Assembly: GCA_025602905.1 (NCBI GenBank)
Contig: JAHLKI010000004.1
Coordinates: forward strand, 558,001 to 622,000
Origin: Phlyctochytrium arcticum
Lineage: Eukaryota > Chytridiomycota > Chytridiomycetes > Chytridiales > Chytridiaceae
Direction of reading: 5' to 3'
Length of the DNA stretch: 64,000 bases
How positions within the stretch are numbered: the first letter of the stretch is position 1; the number at the start of each line of letters is the position of its first letter. Shown piece by piece: positions 1 to 64,000 of the stretch. Below the pieces are notes generated by a model. That model made no database searches. It was not told the DNA's origin and worked only from the letters and a program-made list of their open reading frames with translations. Position numbers and translations under genes: made by a program.

Positions 1-129
1 ACTCCCAGTGTTTCATGATGGATCAATGTATAAATCCCAATATCCCTATCCACAACCTTAGATCATCTACATCCCATAGGTCTAGACCGCCTGCCCCCCT
101 TCGTACGCAGAGTATGTATAGCCAGACTT

Positions 130-2500
130 CATTTCCTTTACCATGTCCCATTTTAGTTGCCTGATGTTGGATCCCCGCGTCTTTCGATTATCCATTTCTC
201 TCCGTTTATAGTAAGCACATCTGTATATCTTAATTACTACCTGCAATGTCAAATTCGCACTGGATACCCCTTCACCTTTTCTGTATGTTCTGGTGTTTGT
301 TTTTCCCAGCACAACCTTTCCCTGCGTCATAACTTGCATTTAAGTACATCCGAATCAGTCGTTCTCCCGAACTTGCGTACTCGCGTATTTATAACTTATA
401 CGACGCATTCTCAGCTCAATTTTAACCACTACCACTACTTTGTGGCTTATTATCTATTATTATTGCCACCGGTCTCCATACCCCGCAACGCCCGTCAAAT
501 GCGCATCAAATCATGCGTCGTGATTTTCCCACGAACAAAATTCGGATAAATTACATAATCGTCCCTTAATCCTTGAGCAACGCGTATGTAAGACAGTATT
601 TCCAGTATTTCCTTGATTTCACTCTTGAAGTCCAACATACGAGCCATCTTAAACTTTTATTTCTTGTCCTGCGTTTGGATTGACCAGAATACCCATTCCT
701 CCTTCCAAGGCATTGGAGCCACAACCAAGACCAATGTCCCATCACGCGCTGAAACAAATATCAGCAACAGACGGTCCGCGTATACCATGAATCCCAATTG
801 AAACAATGGGATTTCTACCCATTTTCATGCTGGATCTCAGGTTCGGATTCGAGAGATTCCTAACAAATATTGTGATTTCCTAACGCAGTTATTAGCAAAA
901 AGATTTCTTCTTCGGATAATCGAGGAGATGCGCTTGAATTTCAATGTCTGATGGACAAAATGCAAGATGTCCTTTGCTGATAGCTATTCAACTTTTCCTA
1001 TTTGGAGCCGATGTCAACCATGATGCACGTCTCTGGTGCCGAGAATGAAGATCTGCAAATTCAGCCACCACCACATAAAATCGGAGCGAGCATTGGATTT
1101 CATTCATCCAAATTAATTGCAAAGCACAAAAGGGACTCCAGTTCCCGTCTATCTCCCACATCAACTCAATATCGCCCACTGTCGGGATGGGGAACCGCTC
1201 CCTCTGCCATCAGTAATAATATGTGACCCATCAGTGCTGCGTTCAAAATTGCCACAGCCATGGTCGGTGGGACCCGGCCCTTTCAATCCTCACACACTTT
1301 GCTACTTGAACTCTACATGGCTAGTCCTGGTACACACCGAGGTCTTGGTCAACGCCTGCCTCGATGGGAAAGAATGTCATACGACCGGGGTATGCTCATC
1401 GTGCGTACTTGAACAGCATATGTGCCGAACGTTTTTGGGGCCTGAAACAGACAAAAAAGGACCTAGGGCCGTTAACCCTGCGTTTCTGTCTAAAACTTAC
1501 ATGGTAAGGAGTGAAATCACTTTGTGTCATCGTAAGATGTCATTCCTGATATGTTTCCTCCTTTCAGTTATGAGCACGACGTTACGACATTAAGAAGATG
1601 CTCATGAATTTCATCGATGCCTTACAGAAACACTACAATTTTTTTGTATTGTCCCGCGTAACAGGTACGCACTGCACTACCAGACAAAAATTGCATCTCG
1701 ATATCAAACTCACTTTCATTTAGGCTTGATCAGCGCTCAAAGACAACCACCCTCATCCACACTTTCTTTGACGGATATACGCGCTCGCAGGTGCGATGCT
1801 CCCGTTGCGACCACAAGTCCAATTCGTACGAGCCAATTCTGGATATCAGCTTGGCCGTTGCGAGTACGGTGAACAAGGCTTTGGCTATGTATACCAAGGC
1901 AGAGAAACTGCAAGGCGACAACCAGTACCGATGTAGCAAGTGAGTCTGACGTTTTTATCTTCTTCTTCGTTATATGAGCCAACCCGCAAGCATTTGTTAG
2001 CTGTTCTGAACTCGTTGACGCCGTCAAGCGAGTGACAATTGAGATGGCACCTCAAATTTTGACCATCCACCTAAAGCGTTTTGACGTTTTCGGACGGGGA
2101 AAAAACTCTGCACCCCGTAGAGTTTCCTGAATCGCTGGATATGGAACCATCAATGACTTCAGGCAGGGTAAGAGCATTTCAACTATGCAACCTGCCAGCG
2201 CAAAACGAAACTCAAATGCTACATTTTTGTCAGGGCCAGTATAAATACAACCTGTATGGCGTGGTCCGTCATCACGGCAAGTCTACGGGTCATGGCCACT
2301 ACACAAGCTTTGTCCAAGGCGCCAAACGCCCATGGATAATTCATAATAACGATATGGTACGGAAATACAGACTGGAGACCGTTCGTAGCGGACAAAGAGC
2401 CGATGTTATCTTTTGTTGTATACACCGCAACCCCCGAGTCAAAGAGAAAATGTCAGTCCGACACAACCACCCAGCAAGACAGTCCTACCGCCTCTATCTC
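130..2500 (+). pseudogene. Ubiquitin-specific protease pseudogene, copy 1, with upstream duplicated DNA
   Basis: Remnant of a USP/UBP cysteine protease (peptidase C19), the family that removes ubiquitin from proteins. Conserved blocks appear in the right order but in different frames: the Cys box as LCYLNST near 1300, a zinc-binding CxxC (CSSC) near 1400, EDAHEF near 1595, the finger segment with GYTRSQVRCSRC near 1780, HLKRF near 2070, and the His box with GHGHYTSF and NNDMVRK at 2290-2360. The Cys box is altered (expected GNTCYLNS). A TAA sits directly before EDAHEF where the family usually has Gln, and the frame shifts just after it. A plausible intron lies at about 1940-1999. The roughly 1 kb upstream carries no convincing gene and is part of the same segment, which recurs at 3.9 kb. 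I infer a dead gene; a heavily spliced functional gene is unlikely given the stop and the shift. Confidence 0.75.
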
Positions 2501-2639
2501 TAAACCACCCATGCTCGTCCGTAAAGTGTTTGCTGAAGTGGGCAAATCTTCGGGGTATGGACTTTGTACCTCACGCAATACGGAACCCCCCCCCCCCCCA
2601 ACCAGTAACAAAGAAGGCCCGGAGGGCGGCGAAAAATCC

Positions 2640-2935
2640 TATCCATTTGTTCCGGATCGGCCGTCCCCAAAGCTTCTATAACCAACCAGAAACGCCCCAG
2701 CATGAGCAACTCTCTAACCTGGGACTACGACCCCTAGACTGGAGCAGACTGACTCCGTCGACGCTTTGCCAACCTCCCTCCATCTTGTCCCCTGCAACCA
2801 CAAACTTGACAAAGTACATGAAGAAGCCCCCCATTACACACGTTTTGTCAAAGGCGCCCAAAGGCTCTTGCATATCTTACAATAATGCGGTGGTGCGAAA
2901 ATGCAGCAGACTGGAAACCGGTCAAACGTGAACCC
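2640..2935 (+). pseudogene. Extra fragment of the USP C-terminal block
   Basis: This short stretch repeats, with many differences, the last USP block seen at 2270-2400: a His-box-like run reading HYTRFVKGAQ in one frame, then an NNAVVRK-like segment followed by RLETG. No other protease blocks accompany it. It is a third, truncated piece of the same gene family and is not expected to be coding. Confidence 0.5.
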
Positions 2936-3880
2936 CGGGTCAATGTTTTTCCCCAGCGGCCGTTGCGAAAGTTGCCGACTCTGTTTCACGTTTGACATTC
3001 AGCAAAAAAAGCGGCAGCAACAACCGTGTAATACCGGGGAACGCCCGCCTTAACCGGACCGGACGGACTCGATGGATGCAACAAGAGCGCAAAACAGTGC
3101 TAATGAGAAGACCACCCGCACCGATTCTGCCCACTTCATAATGAATCGTTATCCGAGCTCCTGCATCGTCGCCGACCATACCGTGTGCCCGAATTTCGCA
3201 CAGATAGCAAGCTGGATCAGATATATATACATGACCGAAAAGGGTTATCGCAGACGTGAAGCGGGCCAGGCTTAGATGCGTGATGTGAAGAACTACGAGC
3301 AGAGCGTAAAACACCATTTCACAAACTAACCCTCCCGCACCCGTAAACGTCATAGATGATCTTGTACCTTTACTCATATATAACTTTTGGTGTTGACTTA
3401 TTTGTTCAGTCCAAACCCGTCCTTATTGGTACACACTTGGCCGTAACTTAAAACGCAAAGCATTAAGAAGAGGTGAATGAAATATTGCAGAATGAACTTT
3501 TCTAACTACAAAATCTCATTTTGCCGAAAAAGTTTGTCTGGGGAAACCAAAAAAACCCTTTCTTAGTACTTTCAAGAAAAAACTGTTGTAATGTTGTTTA
3601 TGGAGATCACTGTTTGACAGCCAACTTATGTGTGCGTATGCTTTGGTTCTCGATCTCGTTGTCTATTCAGTTATCGAGTAAAGTTCTTCAACACTCAACC
3701 AGGTCTATCCTCCCTAGCGGAGTTACTAATACATGTGTTTACGTAATGCATAAGGATCTCGAATGGTCATCTCATTGACCGAATTCATAACAAAAACTGA
3801 TATGTTGGGGATTACAATAGATATATACAGGGGTTCACTTTTTTTGTTAACACCAGTTTACAAGGCGTATTGGAAATGAG
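2936..3880. other. Spacer between duplicated segments, no gene seen
   Basis: No reading frame here resembles a protein I recognise and none has a convincing start with splice sites. The sequence is AT-rich with no obvious repeat structure. It separates the two long copies of the USP-containing segment. Confidence 0.5.
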
Positions 3881-3884
3881 TCTT

Positions 3885-5570
3885 TAACTTAGCTCCATTT
3901 CCTTTGTTACATTTTCAAAGTTGCCTGATATTGGATCCGCAACGGTTGTCTGGTTGACATGTCCCTATTCTTGCTCAATAAGCACCATTTGTATATTTTT
4001 ACCGTTACTTGTAATGACGATTCACCCATGATGTTCTTTCTACTTTTCTTTTTGCTTTAGTTGTCGATAAAGTTTCTGAGAACCCTTTCGCCGCGTCATG
4101 ATAGTCTAAACTTTTGCATATTCGAGTCAGGGTTGACTTTTGCACCCTCGCGTATATTTTTCACCATGGGCTCTATACAACGCATTCTCATCTCGAGCTT
4201 AAATGTTCTCATTCTCCTTCATACCGCATTAAATATCAGTGCCCCTACTGGAATAACCAACATCACTGCGTTGTTTGTTATTCATTTGCCACTTTTTTTT
4301 TGCTATCAGTTCCATTTCTTGCGAGGAACGGACGTGATTTTCCCACAAAACAAAAGTTCGGGTAAATTACATAATCTCTTAGTCCGAGTATTTCAACCGC
4401 CAGAATACACATTCCTCCCTTCTACGGCGTTTGAGCCATAACCTAGTAGACCAACGGGCTGAAACAAATATCAGGAACGGACGCTTTGGCGTATACCATG
4501 GGTCTCAATCGATTTCTGCCGGTTCACTGATGGATCTGAGGTTCGGATCCAAGAGATTCCTAAAAAAATAATCATTTGCTAACCTTTTGCTCCTTTTAGA
4601 TATTAACAAAACTCGGATAATAAAGGAAGATGCGCATGAATTTCAATATCTGATGGGACAAATTGCAAGATGTCCTCTGGTGATAGCTATTCACGTTTTT
4701 TCCTTTGAAAAAGCGGCTTGCTTGGGTTTCCTACGCCGGTCTTTCAGCATACAAGACTTCGCAAGCTGCACTTTTGCGTGTGCTCTTTGACCACCCATCC
4801 TCGTTGCGCCCGACCACACTGGTCGCAGCCATGGTCCCCGGGGTCAACCCTGTTATTTGAACTCGATTTTGCAAGGCCTAGTTCATACCCCTCAACTAGC
4901 CAACGCTAATAGCATCGCTCGGCCTTTACCCATAATGAATCTGAAGCCACCGACTGTTTGATATCAAACTCAACTTTCTATTTAGGCGCTCAAAGACAAC
5001 AACCCTCATCCGCACTATCTTTGACGGATATACGCGCTCTCGCAGGTGCGCGTTGCTCCCTACAAGTCCCAACTCATATAAGCCAAAATCTTGGGACATC
5101 GCACGTACTCTCAAAGAAAGGCCTGTTGCTGTTTATATACCATTACAAGGGCGATAACCAGCGTTTTTCACGTATCATCCCGTTTTGTTATATGATTTAT
5201 TTGTTTAGAACTTGTTGACGCGCAGTGATAGGCCGAGCAAGTTCTCACTACTATCCAACTAAAAAGATTCAACGTGTTTCCTGAATTGCTGGATATATAT
5301 TGGACCATCCCATGACTTTAAACAGGGTAAGTGCATTTACGCAAAAAGAAACACATTCTTGTCAGTGGTCAGTTCCAAATACAGCCTGTATAGCACCACG
5401 GCAAAGTCTCCGGGTCATGGCCACCACACAAGTTTTGTCAAAAGCGCCAAATGGATATCCTTACAACGATGCTGCCGTCGTGCAAAAATGCAAGTTTTGG
5501 AGACGGAAAAAAAAGAGCTGGGCTGCACTCTTTTTGTTTTATATCAGATCCTGCCTTATCTCATAGCTAC
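3885..5570 (+). pseudogene. Ubiquitin-specific protease pseudogene, copy 2
   Basis: Second, more degraded copy of the segment at 130-2500. Upstream non-coding DNA aligns with copy 1 (for example the gttgcctgat.ttggatcc block at about 156 and 3920, and the gctgaaacaaatatcag block at about 746 and 4458). Inside, EDAHEF occurs near 4630, a finger-like segment with DGYTRSR near 5020, and a His-box-like GHHTSFVKSA near 5415, in several frames with stops between. About 500 bp present in copy 1 between the Cys region and the finger segment is missing here. The catalytic Cys block is not recognisable. Not coding. Confidence 0.7.
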
Positions 5571-5581
5571 ACGGGCGAGAA

Positions 5582-6460
5582 GTACACACCCACTCTCGCC
5601 CCACGTCCTGGCTATGTGGAATAAAATTCACGTTGGAGTGCTGTGATTTCCATATGCTCCTGCTGTGGAAGCACCATGTACCAGCAACGTGAGATATATG
5701 TGGAGGCGACGTGAAAAACACAGCGATTTTACGTGGCGGCTTTCATATGGCATAGCTGTGGAAATCCACCTGAATTTTGCATGGGGGAACATCATGTTCA
5801 TACGATGTGGAGACCACGTCGAATTCATAAAAACCTCCACGGCCATTTGAAATGGGGTGACTTTCAGGACTTGTGCTGTTTTGCAGAAAGAAAGAGAGAA
5901 AAGAAAAAGTATAAAGCTCCGAGGGCTCTTTCGATTTCTCCCTGCATTTTTTCATCCACCAAAATGCCTGGACGGCATCAAAGTCCTTCTTTCATCTATG
6001 GCGATGGCAGCGACACGGGCAGACTTTCAGGCGGCTGGCGATACATACCTGCAACCAGCTCTGACTAGGACAACAGTTGAGGAGGAGGAGAGGGGTTAGA
6101 ATGATAGACGTAGATATAGCGCATACTCGTAGAAACGTAGACATTATATAGCGTATAGCGTGTAGCATCTTGATTCAACATCAACAAAATGATTTGACAA
6201 ATGAATGATTCTCTCCGATTGGATGGTTGGCATGGTTGCGGGACGGGCAGTAGGCAAGACGTCGGCCACGTCCATTTCATCTGGGATTTGATCCCACGTC
6301 GTGGCCATGTGGAATTTGAGCCCACGTCGTGGCCAGGTGGAAAGCCTGCCACGGCAACCAGACGTGGGGGATACCGGATGTTGAGGCGACGTGGAGCCCC
6401 ATGTAAAATAGACGTGGCCAGCTCCACATAAAATAGCTGTGGAAAGGAGTGGGTGTGTAC
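5582..6460. mobile_element. MITE-like element with 14-bp terminal inverted repeats
   Basis: The ends are exact inverted repeats: GTACACACCCACTC at 5582-5595 and GAGTGGGTGTGTAC at 6447-6460. Similarity continues imperfectly inward (tatgtggaataaaa on the left against the complement of the cacataaaata stretch on the right). The 879-bp body has no transposase frame, so this looks like a non-autonomous DNA element. Inside are several acgtgg/ccacgt words near both ends, and a small transcription-unit-like stretch: TATAAA near 5910 followed by an ATG at 5964 in good context that opens a 34-codon frame ending at 6068. I could not find a clear target-site duplication, so the exact ends and superfamily are open. 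Confidence 0.5.
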
Positions 6461-6836
6461 ATAACATATACGTCGAAATATATATTATTTATCCAACATT
6501 TCCACAGAGTGGAATAACCAATACGTTTTTGGGGGTTTTTCCCATGGACCTTATTCGGGTTAATTGGCCACTCTACCTTTCCCACATGGAACTTTCCTGA
6601 TCTGCATTCTGACATGCCCCAAAAGCTTATGGGCTTTCGGCGATTCCTCTCGGCTTACAGGATCGTCTTTGGAATCCGCGCTCGCCGTCGGGTTGGGTAA
6701 AGTGAGTTGAGTGAGTGTGTGATTATGATTAAAAAAAAGTTGGGTATATATACAAAGAACCGTCAAAAAAAATAAAAGTCATGTACAACAAAAAGAATCC
6801 CCCCCCCAAAAATGTCGTCCAAATCCATATATACGT

Positions 6837-7742
6837 TCAGGGGATCGATTCTGACCGAGATCTTGAATGCATTGACGAACACGAGCAATGTTTCAAAGCT
6901 CTCGTCAGATTTGATTGATTTGATAAAGATACGGATGGTGGAGTGGACAGCGAGTCGAGTGAAGATGAGTGGGATGGAGTGTGATTCCGAGTGTGATTCC
7001 GAGTGTGATTCCGAGTGTGATTCCGACGGGAGAGGGTGGGCGAGTCGATGAGCGAGGAGGGTGGCGAGAGGGGTGCGATGCGTTTGAAGGAGGATGTTGA
7101 GGGGGTGGAAGAGAGCGAAGAGGACGAGGACGAAGCCGAGGACGAGAGGGGGGTGAGGGGGCGGTAGGGCATAGGGTTCATGCGCAGGCTCACGCGGGTG
7201 GATTCGGGTGTTTGTGGAAGAGGAGGAGGAGTCACAGGTGAAGCAGGTGAATCACATGAGCACGTGTCCATGGAGGGACCCAAATCGGCGACAACGGCTT
7301 CGAGATGGGCTCTAGAGACACCGAGTTCAAATCCCAGTAAGAAAAGTAACTGGCGCTCCATAAGATTGAGTTCGGGTAGGGAAAAGTAAGGGATGGCGGC
7401 GGCCCACGAGCGGTTCTTGATGGGCGTGTCGTGGGTGACTTTGGCGGCGATCAAAATGCAGGCGAGGGAGATGCGGTGGAGGGTGCAGGTGAGGCCGCGG
7501 GCGGTAGCGGGGAGTTTTGCGCAGAGGCGTTGGAGGTAGGTTTGGGCAGTCAACAGGACCAAAGGCGAGATGAGAGGTTTGCGGTTGGAGTTGTTATTGC
7601 GAGTACGGTTGAGGGCGGGGGAGTGGGCGAGGGCGTGGAGAAAGGCGGGGAGGGGCGGGAGTGGTTTGTTATTACGAGTGGTACTTGAGGGAGTTGGGGA
7701 AGGAGCGCATGGAATGACTTTGGCAGCCGTTTCTGCCATCAT
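6837..7742 (-). CDS. Pho80/Pcl-type cyclin
   Basis: Predicted 301-residue cyclin of the Pho80/Pcl family, which binds and directs Pho85-type cyclin-dependent kinases in phosphate, glycogen or cell-cycle control. The cyclin box lies at about residues 55-145: a YLQRL helix, then HRISLACILIAAKVTHD, a SWAA motif, and the end helix with ERQLLFLLGFEL, all typical of this family. The rest is low complexity: Ser/Thr/Pro-rich, a Ser run, and a tetrapeptide NHTR repeated three to four times, encoded by a 12-bp tandem repeat at 6977-7024. Two adjacent ATGs open the frame at 7742. A likely 5' UTR intron lies at 7750-7801 (GTAAGT donor, CTAAC branch-like site, CAG acceptor). Which Pcl subgroup it belongs to cannot be told. 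Confidence 0.85.
   Translation of the reverse strand: MMAETAAKVIPCAPSPTPSSTTRNNKPLPPLPAFLHALAHSPALNRTRNNNSNRKPLISPLVLLTAQTYLQRLCAKLPATARGLTCTLHRISLACILIAAKVTHDTPIKNRSWAAAIPYFSLPELNLMERQLLFLLGFELGVSRAHLEAVVADLGPSMDTCSCDSPASPVTPPPLPQTPESTRVSLRMNPMPYRPLTPLSSSASSSSSSLSSTPSTSSFKRIAPLSPPSSLIDSPTLSRRNHTRNHTRNHTRNHTPSHSSSLDSLSTPPSVSLSNQSNLTRALKHCSCSSMHSRSRSESIP
6977..7024. repeat. 12-bp in-frame tandem repeat, four units
   Basis: Four tandem copies of gagtgtgattcc. Read on the minus strand inside the cyclin gene they encode the NHTR repeats; because the unit is 12 bp, changes in copy number keep the frame. Confidence 0.9.
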
Positions 7743-8614
7743 GTCTGTTCTGTTTGTTAGTCTTTTGCATAAAACTGTCTGTCAATGGTGTCCTGACTTA
7801 CCAAGAAGAGCGGAAGAGACTGGCGCGTGCAATACATGGTCCAGCATCGTTCTTGTCATTGCTTTTCGTTGTTGTTGGGTTGTTGCTTTTCGTATTGGTA
7901 TTGGGAGTATATATGTCTGTTCAACGGAAGTTCAGACCGCCCAACCGCCAAGAGTTTATAATAACCGCTGCTCTCTCCACACCCACAACCACCCACCCAA
8001 CAAGATCAACAAAAGACCCCCCCCCCCCCCACACACAAACACACGAGATCAATTCCCGGCCGTGTGGGTTCTGCCTCGAGTGCCACGCGCTAAACTGCTA
8101 AGCAATGCAAAATCGAACACGTTCTGGGCTTTCTTTTAGTTCTCAGAGCCATGGTGACTCGATCACAACCGCGTATCGACCGCGTATCGACCGCGTATCG
8201 ACCGCGTATCGACCAGAGAATCCAGAGAATCAGAGATCAGGAACAGCGGCGGTGGACAGATGCCGGGCGGGCCAGACAGCAGACACCAGCAGACAGGCTG
8301 AGACAGCAACGCAAAAAAGCAGGACATCTATCGCCAAATTTCAATAGGTCGTGGGATCATCAGACCAGACATTTTTTGCATAGGGCGTATTAATTCAGAG
8401 ACACACTTTTATCGTTCGCACCGAGGCTTCTTGGCCCTCAGACGCCTGGCCCACACACACACATGTTTTCCAGCTGGCAGAACGTCAAATTTCCCCACAA
8501 AGGACTGGCCCAGACACATACACTTGCACACATCAAATGGAATCCACATGCCAAATGCAGTGGCATCTACTGTATATGAATGAAGGATATGATATATGAA
8601 TGAAATGAAATGAA
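7743..8614. promoter_or_regulatory. Cyclin upstream region and simple repeats
   Basis: Leader and promoter side of the cyclin gene, then intergenic DNA. It holds the likely 5' UTR intron at 7750-7801, a run of C followed by CA repeats near 8020-8045, and four tandem copies of an 11-bp unit (ccgcgtatcga) at 8169-8212. I see no gene here; open frames across it look like chance. Confidence 0.5.
8169..8212. repeat. 11-bp tandem repeat, four perfect units
   Basis: Four identical copies of ccgcgtatcga in a row. The unit length is not a multiple of three and no supported gene covers it. Confidence 0.9.
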
Positions 8615-8706
8615 GGGCGCCCCTGGAGCGTTCCCATTTTTTCCTGGAGCGTTCCCAATCGCGTGCCCAATTCTCTTTTGGGTTAAAGTATTGCCGTTTG
8701 CAGATT
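8615..8706. repeat. Left terminal inverted repeat of the MULE
   Basis: Matches the complement of 12490-12560. It contains a short internal direct duplication: the word cctggagcgttccca occurs twice, adding 21 bp compared with the right end. Confidence 0.85.
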
Positions 8707-9132
8707 GAGTAGGTGCACAAGTGTCACCGCCTTTTCAAAGTCCGACGCCTGTCATCAGTGTCATGGCTGGCATGGCAGGGCATGGCTGCATTTCATGCTG
8801 GCGGATGTGACGAGAACGACACGAACAGGAATAAGTTGCCATTGCTTCCCAAGGTAAAACTTCTCAAGTTTGACAACAACTTCTGGTCTAGAAAAATCCT
8901 CAAATACATATAACAAAATATAGAAAAACAAATCATGGCAGAGGGGGGCGGCAAGGAAAATTACCTATAAAACTATAACTACGACTGAGGGAACACTGAA
9001 GCGAAAAGAACTAAAACTAATAGACTGAACAACATGACCAGCGGTAGCAAAGAAGTGATAAGTAGGAGTACCGTTGCTAAAGCAAAATGACTAATGCCAG
9101 AAAACGAATTCGCATCAAGACAACCCAAACAG

Positions 9133-12100
9133 CTAGAAATCATACTGTTGCGGGGGATTGGCTCCCGGGACGGCGCCATAATAAATGTCGTTGGTATTTC
9201 CTGGATACCGAGAAGAACTGGACGATTGAGTAGATGTGGAGCCCGGGTCTGTGGCGCCGTCATAGTATGCAGCACTTCCGGGGTGCTGAATAGGAGGCAG
9301 AAAATGCTGGGGCTGGTGCGACATTTCGGAATGGTTTTGTGAGGGGCCAGCATGAGGCAAGCTTGGCAACTGATGAGGAGATTGATGAGGAGATTGATGA
9401 GGTTGAGGATAAGCCGAAGAAAAATCTTGTCGATAGCATGCGCGCCGCGCCATTGTCTGGCCTCTTTCACTGAACTCACGGGAAATCGGTGGAGCCCAAG
9501 TCGATGGGGAGGGTAGATGTACCTCTCGAGATGGCCAGGAAGGAATAATGTGACCGCCGCCAGAACGCGTGGGAGGATGCGGGGAATACGCCGGATTCGG
9601 GTTCGAATGAAGGGTATCAGTTGCATATGAGGGTACCCACTGGGGCGAAACGCTGATCGTCATAGAAAGTATAAGCCGATGGACTTGGAGAAGCGAATGA
9701 ATCTGGTGAATATGACCCCTGGGTCAGATCCTGGGAATATCGCGTCGTGTATGAGAGAAAGTAGACGGACGAAAAGGATCAGAGGTCATGGTAGGGACTG
9801 CGTAGTAAGAGCTGGATCTGATGGCAAAGTTTGATAACCCGTCGGGGAGCAAAGGTTGACTTTGCACGGTAGACAGACCCAAGAATGCTGACGTGGAAGT
9901 GTGCGGGATTGAACAGGGACCCGGCAATGGAGCCGACGAGGCAGACTGAGACAACGGCCCTAAGGTATTAAAATCATGAGAAAATATACACAAATCGTGT
10001 CTGCCGCAGTAACATTACCAGCAGGCTCTGCCGAAGCAGAAGTCCTCGCCCGTTTACGCACAGGCTTCGAACCTGTTGCAGTGGCCTTGTCGGGGTTTTT
10101 CACAGGGCAAGTTCTTACGTTGTGCTTTACATATTCCTTGCAACCCGTGCATCTCGTCAACCCTCGGTTCCTCGCGTTACTTTGCGCCGCCTTCTCGGCT
10201 CTCGTCAAAAGCCTCTTCTTCGCATTTTTCCCAATTTGAGGCGGAAGCACTTGGGATTGGGGGACGCTGTTTTCCGGCTTGGAAAGATTTGTCCAAAAAC
10301 CAGTGTGGGTGAATGGTTGCGGGCAGCAAACGAGCTGCAGTACCGTGCTATAACTTCAAATCCCGCATCTCGTGAGAGCATGGCAGGCCGATATTTAAGT
10401 GATGTTTTTTGTCGCAGGTTGACAGTTTGTACTTTTCGGCCTTCTTGCGTTTCTTTTCCATCTCTACTCTTGCCTTGCTGTACTCTGAACGAAGAATTTT
10501 TCTTGCGTGCTTTGAAACTAGTCTCATCACCAGAGAAAGGAACGGCTTTTCGACACTTGGAACGTGGTTTTTTTGGTTTCCCCGCCGCAGATGGCATCTC
10601 TTTTTCTGCTTTAAACAGACCTTCTTCATGACTTTATAGATGGCGAAGAAGGATTTTCGGCTCGATTTCAACATTTTCTTGAAGGCCGTATGGGCCCCTT
10701 CGACCCGCGACGTTGAAATTTGGCCAAAATGTAAGACTTCCGTCATCCAAGGCGCACAAAATTTTTCTTTAAAGGGTATCATCCAGATATTTTCGATGTA
10801 ATCGCTCACTTCCCGAGGAATGTGCTTGATGATGTTCGCCCATTTTTTTTTCAAATTTTTCATATTTGTAGGTACGAAGTGCCAAATCACCAAACTTTCC
10901 TCGAAACACATGCCAGGTGTAAGGAGTGACAGCGTCCGGCTCCTGGCCAGCAGCCTCCGCTTCTGCTTCTGTTGGAAATTGTGATATGCTTCGCTTCAAT
11001 GTTCGCCAGGATGTGCCAGTAGCACAAGATGTGCTTGGCGTTGGGAAGTACACGTTCTACCGCATTTCGGAGGGCTTGGTCCGCATCGGTGAGGATGGTG
11101 TCAGGGTCGAGTATAACGCCATTCTGCACGAAGCTTTCTAGGATCCATACCAGATCTTCCTCCGTAGCCGTCTGCATAAAGCAATAGCCCAGGGTATAGG
11201 TCAGGTTGGTATTGGTGTTGCACACCACATGCAACATTCCAATGCCATGTTGGTTTGTGCGGTAAGTTTCATCAATTTGGATCACGGCCGTGCTTCTTTC
11301 CGTTTTCAACAAATCGTGGACTGAGTTTGGGATAACAAGTAGATGGGTGACGCGGTTCTAATCATCTAGCCTGATCTGATGCATCGCCCCATCTTTCTGC
11401 AGTTCACGAAGTAACGCATCCATCTCTGAAAGTCCAGCTAACTCCGCAATTCGCAATGTTTGCTTCTTGTTATCAATGTCTTTGTCGGTAAGCACAAAAT
11501 CATCGCCAAATTGTGTCCTCATGGTATCAAAAATGTCTGCCGTAGCAGTGTCGGACATCAGAAGTTTTTTCAGTGTGACTTCCTGGTCGGCTGTCAACAC
11601 CCGACCCTCCCTGAACACAGATGGGTCCTCGAAAGCGGTGTGATTGTGGTCACCTGTGGTGGTTATCGTGTAGCTTCCGTCGGTTCCTTTGTTAATCAGT
11701 GCTGTCCATTCGCATCCGCACAGTCTGCTGGACGTCTCACGCTTCCGGTCGTTCTCCTTTACGCGAGACTTTAGGACGTGAGCCCGCAAGCAGGCGACCT
11801 TACGCCAATGGCCTCCCTTCTTTCCCGCGTATTCTTTTCCCTTCTTCACCAGAAATCCCTGGGGCCGAGTAGCTTCTTGCAACGCACAGTACGCTTCGTT
11901 GAGACTACCAAACTTCGCTTGCTGAAAGTGGCCATGGTCCCAAATGATGCTCTTATCCGCCAGTGCTGCATCAAGATCGTCACCCGTATCTTGCTGTGAA
12001 CCATCAGATTGCTCCCCACTCGGATCTTCATCTTGGTCTTCCACGTCGGTGAAGTCTAAGTCGGAAATACCGTCGAAATCGTCAGCGCCACTCGACATGC

Positions 12101-12338
12101 TGGAACTGGAGGAGCTGCCCGAGGAGCTTTCCGAATCATCATCAGTTTCAGAGTCACTGTCTTCCGCCCTGGACAGAGCTTTGCGTATGGTTTGAGAGCC
12201 CTTATTGTCACTAGGACAAAGCGAGCTAGTGTCACTGTGGTCGTCCGGGTCGTTCAGAGGTGCGAGAATTGCGTCTGGAAAGTGAACGAAATCAGGCCAA
12301 ATTCCTGTCGGGCATATCTTATATGAGTTACCGGTCAT
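9133..12338 (-). pseudogene. MULE transposase, broken
   Basis: The protein begins at ATG 12338. Order of parts: an acidic Ser/Asp/Glu-rich N-terminus, a FAR1-type zinc DNA-binding domain (CLRAH, SRLCGCEW, GDHNH), then the MULE DDE domain with QIDETYRTN (first Asp), LTDADQALRNAV (second Asp), WHILANIEAK, and TSRVEGAHTAFK (Glu), then GLPCSHE, a zinc knuckle (CTGCKEYVKHNVRTCP near 10160) and a Pro/Gln/Ser-rich tail down to about 9133. Two kinds of damage are visible: an in-frame TAG at 11358-11360 between the DNA-binding and DDE domains, where the next codons continue in the same frame, and one or more likely two frameshifts at about 10890-11000. Further frame changes follow GLPCSHE and occur in the tail; one near 9965-10020 could be a real intron. 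All three catalytic residues survive. I infer an inactive or trans-dependent copy. Confidence 0.75.
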
Positions 12339-12489
12339 GTCTATGGTCGTTTTCGTAGGCTGAGTTCTTGAGTAGGTTGGGATTATCGCTACTTGGTTGA
12401 ACTCAATTCGAACTCAACGTCGGACTATAGTCGGACTTTCAAGACTTCAATTCGAAAGAGACTGCACAGCCGCCTGCCAGGTTTTTCGT

Positions 12490-12560
12490 AATCTGCAAAC
12501 GGCAATACTTTAACCCAAAAGAGAATTGGGTACGCGATTGGGAACGCTCCAGGGGCGCCC
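12490..12560. repeat. Right terminal inverted repeat of the MULE
   Basis: 71 bp, inverted match to the left end with one mismatch once the left internal duplication is ignored. Confidence 0.85.
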
Positions 12561-12665
12561 GTTTCGTTCAAGGAAATTGAGTCATCCCAGCCCTAACCCT
12601 TACATGAAAGCAGCAGCGATCAACACACACACACACACACACGAAAAAGTGAATAGAAGATCACC

Positions 12666-13801
12666 ATGTCAAGTAAGGTCCGTCGAGAACTCGAAGACCT
12701 AGACGCAGCAGCCGGAAAACTCGGTGTAGGCAAGTCTCCCATCCCTCGTACATCTCTCACACCCTCAAACTAACTCAATGCATGATTTCAATAGATTTTG
12801 ACAATGCAGACTGTCTCCTCATCCCCGAAGTCAAAGTCCTCCTCGAGACTCAGAAACGGCGCCGAGTTCAGGCTGGCATGGAGAGACCTACCAATGAGTG
12901 AGTACATACACTTTTTGCTCATTTTGCACATCATGTTGATGGGATTGCAATAGGGTGTTTGATAAAACTCTAGACTACTGCTCGAAATTCAGTGCGTTTA
13001 GTAATGCCAATACCGTCAGACATATCAAATCGTACGGTTTCATTGTTTGTTTTTTTGATACGGTTGTGTATTGATGTTTTTTTGGGGTTGATGTATTACA
13101 GGACGGTGGATCAAACGACTTATCGGCCGTTTGAAATTGGGTTGTTGGGGAATTTGGGGATTGAGTCGGTTGAAGAGGCGAGGTCGCTTATTCCAAGGTA
13201 AAATATCTCGAGTGCGAATGGCCCAGACATGTTTTTCGAGCCCGAGCGAAGCGAGGGCGCATGATTTTGCGTAGCAAAATCGAATGCGAGCGGGAGCGAG
13301 GAGGACGCCGAGCGACGCGAGGCATTCCCGAGGCCTAACAAAGTGAGGCCGAGGGCCCTGGCCCAGACATTTTTCCAAAGGAAAAAAGGATGGGCGCTGA
13401 CGATTTTGCAAAGCAAAATCAAGTGCGAGCGAAGCGAGGGAGACCAATTTTGCGGAGCAAAATTGAATGCGAGCGAAGCGAGCTCAAAAAGATTACTGAC
13501 GAACAAAGATTTTGCGGAGCAAAATCAATACGGGGTTCACACATGGTGCAACAATACGACGACCCCGAGCGTAGCGAGGGGGAGGAGCATACAGGACTCG
13601 AATGGTTTGATGGATACAAGAGGGATGAGGGATGGATGAGGGATGAGGGATGAGAGGGGGCAAGGATGCTTAAGAAACGAAGACAACTAACACATTTACT
13701 GATGTTTCATCAGTCTGAACCTCCGAACCATTGACGACAACACGATCCATTCCACGCTAAACGATTTACAAAATCTCAAGAAATATCAGGCTGCCGGGTA
13801 A
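12666..13801 (+). CDS. RPB4: RNA polymerase II subunit Rpb4
   Basis: Rpb4 pairs with Rpb7 to form the stalk of RNA polymerase II, used in initiation and mRNA fate. Five exons join in phase: 12666-12723, 12795-12897, 12954-13031, 13102-13197, 13714-13801, giving 140 residues, a normal core Rpb4 length. Recognisable parts are EVFDKTLDYCSKFS at the end of the N-terminal region, then the HRDC-like C-terminal part with FEIGLLGNLGIESVEEARSL, SLNLRTIDD and LNDLQNLKKYQ. Introns 1-3 are 56-71 nt, but intron 4 is 516 nt and packed with palindromic repeats. The gene converges on PGS1, with only 78 bp between the two stop codons. It lies about 100 bp from the right end of the MULE, so its promoter region is short or overlaps the element; a CA repeat sits there at about 12622. 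Confidence 0.93.
13198..13713 (+). repeat. RPB4 intron 4 with repeated hairpin units
   Basis: The intron contains four near-perfect palindromes of the form GATTTTGC-nnn-GCAAAATC-like at 13263-13281, 13402-13420, 13446-13464 and 13508-13526. They alternate with copies of gcgagcgaagcgag and relatives (near 13246, 13427, 13472, 13566). Each palindrome can form an 8-bp stem with a 3-nt loop. The splice sites gtaaaat and tttcatcag bracket the insert. This looks like an expanding palindromic repeat family lodged in an intron of an essential gene. Confidence 0.75.
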
Positions 13802-13879
13802 AAAACACCGCTCTATATCAGGTTTGTAGTCTCTATCCATCTATATAGTATCCGTCATCTTAATGAAGATATGATTGTT

Positions 13880-15664
13880 TTAGAGCATGGACCGAATCAA
13901 CCTCGTAGCCAGCTTGACACCCATCGGGACGGATCGTTCCCCCGTGGTCAAATCCGTCATGTCGACCACCGAAGCATACGAAAACAAGTATTCCAAATTC
14001 TAAAGTCATGCATCATCATCAGCCCCCAAAATCCCCTTATAAGCAATTCACAACTCACCGTTTGCAATCGATCCCGTAATGATGGGTTGGACGTAATCAC
14101 CAGGGACTGAGCTTCCAAGTCCCGATACATGCTTCTATACCCGTAATTCGAGGATCCGATGAGTGTCGCCACGGGGGTGGACTCGCCTAGAGGTGTCATC
14201 CATATCCCTAACAAATTCCATGTATAAGTGTCTCTCGTTTTATTTAATAATTGAACGTATTGGACGGTAGTACCTTTAGCATGAAACGTCCATTGCTCCC
14301 GTTTCCATTCCAAAACCTTTACCCCCCCGTCCTGAGCTTTCCGCCCCGCATAGCGAATCAAGAGTTGTTCGAGGTAAGTATACGCCCCCGGTAAATATCT
14401 TGATACACCCGCCGAGCGATAAAACCCATTGGCTTCCGGTGCCGCCGTCAAAATCTGGTATTCGGCGGTGGATGTCGTAATCAGGTCCAGGAGGAATTGG
14501 GGGAAGTTCAAGTAGCCTGAACTGAGGGAGACTAGCCATTGTTTATCGGGGCCGTAGGTTGATGATGATGAGGTGGGGTTTTGGAGGAGACGGGAGAGGA
14601 TCTGTGATTCTTGGTGGATTCCTAATTGGCCGGCTTGGATCATGGGGAGGATGAGTGTATCCTCCCCTTTCGACTGTTGTTGTTTTTGGAGATGGTGAGT
14701 GGATGATACCCAAGACTGCGAAAAGGCATGGAGGGATTCCCGAGCTTCTGATTTGAAATTGGGGGATGTGGGGAGTGTTCTCGGTGGCAAGAGTTGAATA
14801 ATGCCCGGACCGCATTTGACTTTATAAGAAAATTGACTGATGGTTTGGACTAGACTGTGATAATAATCGGATAAGGGGGCCGACTGGGTAAATTTCATGT
14901 ACCGGTCTTGGCGGTTCGTAAAATAATCTTTATTCAGGTTTGCCCTATGTATATCCCCTCTTCATTAGTTGTGTAGATCAGTGCGAAGGGGGAATGATTT
15001 GCTTTACCCGCTCAATATAACCTCATCATCAAATACATAAATCTTCATGTGCTGTAGTCCAAACCCTTCAATAAACCGTTGCGGGACCACCGATTTCGTC
15101 CATTCCGATACGGCCGGTGAATGGTATAACGAGACCGAAACTCTATCGCCAAATTCGGCAATGAGGGGTGCGAGGAGGGTTAGGCTGTTGGGGTCACCTC
15201 TTGTCCCCCGAAAGTAGTCGAGGAGGACCGTGAGTTTTAGCTCGGGGTTGGTGGAAAGAGAAGAGTGGAGAGCCGAGATGAGGGCGTGTTCGGAGGATCC
15301 CAAGTAGAGGGATGCGAGGGTGATTCTATGTTTGGCGGTTCGGATTCCTTCCTAAATATCCCACAAAAATCAACATTTCATTGGTTTTTTTTTATAATGA
15401 GGAGATTGGGAAACGTACGATAAGGGCATTGTAAAACTCTTTTGGCTCGTCAAGGATATGTACTGTATCTCCGTTGACGGCAAACGTCGGGGTCAGATCT
15501 GAAATGGGTTTGAAGGCGGTGAATGGATGGGATTGGGATGATGTTGTTGAGTGATGATGATGATGGTAATGGCGTTGGGGGATGGGACGGGTAAGAGGGA
15601 GGAGACGGGGGGTTTTGAGGAGATGGTTTTGGCGGGTGAGGATTCGTATTGACCTTGATGCCAT
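13880..15664 (-). CDS. PGS1: CDP-diacylglycerol-glycerol-3-phosphate 3-phosphatidyltransferase (Pgs1)
   Basis: Makes phosphatidylglycerophosphate from CDP-diacylglycerol and glycerol-3-phosphate, the first committed step of cardiolipin synthesis in the mitochondrial inner membrane. Exons on the minus strand: 15664-15419, 15351-15008, 14944-14274, 14207-14059, 13999-13880; all phases agree and give 509 residues. It belongs to the phospholipase D superfamily: the first HKD motif reads HMKIYVFDD (about residue 183) and is followed by the family signature SGANLNKDYFTNRQDRY, and the second is FHAKGIWM (about residue 417) split by an intron after HAK. The N-terminus (MASRSIRIL, then Arg/Thr and a His run) looks like a mitochondrial presequence. 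Introns are 59-67 nt. The gene converges with RPB4. Confidence 0.93.
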
Positions 15665-16106
15665 TGTGATTTTGTTTGTGGTGGGGATGGGTGATCTTGC
15701 TTTGGATCTTGCTTGCAGAAACAGCCAAGGATTGGCCAGAATAAACAACCGCAAGGGATCGCGTCTCTTCGGAGATCACACCCCCGAACTGATCATCTCA
15801 CTCTTCTCAAACTCTTTTCACCCCCACACTTATTTCCATACCGATTAATTCTGCGAATGCCATCGGAGATCTACAAACGGACAATCTGTCGGCACTCAAG
15901 GACCATTGATGAACAAAAACGAAAGAACTACGAGAGAGGGATCTTGCGCGCAAACTCGATATAACGCAAAGGTAGCTGGACGGCCAAGCAAGCGCAGCTG
16001 GAAGCAACGACCGAAGGCGACCAGCGGGCGGGGACTCATCGGTATAATACTGCATTCGCAGACAAAAGTTTCAATCCACCGTGGGGATTGCTTGCTCTGA
16101 AAATGT
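15665..16106. other. PGS1 upstream region and uncertain 5' edge of retroelement
   Basis: Contains the promoter side of PGS1 and then degenerate sequence running into the LINE fragment. No separate gene is supported. Confidence 0.4.
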
Positions 16107-17820
16107 TTGCCAGAACAATGGAGCGGTCCGTTTTTTGTCAAGGGAAAGTTGCAAAAATATGACGTTGGATGCCGAGCAGTAGTATGCTATATGCATACTG
16201 TCAATGATCAACCTTCGAATACTTCGGTATTGCGTCGTTTATTTGAACGTCGGGTTTTGTCAGTTTTTGAAAAAGAGCCGTGGAGCGCGGTGCATCCAGC
16301 ACAGGGCGGTTTCCGGTCTCGGCATGCGGCAACAACTCAAGCGTTAGTCAGTGATGAAAGTATCCGTTTAGGGGCGGATATTTCTATTTACCTTGACCTC
16401 AAAGCTGCCTATGACCGCGTCCGATTTCATTTGATTTTGGAACGGGCAAAACAAGCCGGAGCTGGTGTGTGGGCACTGGCTCTGATATCAAGTATGATGT
16501 GTCGGCAACCGTCGTCAAGATTTGTGGTGAATGCAGCTTTGACCAGCTCCTTGGAGCGGGAATGCGGTCTATTCGAAGATTCACTTCTATCACCACTTCT
16601 GTTCAACATCTTTATCGACTCGCTTCTTTTGATCATTAATGACTTTACCGACATTGGTTCACGTCGTTTTCCTCCTATTTTGGGGTATGCCGATGATCTC
16701 AAATTGCAACCGCTCGACATTGGAGAAGCCCAAATGTTTTTAGATGTTTGCTCGGCTTGGGCGACATTAAATGACATTGGTTTTTAATCACAACAAGTGC
16801 GGGATAATTTGGAAAGGTAGCTGGGACGCGGAGGGCCCGCCGGAATTGATACTTTCCCGCAAGGCCGTGCCAAATGTGTCTAGCTACCGATATCTGGGTT
16901 TTCCTACTTCATCTCGCGGCATTATCTGGACTGACCACTTGGAGGTGCGAGTGAGCAAGGCCGACAAAATGCTTAAGGCATTGATGCTCAGCGGAGACTT
17001 GTGGTCTGAAAATGTCCGCCTGACATTATACAAGATCTTCGTGCCCTCCCACACTGACTTTGGTCTACGTGCTTTCTGGGTCTGGAGCATGCACGATCCC
17101 GTTCGAAATAAACTACGGGATGGGTTGGAACAATTGCATATTCGCGGACTGGAGTGGATATTCGGACGTCTGGCACCGCGCGGATTGCATGAGAGTATGT
17201 CGGCTTTGGGGAGATGGGATCACCGGGCGGTGACCATGATTGGTTCTTACTATCTGCACTTGGACCGGATGCCTTGTTCAAATCCCTTGTTTCATCTCTC
17301 TTCTATTGTCAACCCTGGAGTCTCGGAGCTCTCTATCAATGCTATTTTGCCACGGTGTCTGCGGAAACCGGCGGAGATAGAAGCCTGGATGATTGCTGTC
17401 GGTGTCGCCAATCTCACTGAAGGGGAACGTCCCCGTATTGGATGGAAGGCTTGGATTCGAAAGAAGGGCGTCGAGGACATTGTCCAGCGTCGTGTTAATC
17501 AAGTCGGCCCCTTATCAAGACAAAACCGGACGCATACCACGCATTCGCCATCTCCGCGTTTGGTTGCCGGGGTCTACGTCCTCGATCAGCGGAAGGAGAA
17601 GGGAGAGTGCTGGAGCGTCTGATGTCCAACTCTGATTGTTATGGTGGCACCATTCGACCATCTGTTAGAGACATCGATCAGCTTACAGGCGTATTTGAAG
17701 GCACTCTGACGGCTCTGCTAAAACAGGCATGTCTAGCAACCATGGACGCAAGACTATTAATGAACGGCGCGGGCGCGCAGGCCATCATGTATACTACGAA
17801 GTATGCCACAAGGCTATAAA
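16107..17820 (+). pseudogene. Non-LTR (LINE) reverse transcriptase fragment
   Basis: Remnant of a LINE-type retroelement. The reverse transcriptase is clear: an AQGGFRSRHAATTQAL segment, the catalytic LDLKAAYDRV, a LLSPLLFNIFIDSLL block, the YADD box as GYADDLKL near 16690, then NHNKCGI, a YRYLGF thumb motif and a LYKIFVPSHTDFGLRAFWVW segment. The frame breaks once at about 16780, at a run of T just after NDIG; the second part continues in the next frame to about 17622. The endonuclease and ORF1 are missing, so the copy is 5'-truncated. The usual Gln-Gly before SPLLFN is changed (FEDSLLSP). Downstream, a short frame to 17820 may be the degraded C-terminus. Not functional. Confidence 0.8.
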
Positions 17821-18537
17821 CGGCTTATGACAACCTAAGCGTAATACAATTGGCAAATCAGCGCAAGGTCCAAAGGCAGGAAACAGATGGAAATTTAGCA
17901 GCGAACAAAGTCGGTATTCAGAGACTTGCGGCATTAGCACATGCGTGCAGTGGAGCCACCCACCTCACTCTCCCTCCCCCCCTCCCCACCCCCCAAACTT
18001 GACCTATAATTGTCCCTCAACGAACTCCAATCAACTTCAAAGTCATGCTGGAGAATCTAACTGAACGGGGTAAGTATAGTGATATTACCATTTCATGACA
18101 TCTACTTAAGATCCAATTCACTAGTCACTCGATACCTTGCAAAGACCCAAAAAGCTACTTTCTACGATTTTGCTGAAAAGGATCTCCCGAACCTCACCAA
18201 AGAGTACACTGGTGAAGGGGACTTTGAAGCAGTGGACAGATTGGCAGCATTCTTGACGGCCCGTTGAAAGTTCGCGATATTTGGGCGATCGCGGCGAACG
18301 CAGATTTGCCGCCAAGGAGTTCTTCAAAGCTGATGGCCTCTTTCACAACATGCACGATGAACAGTTTCGTGTTGAATTCCTTACTGAAACAATTTTCAGG
18401 CACCGGACCGGGAGCACAACGAATGCCCAGACCAGTGAGATATCCGAAAAGTTCCAACTGAATCATCTTCCAGCACGTCGCATTTCCAAGTTTCTGCTAT
18501 GCGTTAAGCTACACGCTTGGCAATGAGCAAATCCCAG
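17821..18537. other. Decayed sequence of unknown origin
   Basis: A polypyrimidine run (about 17970-17995) is followed by a possible short coding remnant on the plus strand: ATG near 18044, a GTAAGT donor, then a segment with YLAKTQKATFYDFAEKD, and in another frame AAKEFFKADGLFHNMHDEQF. I do not recognise the protein. Stops and frame changes indicate a broken gene, possibly mobile-element cargo. Confidence 0.3.
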
Positions 18538-18790
18538 CCTCAATGGATAGAAAATCTTATTATTACAGGCCCCGCTGGCACGGGCAAGTCGCAAGTGGTA
18601 AGCTGGAGCAACAAATGGCCCTTTCCAGCAAGAGTTCTACGTGAGGATGGATATGGCCGCCAATGCACATAAAGCCACCAGACCGGTCACTGCAGACGGC
18701 CATATTGACAGTTTCATCATGGACAATGACACGATCAATCAGAGTGCGTTTGAATGGGAACAGCAGGAGTCTTCACGGCCCAACTAGATG
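18538..18790 (+). pseudogene. P-loop helicase fragment, possibly Helitron/Pif1-like
   Basis: A short run reads WIENLIITGPAGTGKSQV, a Walker A motif in the style of Pif1-like helicases carried by Helitrons. The frame then breaks and no other helicase motif follows. Assignment rests on about 20 residues, so it is tentative. Confidence 0.35.
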
Positions 18791-20382
18791 CCCATATATG
18801 TGTTAGATGCACCACAATGTCTCACTCATCTCCTTCTTGCTTCGAATCTGCTTCGCGAGGATGAGCCGGCCAGTCCCGAGCTGCAAGAGTTACCTACGCT
18901 GCCCCCTGCCTCCCTTACCATCGGCGCTTTCCGTGACCTCTGCGTCCAGCGCCCGTCCCTCATGGGGAAACAACATGGTGAAGAGTCATGTTCACTGAAA
19001 CCGTAGCAGGAACAATGCAACGCTACGCTACGCTCTGGAACGTCGTCGGGTACTTTTCCCCCTTATTTGTCGTGCTGATGGGGCGGCTTAGCGACGCATC
19101 AGCAGTCTGAGGACTTGCAACGTCTACAAAATCAAAATACAACCAACCACCAAGCATACAATCTTTCTACTTTTTTTATCGGCCAAATCAGAGCAAATGC
19201 TCTTCCCCGTGTGGTTCACGCCTAACGTTTCCTCAGCTCAACCATAATAAAAAAAATCTCGGTGAGAGCTTCTTTATTCATTGCACGAGAGGGCATTTGC
19301 ATGTGCCGTCTCTTATCTACATGATTCTATCATTCCTATGATGTCTACTCATCCTAAATCTCTGGCAGCACCGCTTTGCCGAACAACCCGTCGCCGGTCG
19401 CGCTGACGACCTTCAGCGAATTCTCCGCAACCGCACAACCGACGCTTTCCTAGCCCATGTGGTCACATACCTTCTCTGGAAAACATTGGCTCGCGTGAAT
19501 GAGTCGCTGAATCTCGTAAAACCAGGACAGAAGCAAGGAAAAAATTAGTTTCTGAGGATAGAAAAAGAGTTTTTTGTATAGAAAAACGTCCATCCGAATG
19601 GGACGGATCGGGAAGCTACTGCTCTTTTGGTGTCTCCACGCGGTCGGGCAAGTGCAGCGGCCTAATACTCGACGAAGCACGACGCAGCGCATGAAAGTTC
19701 TGGAAATCGTCCTCCGGTCACATATCACGACCTTGCTCGTAAGAGTACTGTAGATATGGAACCAAGTGAGCACGTACCACGTTCGCCATCAACCAGCGCG
19801 CGATCTCGGACCTTGATTTGCCCACGCTTAATACGCTCCAGAGCGATCGGTCCCAATTTTTTGCTGGTAGGGTCTCGCCCAGAAAATCCCCGAGACTGGG
19901 TTCATGCTTGATATAGCCGCTGAGAAGGAAGATGGGTCGACGTGGGAGTACCCAATGCCTGCGCCACACTTGCCCATGAAGCCCATTGCAAAGTCGGAGA
20001 AGTCGGATACGAAGATGACTAGACAATGTGCACATACCAACATCGGTGTCAGTGTGTCGGGGTACGTTTCTTTAGGAAGATTGTAACGGGCAAAGTGTGC
20101 GTGATCCAACTTCCAAGGCAACAGAGGGACTTTTGACCCGGTGGATATCTGCTTCTTTATATGCCTGTCACATATATAGTGTGTACTGCCTGAAATGTAT
20201 GATAATCGAATGAGAATGTTATTTTAAGGGATATGATTGAAAAGTGTATTGAGTGAGATTGTCCACCATTTCAAATTGTGAATTCAAGACCTGACGTCAA
20301 ATGGAAATTGTTGTTTCTCGGGTTTTTGCGGCTGCACAACACAATCTTCCTTGCTTGAATTCAATCGAGAGCAGCGGGCGCC
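18791..20382. other. Gene-poor degraded DNA upstream of CWH43
   Basis: Several short frames on both strands, none with a domain I can name. The minus-strand run at about 19720-20120 (containing WDRSLWSVLSVGKSRSEIARW) has coding-like composition but is interrupted. The last few hundred bases before 20383 should hold the CWH43 promoter. Confidence 0.4.
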
Positions 20383-23300
20383 ATGACTGAAGGAGAGCAT
20401 GGGCGGGTCGTCCACCAAGTCAAACCTATCAAGCCAAGCATCATGGTACTTATCCATTTACAGCCTCCATCTTATCGAAGTGAGGACTAATTATTACATT
20501 CGTCGATTCCAACCAGATCCCGGCGACGGTGATTCCCATAGCACATACCATCCTTGGATACTCGGCATTCCTGGTCGCCTTGTTCCTGAGCTACAATACG
20601 AGATGGCGTAGCGTCCTCAAGAATGAAGTTGCGGGTTGGCCTCAGGTTTGGATTTGGACAAAGATAAACAAACGAGATCTTACATGGGTTTATTGACTGG
20701 CCTTCTGAAGGAATGGTTCCCGAGCGTCTCGGCAGTGACGGGGGACCATTATCCGGCGAGAAACGTCTTTCAGATTGGCATTGCCATGGCTGCCGGTCAG
20801 TTTTCAGTTCTCTCACAGATGTGGATGATGTGGTTGCTTATTGGACAAATGTATACAGGCCCACGGTTCTTGTTACTCGCTCTCAATCACATCACGCATA
20901 AGGCATACAGTGGATCCCTTTCCAACTTTACGTTAGCCATGGGCCTAATCAGGACCCTAAGCTGCGGAGGATGGGTCTACATCACTTCATCCGACCAACA
21001 CGACTGGCACGACATTTTCATGATTACATACCTGGTCGCGGGTCTTTTCTACATGATTGGACTGACCGTCATGTCCCGACGGACTGCTGCTAAAACGGGT
21101 CGGAAGACGGCATGGAAGGCTAGAGCATGGTGCATCACGGCGTTTTTGGCAACTGTCCCTTTCCTGGTTTACTTTTTTATCGAGCATAAAGTAAAACGTG
21201 TACCCGGCGGTTGGTATTCATCTCATTTTGCATATGAACTACCTCTTCGTTATCATTACTAACGAGAAATTCCCATAGCATACTCGATATACGCACTGTT
21301 TGAGTGGAGCGTTATCCTCTATGACGTCGGATTCGACCACATGTCGGTATACGATGTCAAGGACACGAGTATACATGTGGCTGCTCCACGCTCGTCGGAT
21401 GCCAAAACGCATCATCAGGAAACAGTTGTTGTGCCAGCGGCAAAACCTGTCAAGATCGTCGTTGAGAAGAATCACACGTCGGACATGGCAAGTTACATTG
21501 CAGATACCTATCTCGGTGAGTGTTCTTCCATTTCTCGTTTTGAATGTCAACATGTTTCCTCACTATACTGAAGGGTTTGTATTTTGGTCCATGCTGACCT
21601 CTCTCGGATTGACCATCTGGTATTTCCCATTATGGAATATGGGCATCTCGGGATTTGAAGCATTCCTGTTCACAACCCTATCACCCGGTCTCCTCGGCAT
21701 TCCCCTGGTGCGGAGAATCGTGCACCGGTTTCCGGGTGTCTTCCACCTTCTCTCCCTTGTCGGGCTTTTGGGATACCGATGGACAGATCCCACCATGAAA
21801 CTCTGCTCTGTGGGTGTTGGAGTCGGATTATCCATATTGACTTGGGCCTCATACCTTATGGACTCGGATGGTATTTCGAGTGAGCGGGTCACACCCCGTA
21901 ATTGGAGTACGGTCCTCCCGTTCTTGGTGGGTCTGATTTTGAGCAATGTGGCCAAAGTCTATGGGTTCTCAAATAACCCTATTTGGCCCATTATGCATCG
22001 GGCCAATGGCGGATTGAACGAGTATGGGCTCGGATTGGCGGTTCTGGCTTGTCTTCAGGTGCTGACCCGACCTATGTTTGCCAAACACTCCCACAAAAAG
22101 ACCACGGTGGCGGGTAAAGCAGCTGTTGCTCAAGTACAAGCTCAAGGATCCACCTTACACTCTGCGGTCGGACTGGGCGCGCTGCTTTTTGCGTTGCATA
22201 GTATGTTGACCGACTCGGGCATTATTTGCCGGTGGGCGGTGGGAGGATACCCCGACCCGGGCGTGGATCCCCTCACCGGTGGTGTGATTGTCCTCCTATG
22301 TATGGGTCTCGGCCTCCTCGCGTCACGCAGTGCGACGATTGCTGCAAGTCGGTCGTGGTGGGCCCTAGCCACGGCCGGTCTGATGGCCCTCTACTTTTTA
22401 CCCGGCTTTGGCAAGACCGGGCGGTATGTTGGGTTTGCCGGCGGACTCGTCTTTGCGGCCTACGTCATGTCAATTGCGCCTCTTATACTTCAGCACCTAA
22501 AATACACCAAAGCTGGACGAACTCTTTTGTTGGGAACTCTGATCTATGATCTTTTCCAGGTATGTTTCAATGGCATGACATTGTATGTACCGATGTTGTG
22601 TGCTGATAACTATGGGGTAGCTGGCACACGTTTGGACTGTTGCCTACGCTTTTGTACCCGGTGGCCCCCTCCTCCGAGAACGCACCTACGTTGTCGTGCT
22701 CATCATGCAATTCTTCCTACTGTTGGGCGTCACCACATCCGCCAAATCTCTCGGCCTAGCTGCCCAACGCGAAGCTCCCGTCCCAGTCGACACTTCCGTT
22801 CGCCACGAATACGACCGCACAGCTACTGCCCTCTCATTCACGTACCTCCTCCTCGCCGCTTGTGTCGGCACCCGCATGTCCATGTGGCGTGACCCGGTTC
22901 CCTACCATGCTGCAGACAACGTCATGACGATGGGCATTTGGACGGTGCATTTTGGTCTGGATGATGATATGTACGGAAGTCATAAACGGATGGCGGATGT
23001 CATTGGAGAACTGGAATTGGATGTCATCGGTATGTGTGTGTATCTCTCAATTGCTGGGCTTTCTTATTAAGTTTATGTGTATTAGGACTTTTGGAATCGG
23101 ATACCAACCGCATCATCATGGGCAACCGGGATCTCACACAATATTTGAGTGAAACTCTCCACATGTACGCCGATTACGGCCCCGGACCTACAAAACATAC
23201 ATGGGGATGCTCCATGCTCTCCAAATTCCCTATCGTCCGTTCATCCCACCATCAACTTCCATCACCTGTAGGTGAACTGGCCTGCGCCATCCATGCAACA

Positions 23301-23922
23301 CTGGGTACGTATCAAAACAATTATACTCCAAAAAAATACAGATACTGATTTACAAATAGATGTGTACGGAAAGGAAGTAGATGTCATTGTCTCTCACAAC
23401 GGGCAAGAAGAGGATTGGGTTGACCGGCAATTACAGACTCGGGAGTTGGCCCGAATTATGAATGAGAGTCAGAATCCGTTTGTGTTTTTGGGATATGTTG
23501 TTACCCAACCTGGCCAGTATTATGAGTTGTACAAGACGCTGACGGAGAGTGGACGCATGAATGATATTGATCCGTTTGATTGGGACCGGTAAGTTGGGAT
23601 TTTTATAAACTTTTTGAGTGGGGGCTGACGATTCGTTTTCCAAAGGTGGTGTCAATATATCCTCTTCCGAGGGTTGGACCGAATCGGGTACGCACGGGTC
23701 AGTCACGGTCACATTACCGATACAGAAATCCAAGTCGGCAAATTCATGCACCCTCCTTCCGATTCCACAACGTCCGTTCGAGAATGGGAATGGCAAAATG
23801 ATGAATCCAAAATTCCGACTGGATGGAGGTTCCCGGCCCAGTTTAATCCGCCCGGTGTGAGGGGACACCAGTATCATGTCTTTAATGCTCCACGATACTG
23901 GAGTCTCAAAGAGTCGAAATGA
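20383..23922 (+). CDS. CWH43: Cwh43 GPI-anchor lipid remodelling protein
   Basis: Cwh43 replaces the diacylglycerol of GPI anchors with ceramide in the ER membrane and affects cell-wall integrity. Ten exons join in phase: 20383-20445, 20517-20645, 20711-20795, 20859-21209, 21279-21515, 21574-22559, 22621-23029, 23086-23304, 23360-23588, 23646-23922; 994 residues, about the full length of the fungal protein. The N-terminal part is a multi-pass Frag1/DRAM/Sfk1-type domain ([35 protein letters not shown]). A second polytopic region follows ([16 protein letters not shown] and later helices). The last 240 residues are an endonuclease/exonuclease/phosphatase-like domain with GLLESDTNR (about 754), SHNGQEEDW (about 838) and WYSL-like end APRYWSL. 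Introns are 55-72 nt. Exons 8-10 recur as a dead copy at 25.4-26.1 kb. Confidence 0.93.
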
Positions 23923-24059
23923 TAGGATATATACTGAATTCTTCGTGAGACTGCGACCTATTTAATGCAATTGATATTGGTGTGAGAATATTGTCGTTTC
24001 TTTCGTGTATTTTCTTTTGGGGGAGCCCGATATAGAAAGTCGCGGTGGTGTTTATACTT

Positions 24060-25400
24060 TCCACTAGGATGCCTTCCGCCGAGCTTCGCGGACTTTAAGG
24101 CTCAGCTCCGCGTCAGTGTTGGAAATCACACCACTTGTCCGGGCGATAGGACCCGGACCACAACCCCTCTACCCCCTTTGTATGGGATCGTGAGAAATTT
24201 CTCCGCGACTCCCGTGTCCGTTTGTTGTTCAGTGACAATGAATCAGACCTTCCAAACGCGTCGTCCGAGTTATTCACAGGAATTGCGTACCCAATTGTGT
24301 GCCAAATCACATAGTGAGTTCCCTGGAGGGCTACTACTCAGATTCCCGTGCGGTGACTGATGGCGTGCAGCTATTACTCGCTCACTCGCAATCGACTCTT
24401 CGCCGTCCTATTTTCTTCTCATGATTGGAACAAAGCTGACGTACCAGACGGCATAGGTGACAGGGATCCTTCTTGTTTCTGGCGTCGCCGGAGGATATTT
24501 CCTCCGAGCGTCACGCACGCGTTTCCGATGAATGCCGACCCACCAGTTCCAGGGACAGGTGAGAGAAGACTTCTAGAACTGACTAGGAGTCACGGCCGGT
24601 GAGAAATTTCTTGAAAACCAGGATCCACCAGATTGCGCAGTTCGCCGATTTGGACGACGGAGAATAAAAGGGTGCCGGCCCGGTCCAAGATCTAGGGCGC
24701 CAGTACCGCAAAAATTGCTAGACCGTCGATAATGCCGAACACTGTGAGGAATCGTTTTCATGCTTTTCTATGGGATTTGTGAGGTTGGGGGCTGTGTCGG
24801 AGAGGGGGTAGTGCTCGTCCGCTGGATCAACGTCCATGGTTGCAATGTGGTCTCAATCTAAGGATCTACACGACGTGGACATACTGATCTCGACTATATC
24901 GCTCTCCCGCCGTTTACGAGGCGTCATGTTTGATGACCCCACTACTGTTGTTAATAGAAGAATTGTCCGGCTGATCCGGTTTGGTTGGATGCGCCCGATA
25001 AAAGGAGCGGATAGGCCAGTCGGCGGATCGGTTGGTGCGGGAAAATGTGCGACGTCAAGGCTCCGATTTGTATATAGCCTACTCATTTAGCTCGAGAATA
25101 CAATTCGAGAACGCCCAGGTCGAATGCTGCCGAAAGTGCGTCCGGAGGTACCTTGGTGGAAGAGTCTATGCGCCTCTATCCTGCCTTTCCAGCCTCTTCA
25201 GCACTCACAATGCGTTGAAGACGGCGGTCGGGTGCTGGTTTAGGTGGTGGGAAGGGACTGGGCTGCTCCTTGGTTTGTGGGGGACTTGTCGCTGCTGGTA
25301 TTGGTATGCATGTAGCTGGACTATGCCACTGAGGGCTGGCGTAGTGAGAGACGGGCCAGGGAGGGATGAAAGGTATTTTGCGGACGCGGGGAAAAGACGG
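24060..25400 (-). pseudogene. Dead copy of the two-pass membrane protein gene (26207-27917)
   Basis: Minus-strand remnant of the gene that is intact at 26207-27917. Matching pieces lie in the same order: the 3' end with aggatgccttccgcc at 24068, a block reading GSWFSRNFSPAVTP near 24600, VEISMSTSCRSLD near 24860, and the N-terminal part up to a breakpoint near 25397-25400, where the sequence gaaaagacgg runs straight into CWH43-like DNA. The frame is interrupted throughout. Together with the next entry it forms one unit of a tandem duplication. Confidence 0.8.
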
Positions 25401-26086
25401 ATCACACCATCGCCAGTAGGTGAATTGGCCTGCGCCATCCATGCAACATTGGGTAACTGTATGATGAAAATAAAAACTATGTTTCAAAAAAAAGAAAATA
25501 CAGAAAAAAGGGCACTGATTCAAAACAAAAATATAGATGTGTACGGAAAGGAAGTGGATGTCATTGTCTCTCATAACGGGCAAGAAGAGGATTGGGTCGA
25601 CCGGCAATTACAGAATACGGAGTTGGCCCGCATCATAATGAGAGCGCCAAGCCGTGCGTGTTTTTGGGGTATGTGGTTACTCAACCTGATCAGTGTTATG
25701 AGCTGTACAAGACGTTGACGGAGAGTGGGCGCATGAATGATATTGATCTGTTTGATTGGAATCGGCAAGTTGTCTTGTTAAACTTTTTGATTTGGTGGAT
25801 GACTTTCCGCAAAATGTGGTGACAATATATCCTCTTCTGAGGGTTGGACCGAGTCGGGTACACACGAGCCAGTCACCGGGACATCACCGACACCGAACTA
25901 CAAGTTGGAAAATTCACCCACTTCAAATCTGACTCCACACCAAGAGGATAGGAATGTTAAAATGATAAATCAGAAGTTCCAAAGCAGTGGAAGGTTCCGG
26001 CGAATTTTTTGTCGACTGGAATGAGGCGATACCAGTATCATGTCTTTAATGAGCCGCGGTATTGGAATCTGAAAGAGTCGGGATAG
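25401..26086 (+). pseudogene. Dead copy of CWH43 exons 8 (part) to 10
   Basis: Plus-strand copy of the 3' end of CWH43, beginning inside exon 8 at a point equivalent to about 23258. [11 protein letters not shown], then [20 protein letters not shown] near 25540, and the last exon (about 25830-26086) can be read, but with frame changes, small deletions and a stop replacing the end of the DDE-like tail. The intron positions are still visible. It lacks a start and most of the gene, so it cannot be functional. Confidence 0.85.
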
Positions 26087-26206
26087 TGTAGATTGAATCT
26101 GTTGAGTGGGGACCTTATTTAATGTGACTGAGATTGTGTGTGGGAATATTGCAATTTTTTTTGGCTTTTTTTGTTGTGCTAGGAGTCGTGTGTTTTTTTT
26201 TCTCGT

Positions 26207-27917
26207 TTAGGATGCCTTCCGCCGGCCTTCCAGTACTTTAAGTGTCAGTTCCGCTCCTGATTGCGTCAATGTGGGGATCCGGCGCACAACTGCTTCGGGC
26301 GGTAAGACCTGAACTACATTCCCTCCACCGCCTTTATACCGATCGTGAGAACTTCCGCCTCGACTCCCGTGGCCCCCCTTCTCGGGTAGGTGGTCCATTG
26401 CTGCTGCATCGGTGGGTGAAAAGGGCAGCATAGATGGCTCGGCGGCTGCCGGTGTGGCTGGATCGGGTGGGGTCTCACCTGCTACCGCCGTGGGGAGTAG
26501 GTAGTCGCAGTTGTAGTGGATAAGACCTGCAAACGCGTGTCCCGATTAGTGATTGGAGACGACTATTGGTGTAAGCATTTTGTTCTTACCCAGTGAGTTT
26601 ACAGAAGGGCTACTACTCAGATTTCCTTGCGGTGGATGGGGTTCGGCGACTGCGCGTTCACTTGCTAGAGACTTTTTTCGACGTCCTATTACCATTCAGT
26701 TTTGTCAGGGATACATATCTCTTTTCATGAATGGATGAATACGACGTACCAGATGGCAGAGTCGGTGGCAGGGATCCCTCTTGTTGTTTCTGACGTCGGC
26801 GCAGGATCACCACTCCGAGCGTTACACATGCGCATACGATGAATGCCGACCCTCCTACCACAACCCCTACACCAGCTATCAAGATGGTTAGAATGGACAC
26901 TTGTAGTGAGGAGAGAGAGGGGAAGACTGTACCGGGTGTCACGGCAGGTGAAAAATTTCTCGAAAACCAGGATCCAACAGATTGCGCAGCTGCGCTGATT
27001 TTGGATTTGACTATAGACAGTTTAAGTGTGCCCGTCCGGTCCAGGATCAACAGTGCCAGCGCCGCAATAATTGCCAGTCCCCCGATGATTCCGAACGCCA
27101 TGAGGAGGCGTCGCCACGCTTTCCTATGGGATTTGCGAGCTGGGGGGGCCGAGTCGGAGAGGGGGTAGTGCTCGTCGGCCGGATCAACATCCATTGTGGC
27201 GATATGGTCCGACTCTAATGATCTACTCCACGTGGGCATACTGATCTCGACTTCATCGCCCTCGGCCGCTTTGGAGGCAAACCCTCCACGTTTGATGACT
27301 CCATTACTGTGTATGGAAGAATCATTCAGTACAGTTCCAGCAGATCCAGTTCGGTTGGAAGCGCCCGATAGAAAGCTCGGATACGCGAGTCGTGGGAATC
27401 TGCCCGCATCAGCAATCTCACGGGTCGACCTTGAAGGAGTCCGGCTAATAAGTAACCGGTTATGGACGTCCTCACGCGTGAGTGCTCGGGGGGCTCCCCC
27501 AGGAAAGCCAGGATAGAGGCGCATTGACTCTTCCACTAACGTACTCCCGGCTTCACTTTGGGCAGCATTTGATCTTAGTGTTCCCGAATTGCGTTCTCCA
27601 CTGCTGCTAGCCAGATCTTCCTCCCATGATGCCATGGCTTCTTTCAAAGGCGTGTTATAGTGCGAGCCTAATGAATAGGCGATGCTCAAATCGGAGCCCT
27701 GGCGCCGCATGGGTGCTGGTATAGGTGGAGGAAGGGACTGAGCTTCTCGCTGGTCTGTGAAGGCTTCGTCGCTGCGGGGATTGGTATGCATGTAGCTGGA
27801 TGCCACCGAGGGCTGGCGAGATGAGAGACGGGCCAGGGAAGGATAGGCTGTATTATTTGGCGGTGTGGAAAAGACGGTGGGGCGACTCGAAGATGATGAA
27901 GCCGGGCGAAGACCCAT
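26207..27917 (-). CDS. Two-pass membrane protein, unknown function
   Basis: Three exons on the minus strand join in phase: 27917-26750, 26685-26590, 26526-26207; 527 residues. The start is the first ATG of the open frame (GATATGGGTC), preceded by a TATA-like gtataaac about 50 bp upstream. The N-terminal 265 residues are Ser/Pro-rich and probably disordered. Two hydrophobic segments follow, at about 270-290 (MAFGIIGGLAIIAALALLIL) and 337-368 (ending VTLGVVILRRRQK), joined by a linker with GSWFSRNFSPAVTP. The C-terminal tail is polar and Gly-rich (DRYKGGGGNVVQVLPPEAVV). I do not recognise the family. It shares a 210-bp divergent promoter region with TRZ1 and has a dead duplicate at 24.06-25.4 kb. 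Intron sizes are 64 and 63 nt. Confidence 0.85.
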
Positions 27918-28126
27918 ATCTCCCACTAACTACGCGCCAGGAAGCTGTTAAAAATGGGGAAAGTTTATACAAGAACACACGAAAAACTCAGTTGCACTGA
28001 GCAGCTGTTCCAGCAAAACAACACTTGGGCCAAATGTCGGAATATGGCTTATGTAATCGGCGTAGTTAGGGTTGTGACCAAGTCGTATTTTCAAAGGTGC
28101 ACCGATTTCGTCAAGCAATTTGCTGA
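27918..28126. promoter_or_regulatory. Divergent promoter between the two-pass protein gene and TRZ1
   Basis: The two genes point away from each other across about 209 bp, so this stretch must hold both promoters and leaders. A TATA-like gtataaac on the minus strand faces the membrane-protein gene. Confidence 0.5.
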
Positions 28127-31100
28127 ATGTTTAGAGGAAGGTGGTTGCCTTTTACCGCTAACTATTCCCATATTTCGCCGCTCTGTTCCGGTAGTAGAGC
28201 CTTCTCAGTCAGTCGCGCAAGTAGCATGCGGTACTATTTGCAAGTCGTCTCGACGGATACATTTGACAGCAGCCCGTCTGTTCTCCTCCACTTTGACTCC
28301 CAACGCTACTTGTTCAACTGTGGTGAGGGCACACAGCGGTTCTGCCATGAGCATAAAGCTAGGCTGGCCAAGGTCAAGAATGTCTTTCTAACTCGAGTCG
28401 CATGGGACTGTGTTGGGGGACTACCAGGTATTTGTTTATCTTCGAGATGTTCAATGTTTATCCTTGGATTTATTGGAACTTGGGTGCACCAAGGCATGCT
28501 GTTGACTATGGCCGATGCTGGAACAAGTAGTCTTGGCCTCAAAGGACCAAGAAATTTGACCCACTTCATGGCAGCGACGCGTCATTTCATCTATCGGTAG
28601 GACGGTCCTTCCTGTTTCCTGTGAGATCGTCACTATACTCATACGAGCACTTAGGGATGCATTGGACTTGAGCACGTATGAATTTGATCACGACGACTGC
28701 GAATATAAGGACGAGAATATAACCGTCAAAGCTGTGCACGCGTACCCGTTCTCTTCAGCGCCGACCAGCCATCTCAAACGAAAGTCGGACAGCATGGATG
28801 ATTTGGAGGATGCGAGGCAACATCTGAGCCGCATGTTCCCCGGGGTCACACGTACCAAGGCAAAGAAGGACGCAACCGCAGATCCGAACGCCGCCGCTCC
28901 TGTCGAGATTGGCCGGGTGGTTGGCAACTTGTCACGGACGTCGCCCAGTCCGGTTGCTCTCTCCTATATATGCTATGGACCAACGATCCCTGGCAAGTTT
29001 GATCCGATAGCGGCGAAAAAACTGGGAGTCAAGCCTGGTGTAGCTTTTGGTAGGAGTGTCTCGCTCTCTGCTGGTTTGTAACCCATCTGATTGTGATTTA
29101 TGTCCTAAAGGTGTTCTTGCCAAGGGAGGGAGTGTAACCACTGATGCGGGAACGGTCGTCGAGTCTCATCAGTGTATGGGCGCCGCACGCCCTGGGGCCG
29201 TAAGTTCTCTTTCATGGCGGGTCAAGTCTCAGCCAATGAAATTTTCCGTAGATATTCCTGATCGTCGACTGCCCATCCCCAGCGTATATCGATTCCATAG
29301 CATCCAGTTCCCAGATTGCCTCAGTTTTAGCCGAAAAGGAGCGAGTCCGATGCATAGTGCACCTGGCCGGTCCACAGACAATACAAAGCTCTGCCTACAC
29401 GGAATGGATAGGGAAGTTTCCTCCCAACACTCAGGTAAACACACATCACGGGAGTACATTTCGCAAGTTTTAAGACGGATCTGTGCAGCATCTGTTTGTT
29501 AGTCGTGATGTTTGTCCCATGGACCTTAGTTTCCGCGCTGCTGGAATTCTTCAACATAAGCTGAACCACCTGGACAAGGACATTTTCCCATTACCCTACT
29601 ACTCCTCTAAACCAAATATCGACCTCAAAGACAGTATGTACACTCACCGCAAGCAGGGTTTTATGATACACTAAGCATTATCCTTTTTCTAGTCCCAAAA
29701 ATGCCCAAAAATATTTGCGCTACATTACCTATGACCAACTTTTTCATTGAGCCTTCGGTCAAGATGGAAACCACTGAATCATTGAAGGCTTTTGATCCCA
29801 GTGAAATAGAACTGGACTCGCCAGTACCGTTGGGCAGCGATGCTACCGCAACAAACGAAGCCACCCCGGTTATTGTTCCAGACATTGCAACAAAGGAAAT
29901 TGTCATCAATACGCCAACGCCTGCCGTGTCCGACGTCGCGAGCGAGAAACCTGTAACTGACCAGGCACCGATCGCGGTCCCTGATATTACAATTGTACCT
30001 TTAGGAACGGGTGCTGCCATTCCTGGAAAGTATCGAAATGGTAACTTGTCATATAAGTCTTTTCGGAGATGCGATCCACTAACGCACCCCAAAGTCAGCT
30101 CAACTCTTGTTACAACGCCCAAGGGTAACATTTTGTTGGATGCCGGGGAAGGAACACTAGGCCAGCTTTTCCGTCATTTCGGTCCTAGTGAGCTTCCCAA
30201 ACAAATTCAAACCCTTAAGATGCTTTTTGTGTCACATATGCATGCCGATCACCACCTTGGTGTCGTCAAGATTTTGAAGATGTGGAGTGAGGTTTGTTCA
30301 TGACGCAACTGACCAAACTTTTGGTACCTGATCATAAAGTTCTTGAACAGACGGGTGCAACACGACTGACGGTAGTATCTCCAATCAAGTATCAAGTCTG
30401 GCTCAAAGAATACTCGGACTGCGAAAGTTTCGGATTTGACAAGCTTGTTTTTATCAACTCTGAGACATTCAAATGGTCAAAAACAGGCGACAAGGAAGAA
30501 TCTGAAACGCCGACGGAAGACGAAGCTTCAAGGTATTAGGGATAATTCACGCGTTTGTTCCGCGCATCCTAACGCTGTTGGTTTAGCATAACCAACCTGA
30601 AAACGGATCTCGCACTTACAAAGGTGACGACGGTAGCTGTCCACCATTGCCAATGGGCTTATGGCCTAGTTTTGGACTTTGAAGACCAATCAAGAATTGT
30701 GTATGTACAAAATGTTGTTCAGCAAAATGGAAGTTGTACCAACTCCTTTTGTATAGGTTCTCGGGAGATTGCCGACCATCTCAAGATTTGGCCGAAGCGG
30801 GCCAGGGTGCTGATATTCTTATTCATGAGGCTACTTTGGAGGACGACAAGATGGACGAGGCTATCAAGAAGCGGCATTGCACTACAGTGGAAGCTGTCAT
30901 CATCGCCAAAAGGTGGGCTGTTCTCTAGCATTCTCATGTGAACCTAGCTAACCATTGTGCGCCTTTAGAATGAAGGCCAAAAACCTGCTATTGACGCATT
31001 TCTCGCAGCGGTATCCAAAGTTCCCGGTTCTGCCAGAGGATATGATTAGCGGTGATGGAGACGATAGTCTCCACATTGGGATTGCTTACGATTTGATGCG

Positions 31101-31200
31101 GATCGAACTCAAAAACTTTGCGCGGTTACCACGGCTAATACCCGGCCTACGGGCACTCTTCCCGGACGAAGAGGTAGAGCCAGAGTCTGAATCTATTTAA
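28127..31200 (+). CDS. TRZ1: tRNase Z long form (Trz1/ELAC2)
   Basis: Endonuclease that trims the 3' trailer from precursor tRNAs in nucleus and mitochondria. Exons: 28127-28427, 28494-28596, 28655-29049, 29111-29199, 29252-29434, 29489-29633, 29693-30040, 30095-30532, 30587-30700, 30757-30912, 30969-31200; about 834 residues, the long-form size. The N-terminal half shows YLFNCGEGTQRF and KGGSVTTDAGTVVESHQCMG; the catalytic C-terminal metallo-beta-lactamase half has DAGEGTLGQL, the zinc motif HMHADHH (about residue 569), FSGDCRPSQDL, HEATLEDD and LLLTHFSQRYPK. The first 33 residues before a second in-frame ATG (28226) are Arg/Ser-rich and acidic-free, like a mitochondrial presequence, while the second ATG would give a nuclear form. 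One base appears to be missing at 30291-30300: the frame changes between WSE and LTKLLVPD with no splice sites. Confidence 0.88.
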
Positions 31201-31245
31201 ATACGCTAGCTATATACAGGAGTAGATTACACACACTAATATATG

Positions 31246-32910
31246 TTAGATGCGCTTTTCTGCTACTAAAACCATGTTGCGGGGGGATTCAACATGGTCG
31301 AATAAAGGTAATAGTTTCACAGACATTGGCTGTTCTGAGGCGGCTTCCAAAAGAGAGATATACCTGTCCATTAAAATCAGGCTCTCGATTGCTTCCGCCA
31401 TCATGGCACGCAGCGTCCATACGATGGCAACCTCCATTTGGCGATTATTATACCGGAGCTCATAGTCCTCTAATATTTTGTCGGTGATTCCATGGGCTGA
31501 TGGGTTGATGTGCAATTTCTCCAATGCGGCATAGGCATACGTTGGGAACCCTTTTCTGAAGGCGCCACGCCCGAGCCGTCCCACAATAATGTCCCGCGAG
31601 TCTTTAGTGTCGGGAAGCAGATCAAAGTCGACAATCAACTGCTGCAGCAACGCCCGGTAATAATGCTTCGAAAACGCATCTATGGATGCCTGCTGCTCTA
31701 ACATCCAGCGGCATGTGGCCTGGCATGCCAGCATCCGCGCAGTGATACCCAGATGGCTCCCTTTTTGTGTCAAGTGCTGAGAGAGTGGGAATCCACATTG
31801 GTCAATGTGCGGCCCGGATTCGTGTGCGCGACGAGGGGGGGCAAATGGGTCGGGACCGTTTTCTGACAAGTGGTTGTAGCAGCATCCAACGCATACCAGC
31901 GCTTGAGCATCACTCTGCAAGAAATGCTTCATCATGGCTGGGGAAAGGTCCCCACAAGAATGAAGCCCACAAAGCAACCATCTTTTGCCAGTCGCCATTG
32001 AGGAATCCTTGTCCTGGCTCTTCTCCATATTCTCGGCCCCTACATCCGTCAGAATATCTGTAAATGCATCCGCAGCAGTGATGCGCCGGTTCAAATGAAA
32101 CACTTTTCCAATACTGGCCGAGCTGTTTTTGGGTCTGGAGAACAACTTTTGTATCAGATCTGACCGCCGCTTCGCACCACATGTCTGTACTGTGTCGTCG
32201 TCTACACCGATGACTGTGTGTCCGTACGTATATGCCAGTACCGCATCGAGATACCCTTGCCCGGCACCAAGATCCATGACATGGGAGATCTGATTTCGAG
32301 CTGCGACATTGTCAATGAACGCAGCCATGATCTGAACCTCGTGTTTCTTCTTTGGTGTCATCCCGTATGTGACCTTATTGTCCAATGCTTTCGCTATACG
32401 TTGTTGAGTTCCATTGGCTATTCCAATCTTTGCAACATCATCTGCCTACCGGTATTCGCGATATTTTTGACGATGGTCTCACTTGATGAGTCTCTTGGCA
32501 ATGACATTGTCCTTACGGACTTGGAAAAGTCTTTCAATGACTGTGGGAAGCTTTCCTAGACTGAAGAATGTTATGACTCTCATTTGGTGGATGAACATCC
32601 GAAAACATCCGCACCTGGACGACTCCCCCGGCGGCCAACGCCAAGAGAGCTTGATAGGTAACCTTGGGGTCCTCATTTAGACTTTGCCATTCCTTTGGAA
32701 ACCTTCCCGCATTCCAGTAGTCGATTGTGAAGAAGTCAACAGCATGGAACTGAATAATCCGTTTGTGAGTTTCTAGCAGTATGCCTTCGGAGAGGAAAAG
32801 CTATATACCTGCCACAAATGCTTATATGTGTCCAGAAAGTCGTGCAGATCGTCCACATACTCATGAGGACATGTGTAGGGACTAGGTAGTCGAACGTAGC
32901 TACCCTCCAT
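31246..32910 (-). CDS. METTL25: METTL25-type putative methyltransferase
   Basis: Belongs to the METTL25/RRNAD1 family of predicted SAM-dependent methyltransferases; the substrate is not settled. Exons on the minus strand: 32910-32809, 32749-32615, 32555-32483, 32417-31246, joining in phase to 493 residues. The family's N-terminal part is seen in FHAVDFFTIDYW and PKEW. The entry to the methyltransferase fold is GMTPKKKHEV, followed by motif I VMDLGAGQGYL (about residue 150), then WLLCGLHSCGDLSPAM and VGCCYNHL, and finally FDHVESPRN near the C-terminus. Introns are 59, 59 and 65 nt. The acceptor of intron 2 was chosen because it restores the SFPQSLKDFSKSV segment. It converges with TRZ1, with 45 bp between stop codons. 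Confidence 0.88.
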
Positions 32911-32939
32911 CAAGTACAAACGATCTCTTGATCCAAGAG

Positions 32940-34124
32940 GTTATCGTCCAAAAATTTCAATCTTCCATTTGGTAACTGACTGTGCCGCGAAACTCACTCC
33001 ACACTCTCCGACTGAGTCCGACAGCTCTCTGATCTTGGCCCAGATCTTGGCTCACCATTCCTTTCCGTCTACGACTCTCCCTCGTAAATCATCATGGAGC
33101 ATCGTAGGAAACGACCTAGGAAGGAGGGAGGATCAGGTGCGCGTTTTCACTGGAGAGCAATGGGACGAATTCATGCGAGGCTAGACCCGAGAACCGCGGA
33201 AAATTACCGAGAGGGGATGGCACCTGGACCAAGTTTTTGTTCGCTTTATGATCAGAACGTAATCCCAACAAAGAAGAGTCTCCCGCTGTATATTATTCAT
33301 ATGGGGGCTTGCCGCTATCCGTTGAAAACCATCAATGCCTGTCTGGCGGGAGTGCGAGACCACATGGTTAGGAACGTTAAAGCCGCAGAATGGGAGGCCC
33401 TCGCTCGAGACTCTGAAGTCAAAAGTCTGAAGGAAGAATACGCCAAGTCCAAGGACGGATGAAACTGGATGAGCTGAATGAACCAATCGGGAAGCTCGCC
33501 TTGACAGTTGTAGAACTAGGCCAGCTGGCGGGTCATTATGGCCTGGAAGACTACGATAACACTCTATTCCGTGCTATCCTGCTCTTCGGTTTCTTTGGGC
33601 TCTGTCGACTGGGCGCGTTGGTGTGGCCTGATGAGCAGCGGTATCAGTCTCTCGACAAGATTCCGCAGCGTTCTAGTCTAAAGTTCCATACCGACTCATA
33701 CACCTTTATACCAGCCACACCAAGAATGGCCGTCGCTGCAGCAAAGTGTGCATATCGAGGAGGAGAACAGATAGCTTACCCGAGACGATTCGGCCTTGGC
33801 TGACCATGTGCTGTTATTTCACCTGGCGGGACACCCAAACATGGCCGCCTGGACGGGCCACTGTTCCTGAAAGAAGATGGCTCTGTGCCAACACGACGGT
33901 GGTTCATGGAGAAACTCAAGATGGCCGGCAGTGACTTTTCTGGACACTCACTACGCTCTGGCGGGGCAGCTTGGTTAGCCCAAAACGGCTCCATCTCTGA
34001 GCTATTGGCCGTGTGGACCCCCGATGAACTCGAAAAATATTTTCGCGAGAATCTGACAGTGTTGGAGGCGCTAGCACGTGCGCGGGATGTCGACCTTACT
34101 CGTAGTTCAGGCTGTTCAGCGTAG
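32940..34124 (+). pseudogene. Tyrosine recombinase remnant (Crypton-like or related)
   Basis: Broken gene for a tyrosine recombinase, the DNA cut-and-rejoin family used by Cryptons and DIRS elements. Parts in order: an N-terminal core-binding part with DPRTAENYREG and PLKTINACLAGVRDHM near 33310, the first catalytic Arg region FGFFGLCRLGALVW near 33600, and the C-terminal catalytic box SGHSLRSGGAAWLAQNGS near 33940 followed by EKYFRENL, where Tyr is the expected nucleophile. At least three frame changes separate these parts (near 33190, 33450 and 33730-33880). No flanking inverted or direct repeats were found, as expected for Cryptons. Not functional as it stands. Confidence 0.7.
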
Positions 34125-35599
34125 AGACGAGTAGACTCAGAGCGCCGAGTGGCAGGTATCATGTACTTTACATAGAATACAATCGCTAACAAAGCATTGG
34201 ATTCGCCGCCTAGACTATGTTCCTGCCAAGTGGCCATGTCACAGTGCACGTCCGGACAGCCTTGCAGGGGGATCGGCGCGACTCCTCAGCTCGTGGTGGT
34301 TTCGCCGGATTAGGGAGCATGATGCACAAGGGGAGGAGAGAGGCAAGGCGACGGGCTAGGCTTGGAGGACCCAGCGCTATATCAGCTCATGGTGGCGATA
34401 TCTGCATGGCCTCACCTACCGCTGTATCCCTTGGCCAAAACCCACCCTATGCTTCTCCGCTTGAGGGAAACGCATTTGGTCACACCCGAGGTAGCTACAG
34501 AACGGGCAACATGATTGGAATGTGGATTTTTGTCCATTTCATATTCTTAATAGAAGTATTAAATATTTTTACTCCGTGGTACCTCCTCGAGCTGCATTGC
34601 CGCCAAAGGTTTATGGTGACAAGCATGTTTGATTCATAGTACAGTTTCTACGCTACCTCTTTTCCGCGACCAACCGATTCTAGATCTTGGGTCGGCTGAT
34701 CAGAACTCTTCCCGAGGGTATGGAGATGCCAATGCCACGGGAGGTTTGACAGACTCCGGAGAGTCTGGAATCATGAACCAAGGTTGCGCAGTAGCCAACA
34801 TGGACAGCATACATTCGCTATATATATACCACATTGCTTTACAGGATAGGCACGCGGCTGTCGGGCACGGGTGAAACTGATTGTTTCGGGCTCTCCTATG
34901 TGCTAACGTCAGTGATTAAGAAGGGGCACGGATGTACGTACGATTGAGGTGTCAGCGTAGCCTGTCAGTCGCACCCGGCGGCTCCAGCACATGTTTAGCG
35001 GTTTTCAACGGGGGAATAGGGGCAGCAAAGGATGACAAGAGTCTTGCCAGTCATTTCCTGGCTGGGCCTTGTGGATTTACTACACTACTAACTTCACACG
35101 CCCGCCGTGAAGGACATACGCGCGGATGATCTGCATCTTCATCGTCGATGCTGGAACACTTGCTCCGTGTGGACACCCATGGCTTGTTATATCGGTGAGA
35201 GGCATATGAGAGGTCGCCACGTACAGAATAAGCAGTTTCTCTCACGTTCTTGGGACGATGAAATGAAATCCTCTTGCTGCGTCCAGAGCGATCTTCTTTC
35301 CTGGCAGCTGGCGTTGATCAAAGGACAGTTGGTGCAGGCCATTTGGCAGGACCCAGCCAAGGACCCCGTTTTGTTATTCGGATTGGGTGAAAGTGGCGTT
35401 GTTCAAAAGTCCGCGATTGGGCAAGCGCTCGAAAACAGAGAAGAACAATAACAGCTTTCGAATATTAAGGACAGCCGCTTTGAGTGCTATAAGTGGGAAT
35501 GGATAGGAACTCCTGGTAGTCTCGAGTGACATTCCGCTTGAAGCTCGGAAATAGCGTTCTAAAGCGGGGAAGAGTGTTTTCGAGGCTTCCGAGTCGCCA
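34125..35599. other. No supported gene
   Basis: Open frames at 34217-34639, 34629-34874 and 35107-35451 lack recognisable domains, and the last has no ATG at its start. Composition is patchy and may represent older insertions. Confidence 0.4.
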
Positions 35600-35635
35600 C
35601 GTTGCTCTTCCAACTTGGGTTTCTTGAAGGGAAGC

Positions 35636-36017
35636 ATGCTGAAGGGAACCACTCGTCCCTCATGGCTGGTCGGATTCGCCTTTGTTGGCGTTGTCTCTGT
35701 CTTTATCGTCGTCGTCGTTATTCTCGTTCTCGCGTTGAGGAGCCCGTCCACAAACTTTTCGATTACAGAACAAACTCTTCTCGCAACGAGCGGCTGGAGG
35801 AAAACATTACTGTCGACTCTCATCACCAGTGGAGTTTGTCCTTACTTTTGTTGCAGGCGCATTCTTGATGGTCCCCGCCGTTGCTTTCGTCGGTCTTAGC
35901 GTTCGTCGTAGTTCGTCGGCTCGATTTCAGGGACAGCCGAAAAACCAGCCCCTCTCTGGATCGATGAACGCGCAGCCTTTCTCGGTGGAAAACACTTTCA
36001 ATCATTCAAGTCGTTAA
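35636..36017 (+). CDS. Possible small membrane protein, broken or mis-modelled
   Basis: From ATG 35636 a frame reads a strongly hydrophobic helix (VGVVSVFIVVVVILVLAL) and a polar stretch. In a second frame a further hydrophobic segment follows (GAFLMVPAVAFVGLSV) and a polar tail ending at 36017. The acceptor-like ttttgttgcag at about 35858 joins the two frames only with an intron of about 28 nt, shorter than any other here. Either a frame break or a wrong model is possible. No family recognised. Confidence 0.3.
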
Positions 36018-36192
36018 ATCGCAGCGACGCGTCGTTGCTCAGCGTTTTGACAAGTCCTTCCAGCAACTCCGACGCGACAGGTCCCTGCAGGCTCGGCCCG
36101 CCTGGTTCCCTGCGCAAAAACAGCATTTGGGAGAGGGTCCCGAGGCCGTTTTAAATTCCCCCGCCACTAAGTCCGCCGGTGGGCCAAAATCC

Positions 36193-36199
36193 TATAAAA
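36193..36199 (+). promoter_or_regulatory. TATA box of a possible micro-gene
   Basis: TATAAAA followed by a pyrimidine-rich leader (about 36215-36295) and the short frames at 36333 and 36363; typical layout of an expressed fungal promoter. Confidence 0.5.
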
Positions 36200-36362
36200 G
36201 GACGGCCTCGTTCCGCCCTCCCCTCCATTTTTCATCATCCGGATCTTCACTTCCTTCCCCCCCTCCCCTTCCCCAATCCTCATCTAATCTCCCTTAGCAC
36301 TGAAAACAACACCAATCTGGACAAGCATCATCATGGTACAGGGAACGTCAGTATGTGGATAA

Positions 36363-36527
36363 ATGAAGACGGAAGCTGAGAAGAGAATCAGAACCTCAGG
36401 ACTTGGATCTTGGAGCTTGAAGAACGAAGACAGAATCCGAGCATTGAAGGAAGATGGAACCTGGGGACTTGACGAAAAACAAAAGATTGGACCTTGGGAC
36501 TTGACGGCTTTAACTCTGGACGGATGA
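36363..36527 (+). CDS. Candidate micro-gene of 54 codons preceded by an upstream ORF
   Basis: Downstream of a TATA box and CT-rich leader lies a 9-codon upstream frame (36333-36362) whose TAA is directly followed by the ATG of a 54-residue frame in the same reading phase. The peptide is charged and contains three related units, GSWSLK, GTWGLD and GPWDLT, spaced about 20 and 11 residues apart. No known family. The stop-ATG contact suggests termination-reinitiation or stop read-through if translated. The evidence is layout and internal repetition only. Confidence 0.35.
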   Translation: MKTEAEKRIRTSGLGSWSLKNEDRIRALKEDGTWGLDEKQKIGPWDLTALTLDG

Positions 36528-37282
36528 AGACGCGCGGCGTGTAAGGTAGAGAAAACTCATTCTGCGGCCAAAGATTGTTTGTTCCCTCTCGCTTGTACAT
36601 ACCCAATATATAGACATGCTCAAGTGTACATGTGAGATACAACCATTTTCCGTATGCATTTACTTTTCATCTTTTGTTTTGATATCGGGATTTCACATGA
36701 TGATCTCCGGCTTTTGGTGTGCCTGCGCAGCACCCATACGTGTGTCAATGTGTGGGACTTTTGGGATTTTTTCTTGACGAAGGCTCATCTTAGATTTTCC
36801 CCACCCCACCATTGCGGAAAGGTTTACCAAAAATGCACCGACGACATTTCCTTACTCTAGCACCGCATTGGATGGGGCGTGAGAAACGGAGGTAAGAACT
36901 ATAGGATGCAGACATTTCAAAGGCGAGGAAACAGAATAAATCGAACAATGGGATGGTGCCGGAAATGGAAATGCAACCGGGGGAAAAGTGCGTCGGCTGT
37001 ATGACCTAACAGGAATATCACATGGTGCGTTTGCCAATACGTGGTTCGATATGACGATACCATTGTCCTTCCAAAGTTTATGACTGCCAGACATGGTGAA
37101 CCGACGACAGGAACTAAGGAGGAGAACTCATTTTGATACACTGGGGGCATAGATAGTCAGTGAAGTTCTGTTGTTAGAAAAGATATGTAATGAGATGTCA
37201 GAAAAAGGGTATGTACTATAACGTTATGAGGAGAGACATTGTCTATCAAATTTGGCCTAAAGGCAAAAAGCTTACGCCATTC
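36528..37282. other. Intergenic region downstream of the micro-gene
   Basis: No frame of interest; likely contains the 3' ends of the candidate micro-gene and the arrestin-like gene. Confidence 0.4.
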
Positions 37283-39144
37283 CTATTTAATATCTAGATA
37301 AGATCGTCGCTTAAACAGTTTCCAGGGTCTGCCCTTTCCACTAGCCGACTTGATGCTAGCCCCATCATCCATGGGAGCTTTGACGGACATGGCAAAATGA
37401 CTGAGCGACGTACTCTGATGCGAGTGAACGGTAGACTGATTTTCACTCTCGTAGCCATCGGCGGAAGAACGAATGGTTTCCCGGATATACCCCTCCAGTT
37501 CTAATACTCGACGAACCAGGCGTTTTTGTTCAACGTCCATCGTGACCAACTTGTCTAACAGCAGGGCATTGTTTTCCTGCATTTTGGACAGTATGGTGTT
37601 TTGCACGTCGCTGAGGGATTTGTGTAGCTCTTGGGGGGTGATAGATGGAGGAGCGTAGGCGTGAGAAAATGGATCGTATAATACATGGTTGGGCGTGGTG
37701 GCGACGCGTCGACATGGTGTGGACGACAGGGAATTATCGATTTGGCGGAGTGTGCTTCGAGATTTGATAGTGGATGATTGTTTGAGCTCCGTCTCTGTTC
37801 CCAGTCGTTTAACGGGAGTCAGAGTGTCGTTGTCGTCGAGCCCCTCAATATCCGATTTTCCATTTGTCAAATTGCTGGTTATCTTGCCTTTGCTCTGAGG
37901 CCTTTTCAGAGTCGCTGGTTTGTCCTCAGTGCCGCTAGGGTTATGCAGTAACGACGATAATACCCCTTGTCTAGCTGCTTCTAGTGGCACAGACAGAATT
38001 GTGACAGGGCAGTCAAGTTTGATGCTAGGAGCGTCGTCAAACTCAATCACAATACGGATGACATGTCGGATAATGGCGGATGGTTGTATCGCATCCGGAT
38101 CGAGTTCAAATGGGAGGGTCGTTGGGTTGGGACGCGGGTTGGCGGGCAACGTTAAGGTATGAGTTTGGCTATCAAAGAAATCTTCAATGGCGTTGAAATT
38201 AAATGACTTCCAATCCCAAGCAACCAACGTTCTGATACAATTTATTAGTACTCGTTCCGGGGCCCCAGCAGGGTGTGGATTTGATCTTACCTCTTGGTGG
38301 CACTATTAGCAGCCTCTGTGGTGTGCAAAACAGCGGATTTCCCACCAATGTCACAAACTTCGAGCAGCTTGAATTTAACATTTTCACACAAGTGTCCACG
38401 AGGTACAACGCGAAATGTAAAGTCAAAACTGTCGCACGGTCCGAGAACCGTGGTAGAAACAGATAGGTCATACTGCACGAGGGCGGTGAGTGCCTCCCAG
38501 CGATGCAAGGGAGGGTTCTTGATGAGATCCAGCAAAGGTCCATCGCGACGGGGATCCGGGTATACAAGAAAGGGCTCAATGGGAATGGCAATCTCCTTGC
38601 GCGTCTTACCGACCAGGCCATGCCATGTCAGCGCAGCCACGAGCCGGTATTTGACACGATATGCCTTGCGGTTGTAAGGCATGCCAGTCGACTGGACCTT
38701 TCGTGAGGGGGGTAACTTTGGTTCTGGGGGAATGTCTAGCTCCCATTCCAAACAATGAAGTCCTTGAGCCAACTTTCCATCATGATCTTCAGGAAGGACA
38801 GAGGCGGTCAGGTTGATGAGTTCTGTTTCTTCAAAGGTGATGGCAGTTGCTGAGCTAGATCCTTGGAATGTGATGGTTACGGAGAGGAGACTCAGGGGAT
38901 TTCGATTCGGCTGCTCGATATGAAGAGTTCCTTTCAAAAATGTTTCCTCATCAACGCCGTCTGATTCAAGGTATAAGCAAAAGATACAGAGGCAGATATG
39001 ATACAAGCTTGAACTTACAGTTCCCGTAGACAAAGGACTCCTGCCCTTCCAATGGTACCTATTGAGGGATATCCATGTCAGTTGTGAATACCGGCAGTGT
39101 CGATTAATGGTGGCACCTACCAATTGCACAACCGGCTCCTTCAT
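37283..39144 (-). CDS. Arrestin-like protein with C-terminal coiled coil
   Basis: Predicted alpha-arrestin-type protein, a class of adaptors that bring ubiquitin ligases to membrane transporters. Exons on the minus strand: 39144-39121, 39058-39019, 38960-38291, 38231-37283; phases agree, 560 residues. The N-terminal arrestin fold is suggested by FLKGTLHIEQ, SVTITFQG, LPPSRK and YRVKYRLVAAL, the C-terminal fold by SDFTFRV-like strands around SFDFTFRVVPRG. After residue 330 the protein is Ser/Thr-rich, then has a predicted coiled coil (HKSLSDVQNTILSKMQENNA, DKLVTMDVEQKRLVRRVLEL) and a basic tail. No clear PPxY motif was seen. The first exon has only eight codons, so the true start could lie further upstream. 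Confidence 0.7.
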
Positions 39145-40450
39145 TGCTAAATATTCGAGTACGTTATGAGGAATTCCTGTCCACCCGTCAACAAGCTGAA
39201 GGGTACCTTTCAACGTTCTCTATAGACACTGCTGCAATGTTTATATATGGTACCGATATTCAGGTTTTTACAACTTTTGAAAGTTCAAAACTTTGGCGCT
39301 GGGATGGGGTGCGCAGCAGGTGCGGCAGAGTGGTTTGTCATTGGCGCCGAACTTCAATTCCTCAGCCAGAGCATTGCTGTCGACTCATGAGTACTAGTAG
39401 TCTCCTTCATCTTCCTATATCGTTTGGGGTTCAGCAAGGTATATGGCCCAAGTGCATGTGGACGGGAGATCTGGGCAGCGGGTTATCTGTGGACCAAGAC
39501 AGAGACCCTCAGGAGACCCTTGTCACTCGTACATGTACTGTATAAGCTGTGAACTATGGATATATGCTGCCTGCAAAAGAGTGATGCATTTTGCTTTACG
39601 AGAGAAGATCCGTTCAGTTCTGGTTCGTTTCCTTAGGTTCCTTCCTTGCCGTGAACCAGCAGATTGGGCTGCGTTGATTTGAAGCCTTTATCCGGGCCAT
39701 TTCTTTCCTCCGTGCATTATCAAGATGGATCCCTTCTGACTTGGATTGTCTACTAATATACGGTCTTTGTGGACTCTTAATTTTGATTCTCGGTAAAGAC
39801 TATTGCAGAATGCGCAATCTTTAATAGTCCCCGCCATCCATAAAAGCCTTGGAAGTTGGCACCACATCATAAAATGCCGTGAGCACCGGTGCCAAACCTG
39901 CCAAAAAAACCTAGAAGATCCAAACACTCATTTTCCCATAGTATCCCCAGCCTATGTATAATGCATAATGCATCGTGAATTCAGACTCAAGAGGTATTCA
40001 TAGTAAATCGCCTATAACAAAGAGATGCAAATCAATGGCAAACAAGACTGGGAAAAGGCCGGGGGTCCAGGGTGGCTGTGCGCAGCATCTCACAAGGATC
40101 AGGGGTGTGTGGCGGCACAGTCGCGGAAGCAGCCAAATAGAGGCCGGCCATATTTCGCCATAGCGGGTGATAACCGCCGCTGCTTTTCACAAATAGACGG
40201 CCTCAATTGAGGGCCCCCGCCTAGTCTCGCCCGTTTTCTCCTTCAGCCAGTCACTTTTTCGTCGCCCAACAGCGTCTTTCCACACACTTTTCGCCCAGGT
40301 ATGTTGCGCTCCCAGACCCCCCCGTCCTCGCCCGCACAGAAAACGCGCACTTTTCTATGCCATCTCGTCCTCCATGCTCCTAGTCTTGGCCTTGCTAACC
40401 GCCTCTCATTCTCCTATTAGTTCGCTTAACTCGCTCCACCTTTATCAACC
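39145..40450. other. Upstream regions of arrestin-like and HMG-like genes
   Basis: No gene supported. The last 250 bp are rich in pyrimidine tracts (ctcgcccgttttctcc, ctttccacacacttttcgccc), which fits the strong promoter of the HMG-like gene. Confidence 0.45.
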
Positions 40451-40964
40451 ATGCCCAAGGCCGCAAAGTCCGATACTAAACCCGCCACCGTCAAGAAGAC
40501 TACCACCGGTACGTTCTCACTGCCTGCTCTTTCTTTTTTTTTCTCTGCAATCCCGTCGCCATCCTTGGCTCGCTCCATGGGGGTGGGTGTTCTCGCTCGC
40601 CCAAAATCCATCCCAGCGGGCCCGTGGCTGCGCCAGCCGCGCGACTTGTGTCATCACTTTGGGACGTGGCTCATATGATGGGCCTCCAGCACCCATATAC
40701 ACACACATTCTTCATTGCTAACATCCTACTTTCCTTTGTTGCCATTATAGGAAAGCGTGGTGCTTCTCCCTACAACTTGTTCATGAAGGTATGCGTGTTG
40801 CATGATTTTTTTCGTCTGAAGATTAGCGCTAATTCAACTATTCCCTACAGACTGAGCTTGGCAAGGTCAAGGCTGACAACCCAGGAATGCCCCACAAGGA
40901 GGCCTTCAAGACCGCTGCTTCTCACTGGAAGAACGCCCCCGAGAACCCCAACCGCGTCAAGTAA
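40451..40964 (+). CDS. Small HMG-box/YABBY-like chromatin protein
   Basis: Three exons (40451-40508, 40751-40788, 40851-40964) join in phase to a 69-residue basic protein. A Lys-rich N-terminus is followed by SPYNLFMKTELGKVKADN and GMPHKEAFKTAASHWKNAPE, the HMG-like fold shared with plant YABBY proteins and common as a tiny separate protein in basidiomycetes. Probably nuclear DNA-binding. The first intron is 242 nt, much longer than the local norm, and the second is 62 nt. The pyrimidine-rich upstream region suggests high expression. Codon choice is strongly C-ending (GCC, ACC, AAG), again pointing to a highly expressed gene. Confidence 0.85.
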
Positions 40965-41450
40965 ATGTGTCTATAGCCATCATTACTTGCAATGAAAAGG
41001 TCGGTAACTCGTGCTTCCCATGCACTGTCAGAAGCATCATTCTCATCCCTTCTCATTCCAGCAGTGTCTATTGACATTATTGAGATGAAATTTCTACATA
41101 AAAAGTCGCTTTATTTTCTTTCTACTGTTCTTTTTCCGCTGATCTGATCAATAAAACAACTTCATGGTTACATACCACCCCTATATCTTGTGCCAATTGC
41201 TATTCCTGTCCATCATTCGTCTTCTCAAGTTCCTCCTTCCTCGGGAAGAAGGAGCACATAGTCCAGATTCCAGAAAAAGTTGTCGCCACGTGACTACATT
41301 GGAAAGTAAAACGTTTTCGCAATCCCCGAAGTGTAGATCGGACAACCCAATCCAATCACCACCTCTGGACACTCAAAGACTGGCTCTAGGGACTCTCTAC
41401 AGGCCCGAATTCATAGAAGCTACATATCTTGCGCTTCGGTCTGAAGAAAA
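40965..41450. other. Intergenic region
   Basis: 3' region of the HMG-like gene (with aataaaa near 41152) and promoter side of the next gene. No further gene seen. Confidence 0.45.
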
Positions 41451-42830
41451 ATGGTGCCAAACGTCGTCTCGGAGGCGTTCAACGCGGTGTCGGGAATCGA
41501 CCCTGGGGCTATCAAGGTCTTCTTTGCTTTTGTAGCCTACTTTCTTCTCCTGGCTGCGTGCCTCACCACAACCTATGCACGCGCCCTAAAATCTTTGCCG
41601 TACACGTTTGCCGCATGGATCTTTACTCCAATCTCCCTGATCGCCCTGTATGCCACCTGGAGCCACATCTACAACTTTCTGTACAAGGACTTCCAGAGGG
41701 AGGTTGCCATTCCGCTCCGAGTCGAAGAAGGTCGCAAACCAACTGATGATGAGATTGTCCGATATCTGATTGATGCCGACTGGTTTAATGCCGCGTACGC
41801 CGCGGTAGCAAAGACGCCGTACGCTTGGTGGTGGTCTGTCCAGTTGCTCAACACGGCAGCTGTGATTGTCGCGTGGATGTGGAGTGAAGGGGCTCATCAC
41901 TGGGCCCGCCGAGTGGAAGTCCGAGGAGGACCTGGTTGGATCAAGGCGGGACTGGCTAGCGCGGTTGCATATGCCCTGGTCGGCATTTTGGGTGCAATGA
42001 GTGTAGCATTTGCCCTCTTTTGTGTTCAGCGCGAAGCTATTGAGCGTAAGTGTCTGATTTACTTCTTACATTGTCTTCTGACGAAAGCAACTCTAACCCA
42101 TATTGTCATGTATTCAGGTTCCTATGTTCTCCGGTCGTCCCCACGTCTGACCCCGACCATCTGGTTGCTTACTGCCCTGTACTTATTGGGCGTTGCATAC
42201 ACTCCCCACCTTGATCCCGCTCTTCCATTGTTTAGCTTGAACCTCAAGCTCTACCATCTTGCATTGATCCTCCCGGTCCTCGGAGCCGCCGGCCCCGTCC
42301 TCGTTTCCCACCCCAAGCAGGCAACGTACATTGTCCGTCGCAAACCCGTTACAAATTTGTACCTATTCCTCGCCATTGCCAACTTTGCGTCTTACGTTGT
42401 GGCGACCTACCCCATTGCCCATCACGCAATATCTGTTGTTTTCAATGCGGCCACCTCCAAGACCACCAACGACACGGTAGCGGCCGTTGTTTCCGCTGCC
42501 CAAGCCGAATTTGGTCACCTTGGCCAAGAATTGTATAGAGCCATCTTTATCAACAATGCCGAAACCTCCATTACTGTCGATTTGGTCTTTTGTACCGCCG
42601 TCGCCCTCGTGCTGATCTTTGATCAGCTTCGCAAAGGTTTCTCAGCCGGTGTCATTAGCGGAGTTTCGGTGTTCGTCACCTTACTTTTGACGGCCATCAC
42701 GACCGTAGTAGGAGGCGGAGTCTCCGTCTTTTTGCCAGCATTCCTGGCATGGCGAGAGGGATGGTACCGGTACGCCATGCCAGGCGGTGAAACCGTCGTG
42801 GTGGAAACCACCAAAACGAAGGAAACATAG
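41451..42830 (+). CDS. Polytopic membrane protein, unknown function
   Basis: Two exons, 41451-42045 and 42118-42830, give 435 residues with about ten hydrophobic helices. Examples are FAFVAYFLLLAACL, VSVAFALF-like segments, LYHLALILPVLGAAGPVLV and VTLLLTAITTVVGGGVSVFL. A conserved-looking luminal or cytosolic loop carries YLIDADWFNAAYAAVAKTP. The fungal family is not one I can name; general character resembles uncharacterised fungal membrane proteins of 400-450 residues. The intron (72 nt, GTAAGT donor, ATTCAG acceptor) is a multiple of three and has no stop, so an unspliced message would stay open and add 24 residues. It converges with the GH85 gene. Confidence 0.8.
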   Translation: MVPNVVSEAFNAVSGIDPGAIKVFFAFVAYFLLLAACLTTTYARALKSLPYTFAAWIFTPISLIALYATWSHIYNFLYKDFQREVAIPLRVEEGRKPTDDEIVRYLIDADWFNAAYAAVAKTPYAWWWSVQLLNTAAVIVAWMWSEGAHHWARRVEVRGGPGWIKAGLASAVAYALVGILGAMSVAFALFCVQREAIERKCLIYFLHCLLTKATLTHIVMYSGSYVLRSSPRLTPTIWLLTALYLLGVAYTPHLDPALPLFSLNLKLYHLALILPVLGAAGPVLVSHPKQATYIVRRKPVTNLYLFLAIANFASYVVATYPIAHHAISVVFNAATSKTTNDTVAAVVSAAQAEFGHLGQELYRAIFINNAETSITVDLVFCTAVALVLIFDQLRKGFSAGVISGVSVFVTLLLTAITTVVGGGVSVFLPAFLAWREGWYRYAMPGGETVVVETTKTKET

Positions 42831-43002
42831 AATCCTCTCCCCGTCTGCCGTTTTTATGTTTGACTTTTTGTTGAACAAGATCAAAGCGCGCTCGCTGCAT
42901 GTGGCTATTCTGTAGCCTACGTCGATTTTTGAGAGAGTATTTGTACTTATGTATAAGAAACCATGTAATGTCTTTCTCTTGTAAATTACATTCTTTCGCT
43001 TT

Positions 43003-45836
43003 TTATTTCATGAGAAAACAGTTGGAGGGAATGACTATATCTCCGGACACTCGTCGCTCTTGACGTCCTACTATATCGTATCCGACCGCAACAATGCGGA
43101 TTTGGGAGGTTTCCGATGAGACGAGTAAAGGGCCTATGCGATAGATGTGCGTGAATGATGTCCCGATATGATGAAAGGTAGGGGAAGTCGTGGACACTCT
43201 ATTGTCCGCATCCACCAAACTAGGATTAATAGAAGCAAACAATTCCCATCGTTCGATTCCGTCCCCAGCGTCCCATTTCGCTTCTATGTAGGCAACATGG
43301 GTTGGTCCTGATATTCCATCACCACCTTGTAAGGTCAAGACTGTGGGAACAGAAAATGCGATTTGAGTGGGGGTTGTTGGTTGGGTTAGGAGATGTGTAG
43401 ATGGATTGCCGATGGGACTGATTCGGAATGCTCCAATCCGGATATGGGTCGCCTCGCCAAGTAAATGTGGGAATACAACAATCCCGGCTTCAGTCACTTG
43501 GTTTTCCTTTACGTCCTCGGGAAACACGTCGAGTCCCACCCATTTCCATCCTTCATTGTGTAACGACTTGATATCAGGTAATCCCATGCATCGCTGTCCT
43601 GCCAATGTCGAGACCCAGACTTGAACTGCTGCTGCCGACGACGTGGCATCCCAGATTGCCATTTCTACGCGTAATCCTTGCGGTGGAACGACCAGATCAC
43701 TCACGGCAAAGAGCGTGATGAACCAAGCGTCTTGTCCGGTATTCGGCACCGAGGTTTCATTGCGTGAAGGGATATCAATCTGGAGCGCAGATCCGCCATT
43801 ATAGATTGGCCCCATTCCCACTACATTCCAATCTATCCCTTCATCATCTGGTACCACTGATATTGATGGGCTATCCTGGATCAGTTTGGTTGCGCCTGCT
43901 GGTGGTGGTGATATCGTGATCCGCTGGACGAGTTTATGCCCTTTGGGCCAATAATGCGGGGCAATCATTTGTCGCGCGTGACATGTCCATTTCTCATCGT
44001 GGGCTTGCTATTATATGGCATGTATAAGTAAGCCGCGTATGTGCTACAATGCGGCGCTGTTTACCTGTCCATTGATGTAGTAGGAAGTTCCATATCCGCG
44101 GTCAAAATCGGTGAAAAACGAGTTGTTTAGCGCGCAGGAATGTGGCTTTTCGTTGACGTAGGTTGCGACACATCCCAGGTCTGAGGGGAACAAAAGCAGT
44201 CAATCTCGCGAATGGAATGATTGGCTCAAACTTTTTGTTTGTGCTTACCCGACGGGTCTACATCCTTCTCGGTAATGGGAAATGTGGCATCACACCAAAA
44301 CCGACGCTCTCGTTGCTCCCAGCCCGGTCGTCGGTACCGGTTACCTTTCTCTTCAGCGGCTACATCCCGTCCAGGTACCTGCGCCTCTGTGGGGGTCAGA
44401 GTGTTGTCCTGAAGCTCATTCCCGTCATCTCCGGGTTTCCCCCAACCTTCCCAAACCCATCCAGGACCAAACACGGCAGCACCCGTCCCCGCAGCAGCAA
44501 TCTCGCGCATCGCCCGGTGCACATTAAACTTTCCGCCGCCAAGTGTGTTGCGGCCCCAAACGTCAATCCCCGTATACACAGTTTTGGGATCGGATGCGCG
44601 GGCTGCTGATCTCTGGGGAGCTTGCGTCTTCCAAGTATAATTGGTGAATATCCCATCGGTGGCTTGATAGAATAGCTACATGTTCCCCAAGGAATTAGTG
44701 ACATTATATACCGCCGGGTAGTCTACAGAAAACCCCCACCTCGTTCTTATCATTCAGCTCGTCCTGCCAGTCAACATAACCCTCCAGTGTCATAGAATCA
44801 TACCAAAGAACTTTGGAGCCTTTGACATGCGCATGCATTCGGTCCGTGAAATATTTCAAAAATTGGACCAGATGCGGAACAAACACATCTGCAACATCCG
44901 TTCTTCGTTTCGGCACGTCGGCCCGTTCGTCTTTCTGCGGGGGTTCCACCAGCGACGACTCAAAATTGAGGAACCAGCCATCAAAATTGTAGTACACGGC
45001 CATTTCCACCAATTTGTCGGCGTAAAACGGCGATAACGAGTTTGGGAGTTCTGGGGCCGCCGCCGAATAAGTGGGTCCGTAGACTAGTCGAAAGGTTTCC
45101 TCTACGCCAGGCTCCCATTCTGTAATGAATGTGCCCTGGTCGTCAAAAAGTCTTCAATTATGGAGCATCTTTTTGTTGAGTTGCGCAAAAACAAACCAGA
45201 ACTAGAGAGCCGTTCCGATGTGCCACATTTGTCCAGCCCGGAGGAGGAATGGTGATTCGGTAATGGGTAAAATCTGTCCTCATCATACGTTGATCATTCC
45301 GACAACGAATATACCGTGTCGAGTGGAAACGTACAGATGAAAATGTCAACGTACTGCCAGTACTGCAACGTCCATGCACAAGAGAGAGAGTTGATCCCAC
45401 GCGTTCCTTGTGGATATTTGTCTTCATTGTACCCTACAGCATTTCTGATTTATTATCGAACCGTCATCCACAGAAATGCCGCAGAAGAGAAATGTATACC
45501 TCCACCCATATCATGGCAAAGGATCAGGGGTATCTTGCCCTTCCCTTTTCCAATCGTCTTGGATTCATCCCTTCCCTCACCATCTGTGGACCTCGCTGTT
45601 GCTAGAGATGAAGGCCTGGGTACTGTGGCGACATTGTACGGGTCGCGGCCCGGCTCCCAGTTTGCCAGGTCCGCAAGCGACGCAATGGGTTGGGAAGTCG
45701 GACGAAGCGTATCTGTGAGTTTATCAAGGTCTTTGAGCGACCTAGTCGGGTATGCACAGGGTGGCCGATGTTCCTTACCCTCTGGAATCCTTTCAGGGCC
45801 TAAAAGTGGAGCCGGGATCATGTGGTCCAAGTCCAT
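43003..45836 (-). CDS. Endo-beta-N-acetylglucosaminidase, glycoside hydrolase family 85
   Basis: ENGase cuts the chitobiose core of N-glycans; fungal and animal forms without signal peptide are cytosolic and act on glycans released from misfolded glycoproteins. Exons on the minus strand: 45836-45500, 45433-45335, 45273-45197, 45135-44740, 44675-44249, 44180-44065, 44007-43003; phases agree, 818 residues. Family signatures in order: LILCHDMGGGY, YWQYVDIFIYFTHYRITIPP, GTFITEW, then FDGWFLNFE with the catalytic Asn (about 228) and Glu (about 230), VLWYDSMTLEGYVDWQDELN, LFYQATDGIFTNYTW and VYTGIDVWGR. The C-terminal third is a beta-rich region. No N-terminal signal peptide is visible. Confidence 0.92.
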
Positions 45837-47240
45837 GCTGGTGAAGATCGCTGGTCAAACGCGTGTTGGCTGTCATCAATTCTGACGGCCTCCGTCCTGC
45901 CAATTTTGTGCCAGCATCGGCAAAATAAAATGGTGGAACAGCCTAGCTTCTTACTTTAGTCATAGGCTCGGCTGCCGGAAAGAACATTTTCTGCAATGCA
46001 TGAGCTGGATAACACTGGGTATAATTCGCTGTATACGCCCGACAAGGAAATTTCCCAGTCACATATACGTTGGAGTTCTTTGATTGCACTCCGATATTCT
46101 GTGCGTAGTATCATACTCATGAAAGAGTTTATATCGGTCAGACATTGTACTGTAATGCAGTTTGAAGTGATCATCTCGGCTGTATATGTATGAATGGTCT
46201 AGCTACCCGCATTCGGTCAGGTACATCGGGACAGACATTCCGCCGCAAGTCCCCCCGCAGTGTCATAGGTAGGATGTGCGGGCTTTTGACAAAGGATAGG
46301 TTCATTTGAACAGACTTGATTTCATGGAAAATTGGCCAACGATTCTGGTAACTCCAATATGATGGATAACAGGGTTAAGGTTAAGTGTGATGGATTTACT
46401 ACATAAAACACTACCGAATCCGAAGAATAACCTTGCGCTTATCTGCTCCAGCGCTTCTAAAGCAAGGAAATACGTCCTTTGAATCATAAAGTAAAGGCGG
46501 TCCTCAACCAACCCCACTCTCAAAAATTTCCAACAGCACAAGCTCAAAGTTCAGATGAGAGGCACCCAGTCCAAAAGTCCAGAACCTCCGAACGCGTCGA
46601 GAGCGCAGACGCGTTTGTCACGCGAGGCCCAACCATTCAAAGTTTCTGAAACGACTTGGCACGCTCGACCAACCGGACCCTTCGCCCTAAATTATCCTCA
46701 GCACACCTTGTGTGTATATAGAACGCTCATTTGGACGACTTTCTCTCGCTCTCGAGTTTTCTTTTTTGGTTGTTGGGATTCTTCAGAGGACAGAGGGTAT
46801 GGTTTTTTGAGAGGTAGGTTGTTGAGTATGGACTGCTATGCATGAGTGAAGGGCTGACTGCGCTATTTTCAGTGGGAACTTTTTCTGATCTTGGGACCAT
46901 ACGCGACATACCGAAACCTCTCCCGACTTGAACCACTACGACGCAGCATTTGTGCTATTTTCACTGACAACTTTCCTGATCTTGGACCAGACGTGCTTTA
47001 CGGACACCCTTACCTACTTGAACCACTTCGACGCTGACCTTTTCCACTGCTATTCGAGCTTCCTTCAGTCAAGGTTCAATTTTCGGGGGGGAATGTTTTT
47101 TTGTTTTTATTGGAGGTTTTTTTTTTAAGATGGGGGGAATGAAATATGGTATGTGGGATATGTACAGGTGCTATTTACAATATCTACAGAAAGCTAACCA
47201 GATGGGGATCTTTAGATATACGAGAGATGGGACAAGCAAC
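45837..47240. other. Gene-free region with a TATA box and a tandem duplication
   Basis: No protein gene is supported. A TATATA at 46715-46720 precedes a roughly 92-bp tandem duplication (units about 46862-46945 and 46954-47036), each holding cttgaaccac and gctatttt blocks. This could be a non-coding transcription unit or an old insertion. Confidence 0.4.
46862..47036. repeat. Imperfect tandem duplication, about 92-bp period
   Basis: Two diverged copies share gctattttca, aactttnctgatcttgg, and acttgaaccact-cgacgc in the same order. Confidence 0.7.
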
Positions 47241-49445
47241 TCAGAATTCAACACCACCCAGACCACCATTCGACTTGATGGTCTGAGCACGCAACACGGC
47301 CATATCGAGGGTAGGTACATTATTCTTTTCACCAATCTGGTCCAAAATCCCCGCACGTACAAACAACGTTTTCTGTTCAGGTAGGATCCCGGACAAGATG
47401 AACTTGACACCCTTTTGGCTCATCGTATGGATGATTTCGTAAATCAAAAACACGGCACCGGCGTCGACGGCCGCGCAGCCGTCCATGTTGATGATGATGA
47501 TTTGGCGGTTCATATCGGGGACCGCGTAGCCGGATGCTTCGGCGATGGAGCGTTGGGCTTTGAGGAGTTTGTCGAGGGTGACGCTGATATTCCCCGAATT
47601 GAAAAAGAGGAGGGAGGAGCGGACCGAGATGATGAGTATGTCGTCGAGGAGTTCGGCCTCGGGGTGGTCACGGACGTCGAGGTATTTGGACTGAAGGACG
47701 GTTTGATCCATTTGGCCCGTCTTGGTGTTTTGCGCGGCGCTGGCGACATTGACTTGGCCGAGGAGTTGCATGTCGACACCCACCGAGCGGCGAATGATGA
47801 GAATTGAGGCGAGGAAGAGGACGACAATGGTGCTTTCTTCAATGTTCCAAAAGAAGGTAGCGGCAAAAGCGGCGACCATTCCGATAATCTCGCCAAAGGA
47901 CCGACATTTGATGACAAACAGGATTTCGTGGACGTGGACTAGAGACATGGCGGCGGCTAATACAAAGCCGGCCAAAGTGGCTAGTGGCAAAAATTGGAGC
48001 AAGGGTCCGGCAGTAAACACAAAGATGGTCACAAAACCAGCGGCAAACAAGGAGCACACGTTGGTTCGACCTCCAGAGTCGGCCAAAATCTTGGACCGGG
48101 GCAACGAGCCCATAGTCACAAAACAACCAAAAATGGACCCAATGACATTGGCCATGCCGAGGGCAAAAAGTTCGCGGTTGGGTTTGGGGTTGTAACCGTA
48201 CTGCATGCCCAAATCCTTTGACACGGCCATACTTTCAACAAACCCGACAATCGTTTGGATGACGGCTCCTGCCGCGAGTCGGCTGATACGGTCACCCGAG
48301 AGAGGAGGAAACGCAGGCGGGATCAGTTTGTTGTTGAAGGTACCGAGGGTACGCACGCCCTTGCCCTTGAGGTCGACGGCTGCACTGATGCCAATCATGA
48401 CCAGGACGAGTACGACAATTTCGGGGAAGGCCTTGAGCCAGCCGATGGAGGTCTTGGCTTTGACGAAACGCATGGCCACCATAAAGACGACGGCGACGAT
48501 ACCGATGATGGTGGAGAGGACGTGGCCGGTGCGCATGGCTGCGCCTGAGGTGGTGAGCATCTTGTTGAAACTGGAGAACTCGGGAGAGGGTTTTTGGGTC
48601 AGGTCGATGCCAATCAGTTCGGGGAGTTGTTCAATCATGATCAGGAGACCGACACTGCTGATGAATCCCGTCTATGTGTGCAAAGGTTAGGACAATGTGA
48701 CAGGTGGTGTGAGGGTCGTAAAGTGAGTAATTACCTTCATGAAACCAGTGAGGATCGAGTCGAGGAAGCCGGCTCGCATCACAGACAGCAGCAAGGCAAA
48801 CAACCCAACCATCATGGCAATGGCGGCCGCAATCTGGTCTGGATTCCCACCTCCCGAGATTCGGATTTCCTCTGTGACGGATGCACCAATGAGGACGGCA
48901 GCCAGGGCTTCGGGCCCGACGGAGAGTTGCTTGGAGGTTCCGAGGATGCCATAGACGGCAATGGGGATGATGGATGAGACGAGCGAGACAATGACGGAGA
49001 CCTGGGCCAGTTGGGCAAAGACGATCGATCGCAAGACGAGGACAATGCCCACCGTCAGACCCGCTCGCAAATCACCAATGAGTAGGGGGCGGCTGTAGTT
49101 GCGGACCACATCGACCACGGGAAAGAAACTCAAGACTTTGGTGGCGATATCATTCTTCTTGGGTGGACGGATGAGGGGCCCGCGGCTGTTTCCGCTGGCG
49201 ATGGAACCCAAAGAGTTGCGACGAGTCATGTAGTTGTCGTCACGAAAGTTGCCGGGCTGGTCCGTGCGGTCGACATCGTTGGAGTAGGAGTCGAGGACTT
49301 TGAGGAATGTCTTTCGGCGGAGAGCGCGAGTTTGCTCCTCTCGGTCCTGCATGTTGACGCGAGCTGAGGAGTAGTAGTCATCGTCGTAGCCGAATTGGGC
49401 GCCTTGGGGACCATCATCCTTGCGATCATTATTTCCGTAGGACAT
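47241..49445 (-). CDS. SulP-family sulfate/anion transporter with STAS domain
   Basis: Plasma-membrane or organellar anion transporter of the SLC26/SulP family. Two exons on the minus strand, 49445-48735 and 48671-47241, joined by a 63-nt intron, give 713 residues. The N-terminal 110 residues are polar. The transport core has YGILGTSKQLSVGPEALAAV, NRELFALGMANVIGSIFGCF and SLPRSKILADSGGRTNVCSL, typical SulP sequences. The C-terminal STAS domain (about 560-690) contains LFFNSGNI, IIINMDGCAAVDAGAVFLIY and the helix GVKFILSGI. This subtype, with a short N-terminal extension and no added cyclic-nucleotide domain, is nearer the SLC26A/YvdB-like group than yeast Sul1, but the substrate cannot be fixed from sequence. 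Confidence 0.9.
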
Positions 49446-50106
49446 GCTGCTGCTGATGCTGATGATGCGATGTCAGGAAGGGTTTTGCTATTGAGTGAGA
49501 TGGGATGAATTTGTCTCGCTATTGACCAATGTTGGATCAATTTTTGAACTCAACGGAACAGTGTGGGCTGCGATGAGCTGCAAGGGTATTTAAAGGATGT
49601 ATGAGTTTCAACAACTACTCCAACTTTTTTGTCGGTAAGTCTTGTTTGTTTTGGAATGCCACACTATTATTATCTGCTAGGATGCCTGCAGCGGGATCTT
49701 TTGGGAATCAAATACGCCAAGATCTGCCGCCGTCAAACTCATTGGCAACACACACTTCCGCTTGCCCATGTCTGATGCTGCAACATATTTGGAGTATGTA
49801 AAGCATGGGAGGGTCCAATGTCTAATTCTTGGCCGGCAAGGAACCCAGTTTTTTTTTGCCAGCCTGAATTAATGAATATGAGCAATTGTTTGGCCCCGCC
49901 GCAGAATCTGTGCCAGGTAAGCCATGCTTGGGGAGCAAGATTAAAATGAAGTGGTGTTCAAAGGAGTCTTGCTGCAAGCGCCAATAGCGAGGCTGTTGAT
50001 TGACCTGCCATGTTTAGGCAGTTTGGCGCGTCGGCGACGTTGAGCGCGTTGCGTAAGCGCAGAGTTTGCCGCACGTCGCGGAATTTGCCGTTGAACGCGT
50101 TGGTGT
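49446..50106. other. SulP promoter region and spacer before transposon
   Basis: No gene seen. The first 100-200 bp are the SulP leader/promoter. A GC-rich stretch at about 50025-50110 lies just outside the transposon's left target-site duplication. Confidence 0.45.
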
Positions 50107-50114
50107 CGCGCCCA
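50107..50114. repeat. Target-site duplication, left copy
   Basis: CGCGCCCA, identical to 53896-53903, directly abutting the inverted end. Confidence 0.85.
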
Positions 50115-50527
50115 CTCAGCGCAACCCAAGATTTTGGCGCCAAAAATTTACATAAGCAATGTCCGACAGCCCGAACCATTTCCGCGAGAATGAAGGGATA
50201 CCTGAAAGTGACCCAATTTCACCCAAACTTTATATAAAATAACGAAACCGAGTAAACGAGAATGAAGGAAACATATCTAAGAAGCTAGGGAAAACGTGGC
50301 CGCTACCTCAGACTATATAAAGGATAGAGTTTGACCCGAAAAACCAACGGTCTAAGCGCATCTAAGAATTGGATGGGGTACGTGAAATGCGTAAGCATGG
50401 TGAGATACACGAGCTACTGAGTTGATGTTGAAACTGATGATTCTAAATAGTGTTTGAAAGAAGGTTGTTAATCGCTCATAGCCGGGAAAAGGACGCAACT
50501 CGCGAGACACTGAGCGGTACCTCTGGC

Positions 50528-51298
50528 TTAATTACCTTCATCATCACGCACAAGTTCCTTGTCAATGTTGTTTGAAAAATGCTTCAGGGACTTGGTTGCA
50601 ATCCACTGGTACATTGCTGTACATTGGCAGTTGAAGATCACGCAACCGCAAGCGGTCAGATCTTGCTTCAGCGAGTCTGATTTTAAGAAATCTCGCACTG
50701 TGACTTTTTTGGCCTTACTGGGAGATGGCCCATTCGTAATGTCAGCAAGAGGGGTCTTCGCGACCGGCATTGAAACACTTTGAAACCCTTCAACATCGAT
50801 GTGGTTGCCGAGATTTACGAAGGGTTGACGGCGCAGCGGCAAAGGCAGAAGTGACTCCCGGATGGTAGCTAAGACTACCACGGGGATCTCTTCTGCGCTG
50901 GCTGGAGGGAGGTTTACCGTAGTGTTCTCTTTGTTGGTTGTAGCTGACCCGGAAGAGAGTACAGGGTTGGTGACGGGTGGGGCTGGAGCTGGAGGGCGGA
51001 GAATCAGGTTGTAATGCGGCAGAGCAGACGCATATGGAATCTTATCATGTTGTCCAACGACGTCAAAAGTGAACTGAGAAAGGGTGGAGAACAGGTCCTT
51101 GAGATACGCAACCATCCTCGGGACGACATCATCGGCTGCCTTTTCTAGCGGGGATAGGGCGGGAGTACGGGCCGGACCAGAGGTACCTGGCTCGACTTTG
51201 ATTGGCGAAACTGGTTGTCCACGTAGCGCCAACTCCCTTTCTGTCATAGCCGCAAGCTGCTTGATGGCAGACTCACCCCTCATGGCGGTTATCAACAT
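50528..51298 (-). CDS. Transposon second gene, 256 residues, unknown family
   Basis: Open frame from ATG 51298 within the 50.1-53.9 kb element. The protein is Pro/Ser/Ala-rich in the middle and likely mostly disordered. Near the N-terminus it has a Lys-centred PIKVEP motif that fits a sumoylation consensus. Near the C-terminus is a Cys cluster, CGCVIFNCQC, followed by a helical end (ATKSLKHFSNNIDKEL). It lies 247 bp downstream of the larger gene on the same strand, inside the same inverted ends, so it probably belongs to the element as an accessory protein. I cannot name a function; DNA binding or regulation of transposition are guesses. Confidence 0.6.
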   Translation of the reverse strand: MLITAMRGESAIKQLAAMTERELALRGQPVSPIKVEPGTSGPARTPALSPLEKAADDVVPRMVAYLKDLFSTLSQFTFDVVGQHDKIPYASALPHYNLILRPPAPAPPVTNPVLSSGSATTNKENTTVNLPPASAEEIPVVVLATIRESLLPLPLRRQPFVNLGNHIDVEGFQSVSMPVAKTPLADITNGPSPSKAKKVTVRDFLKSDSLKQDLTACGCVIFNCQCTAMYQWIATKSLKHFSNNIDKELVRDDEGN

Positions 51299-51545
51299 TG
51301 CCTTTCTTGAGACCTGCGCATTATGCGGCGGGCTCGTGGTTTGATGAGCATTGACCGCACGACTGCGCTAATGCGCATCGTCACGTGTATATTTCTTGTT
51401 TTCTTCTGTATATCATTCCCTTACACTGTACATTTTTACTCTTTACGCTTTTTCTCTTCCTCTGCGCTAAAGCTAATAACACTACCCCGACTCTCGCACC
51501 CTGGGAAGGTGCATTACCGTCCATACCAACTCTTAACCGAAAACG

Positions 51546-53651
51546 CTACACATTAGTATCTTGAAAGCGGATGGCGGCCCGGAGGATGGAGTGAAATACT
51601 TCCAAATCCTCACTTGAGAAAGTGGAGAAAAGGAAAGCCATTGCAACATCTTTTGGTAGGTGGGAGGGAAGCCTTTCTAAGAGACCAAGCTGGTAGAGGA
51701 CAATGTTCACGTAGTTTTTCTTTCCCAAAAGAGTGAACAACGGGAACAGCCGCTTGAGGCACATCTTGATCTGTTCGAGATCCCCACTAGACAGTAAATA
51801 CGGACAATCCACCGCAAGAGGAATGTGATCTTCGAAAAGCGAGATGATCGAATCCACCATCGCCTTGCGGACAGGTGTTGCCTTTATATTGCTGGATGCC
51901 GCCGCCTTGTAGGAACGCAAGACTTCCTTACGGCACTCTTGCCAAGCGGTCATAGAGAGGGCCAACATTGCCGTCCTGCGCTTTGGCCGCATGTTGATGG
52001 GAGCTGTGTTTTCCACGTCCGGATACCCGGCAACCCACAGCCGGTGTATGATTGTCCAACCATGGACAAGGACTGCCTCCTGTATGTTCAGGGCTATATG
52101 CATATTGTCCGGGACCGGTAGGACGTGAGGCCTGAGATTACTATACTTGGCTGATCGCAGCAATTTGCTAGCGTACATCCAAACATAGTAATCGCCGGCC
52201 AAAACCACAGACTTACTAAATGAACCGTCTTTGTCAGGATAGTTGACTTTCGCCAAGAATGTCTCGATATTGTCCATCACTGGTTCCAAATCGAGAGCGG
52301 ACTTCATAGAGTTGTTGTCGCTGCCGATAATGTGGAAATCCTCTTGCGATCCGGCCTTGGTAGCCATACTGTAGGCGTACATTTTTTTGGACAAAACTTC
52401 ACCGTTACGTAGTTCCGCATACGTCTGCGTTGCGGGAGCACACAGGACTGAGGGAATCCATGTTGTGTCCTGCAACACAGAAGCTAGAACATCGGTGATT
52501 GCAGGAGGAAGAGGTGGCAGTTCCCTGTGAAGCTTTACCGCATAGTTGGCGGTGGTCCTCGCACTCGTAAACTTTCCGGGTGCGTTTGCGGCATCTGGTA
52601 CAGGGCGGACTTGACACCAATGGAAGTCATCAATGGTGACGACCAAGAGTGGGTCATTCTTCAAAATATCTTTCACAACGCGCTCGTGGGCCGTCATGAT
52701 CATGTTGTTCATCTGCGTAATCGATTTTGACGGATGATAGCCCAGATTCACCCGTGAAAGAAGCCGTTGGTCTGTGTGGGATCCCGTGATGAAGACAGAT
52801 CCGATATATCGTTTGACGTAATCAGTCTTCCGGTCCATACACTGTCCCTCATAGCATATGGCAAAGATCAAGTGCCGCTTCATTCGATCGTTGTACAGAA
52901 CAGAATACCGGCTTTCGTCATGTCCGACCATGAGTGACTTGAGCTCATATAGGCGGGGATACTGAGCGACAAATTCATCCATCTCGACGAACGGATTTCC
53001 TCCGAACGGATGAGCAATGAAGTTGCGCATTTCTTGGTGAAAATCAGCAAGAGTCGCAGGAGATGGTCCTGATGTTTCAGAAATATCAACATCATCGCCT
53101 TCAGGTTCCGGAAGCTCGAAGTCCGTCATCAAGATGACACTGCCATTCGCAACCGCATCGACAACGTTGTCGTCACTGACTTGAGCGTTCACTGCTGCAT
53201 CCACCACATTGTCGGTACTGATGCTGGCTTCCTGAATGGCCGCAACCTCATTGGGTTGAGCAGGGATGATGGGCCTGACGGCGGGCTGTCGAATGATCCC
53301 TGCTTTGTACCAGCGGGTTTGACACGCATTGCAAGCATACGGATCAGCAACTCCTGGTCCAACCTGGGGCCTCAAACGTGCCGCCCGAAGGCTGTCAAGT
53401 TCAGCCCAAATGAACTTGTGAAATCGGGTTGAGCTCTTGGTCCCGCAGCCGATGCATCCAGGGTTATAGCCATATTTGTTACCCCTCTTACCGGGTACTT
53501 GATCGTACCAGCTAAGTCCGTCTGAGACCTGGCGCTATAATGGTTGTAATAAGAAGAAGTAAAAGAATGAGTGAACTGACTCCTACAGCCGGATAAAGGC
53601 TTGTTTTCGAGATCATGAAGATGCCCATCTCACCTTTCTTTTGGGCGGCAT
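51546..53651 (-). CDS. Transposon main gene: zinc-binding protein, candidate transposase of unrecognised family
   Basis: Two exons, 53651-53634 (MPPKRK) and 53534-51546, joined across a 99-nt intron with GTGAGA donor and TATAG acceptor, give 668 residues without a stop. An N-terminal zinc site is likely: Cys33 and Cys36 (CIGC) paired with Cys74 and Cys77 (CNAC), followed by a basic RWYK, reminiscent of GATA-like fingers but with a longer loop. An acidic linker follows. The main body has acidic residues placed like a DDE nuclease: VVTIDDFHW (Asp about 308/309), VVLAGDYYVWM (Asp about 454) and SSEDLEVFHSILR (Glu about 648), with VPDNMHIALN between. It is reminiscent of uncharacterised fungal mobile-element proteins (DUF6589-like), but I cannot confirm that. 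Transposase function is inferred from its place inside exact inverted ends and a target duplication. Confidence 0.7.
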
Positions 53652-53895
53652 CCTGTCACTTGCGCGTCGTAATTCTAAAGATCCTGTGAGAGAGGTTCAG
53701 ATAAAGTCACACAGCCTCCTTCTAATACCGGCTGAGGTGAGGTTTGAAAGTTTACTGGAGGTGTATAGTTGAAAAGATCGCGTGGAAATGGACAGATGGT
53801 GAACAAATGTTTTGCAATAACGTACAGTAAAACATCTGCTTACTTAATGCCACAATGACTGTGCCTCCCTATAGTAAAAGTCGGGTTGCGCTGAG

Positions 53896-53903
53896 CGCGC
53901 CCA
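53896..53903. repeat. Target-site duplication, right copy
   Basis: CGCGCCCA, identical to 50107-50114, directly abutting the inverted end. Confidence 0.85.
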
Positions 53904-54136
53904 TGGCTCGCCAGGCTCCCTGAACAACTTCGCGTACTATTCAATACAATACAATGGATCGAACCAAAGACAACCAACAAAGACAAGAGTGAGAATCAAG
54001 AGAATCAAGAGAATCCAGGTAAAGATGAAGGCAAAATTGGAGGGAAACAGAAAGAGCGAAATGCGTACAGTTAGTGAACAGCAAAGGGATAAATCGGGTG
54101 ATGCACAGTAATTGCTGTGCCAATTTGCAACAACAA
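53904..54136 (-). other. Sequence downstream of the Fanzor-like gene, candidate guide-RNA region
   Basis: About 230 bp between the stop of the Fanzor-like gene and the target-site duplication of the neighbouring transposon. In characterised TnpB and Fanzor systems the guide RNA overlaps the 3' end of the gene and the adjoining element end, so this is where such an RNA would be expected. I see short A-rich direct repeats (gagaatcaa units near 53990-54013) but no fold I can vouch for. Confidence 0.25.
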
Positions 54137-57100
54137 TCACACCCAGAGGTTGGGCGGCGGAGGTTGATAGTCAAAATTCTCGGGCAGATTCCACTCCAGT
54201 CGGTCTCCGCCAAAAGTGGAGTAGTACCAGAGAAGAAATGGCATAGCGGATGCCGCGTTGATGTCTCGATCGAGGATAGCTGGGCCAACACCATATATAT
54301 ACGCGTTGGGAAGCGGCTGCCAAGTGGCCAAAGCTCGGGTCGGGGGCGCTGGTGCGGAGTCGATGGAGCGTCGCGTTGGGTCTTGCTGTCGCTGCCGGAC
54401 AACGGCTCAGCGGCCGCCTCACTCCCTGGTCATTTTCGCAGAATCGTCGGATCCGATGACCCCCTGCTCCAACACGACGTCGGACCCGTTTCTGCTCATG
54501 AACGGTACACTGTCGGATAAGGCCCGTCGTCTCCGTAGTCAGCCCGGCTGTGGTGTAGCGGGTTGCGGGAGTACCCTGAGCCAGCTCTTCATACATGGTG
54601 AGATGGGCAGGGTCGGCAGTGGTCGTTCCCTTTTCCGGCATCATGACCACCGTCGCTCCTTGGACCGCCATCTCCCGAGCCAGTGACTTTGTAGGAACCG
54701 AAGCCTGTCCTCGTGCCCAGGAAAAGTTGGCCCATCCGCAGCCTACAATAGGGGCAACTGGACGGGGAGCAGCAGGAGTGATGGTGGGGTGGATAAATAG
54801 CTGGCGGCGTTGGGGTCGGGAGAGCATCTGGCCATGGGCATCACGAAAGAGACGGATGCTGGCCGCCTCTTGGTGGATTGACTGACCGCGGGCGTTGGTG
54901 AAACTTGGATATAGGAGAGATCGAGCCGTGAGTGTCAAAGCACGTTGGCTATAACTTGATCGAGTGACTGTTGCGTTATAGTAAAAAGCCGAGTAGAAAT
55001 GAGCTCGGATTTGGTCTAGGGATGCGTAGACCACATGCAGATACTGGGCTGCATTCCCTCTCCCCGCCCCGCACAGGGCGTCTTTTCTTCCTCGCAACCC
55101 TTCTATCAGTTCTAAATACACATAAAGAATTTAGTCATTTTGGTTGACTGGACAATCCTGGGTTCTGCTTCTCTCACCCTTTAATGGTTGCGATGCTGCG
55201 ACCCGAGCCGCGTGTTTTCTTTCGAACCAAGCTGACTTGGATAACTCCCGATACTGGCGCCCCCGCATTCTCGTAACGTCCTGACGGCGATTTACGCGGT
55301 TTTGCTGACGGGCAGCGGGATTGTCCCCTTGCGCTCGCGCCAAATCCGCTTCACTGGCCAAATTCGCTCGGACCGCCACTGCTTGAAATCGCTGCCCAAA
55401 GTCAATGCCAATGACGGGGCGGATGACGGGGATAGTGATGGACGGGATGTATGGGCTGGGAGCTGATGGTCCAAGATGCAGGACACGCCTAGCAGGGAGA
55501 ATGGGACGCCGGTTGAGTTGATGAAGGGCCCCCCCGGATTGGTCGGGGGGTGCTCAACTCTCCGAAATTCTGCATGAGCGTGGTCGCGAAAGTCTTGTAG
55601 TTGATCAATGGTCGGGATGCGGCCTGGTGAAAAAGGGCAGTTAGAAACTATTAAACTTTATTGTGACACGGAAACACTCAAGAACGTACGGGTAAAGTTT
55701 GGAAGGGGGCGAACCTCAAAGCCAAGCATTGTGTTGTCACCGTTTGTTATGATGCTGACTTTATCGATTGCGAAATTTTGGCCTCGGTTGCGGAAGGTCC
55801 AATGTGGTGGGGCGCGGACAAGACTTTTGATTTTAGAAATATCAAACAGTTGTCCCATCATGTCAGCGCGACCGACAGGATCTCCGGTCAGATCTTTCCC
55901 TGACCGGGAGAGATCTTGCGGGGCCAGTGCGCCGGGGAGCATGACTTGGATGGGGTTCGCGCTCATCCACCGTCCCAAGATTTGACAGATGGCCCAGTAG
56001 TCAAATTGTGCATAACCCTGAACTGGTCCTCGGTCCGTTCTGTCCGGACTGAGTTTCACGTGTGTAAGAGTTCGCTTGATACGAGGTCCGCCGGGGAACT
56101 TGCTGTGGACGGTTCTGAAATTCGTATTCAGACAGGTATTGGAAACGTGGCAGCAGGTGATGGGCACGGCTGCTTTTACTGCTCATCAGACGTTTCCATT
56201 GCCAGTTCGAATTGCGCAGTTCTGCGACCATTTCTCCAAGAGTCGTTGCTGTGGGTTCGGGCGGCTCCTGCTCTTCCAGCTGCGGTACCAGCACTGCGTC
56301 GGTGGCATAAGAGCACAGCTCTTGCAATGGTCTATGAAAGAAGCAGTGGGTCAATTTTGCCGTCGCCACTTTTTTAAAAAAACTTCCAAAGGACCTACCG
56401 GACGAAATCGACGAAATCTTGTTGGGCTAATGGCGAGGCGGCAAACGTGTTTAACCCTCCAAAAAGAAGTTGGTTGCCAACCTGCACGGTATGATCCGGG
56501 TTGTGATGTAAGGTCGATGAAATTAGGTACAGTGGTTGGAGAAAGTTGATGGTGCGACGCACTAGAGTGAAAGTGAGCGGGCATGTGAGTGAAGTTTTAC
56601 CTGATTTGCCAATGTGTTATTCTCACGCCTACCTAGTTTTTGGCGTTCAGATAATGGTGCCCCCACACCCACACTATCAAGAGCCAAGTGATGCAAGAGG
56701 GTCTGCTCGAGGTGTTCCGTGACTCGACCAGCGACCATGGTGCAGAAGGCATTCTTCATCTTTTTTGCTTCGATACTAAACAGCTGCTGAAAATCTCCTC
56801 TATAGAGTGTAAAGTCCCGGCGGGTATAGGCCAATCCCGGGCCGCCAGCCCTCATAGCCGGTACCAAGTGAGTGTCGTAGGTGTTTTTCAGGTGTTGATT
56901 GCGATGAGTTGGAGACAGGTCGACTGCTTGTTGGAGGGCTCGGTAAAAATACATCTGATCGCTGCCACAGCCGTCAAGGGTTATGTTTTCAGTAACAAGC
57001 AAACCTGAAAAACAAAAAAAAAATATTGCGGGAGTTAAATCTTTTGGGAATAGTCGTTCAAGCAAAGCTTCCTACATACCTCCAGGGATCTGCTGTCCGG

Positions 57101-57329
57101 TAGCTTGAAAATATTGCCCAGCCGCATTGCGACACTGATTCAGAAAGGCTGATGCTTTCCGTTGGTGGTGGAGAATGAGCAGATGGTAAGCGTCAAAGAC
57201 GGCACTGGAAAGATCGCGAGCTGCCGTCTTTAGGTGATCAATCATCTCTCCGGCTTGAACGGCTGGTATGGCATGGTTGATGAAGTTCTTTAACCGACCC
57301 ACTTTTCTCGTCACGTAAAAGTTGGGCAT
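54137..57329 (-). CDS. Fanzor-like RNA-guided nuclease (eukaryotic TnpB relative), with apparent frame breaks
   Basis: Fanzors are eukaryotic TnpB relatives that cut DNA guided by an RNA. Supported exons (minus strand): 57329-57080, 57004-56633, 56561-56399, 56331-55690, 55623-55178 and 55111-54137, joined by introns of 66-75 nt. The N-terminal half is helical (MYFYRALQQAVDLSPTHRN). The RuvC-like nuclease shows all three catalytic motifs: GIDFGQRFQAVAV (Asp codon 55401-55403), VVMMPEKGTT (Glu codon 54633-54635) and DRDINAAS (Asp codon 54263-54265), after a FAIDKVSIITNGDNTM block matching the TDG-like segment of the family. Frame problems: a shift at about 56.09-56.20 kb, another at 55.50-55.56 kb near runs of six and seven C, and a change before the last motif that needs either a 37-nt intron (GTGAGG donor) or a frameshift. 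The zinc-finger cysteines after EKGTT are readable only in the next frame (CRPC). The start may lie further upstream. Decayed or mis-sequenced copy are both possible. Confidence 0.75.
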
Positions 57330-58420
57330 ATCGGAATGATGAAAATAGGTCCTGAGGAGAGGGAATATAAACTAGACAACAAAGTTAGTACTATATCGGC
57401 CAATCTGGGCATGCTCTCATCCTACCTTTGCAGAAGAAACTTGAAAGATCGGAACGACAAATCTTTTGTTTCGGGTATTCAGCCAAAGGTTGTAGCTGAG
57501 AAATATGGAAAAAGATAGTTTGTGATCCGCCGGGTAAGCCTGGAAAGCTATTCAACTTACGTATTCAGAGGAAACTAGAACGTTTCGACCGACAAATAAT
57601 GATTATCGGCAAGTGTTGAAGGTTTTGACCGAACAAGGAAAATGATTCTTTTGGGGAGAAACGAATTGATTGCGGGCGGGACCAAAGATCAGACTTTGCC
57701 TGCAAAAAAGATCAGTTATGTGTTTTGAAGAACTCGCAACGTCATTGTCAACCTACGTCGTCAAAACGAATGAGATATCCGGAGCAACAAATAAAGATTC
57801 CGACGTGTTGTAAAGTGAACTCTGTTAGAGATATACGGATTGGGCGTGAGGATTGGAATGGTTATCAAGGTTATTCTTATTGGTGAAAACCGTAAAGTAT
57901 TCGAAAGGGAGCGTGAGGGAGGCCTCAACATATATACGTGTCGTTCTTCCCACAAATGTCTCCACAAGTAAAGACAGTGGGAAATTAAGATCACGCTTAC
58001 TTTATAAAAGACAATGGGAAACTAAGATCGCGCTTCTTTCATAACAGATTTCAGGTATTAGAAGATTTACGCGTCGGAATGTTGCTGAGGTAAGTGACGC
58101 GTGCAGGCGTGCTGTCAGTTTTCTCTGCAATTCGTTGATTCAAGACATTGAGGAGTACCGTAGTACCGTATTGTATTATAACCATAGTTTATTTTTTTGG
58201 GGCGGAGATGCGGGCAACGAACCAATCCAGTAAGTGCAGTGCAGGAAAAGTAAGGTTGGCGGGACCATTCATGCTGCGTAAGAGAATTTGCACTATCTTG
58301 AAGATGACAGTGGTACTCTTTTCGTCTGGGGCAGGCAACTCTCAGGCAGTACCAATTTCATTATGATATATATAGGGAGGGGACGTAAGGGAAAAGGAAG
58401 GAGAGAGAAAGAAATCGAGG
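57330..58420. other. Upstream region of the Fanzor-like gene
   Basis: Contains a well-formed intron-like stretch on the minus strand (GTAGGATG donor near 57425, TACTAAC branch site, CTAG acceptor near 57372) and another with a GTAAGT donor near 57562 and CTCAG acceptor near 57498, so the gene may have 5' exons here. A direct repeat of about 25 bp (tgggaaa-taagatc-cgctt) occurs at 57978 and 58015. No clear transposon end was found. Confidence 0.45.
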
Positions 58421-60202
58421 TTAAAAAGACGAAAGCATCATGCTTTGTTCCTTTTGGCGCGTAATATCCCTCCGTACTGTAGTACCTGACTGGAATTTCC
58501 GATCCGTCCGCTCCTTTGTAGGTCTCATCAGTGACTTCCTCAAATTCACCAACAGCAAAACAGATGAGATATGAAGGGCACGGCTAGTCCAACTTCCAGA
58601 CTTGCAATATTTGATAGTCTTTTCCCAGGTCTTTTGCGGTGCTTCAAATTTTGCAGATGATTTCATGCAGATCATTATATGCGAATTTAGCTGTAAGTGG
58701 TATGGCCGATACTTGGGATCTGATCATTGGTGGATTTTCTAGGATGGCCCTCGTTGCTGTAACAAAATAAAGCAGGGAAGAACCAGTAGCCAAAAATGAG
58801 TTATGAAATACGGTAAGACTCCTCGCCCGGATTTAAATTTCCAGTGTCTGCAGTGTACTTTGTGCCATCCGTTCGGCCATTTGTCCCCGCATTAGTTAGC
58901 CTCATCAGCCGTAGTTTTCACCTTCTCCAACTCTGTACTTTTTGTTATAAAAGCCGCCGTCGAACGGGCTCCCCTTCGACGGACAAGCTGCCGTCAATAC
59001 ATCTTACTTTACTATCTCTACTTCGTCTTTCCACAACTCTCGACTTGATCTTGCTCTCGACTCCTCCGAGTCCTCGCGGTGATCCCTTTACTTGCCTCGC
59101 GTCAACGCGTCCTCAACTTGCCGGCCAACTTCTGGTCACGTGCACTAGTCTTTACCCAACTTCCCAAGCCACGTTGGCCGAGTTACACTGTACCACGGAA
59201 GCCCCACAGCCACGGATCACGACGGTGGCTCCCTTGGATGCAGCAAAAAGGGTTAAATGGATTAAAGTTCGCGCGCAAATTTGCGGACGTCGTGGGACAG
59301 AGGGGGCTTGGCGGCTGCCCGCGCCACCAAGCACTTTTTTTTGCACGGGACCCTCGGCGGGCTATAAAAGCAGCACGCCTGCCCCGGTTTCCCTCTCGCT
59401 CAGCAACCTCCCATTCCTCTCTTTCCTCCATCGCTCCCAATGGGCCCCACCCGATTTTTGCAACCCGCGCCTTCTCTATGTCTATGAGGTCATACTATTC
59501 TTTAGCCTGCCGGCCCAGCACTTCGAGTTTTATTTTCAACTTGAAATGGCTGTTAGCACGTTAGGGAGTAGTTTGATTCTCAACGACGTTGTTATTTTGG
59601 CACCGTTGCGCATGTCGTGTGTGCGCCCAAATGCGTAGATTTTTTATGTTCCATGTAAAATGTTGTTTTTCTTTGGAACTGATGAGACATAATCACGACG
59701 GTCTTCTGAGATCTGACCATGCTGTAAACGCCCCCTGGGCAGTCTCTGATCCCATTCTCTTTTTTGTTTTTTGGGTACGGGCAAGACGCCTTCGTCGTGC
59801 CCATACGCTTTTTTTTGTTGTCTTGCGTTTCGATGACAGAGCGCTTGCAAGATGAAAGGTGTTGGCTGCGGTCTGGCATTAGGCGCAGTAAGATGAATAC
59901 GAACGCTGTTTGGAACAAGAACTGCCGTTGTACGTATGGAAAGATGAGATCCTTAACGGATGCAAAGAGTCTGTTCAAATTCAAAGGGCATGGGCAAAGA
60001 AATGAGGTCTTGTGTCGTTCACGGGTCGTTCAACGTGCTAACGCAGGACGATTTCCGTTTGGGGCCCCAAATGATTTTACAGTGAGGTTCAAGACTATAG
60101 GATGTGATGGACCAGCAGAAAGAGGGACAGTGTGTATGAATAGTAGAGTAGAGAAGAAATAATGCCAACATGTACATGAAGAAATAATGAAATCCAAGCG
60201 TT
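58421..60202. other. Intergenic region with an orphan promoter-like site
   Basis: No gene I can support. TATAAAA at 59363-59369 is followed by a pyrimidine-rich leader and an ATG at 59440 that opens only 15 codons. The long frame at 58844-59638 has no ATG near its start and pyrimidine-rich, low-complexity translation, so I leave it out. Confidence 0.45.
59363..59369 (+). promoter_or_regulatory. TATA box of unassigned transcription unit
   Basis: TATAAAA followed by ctctcgctcagcaacctccc-type CT-rich leader. The layout parallels the promoter at 36193, but no long reading frame follows. Confidence 0.4.
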
Positions 60203-60999
60203 TCAGCTATTTCGCAACTTGGCCAACCGTTCCGTCAACTCGTCCTGCTCCTTTTCTGGCCCCACACTCTCCTTTCCAGCCCCAATGATACCCCCCGTTT
60301 GAGCCCCCGGCATCTCCATCTGCAGCTCCAGCCCGTTTTCGTCTGCGACTTGCTGCATCAGGTCCTCGACTTGATCTTGCGGTGTGGTCATGGATGTCGT
60401 CTGACCCATACTGGATTCCATGTACTGGGTTTGAACGTCGAGATCTTCGAATTGGTTTTCGAATTTGTCCATAATCATTGAAATCTAGGTTGTGGTTTCA
60501 GCTATTCATTCCATTGGTGTCAAAAATGAACGATGGTCATTTACCTGTTCCAGATTCATACTCGCCATGGCCTTCTCCATCCCCTTGACGACCCCCGCCA
60601 TACTCTGCGTCACTTTCCTCATCGTCACAGCCGTCTGGACTCTGGCTGCCACTCCATCAATGCGCGATCCTAGCCGCAACAAGTTGAGCGACTCATTCTT
60701 TTTGCGAATGGCGTTGGACGCGTAAATCCGGGCGCCCTCCATGTTGCCTTGTTGAATGGCCTGAATAATTTTTCAGTATAATTGTTAGTATCATGAGTGA
60801 AGCCATCATGCAGATTGCGCTGACCTTTTTGAGTTTGGCCTTTTCTGATGCTTCATCCTTGGCTGATTTCTTGGCCTGCCGCTGTAACTGCTTGGCCGTA
60901 AACTTGAGGTTAAACAAGTGCTCTGTTTTGATAATGTGGTTAGCCTTCCATTGACGACAGAATGGTGCATACTCTAAAGGAAAAATACGTACTATCCAT
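60203..60999 (-). CDS. DID2: ESCRT-III-associated protein Did2/CHMP1 (Vps46)
   Basis: Snf7-family protein that recruits Vps4 to ESCRT-III during multivesicular body sorting. Exons on the minus strand: 60999-60993, 60922-60825, 60760-60545, 60484-60203; they join in phase to 200 residues, the normal size. The basic N-terminal half has [35 protein letters not shown] and the [13 protein letters not shown] helix. The acidic C-terminal half includes [14 protein letters not shown] and ends in the MIM1 motif [13 protein letters not shown] that binds the Vps4 MIT domain. Exon 1 is only seven nucleotides; the start is supported by the consensus beginning of the family. Introns are 70, 64 and 60 nt. 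Confidence 0.93.
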
Positions 61000-62412
61000 G
61001 ATGCAGGATGCGTTCTCGGGATTCAATCGTTTTCACAATAATCGAACAATAGGTGGTCTTGTCCTCTTGTCCACAGCAACCAAGGGGTAGCTCGCCTAAC
61101 ACTGCAAGTCTCCCTTGCACTCTAGTATTATACCCTCAACGTGATGCAGTCAAAGATGGGTCTGCGGATTGTTTTGTCAAATGGCGTGGTTTGAGCAAAT
61201 CGACTGCAGGGATTCTAAAGTAGACTAAACCGGCGACTCTAAGGGTAACGGGTGTCGAGGAGCGAGGTCTTGTACGGTGCGACTAACTTTTGGACGGTGA
61301 GCGATTGTTACAATCAACTGTGTTAAACCAGTTGAAGATTTCTTGGCAGCATATTCTGCTGACGTTGGGGGTCGTTTGTCGGTTTTTGTCAAACCACACT
61401 TGTGTAACACTATTGGAATAAACAAAGCATGAAATGTCGATGTGCCGCAGATGATACAGGCCAGGCTCAGTACAATACATGATGGACAGTCTTTCATAGG
61501 GTCCTAATGTACGGATGCGAGGACCGAGTTCCGGTGAGCTTGCGCAGGTTGGAGTTGAGAATGAGCAGTCACTTTCAAAGTCAAAGAATGGACCATGATT
61601 TCAAGCCATATCGCGGCCCGACTTTGATGATCTTTGCTGATGCTCCTCAATAACGCGCCCAAGTTATCATGCAAAGATGCATGCAACGGGAAATACAAAC
61701 AATCAGCGAACAATGTGCTCCTGCTGCCAGAGCCGAACCGGCGGGATTTCATTGCCAACCGAACCGGGGCAGAGATGTATACCATATCTGTAGATAGACA
61801 TGTAAAAGCGCAACGAAACACCGGATACCAGGTGAATCTGAATACTTCTTCATAGCGGGAATGGCAGAATAAATGTGCAGAACTCGAGAATTTTCGTGGC
61901 CGCGGTTTGGCGCTGAATTGCTGCGCAGCCGCCGCAAAGCTTTCGGAGCCTCAGTTTTGTGGCCGTCCGGTGGCTGTGCTCGTTCTGACAGAGTTCTATT
62001 TCTTTTCCAGCATTCTTTTTTTTTCCCCCGTACATACAGCCAGAGGACTCTTGCTCGTCAAAGCTTGTCGAGCACCAACGAACGGAAGAACGTTGACCTT
62101 TTACTGCTCACGCCGGACGGACGAGACTTCGTGGTGGAAGCTAGAATCGAGCACTGCCTCCTATTAGCAATTTGGCAAGGATCTGTCAAAGGAAACCAAG
62201 TTGACAAAAGCTCTGGGGCAACTGAACGATAGACTGTAGTGGATCCCAAGAGATAGACAAAGCGACAGGACGGAAAGAGAGAGAGAGAGAATACCGCGAT
62301 ATCACACCCAAAACGACTTTGGGGAGAAAGTGTGCGTGGGCTGAAGAACCCTCCGCCAAACAGCCCAAAACGTCAGCAGGACGCATCTCTCTACTAGGAG
62401 ACCATCTTTACC
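61000..62412. promoter_or_regulatory. Intergenic region with promoters of DID2 and the Gln-rich gene
   Basis: No gene seen. The two flanking genes are divergent, so both promoters lie here. A GA microsatellite sits at about 62278-62292, just upstream of the Gln-rich gene. Confidence 0.45.
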
Positions 62413-64000
62413 ATGGCAATGATAGAGGACAGTGGCATCTCGCTGACGGATCTGCTCTTTGGCCATGATTCAGCCATGAGCGAGCAGCAACAACAGCGGG
62501 ATTTGGTAAGTGTCTTATGCCCTTTGTTCTTGATCACTGGTTCAGAGTCTAACATTAAATTCCGCATCATCAGATGTCTTTCAACAACGCCACCGAACTC
62601 CAGCAGCACATTCATCAGCAGATGGAGGACGGCGAAGACGACTTTGCAGAGTATGGCCATTCGCCCAACCCCGCCGCTCTTTTGCAGACCCCCCACACTT
62701 TACCGGTCCCGTCGCCGTACGAGCAGCCCACACCATCGCACACGCCGTACGGCCTCCCCGCCGTATCTCCCTATGATGCTACGCCGTTGCTCCATCCACA
62801 ACAACATAATCCAGTGGCGGTCTCCCTGGATGTTGCTTCAGAATTGGATGCGCTTTTAGCCCAACCGGTTGCTGAAGAGACCTCGTTTGATGCCATGTTA
62901 CAACAACAGCAGGCTATGGATCACCAACATCAGCTTCATTTACAAAATGAAAGTCGGCAGCAGGCATTACACCAACAACAGCAGCAGCTGGCCATACAGG
63001 AACAGCAGTTGCTGATTCAGCAGCAGCAAATCCATCAGCAAATGCATCAACAGCAACAGCAGCAAGCACAGAGTATGCAACAGCAAACACGTCTTGCACA
63101 TTCACTCCATCATTCCAATTCGTTGCCGGCTAGACCGGCAGCCGCAACCGCTCAGTTTATGCGTAGAGAGCAAAGTTATACATTCATGCCCACACTAGTC
63201 AACAGCCCCACATCAAATCCCATCATGTCCACTCCTCAAGGAGGAAACACTCTGTTTTCCTCCCCTATCGTCAACATCATTACGCCAGAATCTAGAGTCA
63301 TTTCAACTCCCTATCAGGGAGTACAAGAACCCGCATTCAACATGGATTCGCTGCTGGGTGAGCTGGCTTCGCCCATGGTACCTACAGCAGCAGATTGCAG
63401 AACTCCCTTGCAGCCATGGGGCACCGAAGAACCATCCGGACAAGGACCCATACTCTCTCTCCTGGACGAGCTAGAGTCAGAAATCAAAGCTTTACAGGAC
63501 GAAGGACAGAGCGGGCCGGGAGTGCTGGATATTCAGAGTATGACTGGAATCGCAGAGGGTGCCGGATCTAACCGAGGATCCGGTGACGATGCGGCAATGG
63601 GCAAGCTCATGACGGCCCTGAAAGTAGTTCGTGCTCGGCGTAGTCAAGGCCAACTTCGGCCGTATGTCCAGCAATCCACTAGCAACGCAACCGATTCATC
63701 GCACCCCAGATCTGATTCCCTCGGGTCGGCAGGAGGCCATGAGGTTGCAGGAGAGGGAAGTGCGTTCAATACGTTATTGGCACCATTGTCCTACGACGCA
63801 CTTCGTGCACCTATTCCTTCGAGCCAGCAGCATCAACAGCAACAGCAGGTGCAGGTGCAACAACATCAGCACCAGCATCAACATCAACAAGTCGCTGCTT
63901 CTCCATTCTACAGTCACTTTGCATCACCGGCACCCTCGCCTGCCGTCCCCGCTTACCTATCACCTTATGCCCCTACTATACAACCATCCCCCGCACCCAT
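62413..64000 (+). CDS. Glutamine-rich protein, probable transcription factor, partial
   Basis: Exon 1 62413-62505 (start MAMIEDSGISLTDLLFG) and exon 2 from 62574, which stays open to the window edge; at least 506 residues. The sequence is rich in Gln and His tracts (near 62900-63080 and 63830-63895), Pro and Ser, with short acidic-hydrophobic motifs such as SELDALLAQP, DSLLGELASP and LSLLDELESEIKALQDE that look like activation segments or a short amphipathic helix. No DNA-binding domain is visible in the part present; in such proteins it is often C-terminal, beyond this window. The 68-nt intron has GTAAGT and CATCAG ends. Function is inferred from composition only. Confidence 0.7.

Follow-up and report, generated by a model that had tools for sequence, protein, structure and literature searches.

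In the TnpB proteins of IS607 and IS605, the RuvC triad is split over three blocks. For the Fanzor proteins of eukaryotes, the signature of Bao and Jurka, 2013, combines D-X(125,275)-[TS][TS], a C4 zinc finger after [TS][TS]-X-X, and an RD lying 5–50 residues from the finger (PMC3627910), and the fingerprint described in PMC10711439 consists of a RuvC-I DPG and a Glu (E-alt) that precedes the zinc finger by six residues. One Fanzor survey began from the zinc-ribbon profile PF07282 (PMC10711439), and another used four profiles, including PF07282, together with structural mining (PMC10432273). In the literature searched, no paper joined Fanzor with Phlyctochytrium, no finger-less Fanzor appeared among the matches listed, and a search on eukaryotic TnpB lacking a zinc ribbon found none. 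Here, we describe a locus in a window of 64,000 nucleotides from the chytrid Phlyctochytrium arcticum (assembly GCA_025602905.1, contig JAHLKI010000004.1, positions 558,001 to 622,000), which a first-pass annotation made from the sequence had read as a Fanzor-like nuclease gene. The locus carries a triad of Fanzor type, and two published defining features of Fanzors, the C4 zinc ribbon and DPG, fail in it and in its relatives.

Results

The window copy is a minus-strand multi-exon gene (57329–54137) in which GIDFG, MMPEKGTT, and DRDINAA follow each other in order. Its features, in window positions, are as follows.

54137–57329, minus strand: decayed copy of a Fanzor-like gene, with a spliced length of about 948 aa, five inferred introns, and three frame breaks
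57081–57329, minus strand: exon 1, beginning MPNFYVTRKVGRLKN (boundary approximate)
56637–57005, minus strand: exon 2 (boundaries approximate)
56404–56565, minus strand: exon 3 (boundaries approximate)
55688–56333, minus strand: exon 4, containing the SIITNGDNTMLGFEV block, with a frame break near 56.1 kb (boundaries approximate)
55712–55756, minus strand: SIITNGDNTMLGFEV block upstream of the RuvC part, putatively WED-like from its position
55176–55624, minus strand: exon 5 with RuvC-I (GIDFG, 55409–55395) and a frame break near 55.55 kb (boundaries approximate)
54140–55112, minus strand: exon 6 with RuvC-II, the Cys/His block, and RuvC-III, and a frame break near 54.3 kb (boundaries approximate)
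54678–54749, minus strand: RuvC-II block IVGCGWANFSWARGQASVPTKSLA, the portion resembling ordinary Fanzors
54621–54644, minus strand: MMPEKGTT, containing the putative catalytic Glu and not followed by a CxxC
54378–54509, minus strand: Cx2H...HRx4C...CP block, where Fanzors have the C4 zinc ribbon
54251–54271, minus strand: DRDINAA with the third acidic residue
53937–54136, minus strand: 3' noncoding end of the element, with the hairpin TGGCACAG..CTGTGCA and a terminal ATAGTA (by eye)
57509–58401, minus strand: 0.9-kb upstream region sharing 72–81% identity with 5' sequences from five copies of group B (mosaic)

The motifs named in the first-pass annotation were all recovered on the minus strand, GIDFG at 55409–55395, MMPEKGTT at 54644–54621, and DRDINAA at 54271–54251, and the ITNGDNTM block that it had placed ahead of them is SIITNGDNTMLGFEV at 55756–55712, the ITNG of which is invariant among six aligned family copies. 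In the spliced reading, D and E are 235 residues apart, close to the 234 first proposed, whereas E and the last D are separated by 123 residues rather than about 110. The motif order is as annotated, but MMPEKGTT and DRDINAA lie in different frames without an inferred intron between them. Compared with the family, the frame is interrupted at three places in all, here near 54.3 kb and farther upstream near 55.55 and 56.1 kb, so the copy is broken, a possibility that the first-pass annotation had allowed for. The copy is also a mosaic, its 0.9-kb upstream region resembling group B of the family and its coding part being nearer to group A. The five inferred introns fall at alignment columns 114, 271, 333, 562, and 757, close to those of copy L041 (118, 271, 335, 562, and 754), whereas L037 and L040 have them at 116, 288/289, 351, 583/584, and 771, not counting one additional inferred intron in each; all boundaries were inferred by script and are approximate, GT and AG not being hit exactly. 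The correspondence with L041 bears out the reading of a eukaryotic multi-exon gene and argues against spread via spliced mRNA. Bacterial contamination, which had already been discounted, was rejected on the basis of the shared intron positions and of family proteins from P. arcticum.

DNA and protein searches of the 31.5-Mb assembly revealed a multicopy family comprising 11 near-complete copies (the window copy and L037–L046, of which L038 is truncated by a contig end) and fragments at eight fetched loci (L047–L054), with smaller matches outside this count. The more intact paralogues for which a search had been suggested do exist, in that 2 of the 11 copies, L041 and L042, are open over 951 aa, with no stop or frame break and seven inferred introns; because the group B template was made from L041, the splice sites of these two copies are not independent of it. 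L041 and L042 occur on the same contig in opposite orientations, with 99.7% identity across 3.6 kb. The L042 copy (2102–5734, minus strand of that locus) has the same right end as L041 and a cut 5' side, which recalls the one-ended transposition described for Fanzor1 genes carried by Helitrons (PMC3627910).

All 11 spliced readings have D and E, and 10 have the last D, the remaining one being cut by the contig end, with spacings of 229–244 residues from D to E and 118–130 from E to D; L044 has DSDVNAA as its third motif. The alignment of six copies shows no substitution at D293, E534, or D664, nor at C582, H585, C605, or C620. With L042 and L045 excluded, the nine remaining copies form 36 pairs, of which 27 were saturated at synonymous sites and nine were estimable, eight of the latter giving dN/dS values of 0.11–0.32 (0.16 for L037–L038, 0.32 for L039–L040, 0.27 for both L041–L046 and L043–L046, and 0.11–0.14 in four pairs with dS above 2); the ratio was 0.86 in the youngest pair, L041–L043, which is very young and has few changes. 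The family has therefore been under purifying selection in the past, and conservation of the triad goes beyond chance because it is kept in paralogues that are mostly saturated at synonymous sites. The NCBI gene models fail at the RuvC-II block, P0001 (L040) skipping it and P0002 (L039) misreading it, and a frame break is inferred at the block in both copies. With models as faulty as these, the family would escape annotation and structure mining.

The window copy has 237 residues between D549 and the TT that begins at residue 787 of the spliced reading, within D-X(125,275)-[TS][TS], and the family as a whole has D, E, and D in the order conserved in the TnpB/Fanzor/Cas12 RuvC superfamily; its D-to-E distance exceeds a search pattern published in PMC10711439 (printed as x(120160), taken as 120–160). 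On the other hand, no CxxC, and hence no C4 zinc finger, occurs on the way from E to the last D in any of the 10 readings that cover this region, the open L041 and L042 included. What these 10 have in common in the ribbon region is a Cx2H...C...C block, with an extra His five residues ahead of the middle Cys in all except L039, which may represent a rebuilt metal site. RD (SD in L044) lies 118–130 residues past the Glu in 10 readings, with no C4 finger to serve as the reference point. DPG is absent at RuvC-I, which reads DFG in all 11 P. arcticum copies and DLG in a relative from Thoreauomyces (P0004). Downstream of the Glu, the pattern is E-x6-C in P0004 and E-x6-D in the P. arcticum readings, the right position without the finger.

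A Fanzor/TnpB profile search had been proposed as the check on the family assignment, and PF07282 was negative at the locus; it gave 15 matches elsewhere in the genome, none on the same contig. No match above the curated cut-off was obtained for the family proteins in Pfam, NCBIfam, or PDB. The lowest E-values, NCBIfam ABZJ_00895 (0.0077, in one of six members) and FabG reductases in PDB (0.07), were taken as chance, as were the weak matches to RuvX (0.27), RRXRR (0.15), and acyl-CoA dehydrogenase (0.16). Two AlphaFold models were of low confidence (pLDDT 42.9 and 41.8). When a profile of the family RuvC region was run against 697 ORFs, taken from the window and eight loci, with a part of SpuFz1 added, the first match after three ORFs of the family itself was the Fanzor ORF of locus L004, which has PF07282 above the cut-off, at E 0.031. 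The RuvC-II block contributed 7.9 bits to this match and a colinear second match, covering RDYNAA and the tail, just 0.4 bits; the SpuFz1 part was unmatched (−3.3 bits). The L004 match stands out little, since it is followed at E 0.07 by a frame in L008 that is not known as a gene and is probably a chance match. With the full-length family profile, L004 again came out on top (E 0.028, the next at 0.17), and the N-terminal half of the family protein found no match in the L004 region. Such single-profile matches, at E 0.03, hint weakly at kinship with Fanzors.

Profile–profile comparison by hhalign against a set made of L004 and L005 (both with PF07282), the L008 ORF (without PF07282, SpuFz1-like by eye), and the SpuFz1 part gave a score of 41.9 and a probability of 71.9. 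This score was reached by none of 100 column shuffles (mean 13.4, S.D. 2.8, maximum 23.4), and the reversed profile scored 11.9. An earlier run had given a probability of 68.7 against L004, L005, and L008 and of 62.2 against both canonical sets pooled; against the second canonical Fanzor set alone, the probability was 0.04, and the two canonical sets of this genome detect each other only at 7.0. Scans for ordinary Fanzors with which to deepen the profile gave none in one case and a single short locus in the other. The alignments argue with moderate strength for common descent with Fanzors, mainly through the RuvC-II block.

The gene is carried by a transposable element, as its dispersed copies have common ends and differing flanks. 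Some group B copies share the right end ...CGAATATAGTA, which is matched without mismatch at seven places in the genome, at one of which the common end extends over just 64 bp. They also share a left end near TCCGCGTGGCTCCAATAGCG, with four exact matches and a fifth with three mismatches. In group A, L037 and L039 end in AATAGTAAG. By eye, neither an inverted repeat nor a target duplication was recognized, and no second gene was recognized between the element ends, at least beyond the 5' 1.1 kb. A hairpin lies 3' of the stop codon, reading GGCACAG..CTGTGC in L037 and the window copy and GGCACAC..GTGTGC in six group B copies (L041–L046); inspection by eye shows a single covarying pair between the groups, whereas the sequence deviates in L039 and the hairpin is missing from L040. 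The hairpin is a candidate guide-RNA stem and gives weak support to RNA guiding. Two other elements, at L056, L057, and L060, have about 0.25–0.45 kb of the group B left end in common, and one of them, with a 603-aa frame that has no Pfam match, is a possible mobilizer. The ORF of L060, which we had presumed to be Plavaka-like, received no confirmation from Pfam. The neighboring ORF in the window (51549–53534, minus strand) has no Pfam match and at least 91 genome matches, many 98–99% identical. It was rejected as a partner of the Fanzor-like gene because it belongs to a separate abundant element of its own and because in L046, the one other examined family locus with this ORF, it sits on the opposite side of the gene.

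Other mobile-element sequences were seen in the window and genome. These are the remains of a MULE-type transposase at 10890–12413 on the minus strand (MULE, E 2.9e-24; FAR1 matched only weakly), a reverse transcriptase remnant at 16101–17619 on the plus strand that continues in another frame (RVT_1, E 2.8e-9), and, at positions 1–1740 (plus strand) of locus L001, a 580-aa open frame in which a Copia-type reverse transcriptase (RVT_2, E 7.9e-35) and a TNB zinc ribbon (PF07282, E 1.9e-17) are combined. Searches with Rfam at gathering thresholds and for tRNAs gave no match.

In three protein searches, in each of which 8000 candidates were scored, all proteins recovered were from P. arcticum except for one from Thoreauomyces humboldtii; these searches depend on shared exact words, which bounds the reach of absence elsewhere. 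Two scans with the family queries A1 and A3 gave no viral relatives. The T. humboldtii protein, HKX48_006158 (P0004, 957 aa), is annotated as hypothetical and matches the family profile at E 2e-77 over most of its length. It retains GNANYKFQRGHGPVPTKRL and EQRTGIYC, with a Cys at the expected first zinc Cys, which looks like a half-lost finger, and differs from the P. arcticum family in its DLG, in having T-G for [TS][TS] after the Glu region, and in a predicted protein that stops before RD.

Discussion

Compared with Fanzor1, as represented by SpuFz1 of Spizellomyces punctatus (PDB 8gkh) and by L004, the P. arcticum family shares the D-E-D order, the Glu followed by [TS][TS] at the alternative position, the RD.NAA at the end, and a eukaryotic, transposon-borne setting, and with L004 it also shares a G.a.f....P.K.L block ahead of the Glu; it differs in its length (about 950 aa), its five to seven inferred introns, and the absence of a C4 ribbon, a PF07282 match, and DPG. 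With TnpB of IS607/IS605 it has in common, by motif, a RuvC triad distributed over three blocks (PMC10711439), whereas the Fanzor-position Glu, the spliceosomal introns, and the missing zinc ribbon set it apart; no TnpA was recognized beside the gene, without a profile search for it. The Fanzor assignment of the first-pass annotation therefore holds for the RuvC-II block and the triad, and as a new lineage, but not for the ribbon, the RuvC-I motif, or profile membership.

We consider it probable that the window copy is a decayed member of a transposon-borne chytrid family descended from Fanzor1-type TnpB relatives, the intact members of which would act in a Fanzor-like, RNA-guided manner. The D-E-D triad is kept, presumably in a RuvC fold, with the Glu at the rearranged Fanzor position and RuvC-I as DFG or DLG, while the C4 ribbon between RuvC-II and RuvC-III would have been lost or rebuilt as the Cx2H...C...C block, a putative metal-binding site. 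Intact relatives may bind RNA made from the right end of the element that carries them and, so loaded, cut matching DNA, which would favor retention of the element. It is because of this descent that an RNA-guided nuclease using right-end RNA is our best guess. A bolder form of the idea, that of a chytrid-specific RNA-guided nuclease lineage without the C4 ribbon, with a rebuilt Cys/His metal site and perhaps serving as the sole mobility enzyme of its element, strikes us as quite improbable.

The protein might instead be the transposase or integrase of the element itself, with an RNase H-like D-E-D core and a likeness to Fanzors that is convergent or very old, as would suit dispersed copies with common ends, the only gene recognized in the element (its 5' 1.1 kb aside), and the failing Fanzor-defining features. 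However, the RuvC-II block best matches zinc-ribbon Fanzors, and Fanzor1 genes often ride other transposons, some of them nonautonomous (PMC3627910), and we regard this explanation as unlikely. A separate capture, by eukaryotes, of a TnpB with DPhiG and a rearranged Glu, rather than an offshoot of Fanzor1, seems similarly doubtful: it would account for DFG or DLG at RuvC-I, and a TnpB clade of its own that combines DPhiG with the alternative Glu has been described (PMC10711439), but the nearest match, in a comparison set without DPhiG TnpB, comes from this same genome and is a Fanzor with DPG, and none of the three protein searches returned a prokaryotic relative among its 8000 scored candidates. 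That the window copy is merely a decayed ordinary Fanzor, its ribbon lost by mutation, would fit its three frame breaks, yet the other copies, open ones included, lack CxxC as well and share the Cx2H...C...C block, making this highly improbable.

Descent from Fanzor1-type relatives thus remains our preferred explanation, and because the survey in PMC10711439 started from PF07282, it probably missed ribbon-less relatives of this kind. A ribbon-free branch suggests that more OMEGA-like nucleases may lie among unannotated fungal proteins. The better-preserved copies elsewhere in the P. arcticum genome make the lineage testable, and a ribbon-free branch with open copies poses a direct question about the role of the zinc ribbon in these enzymes.
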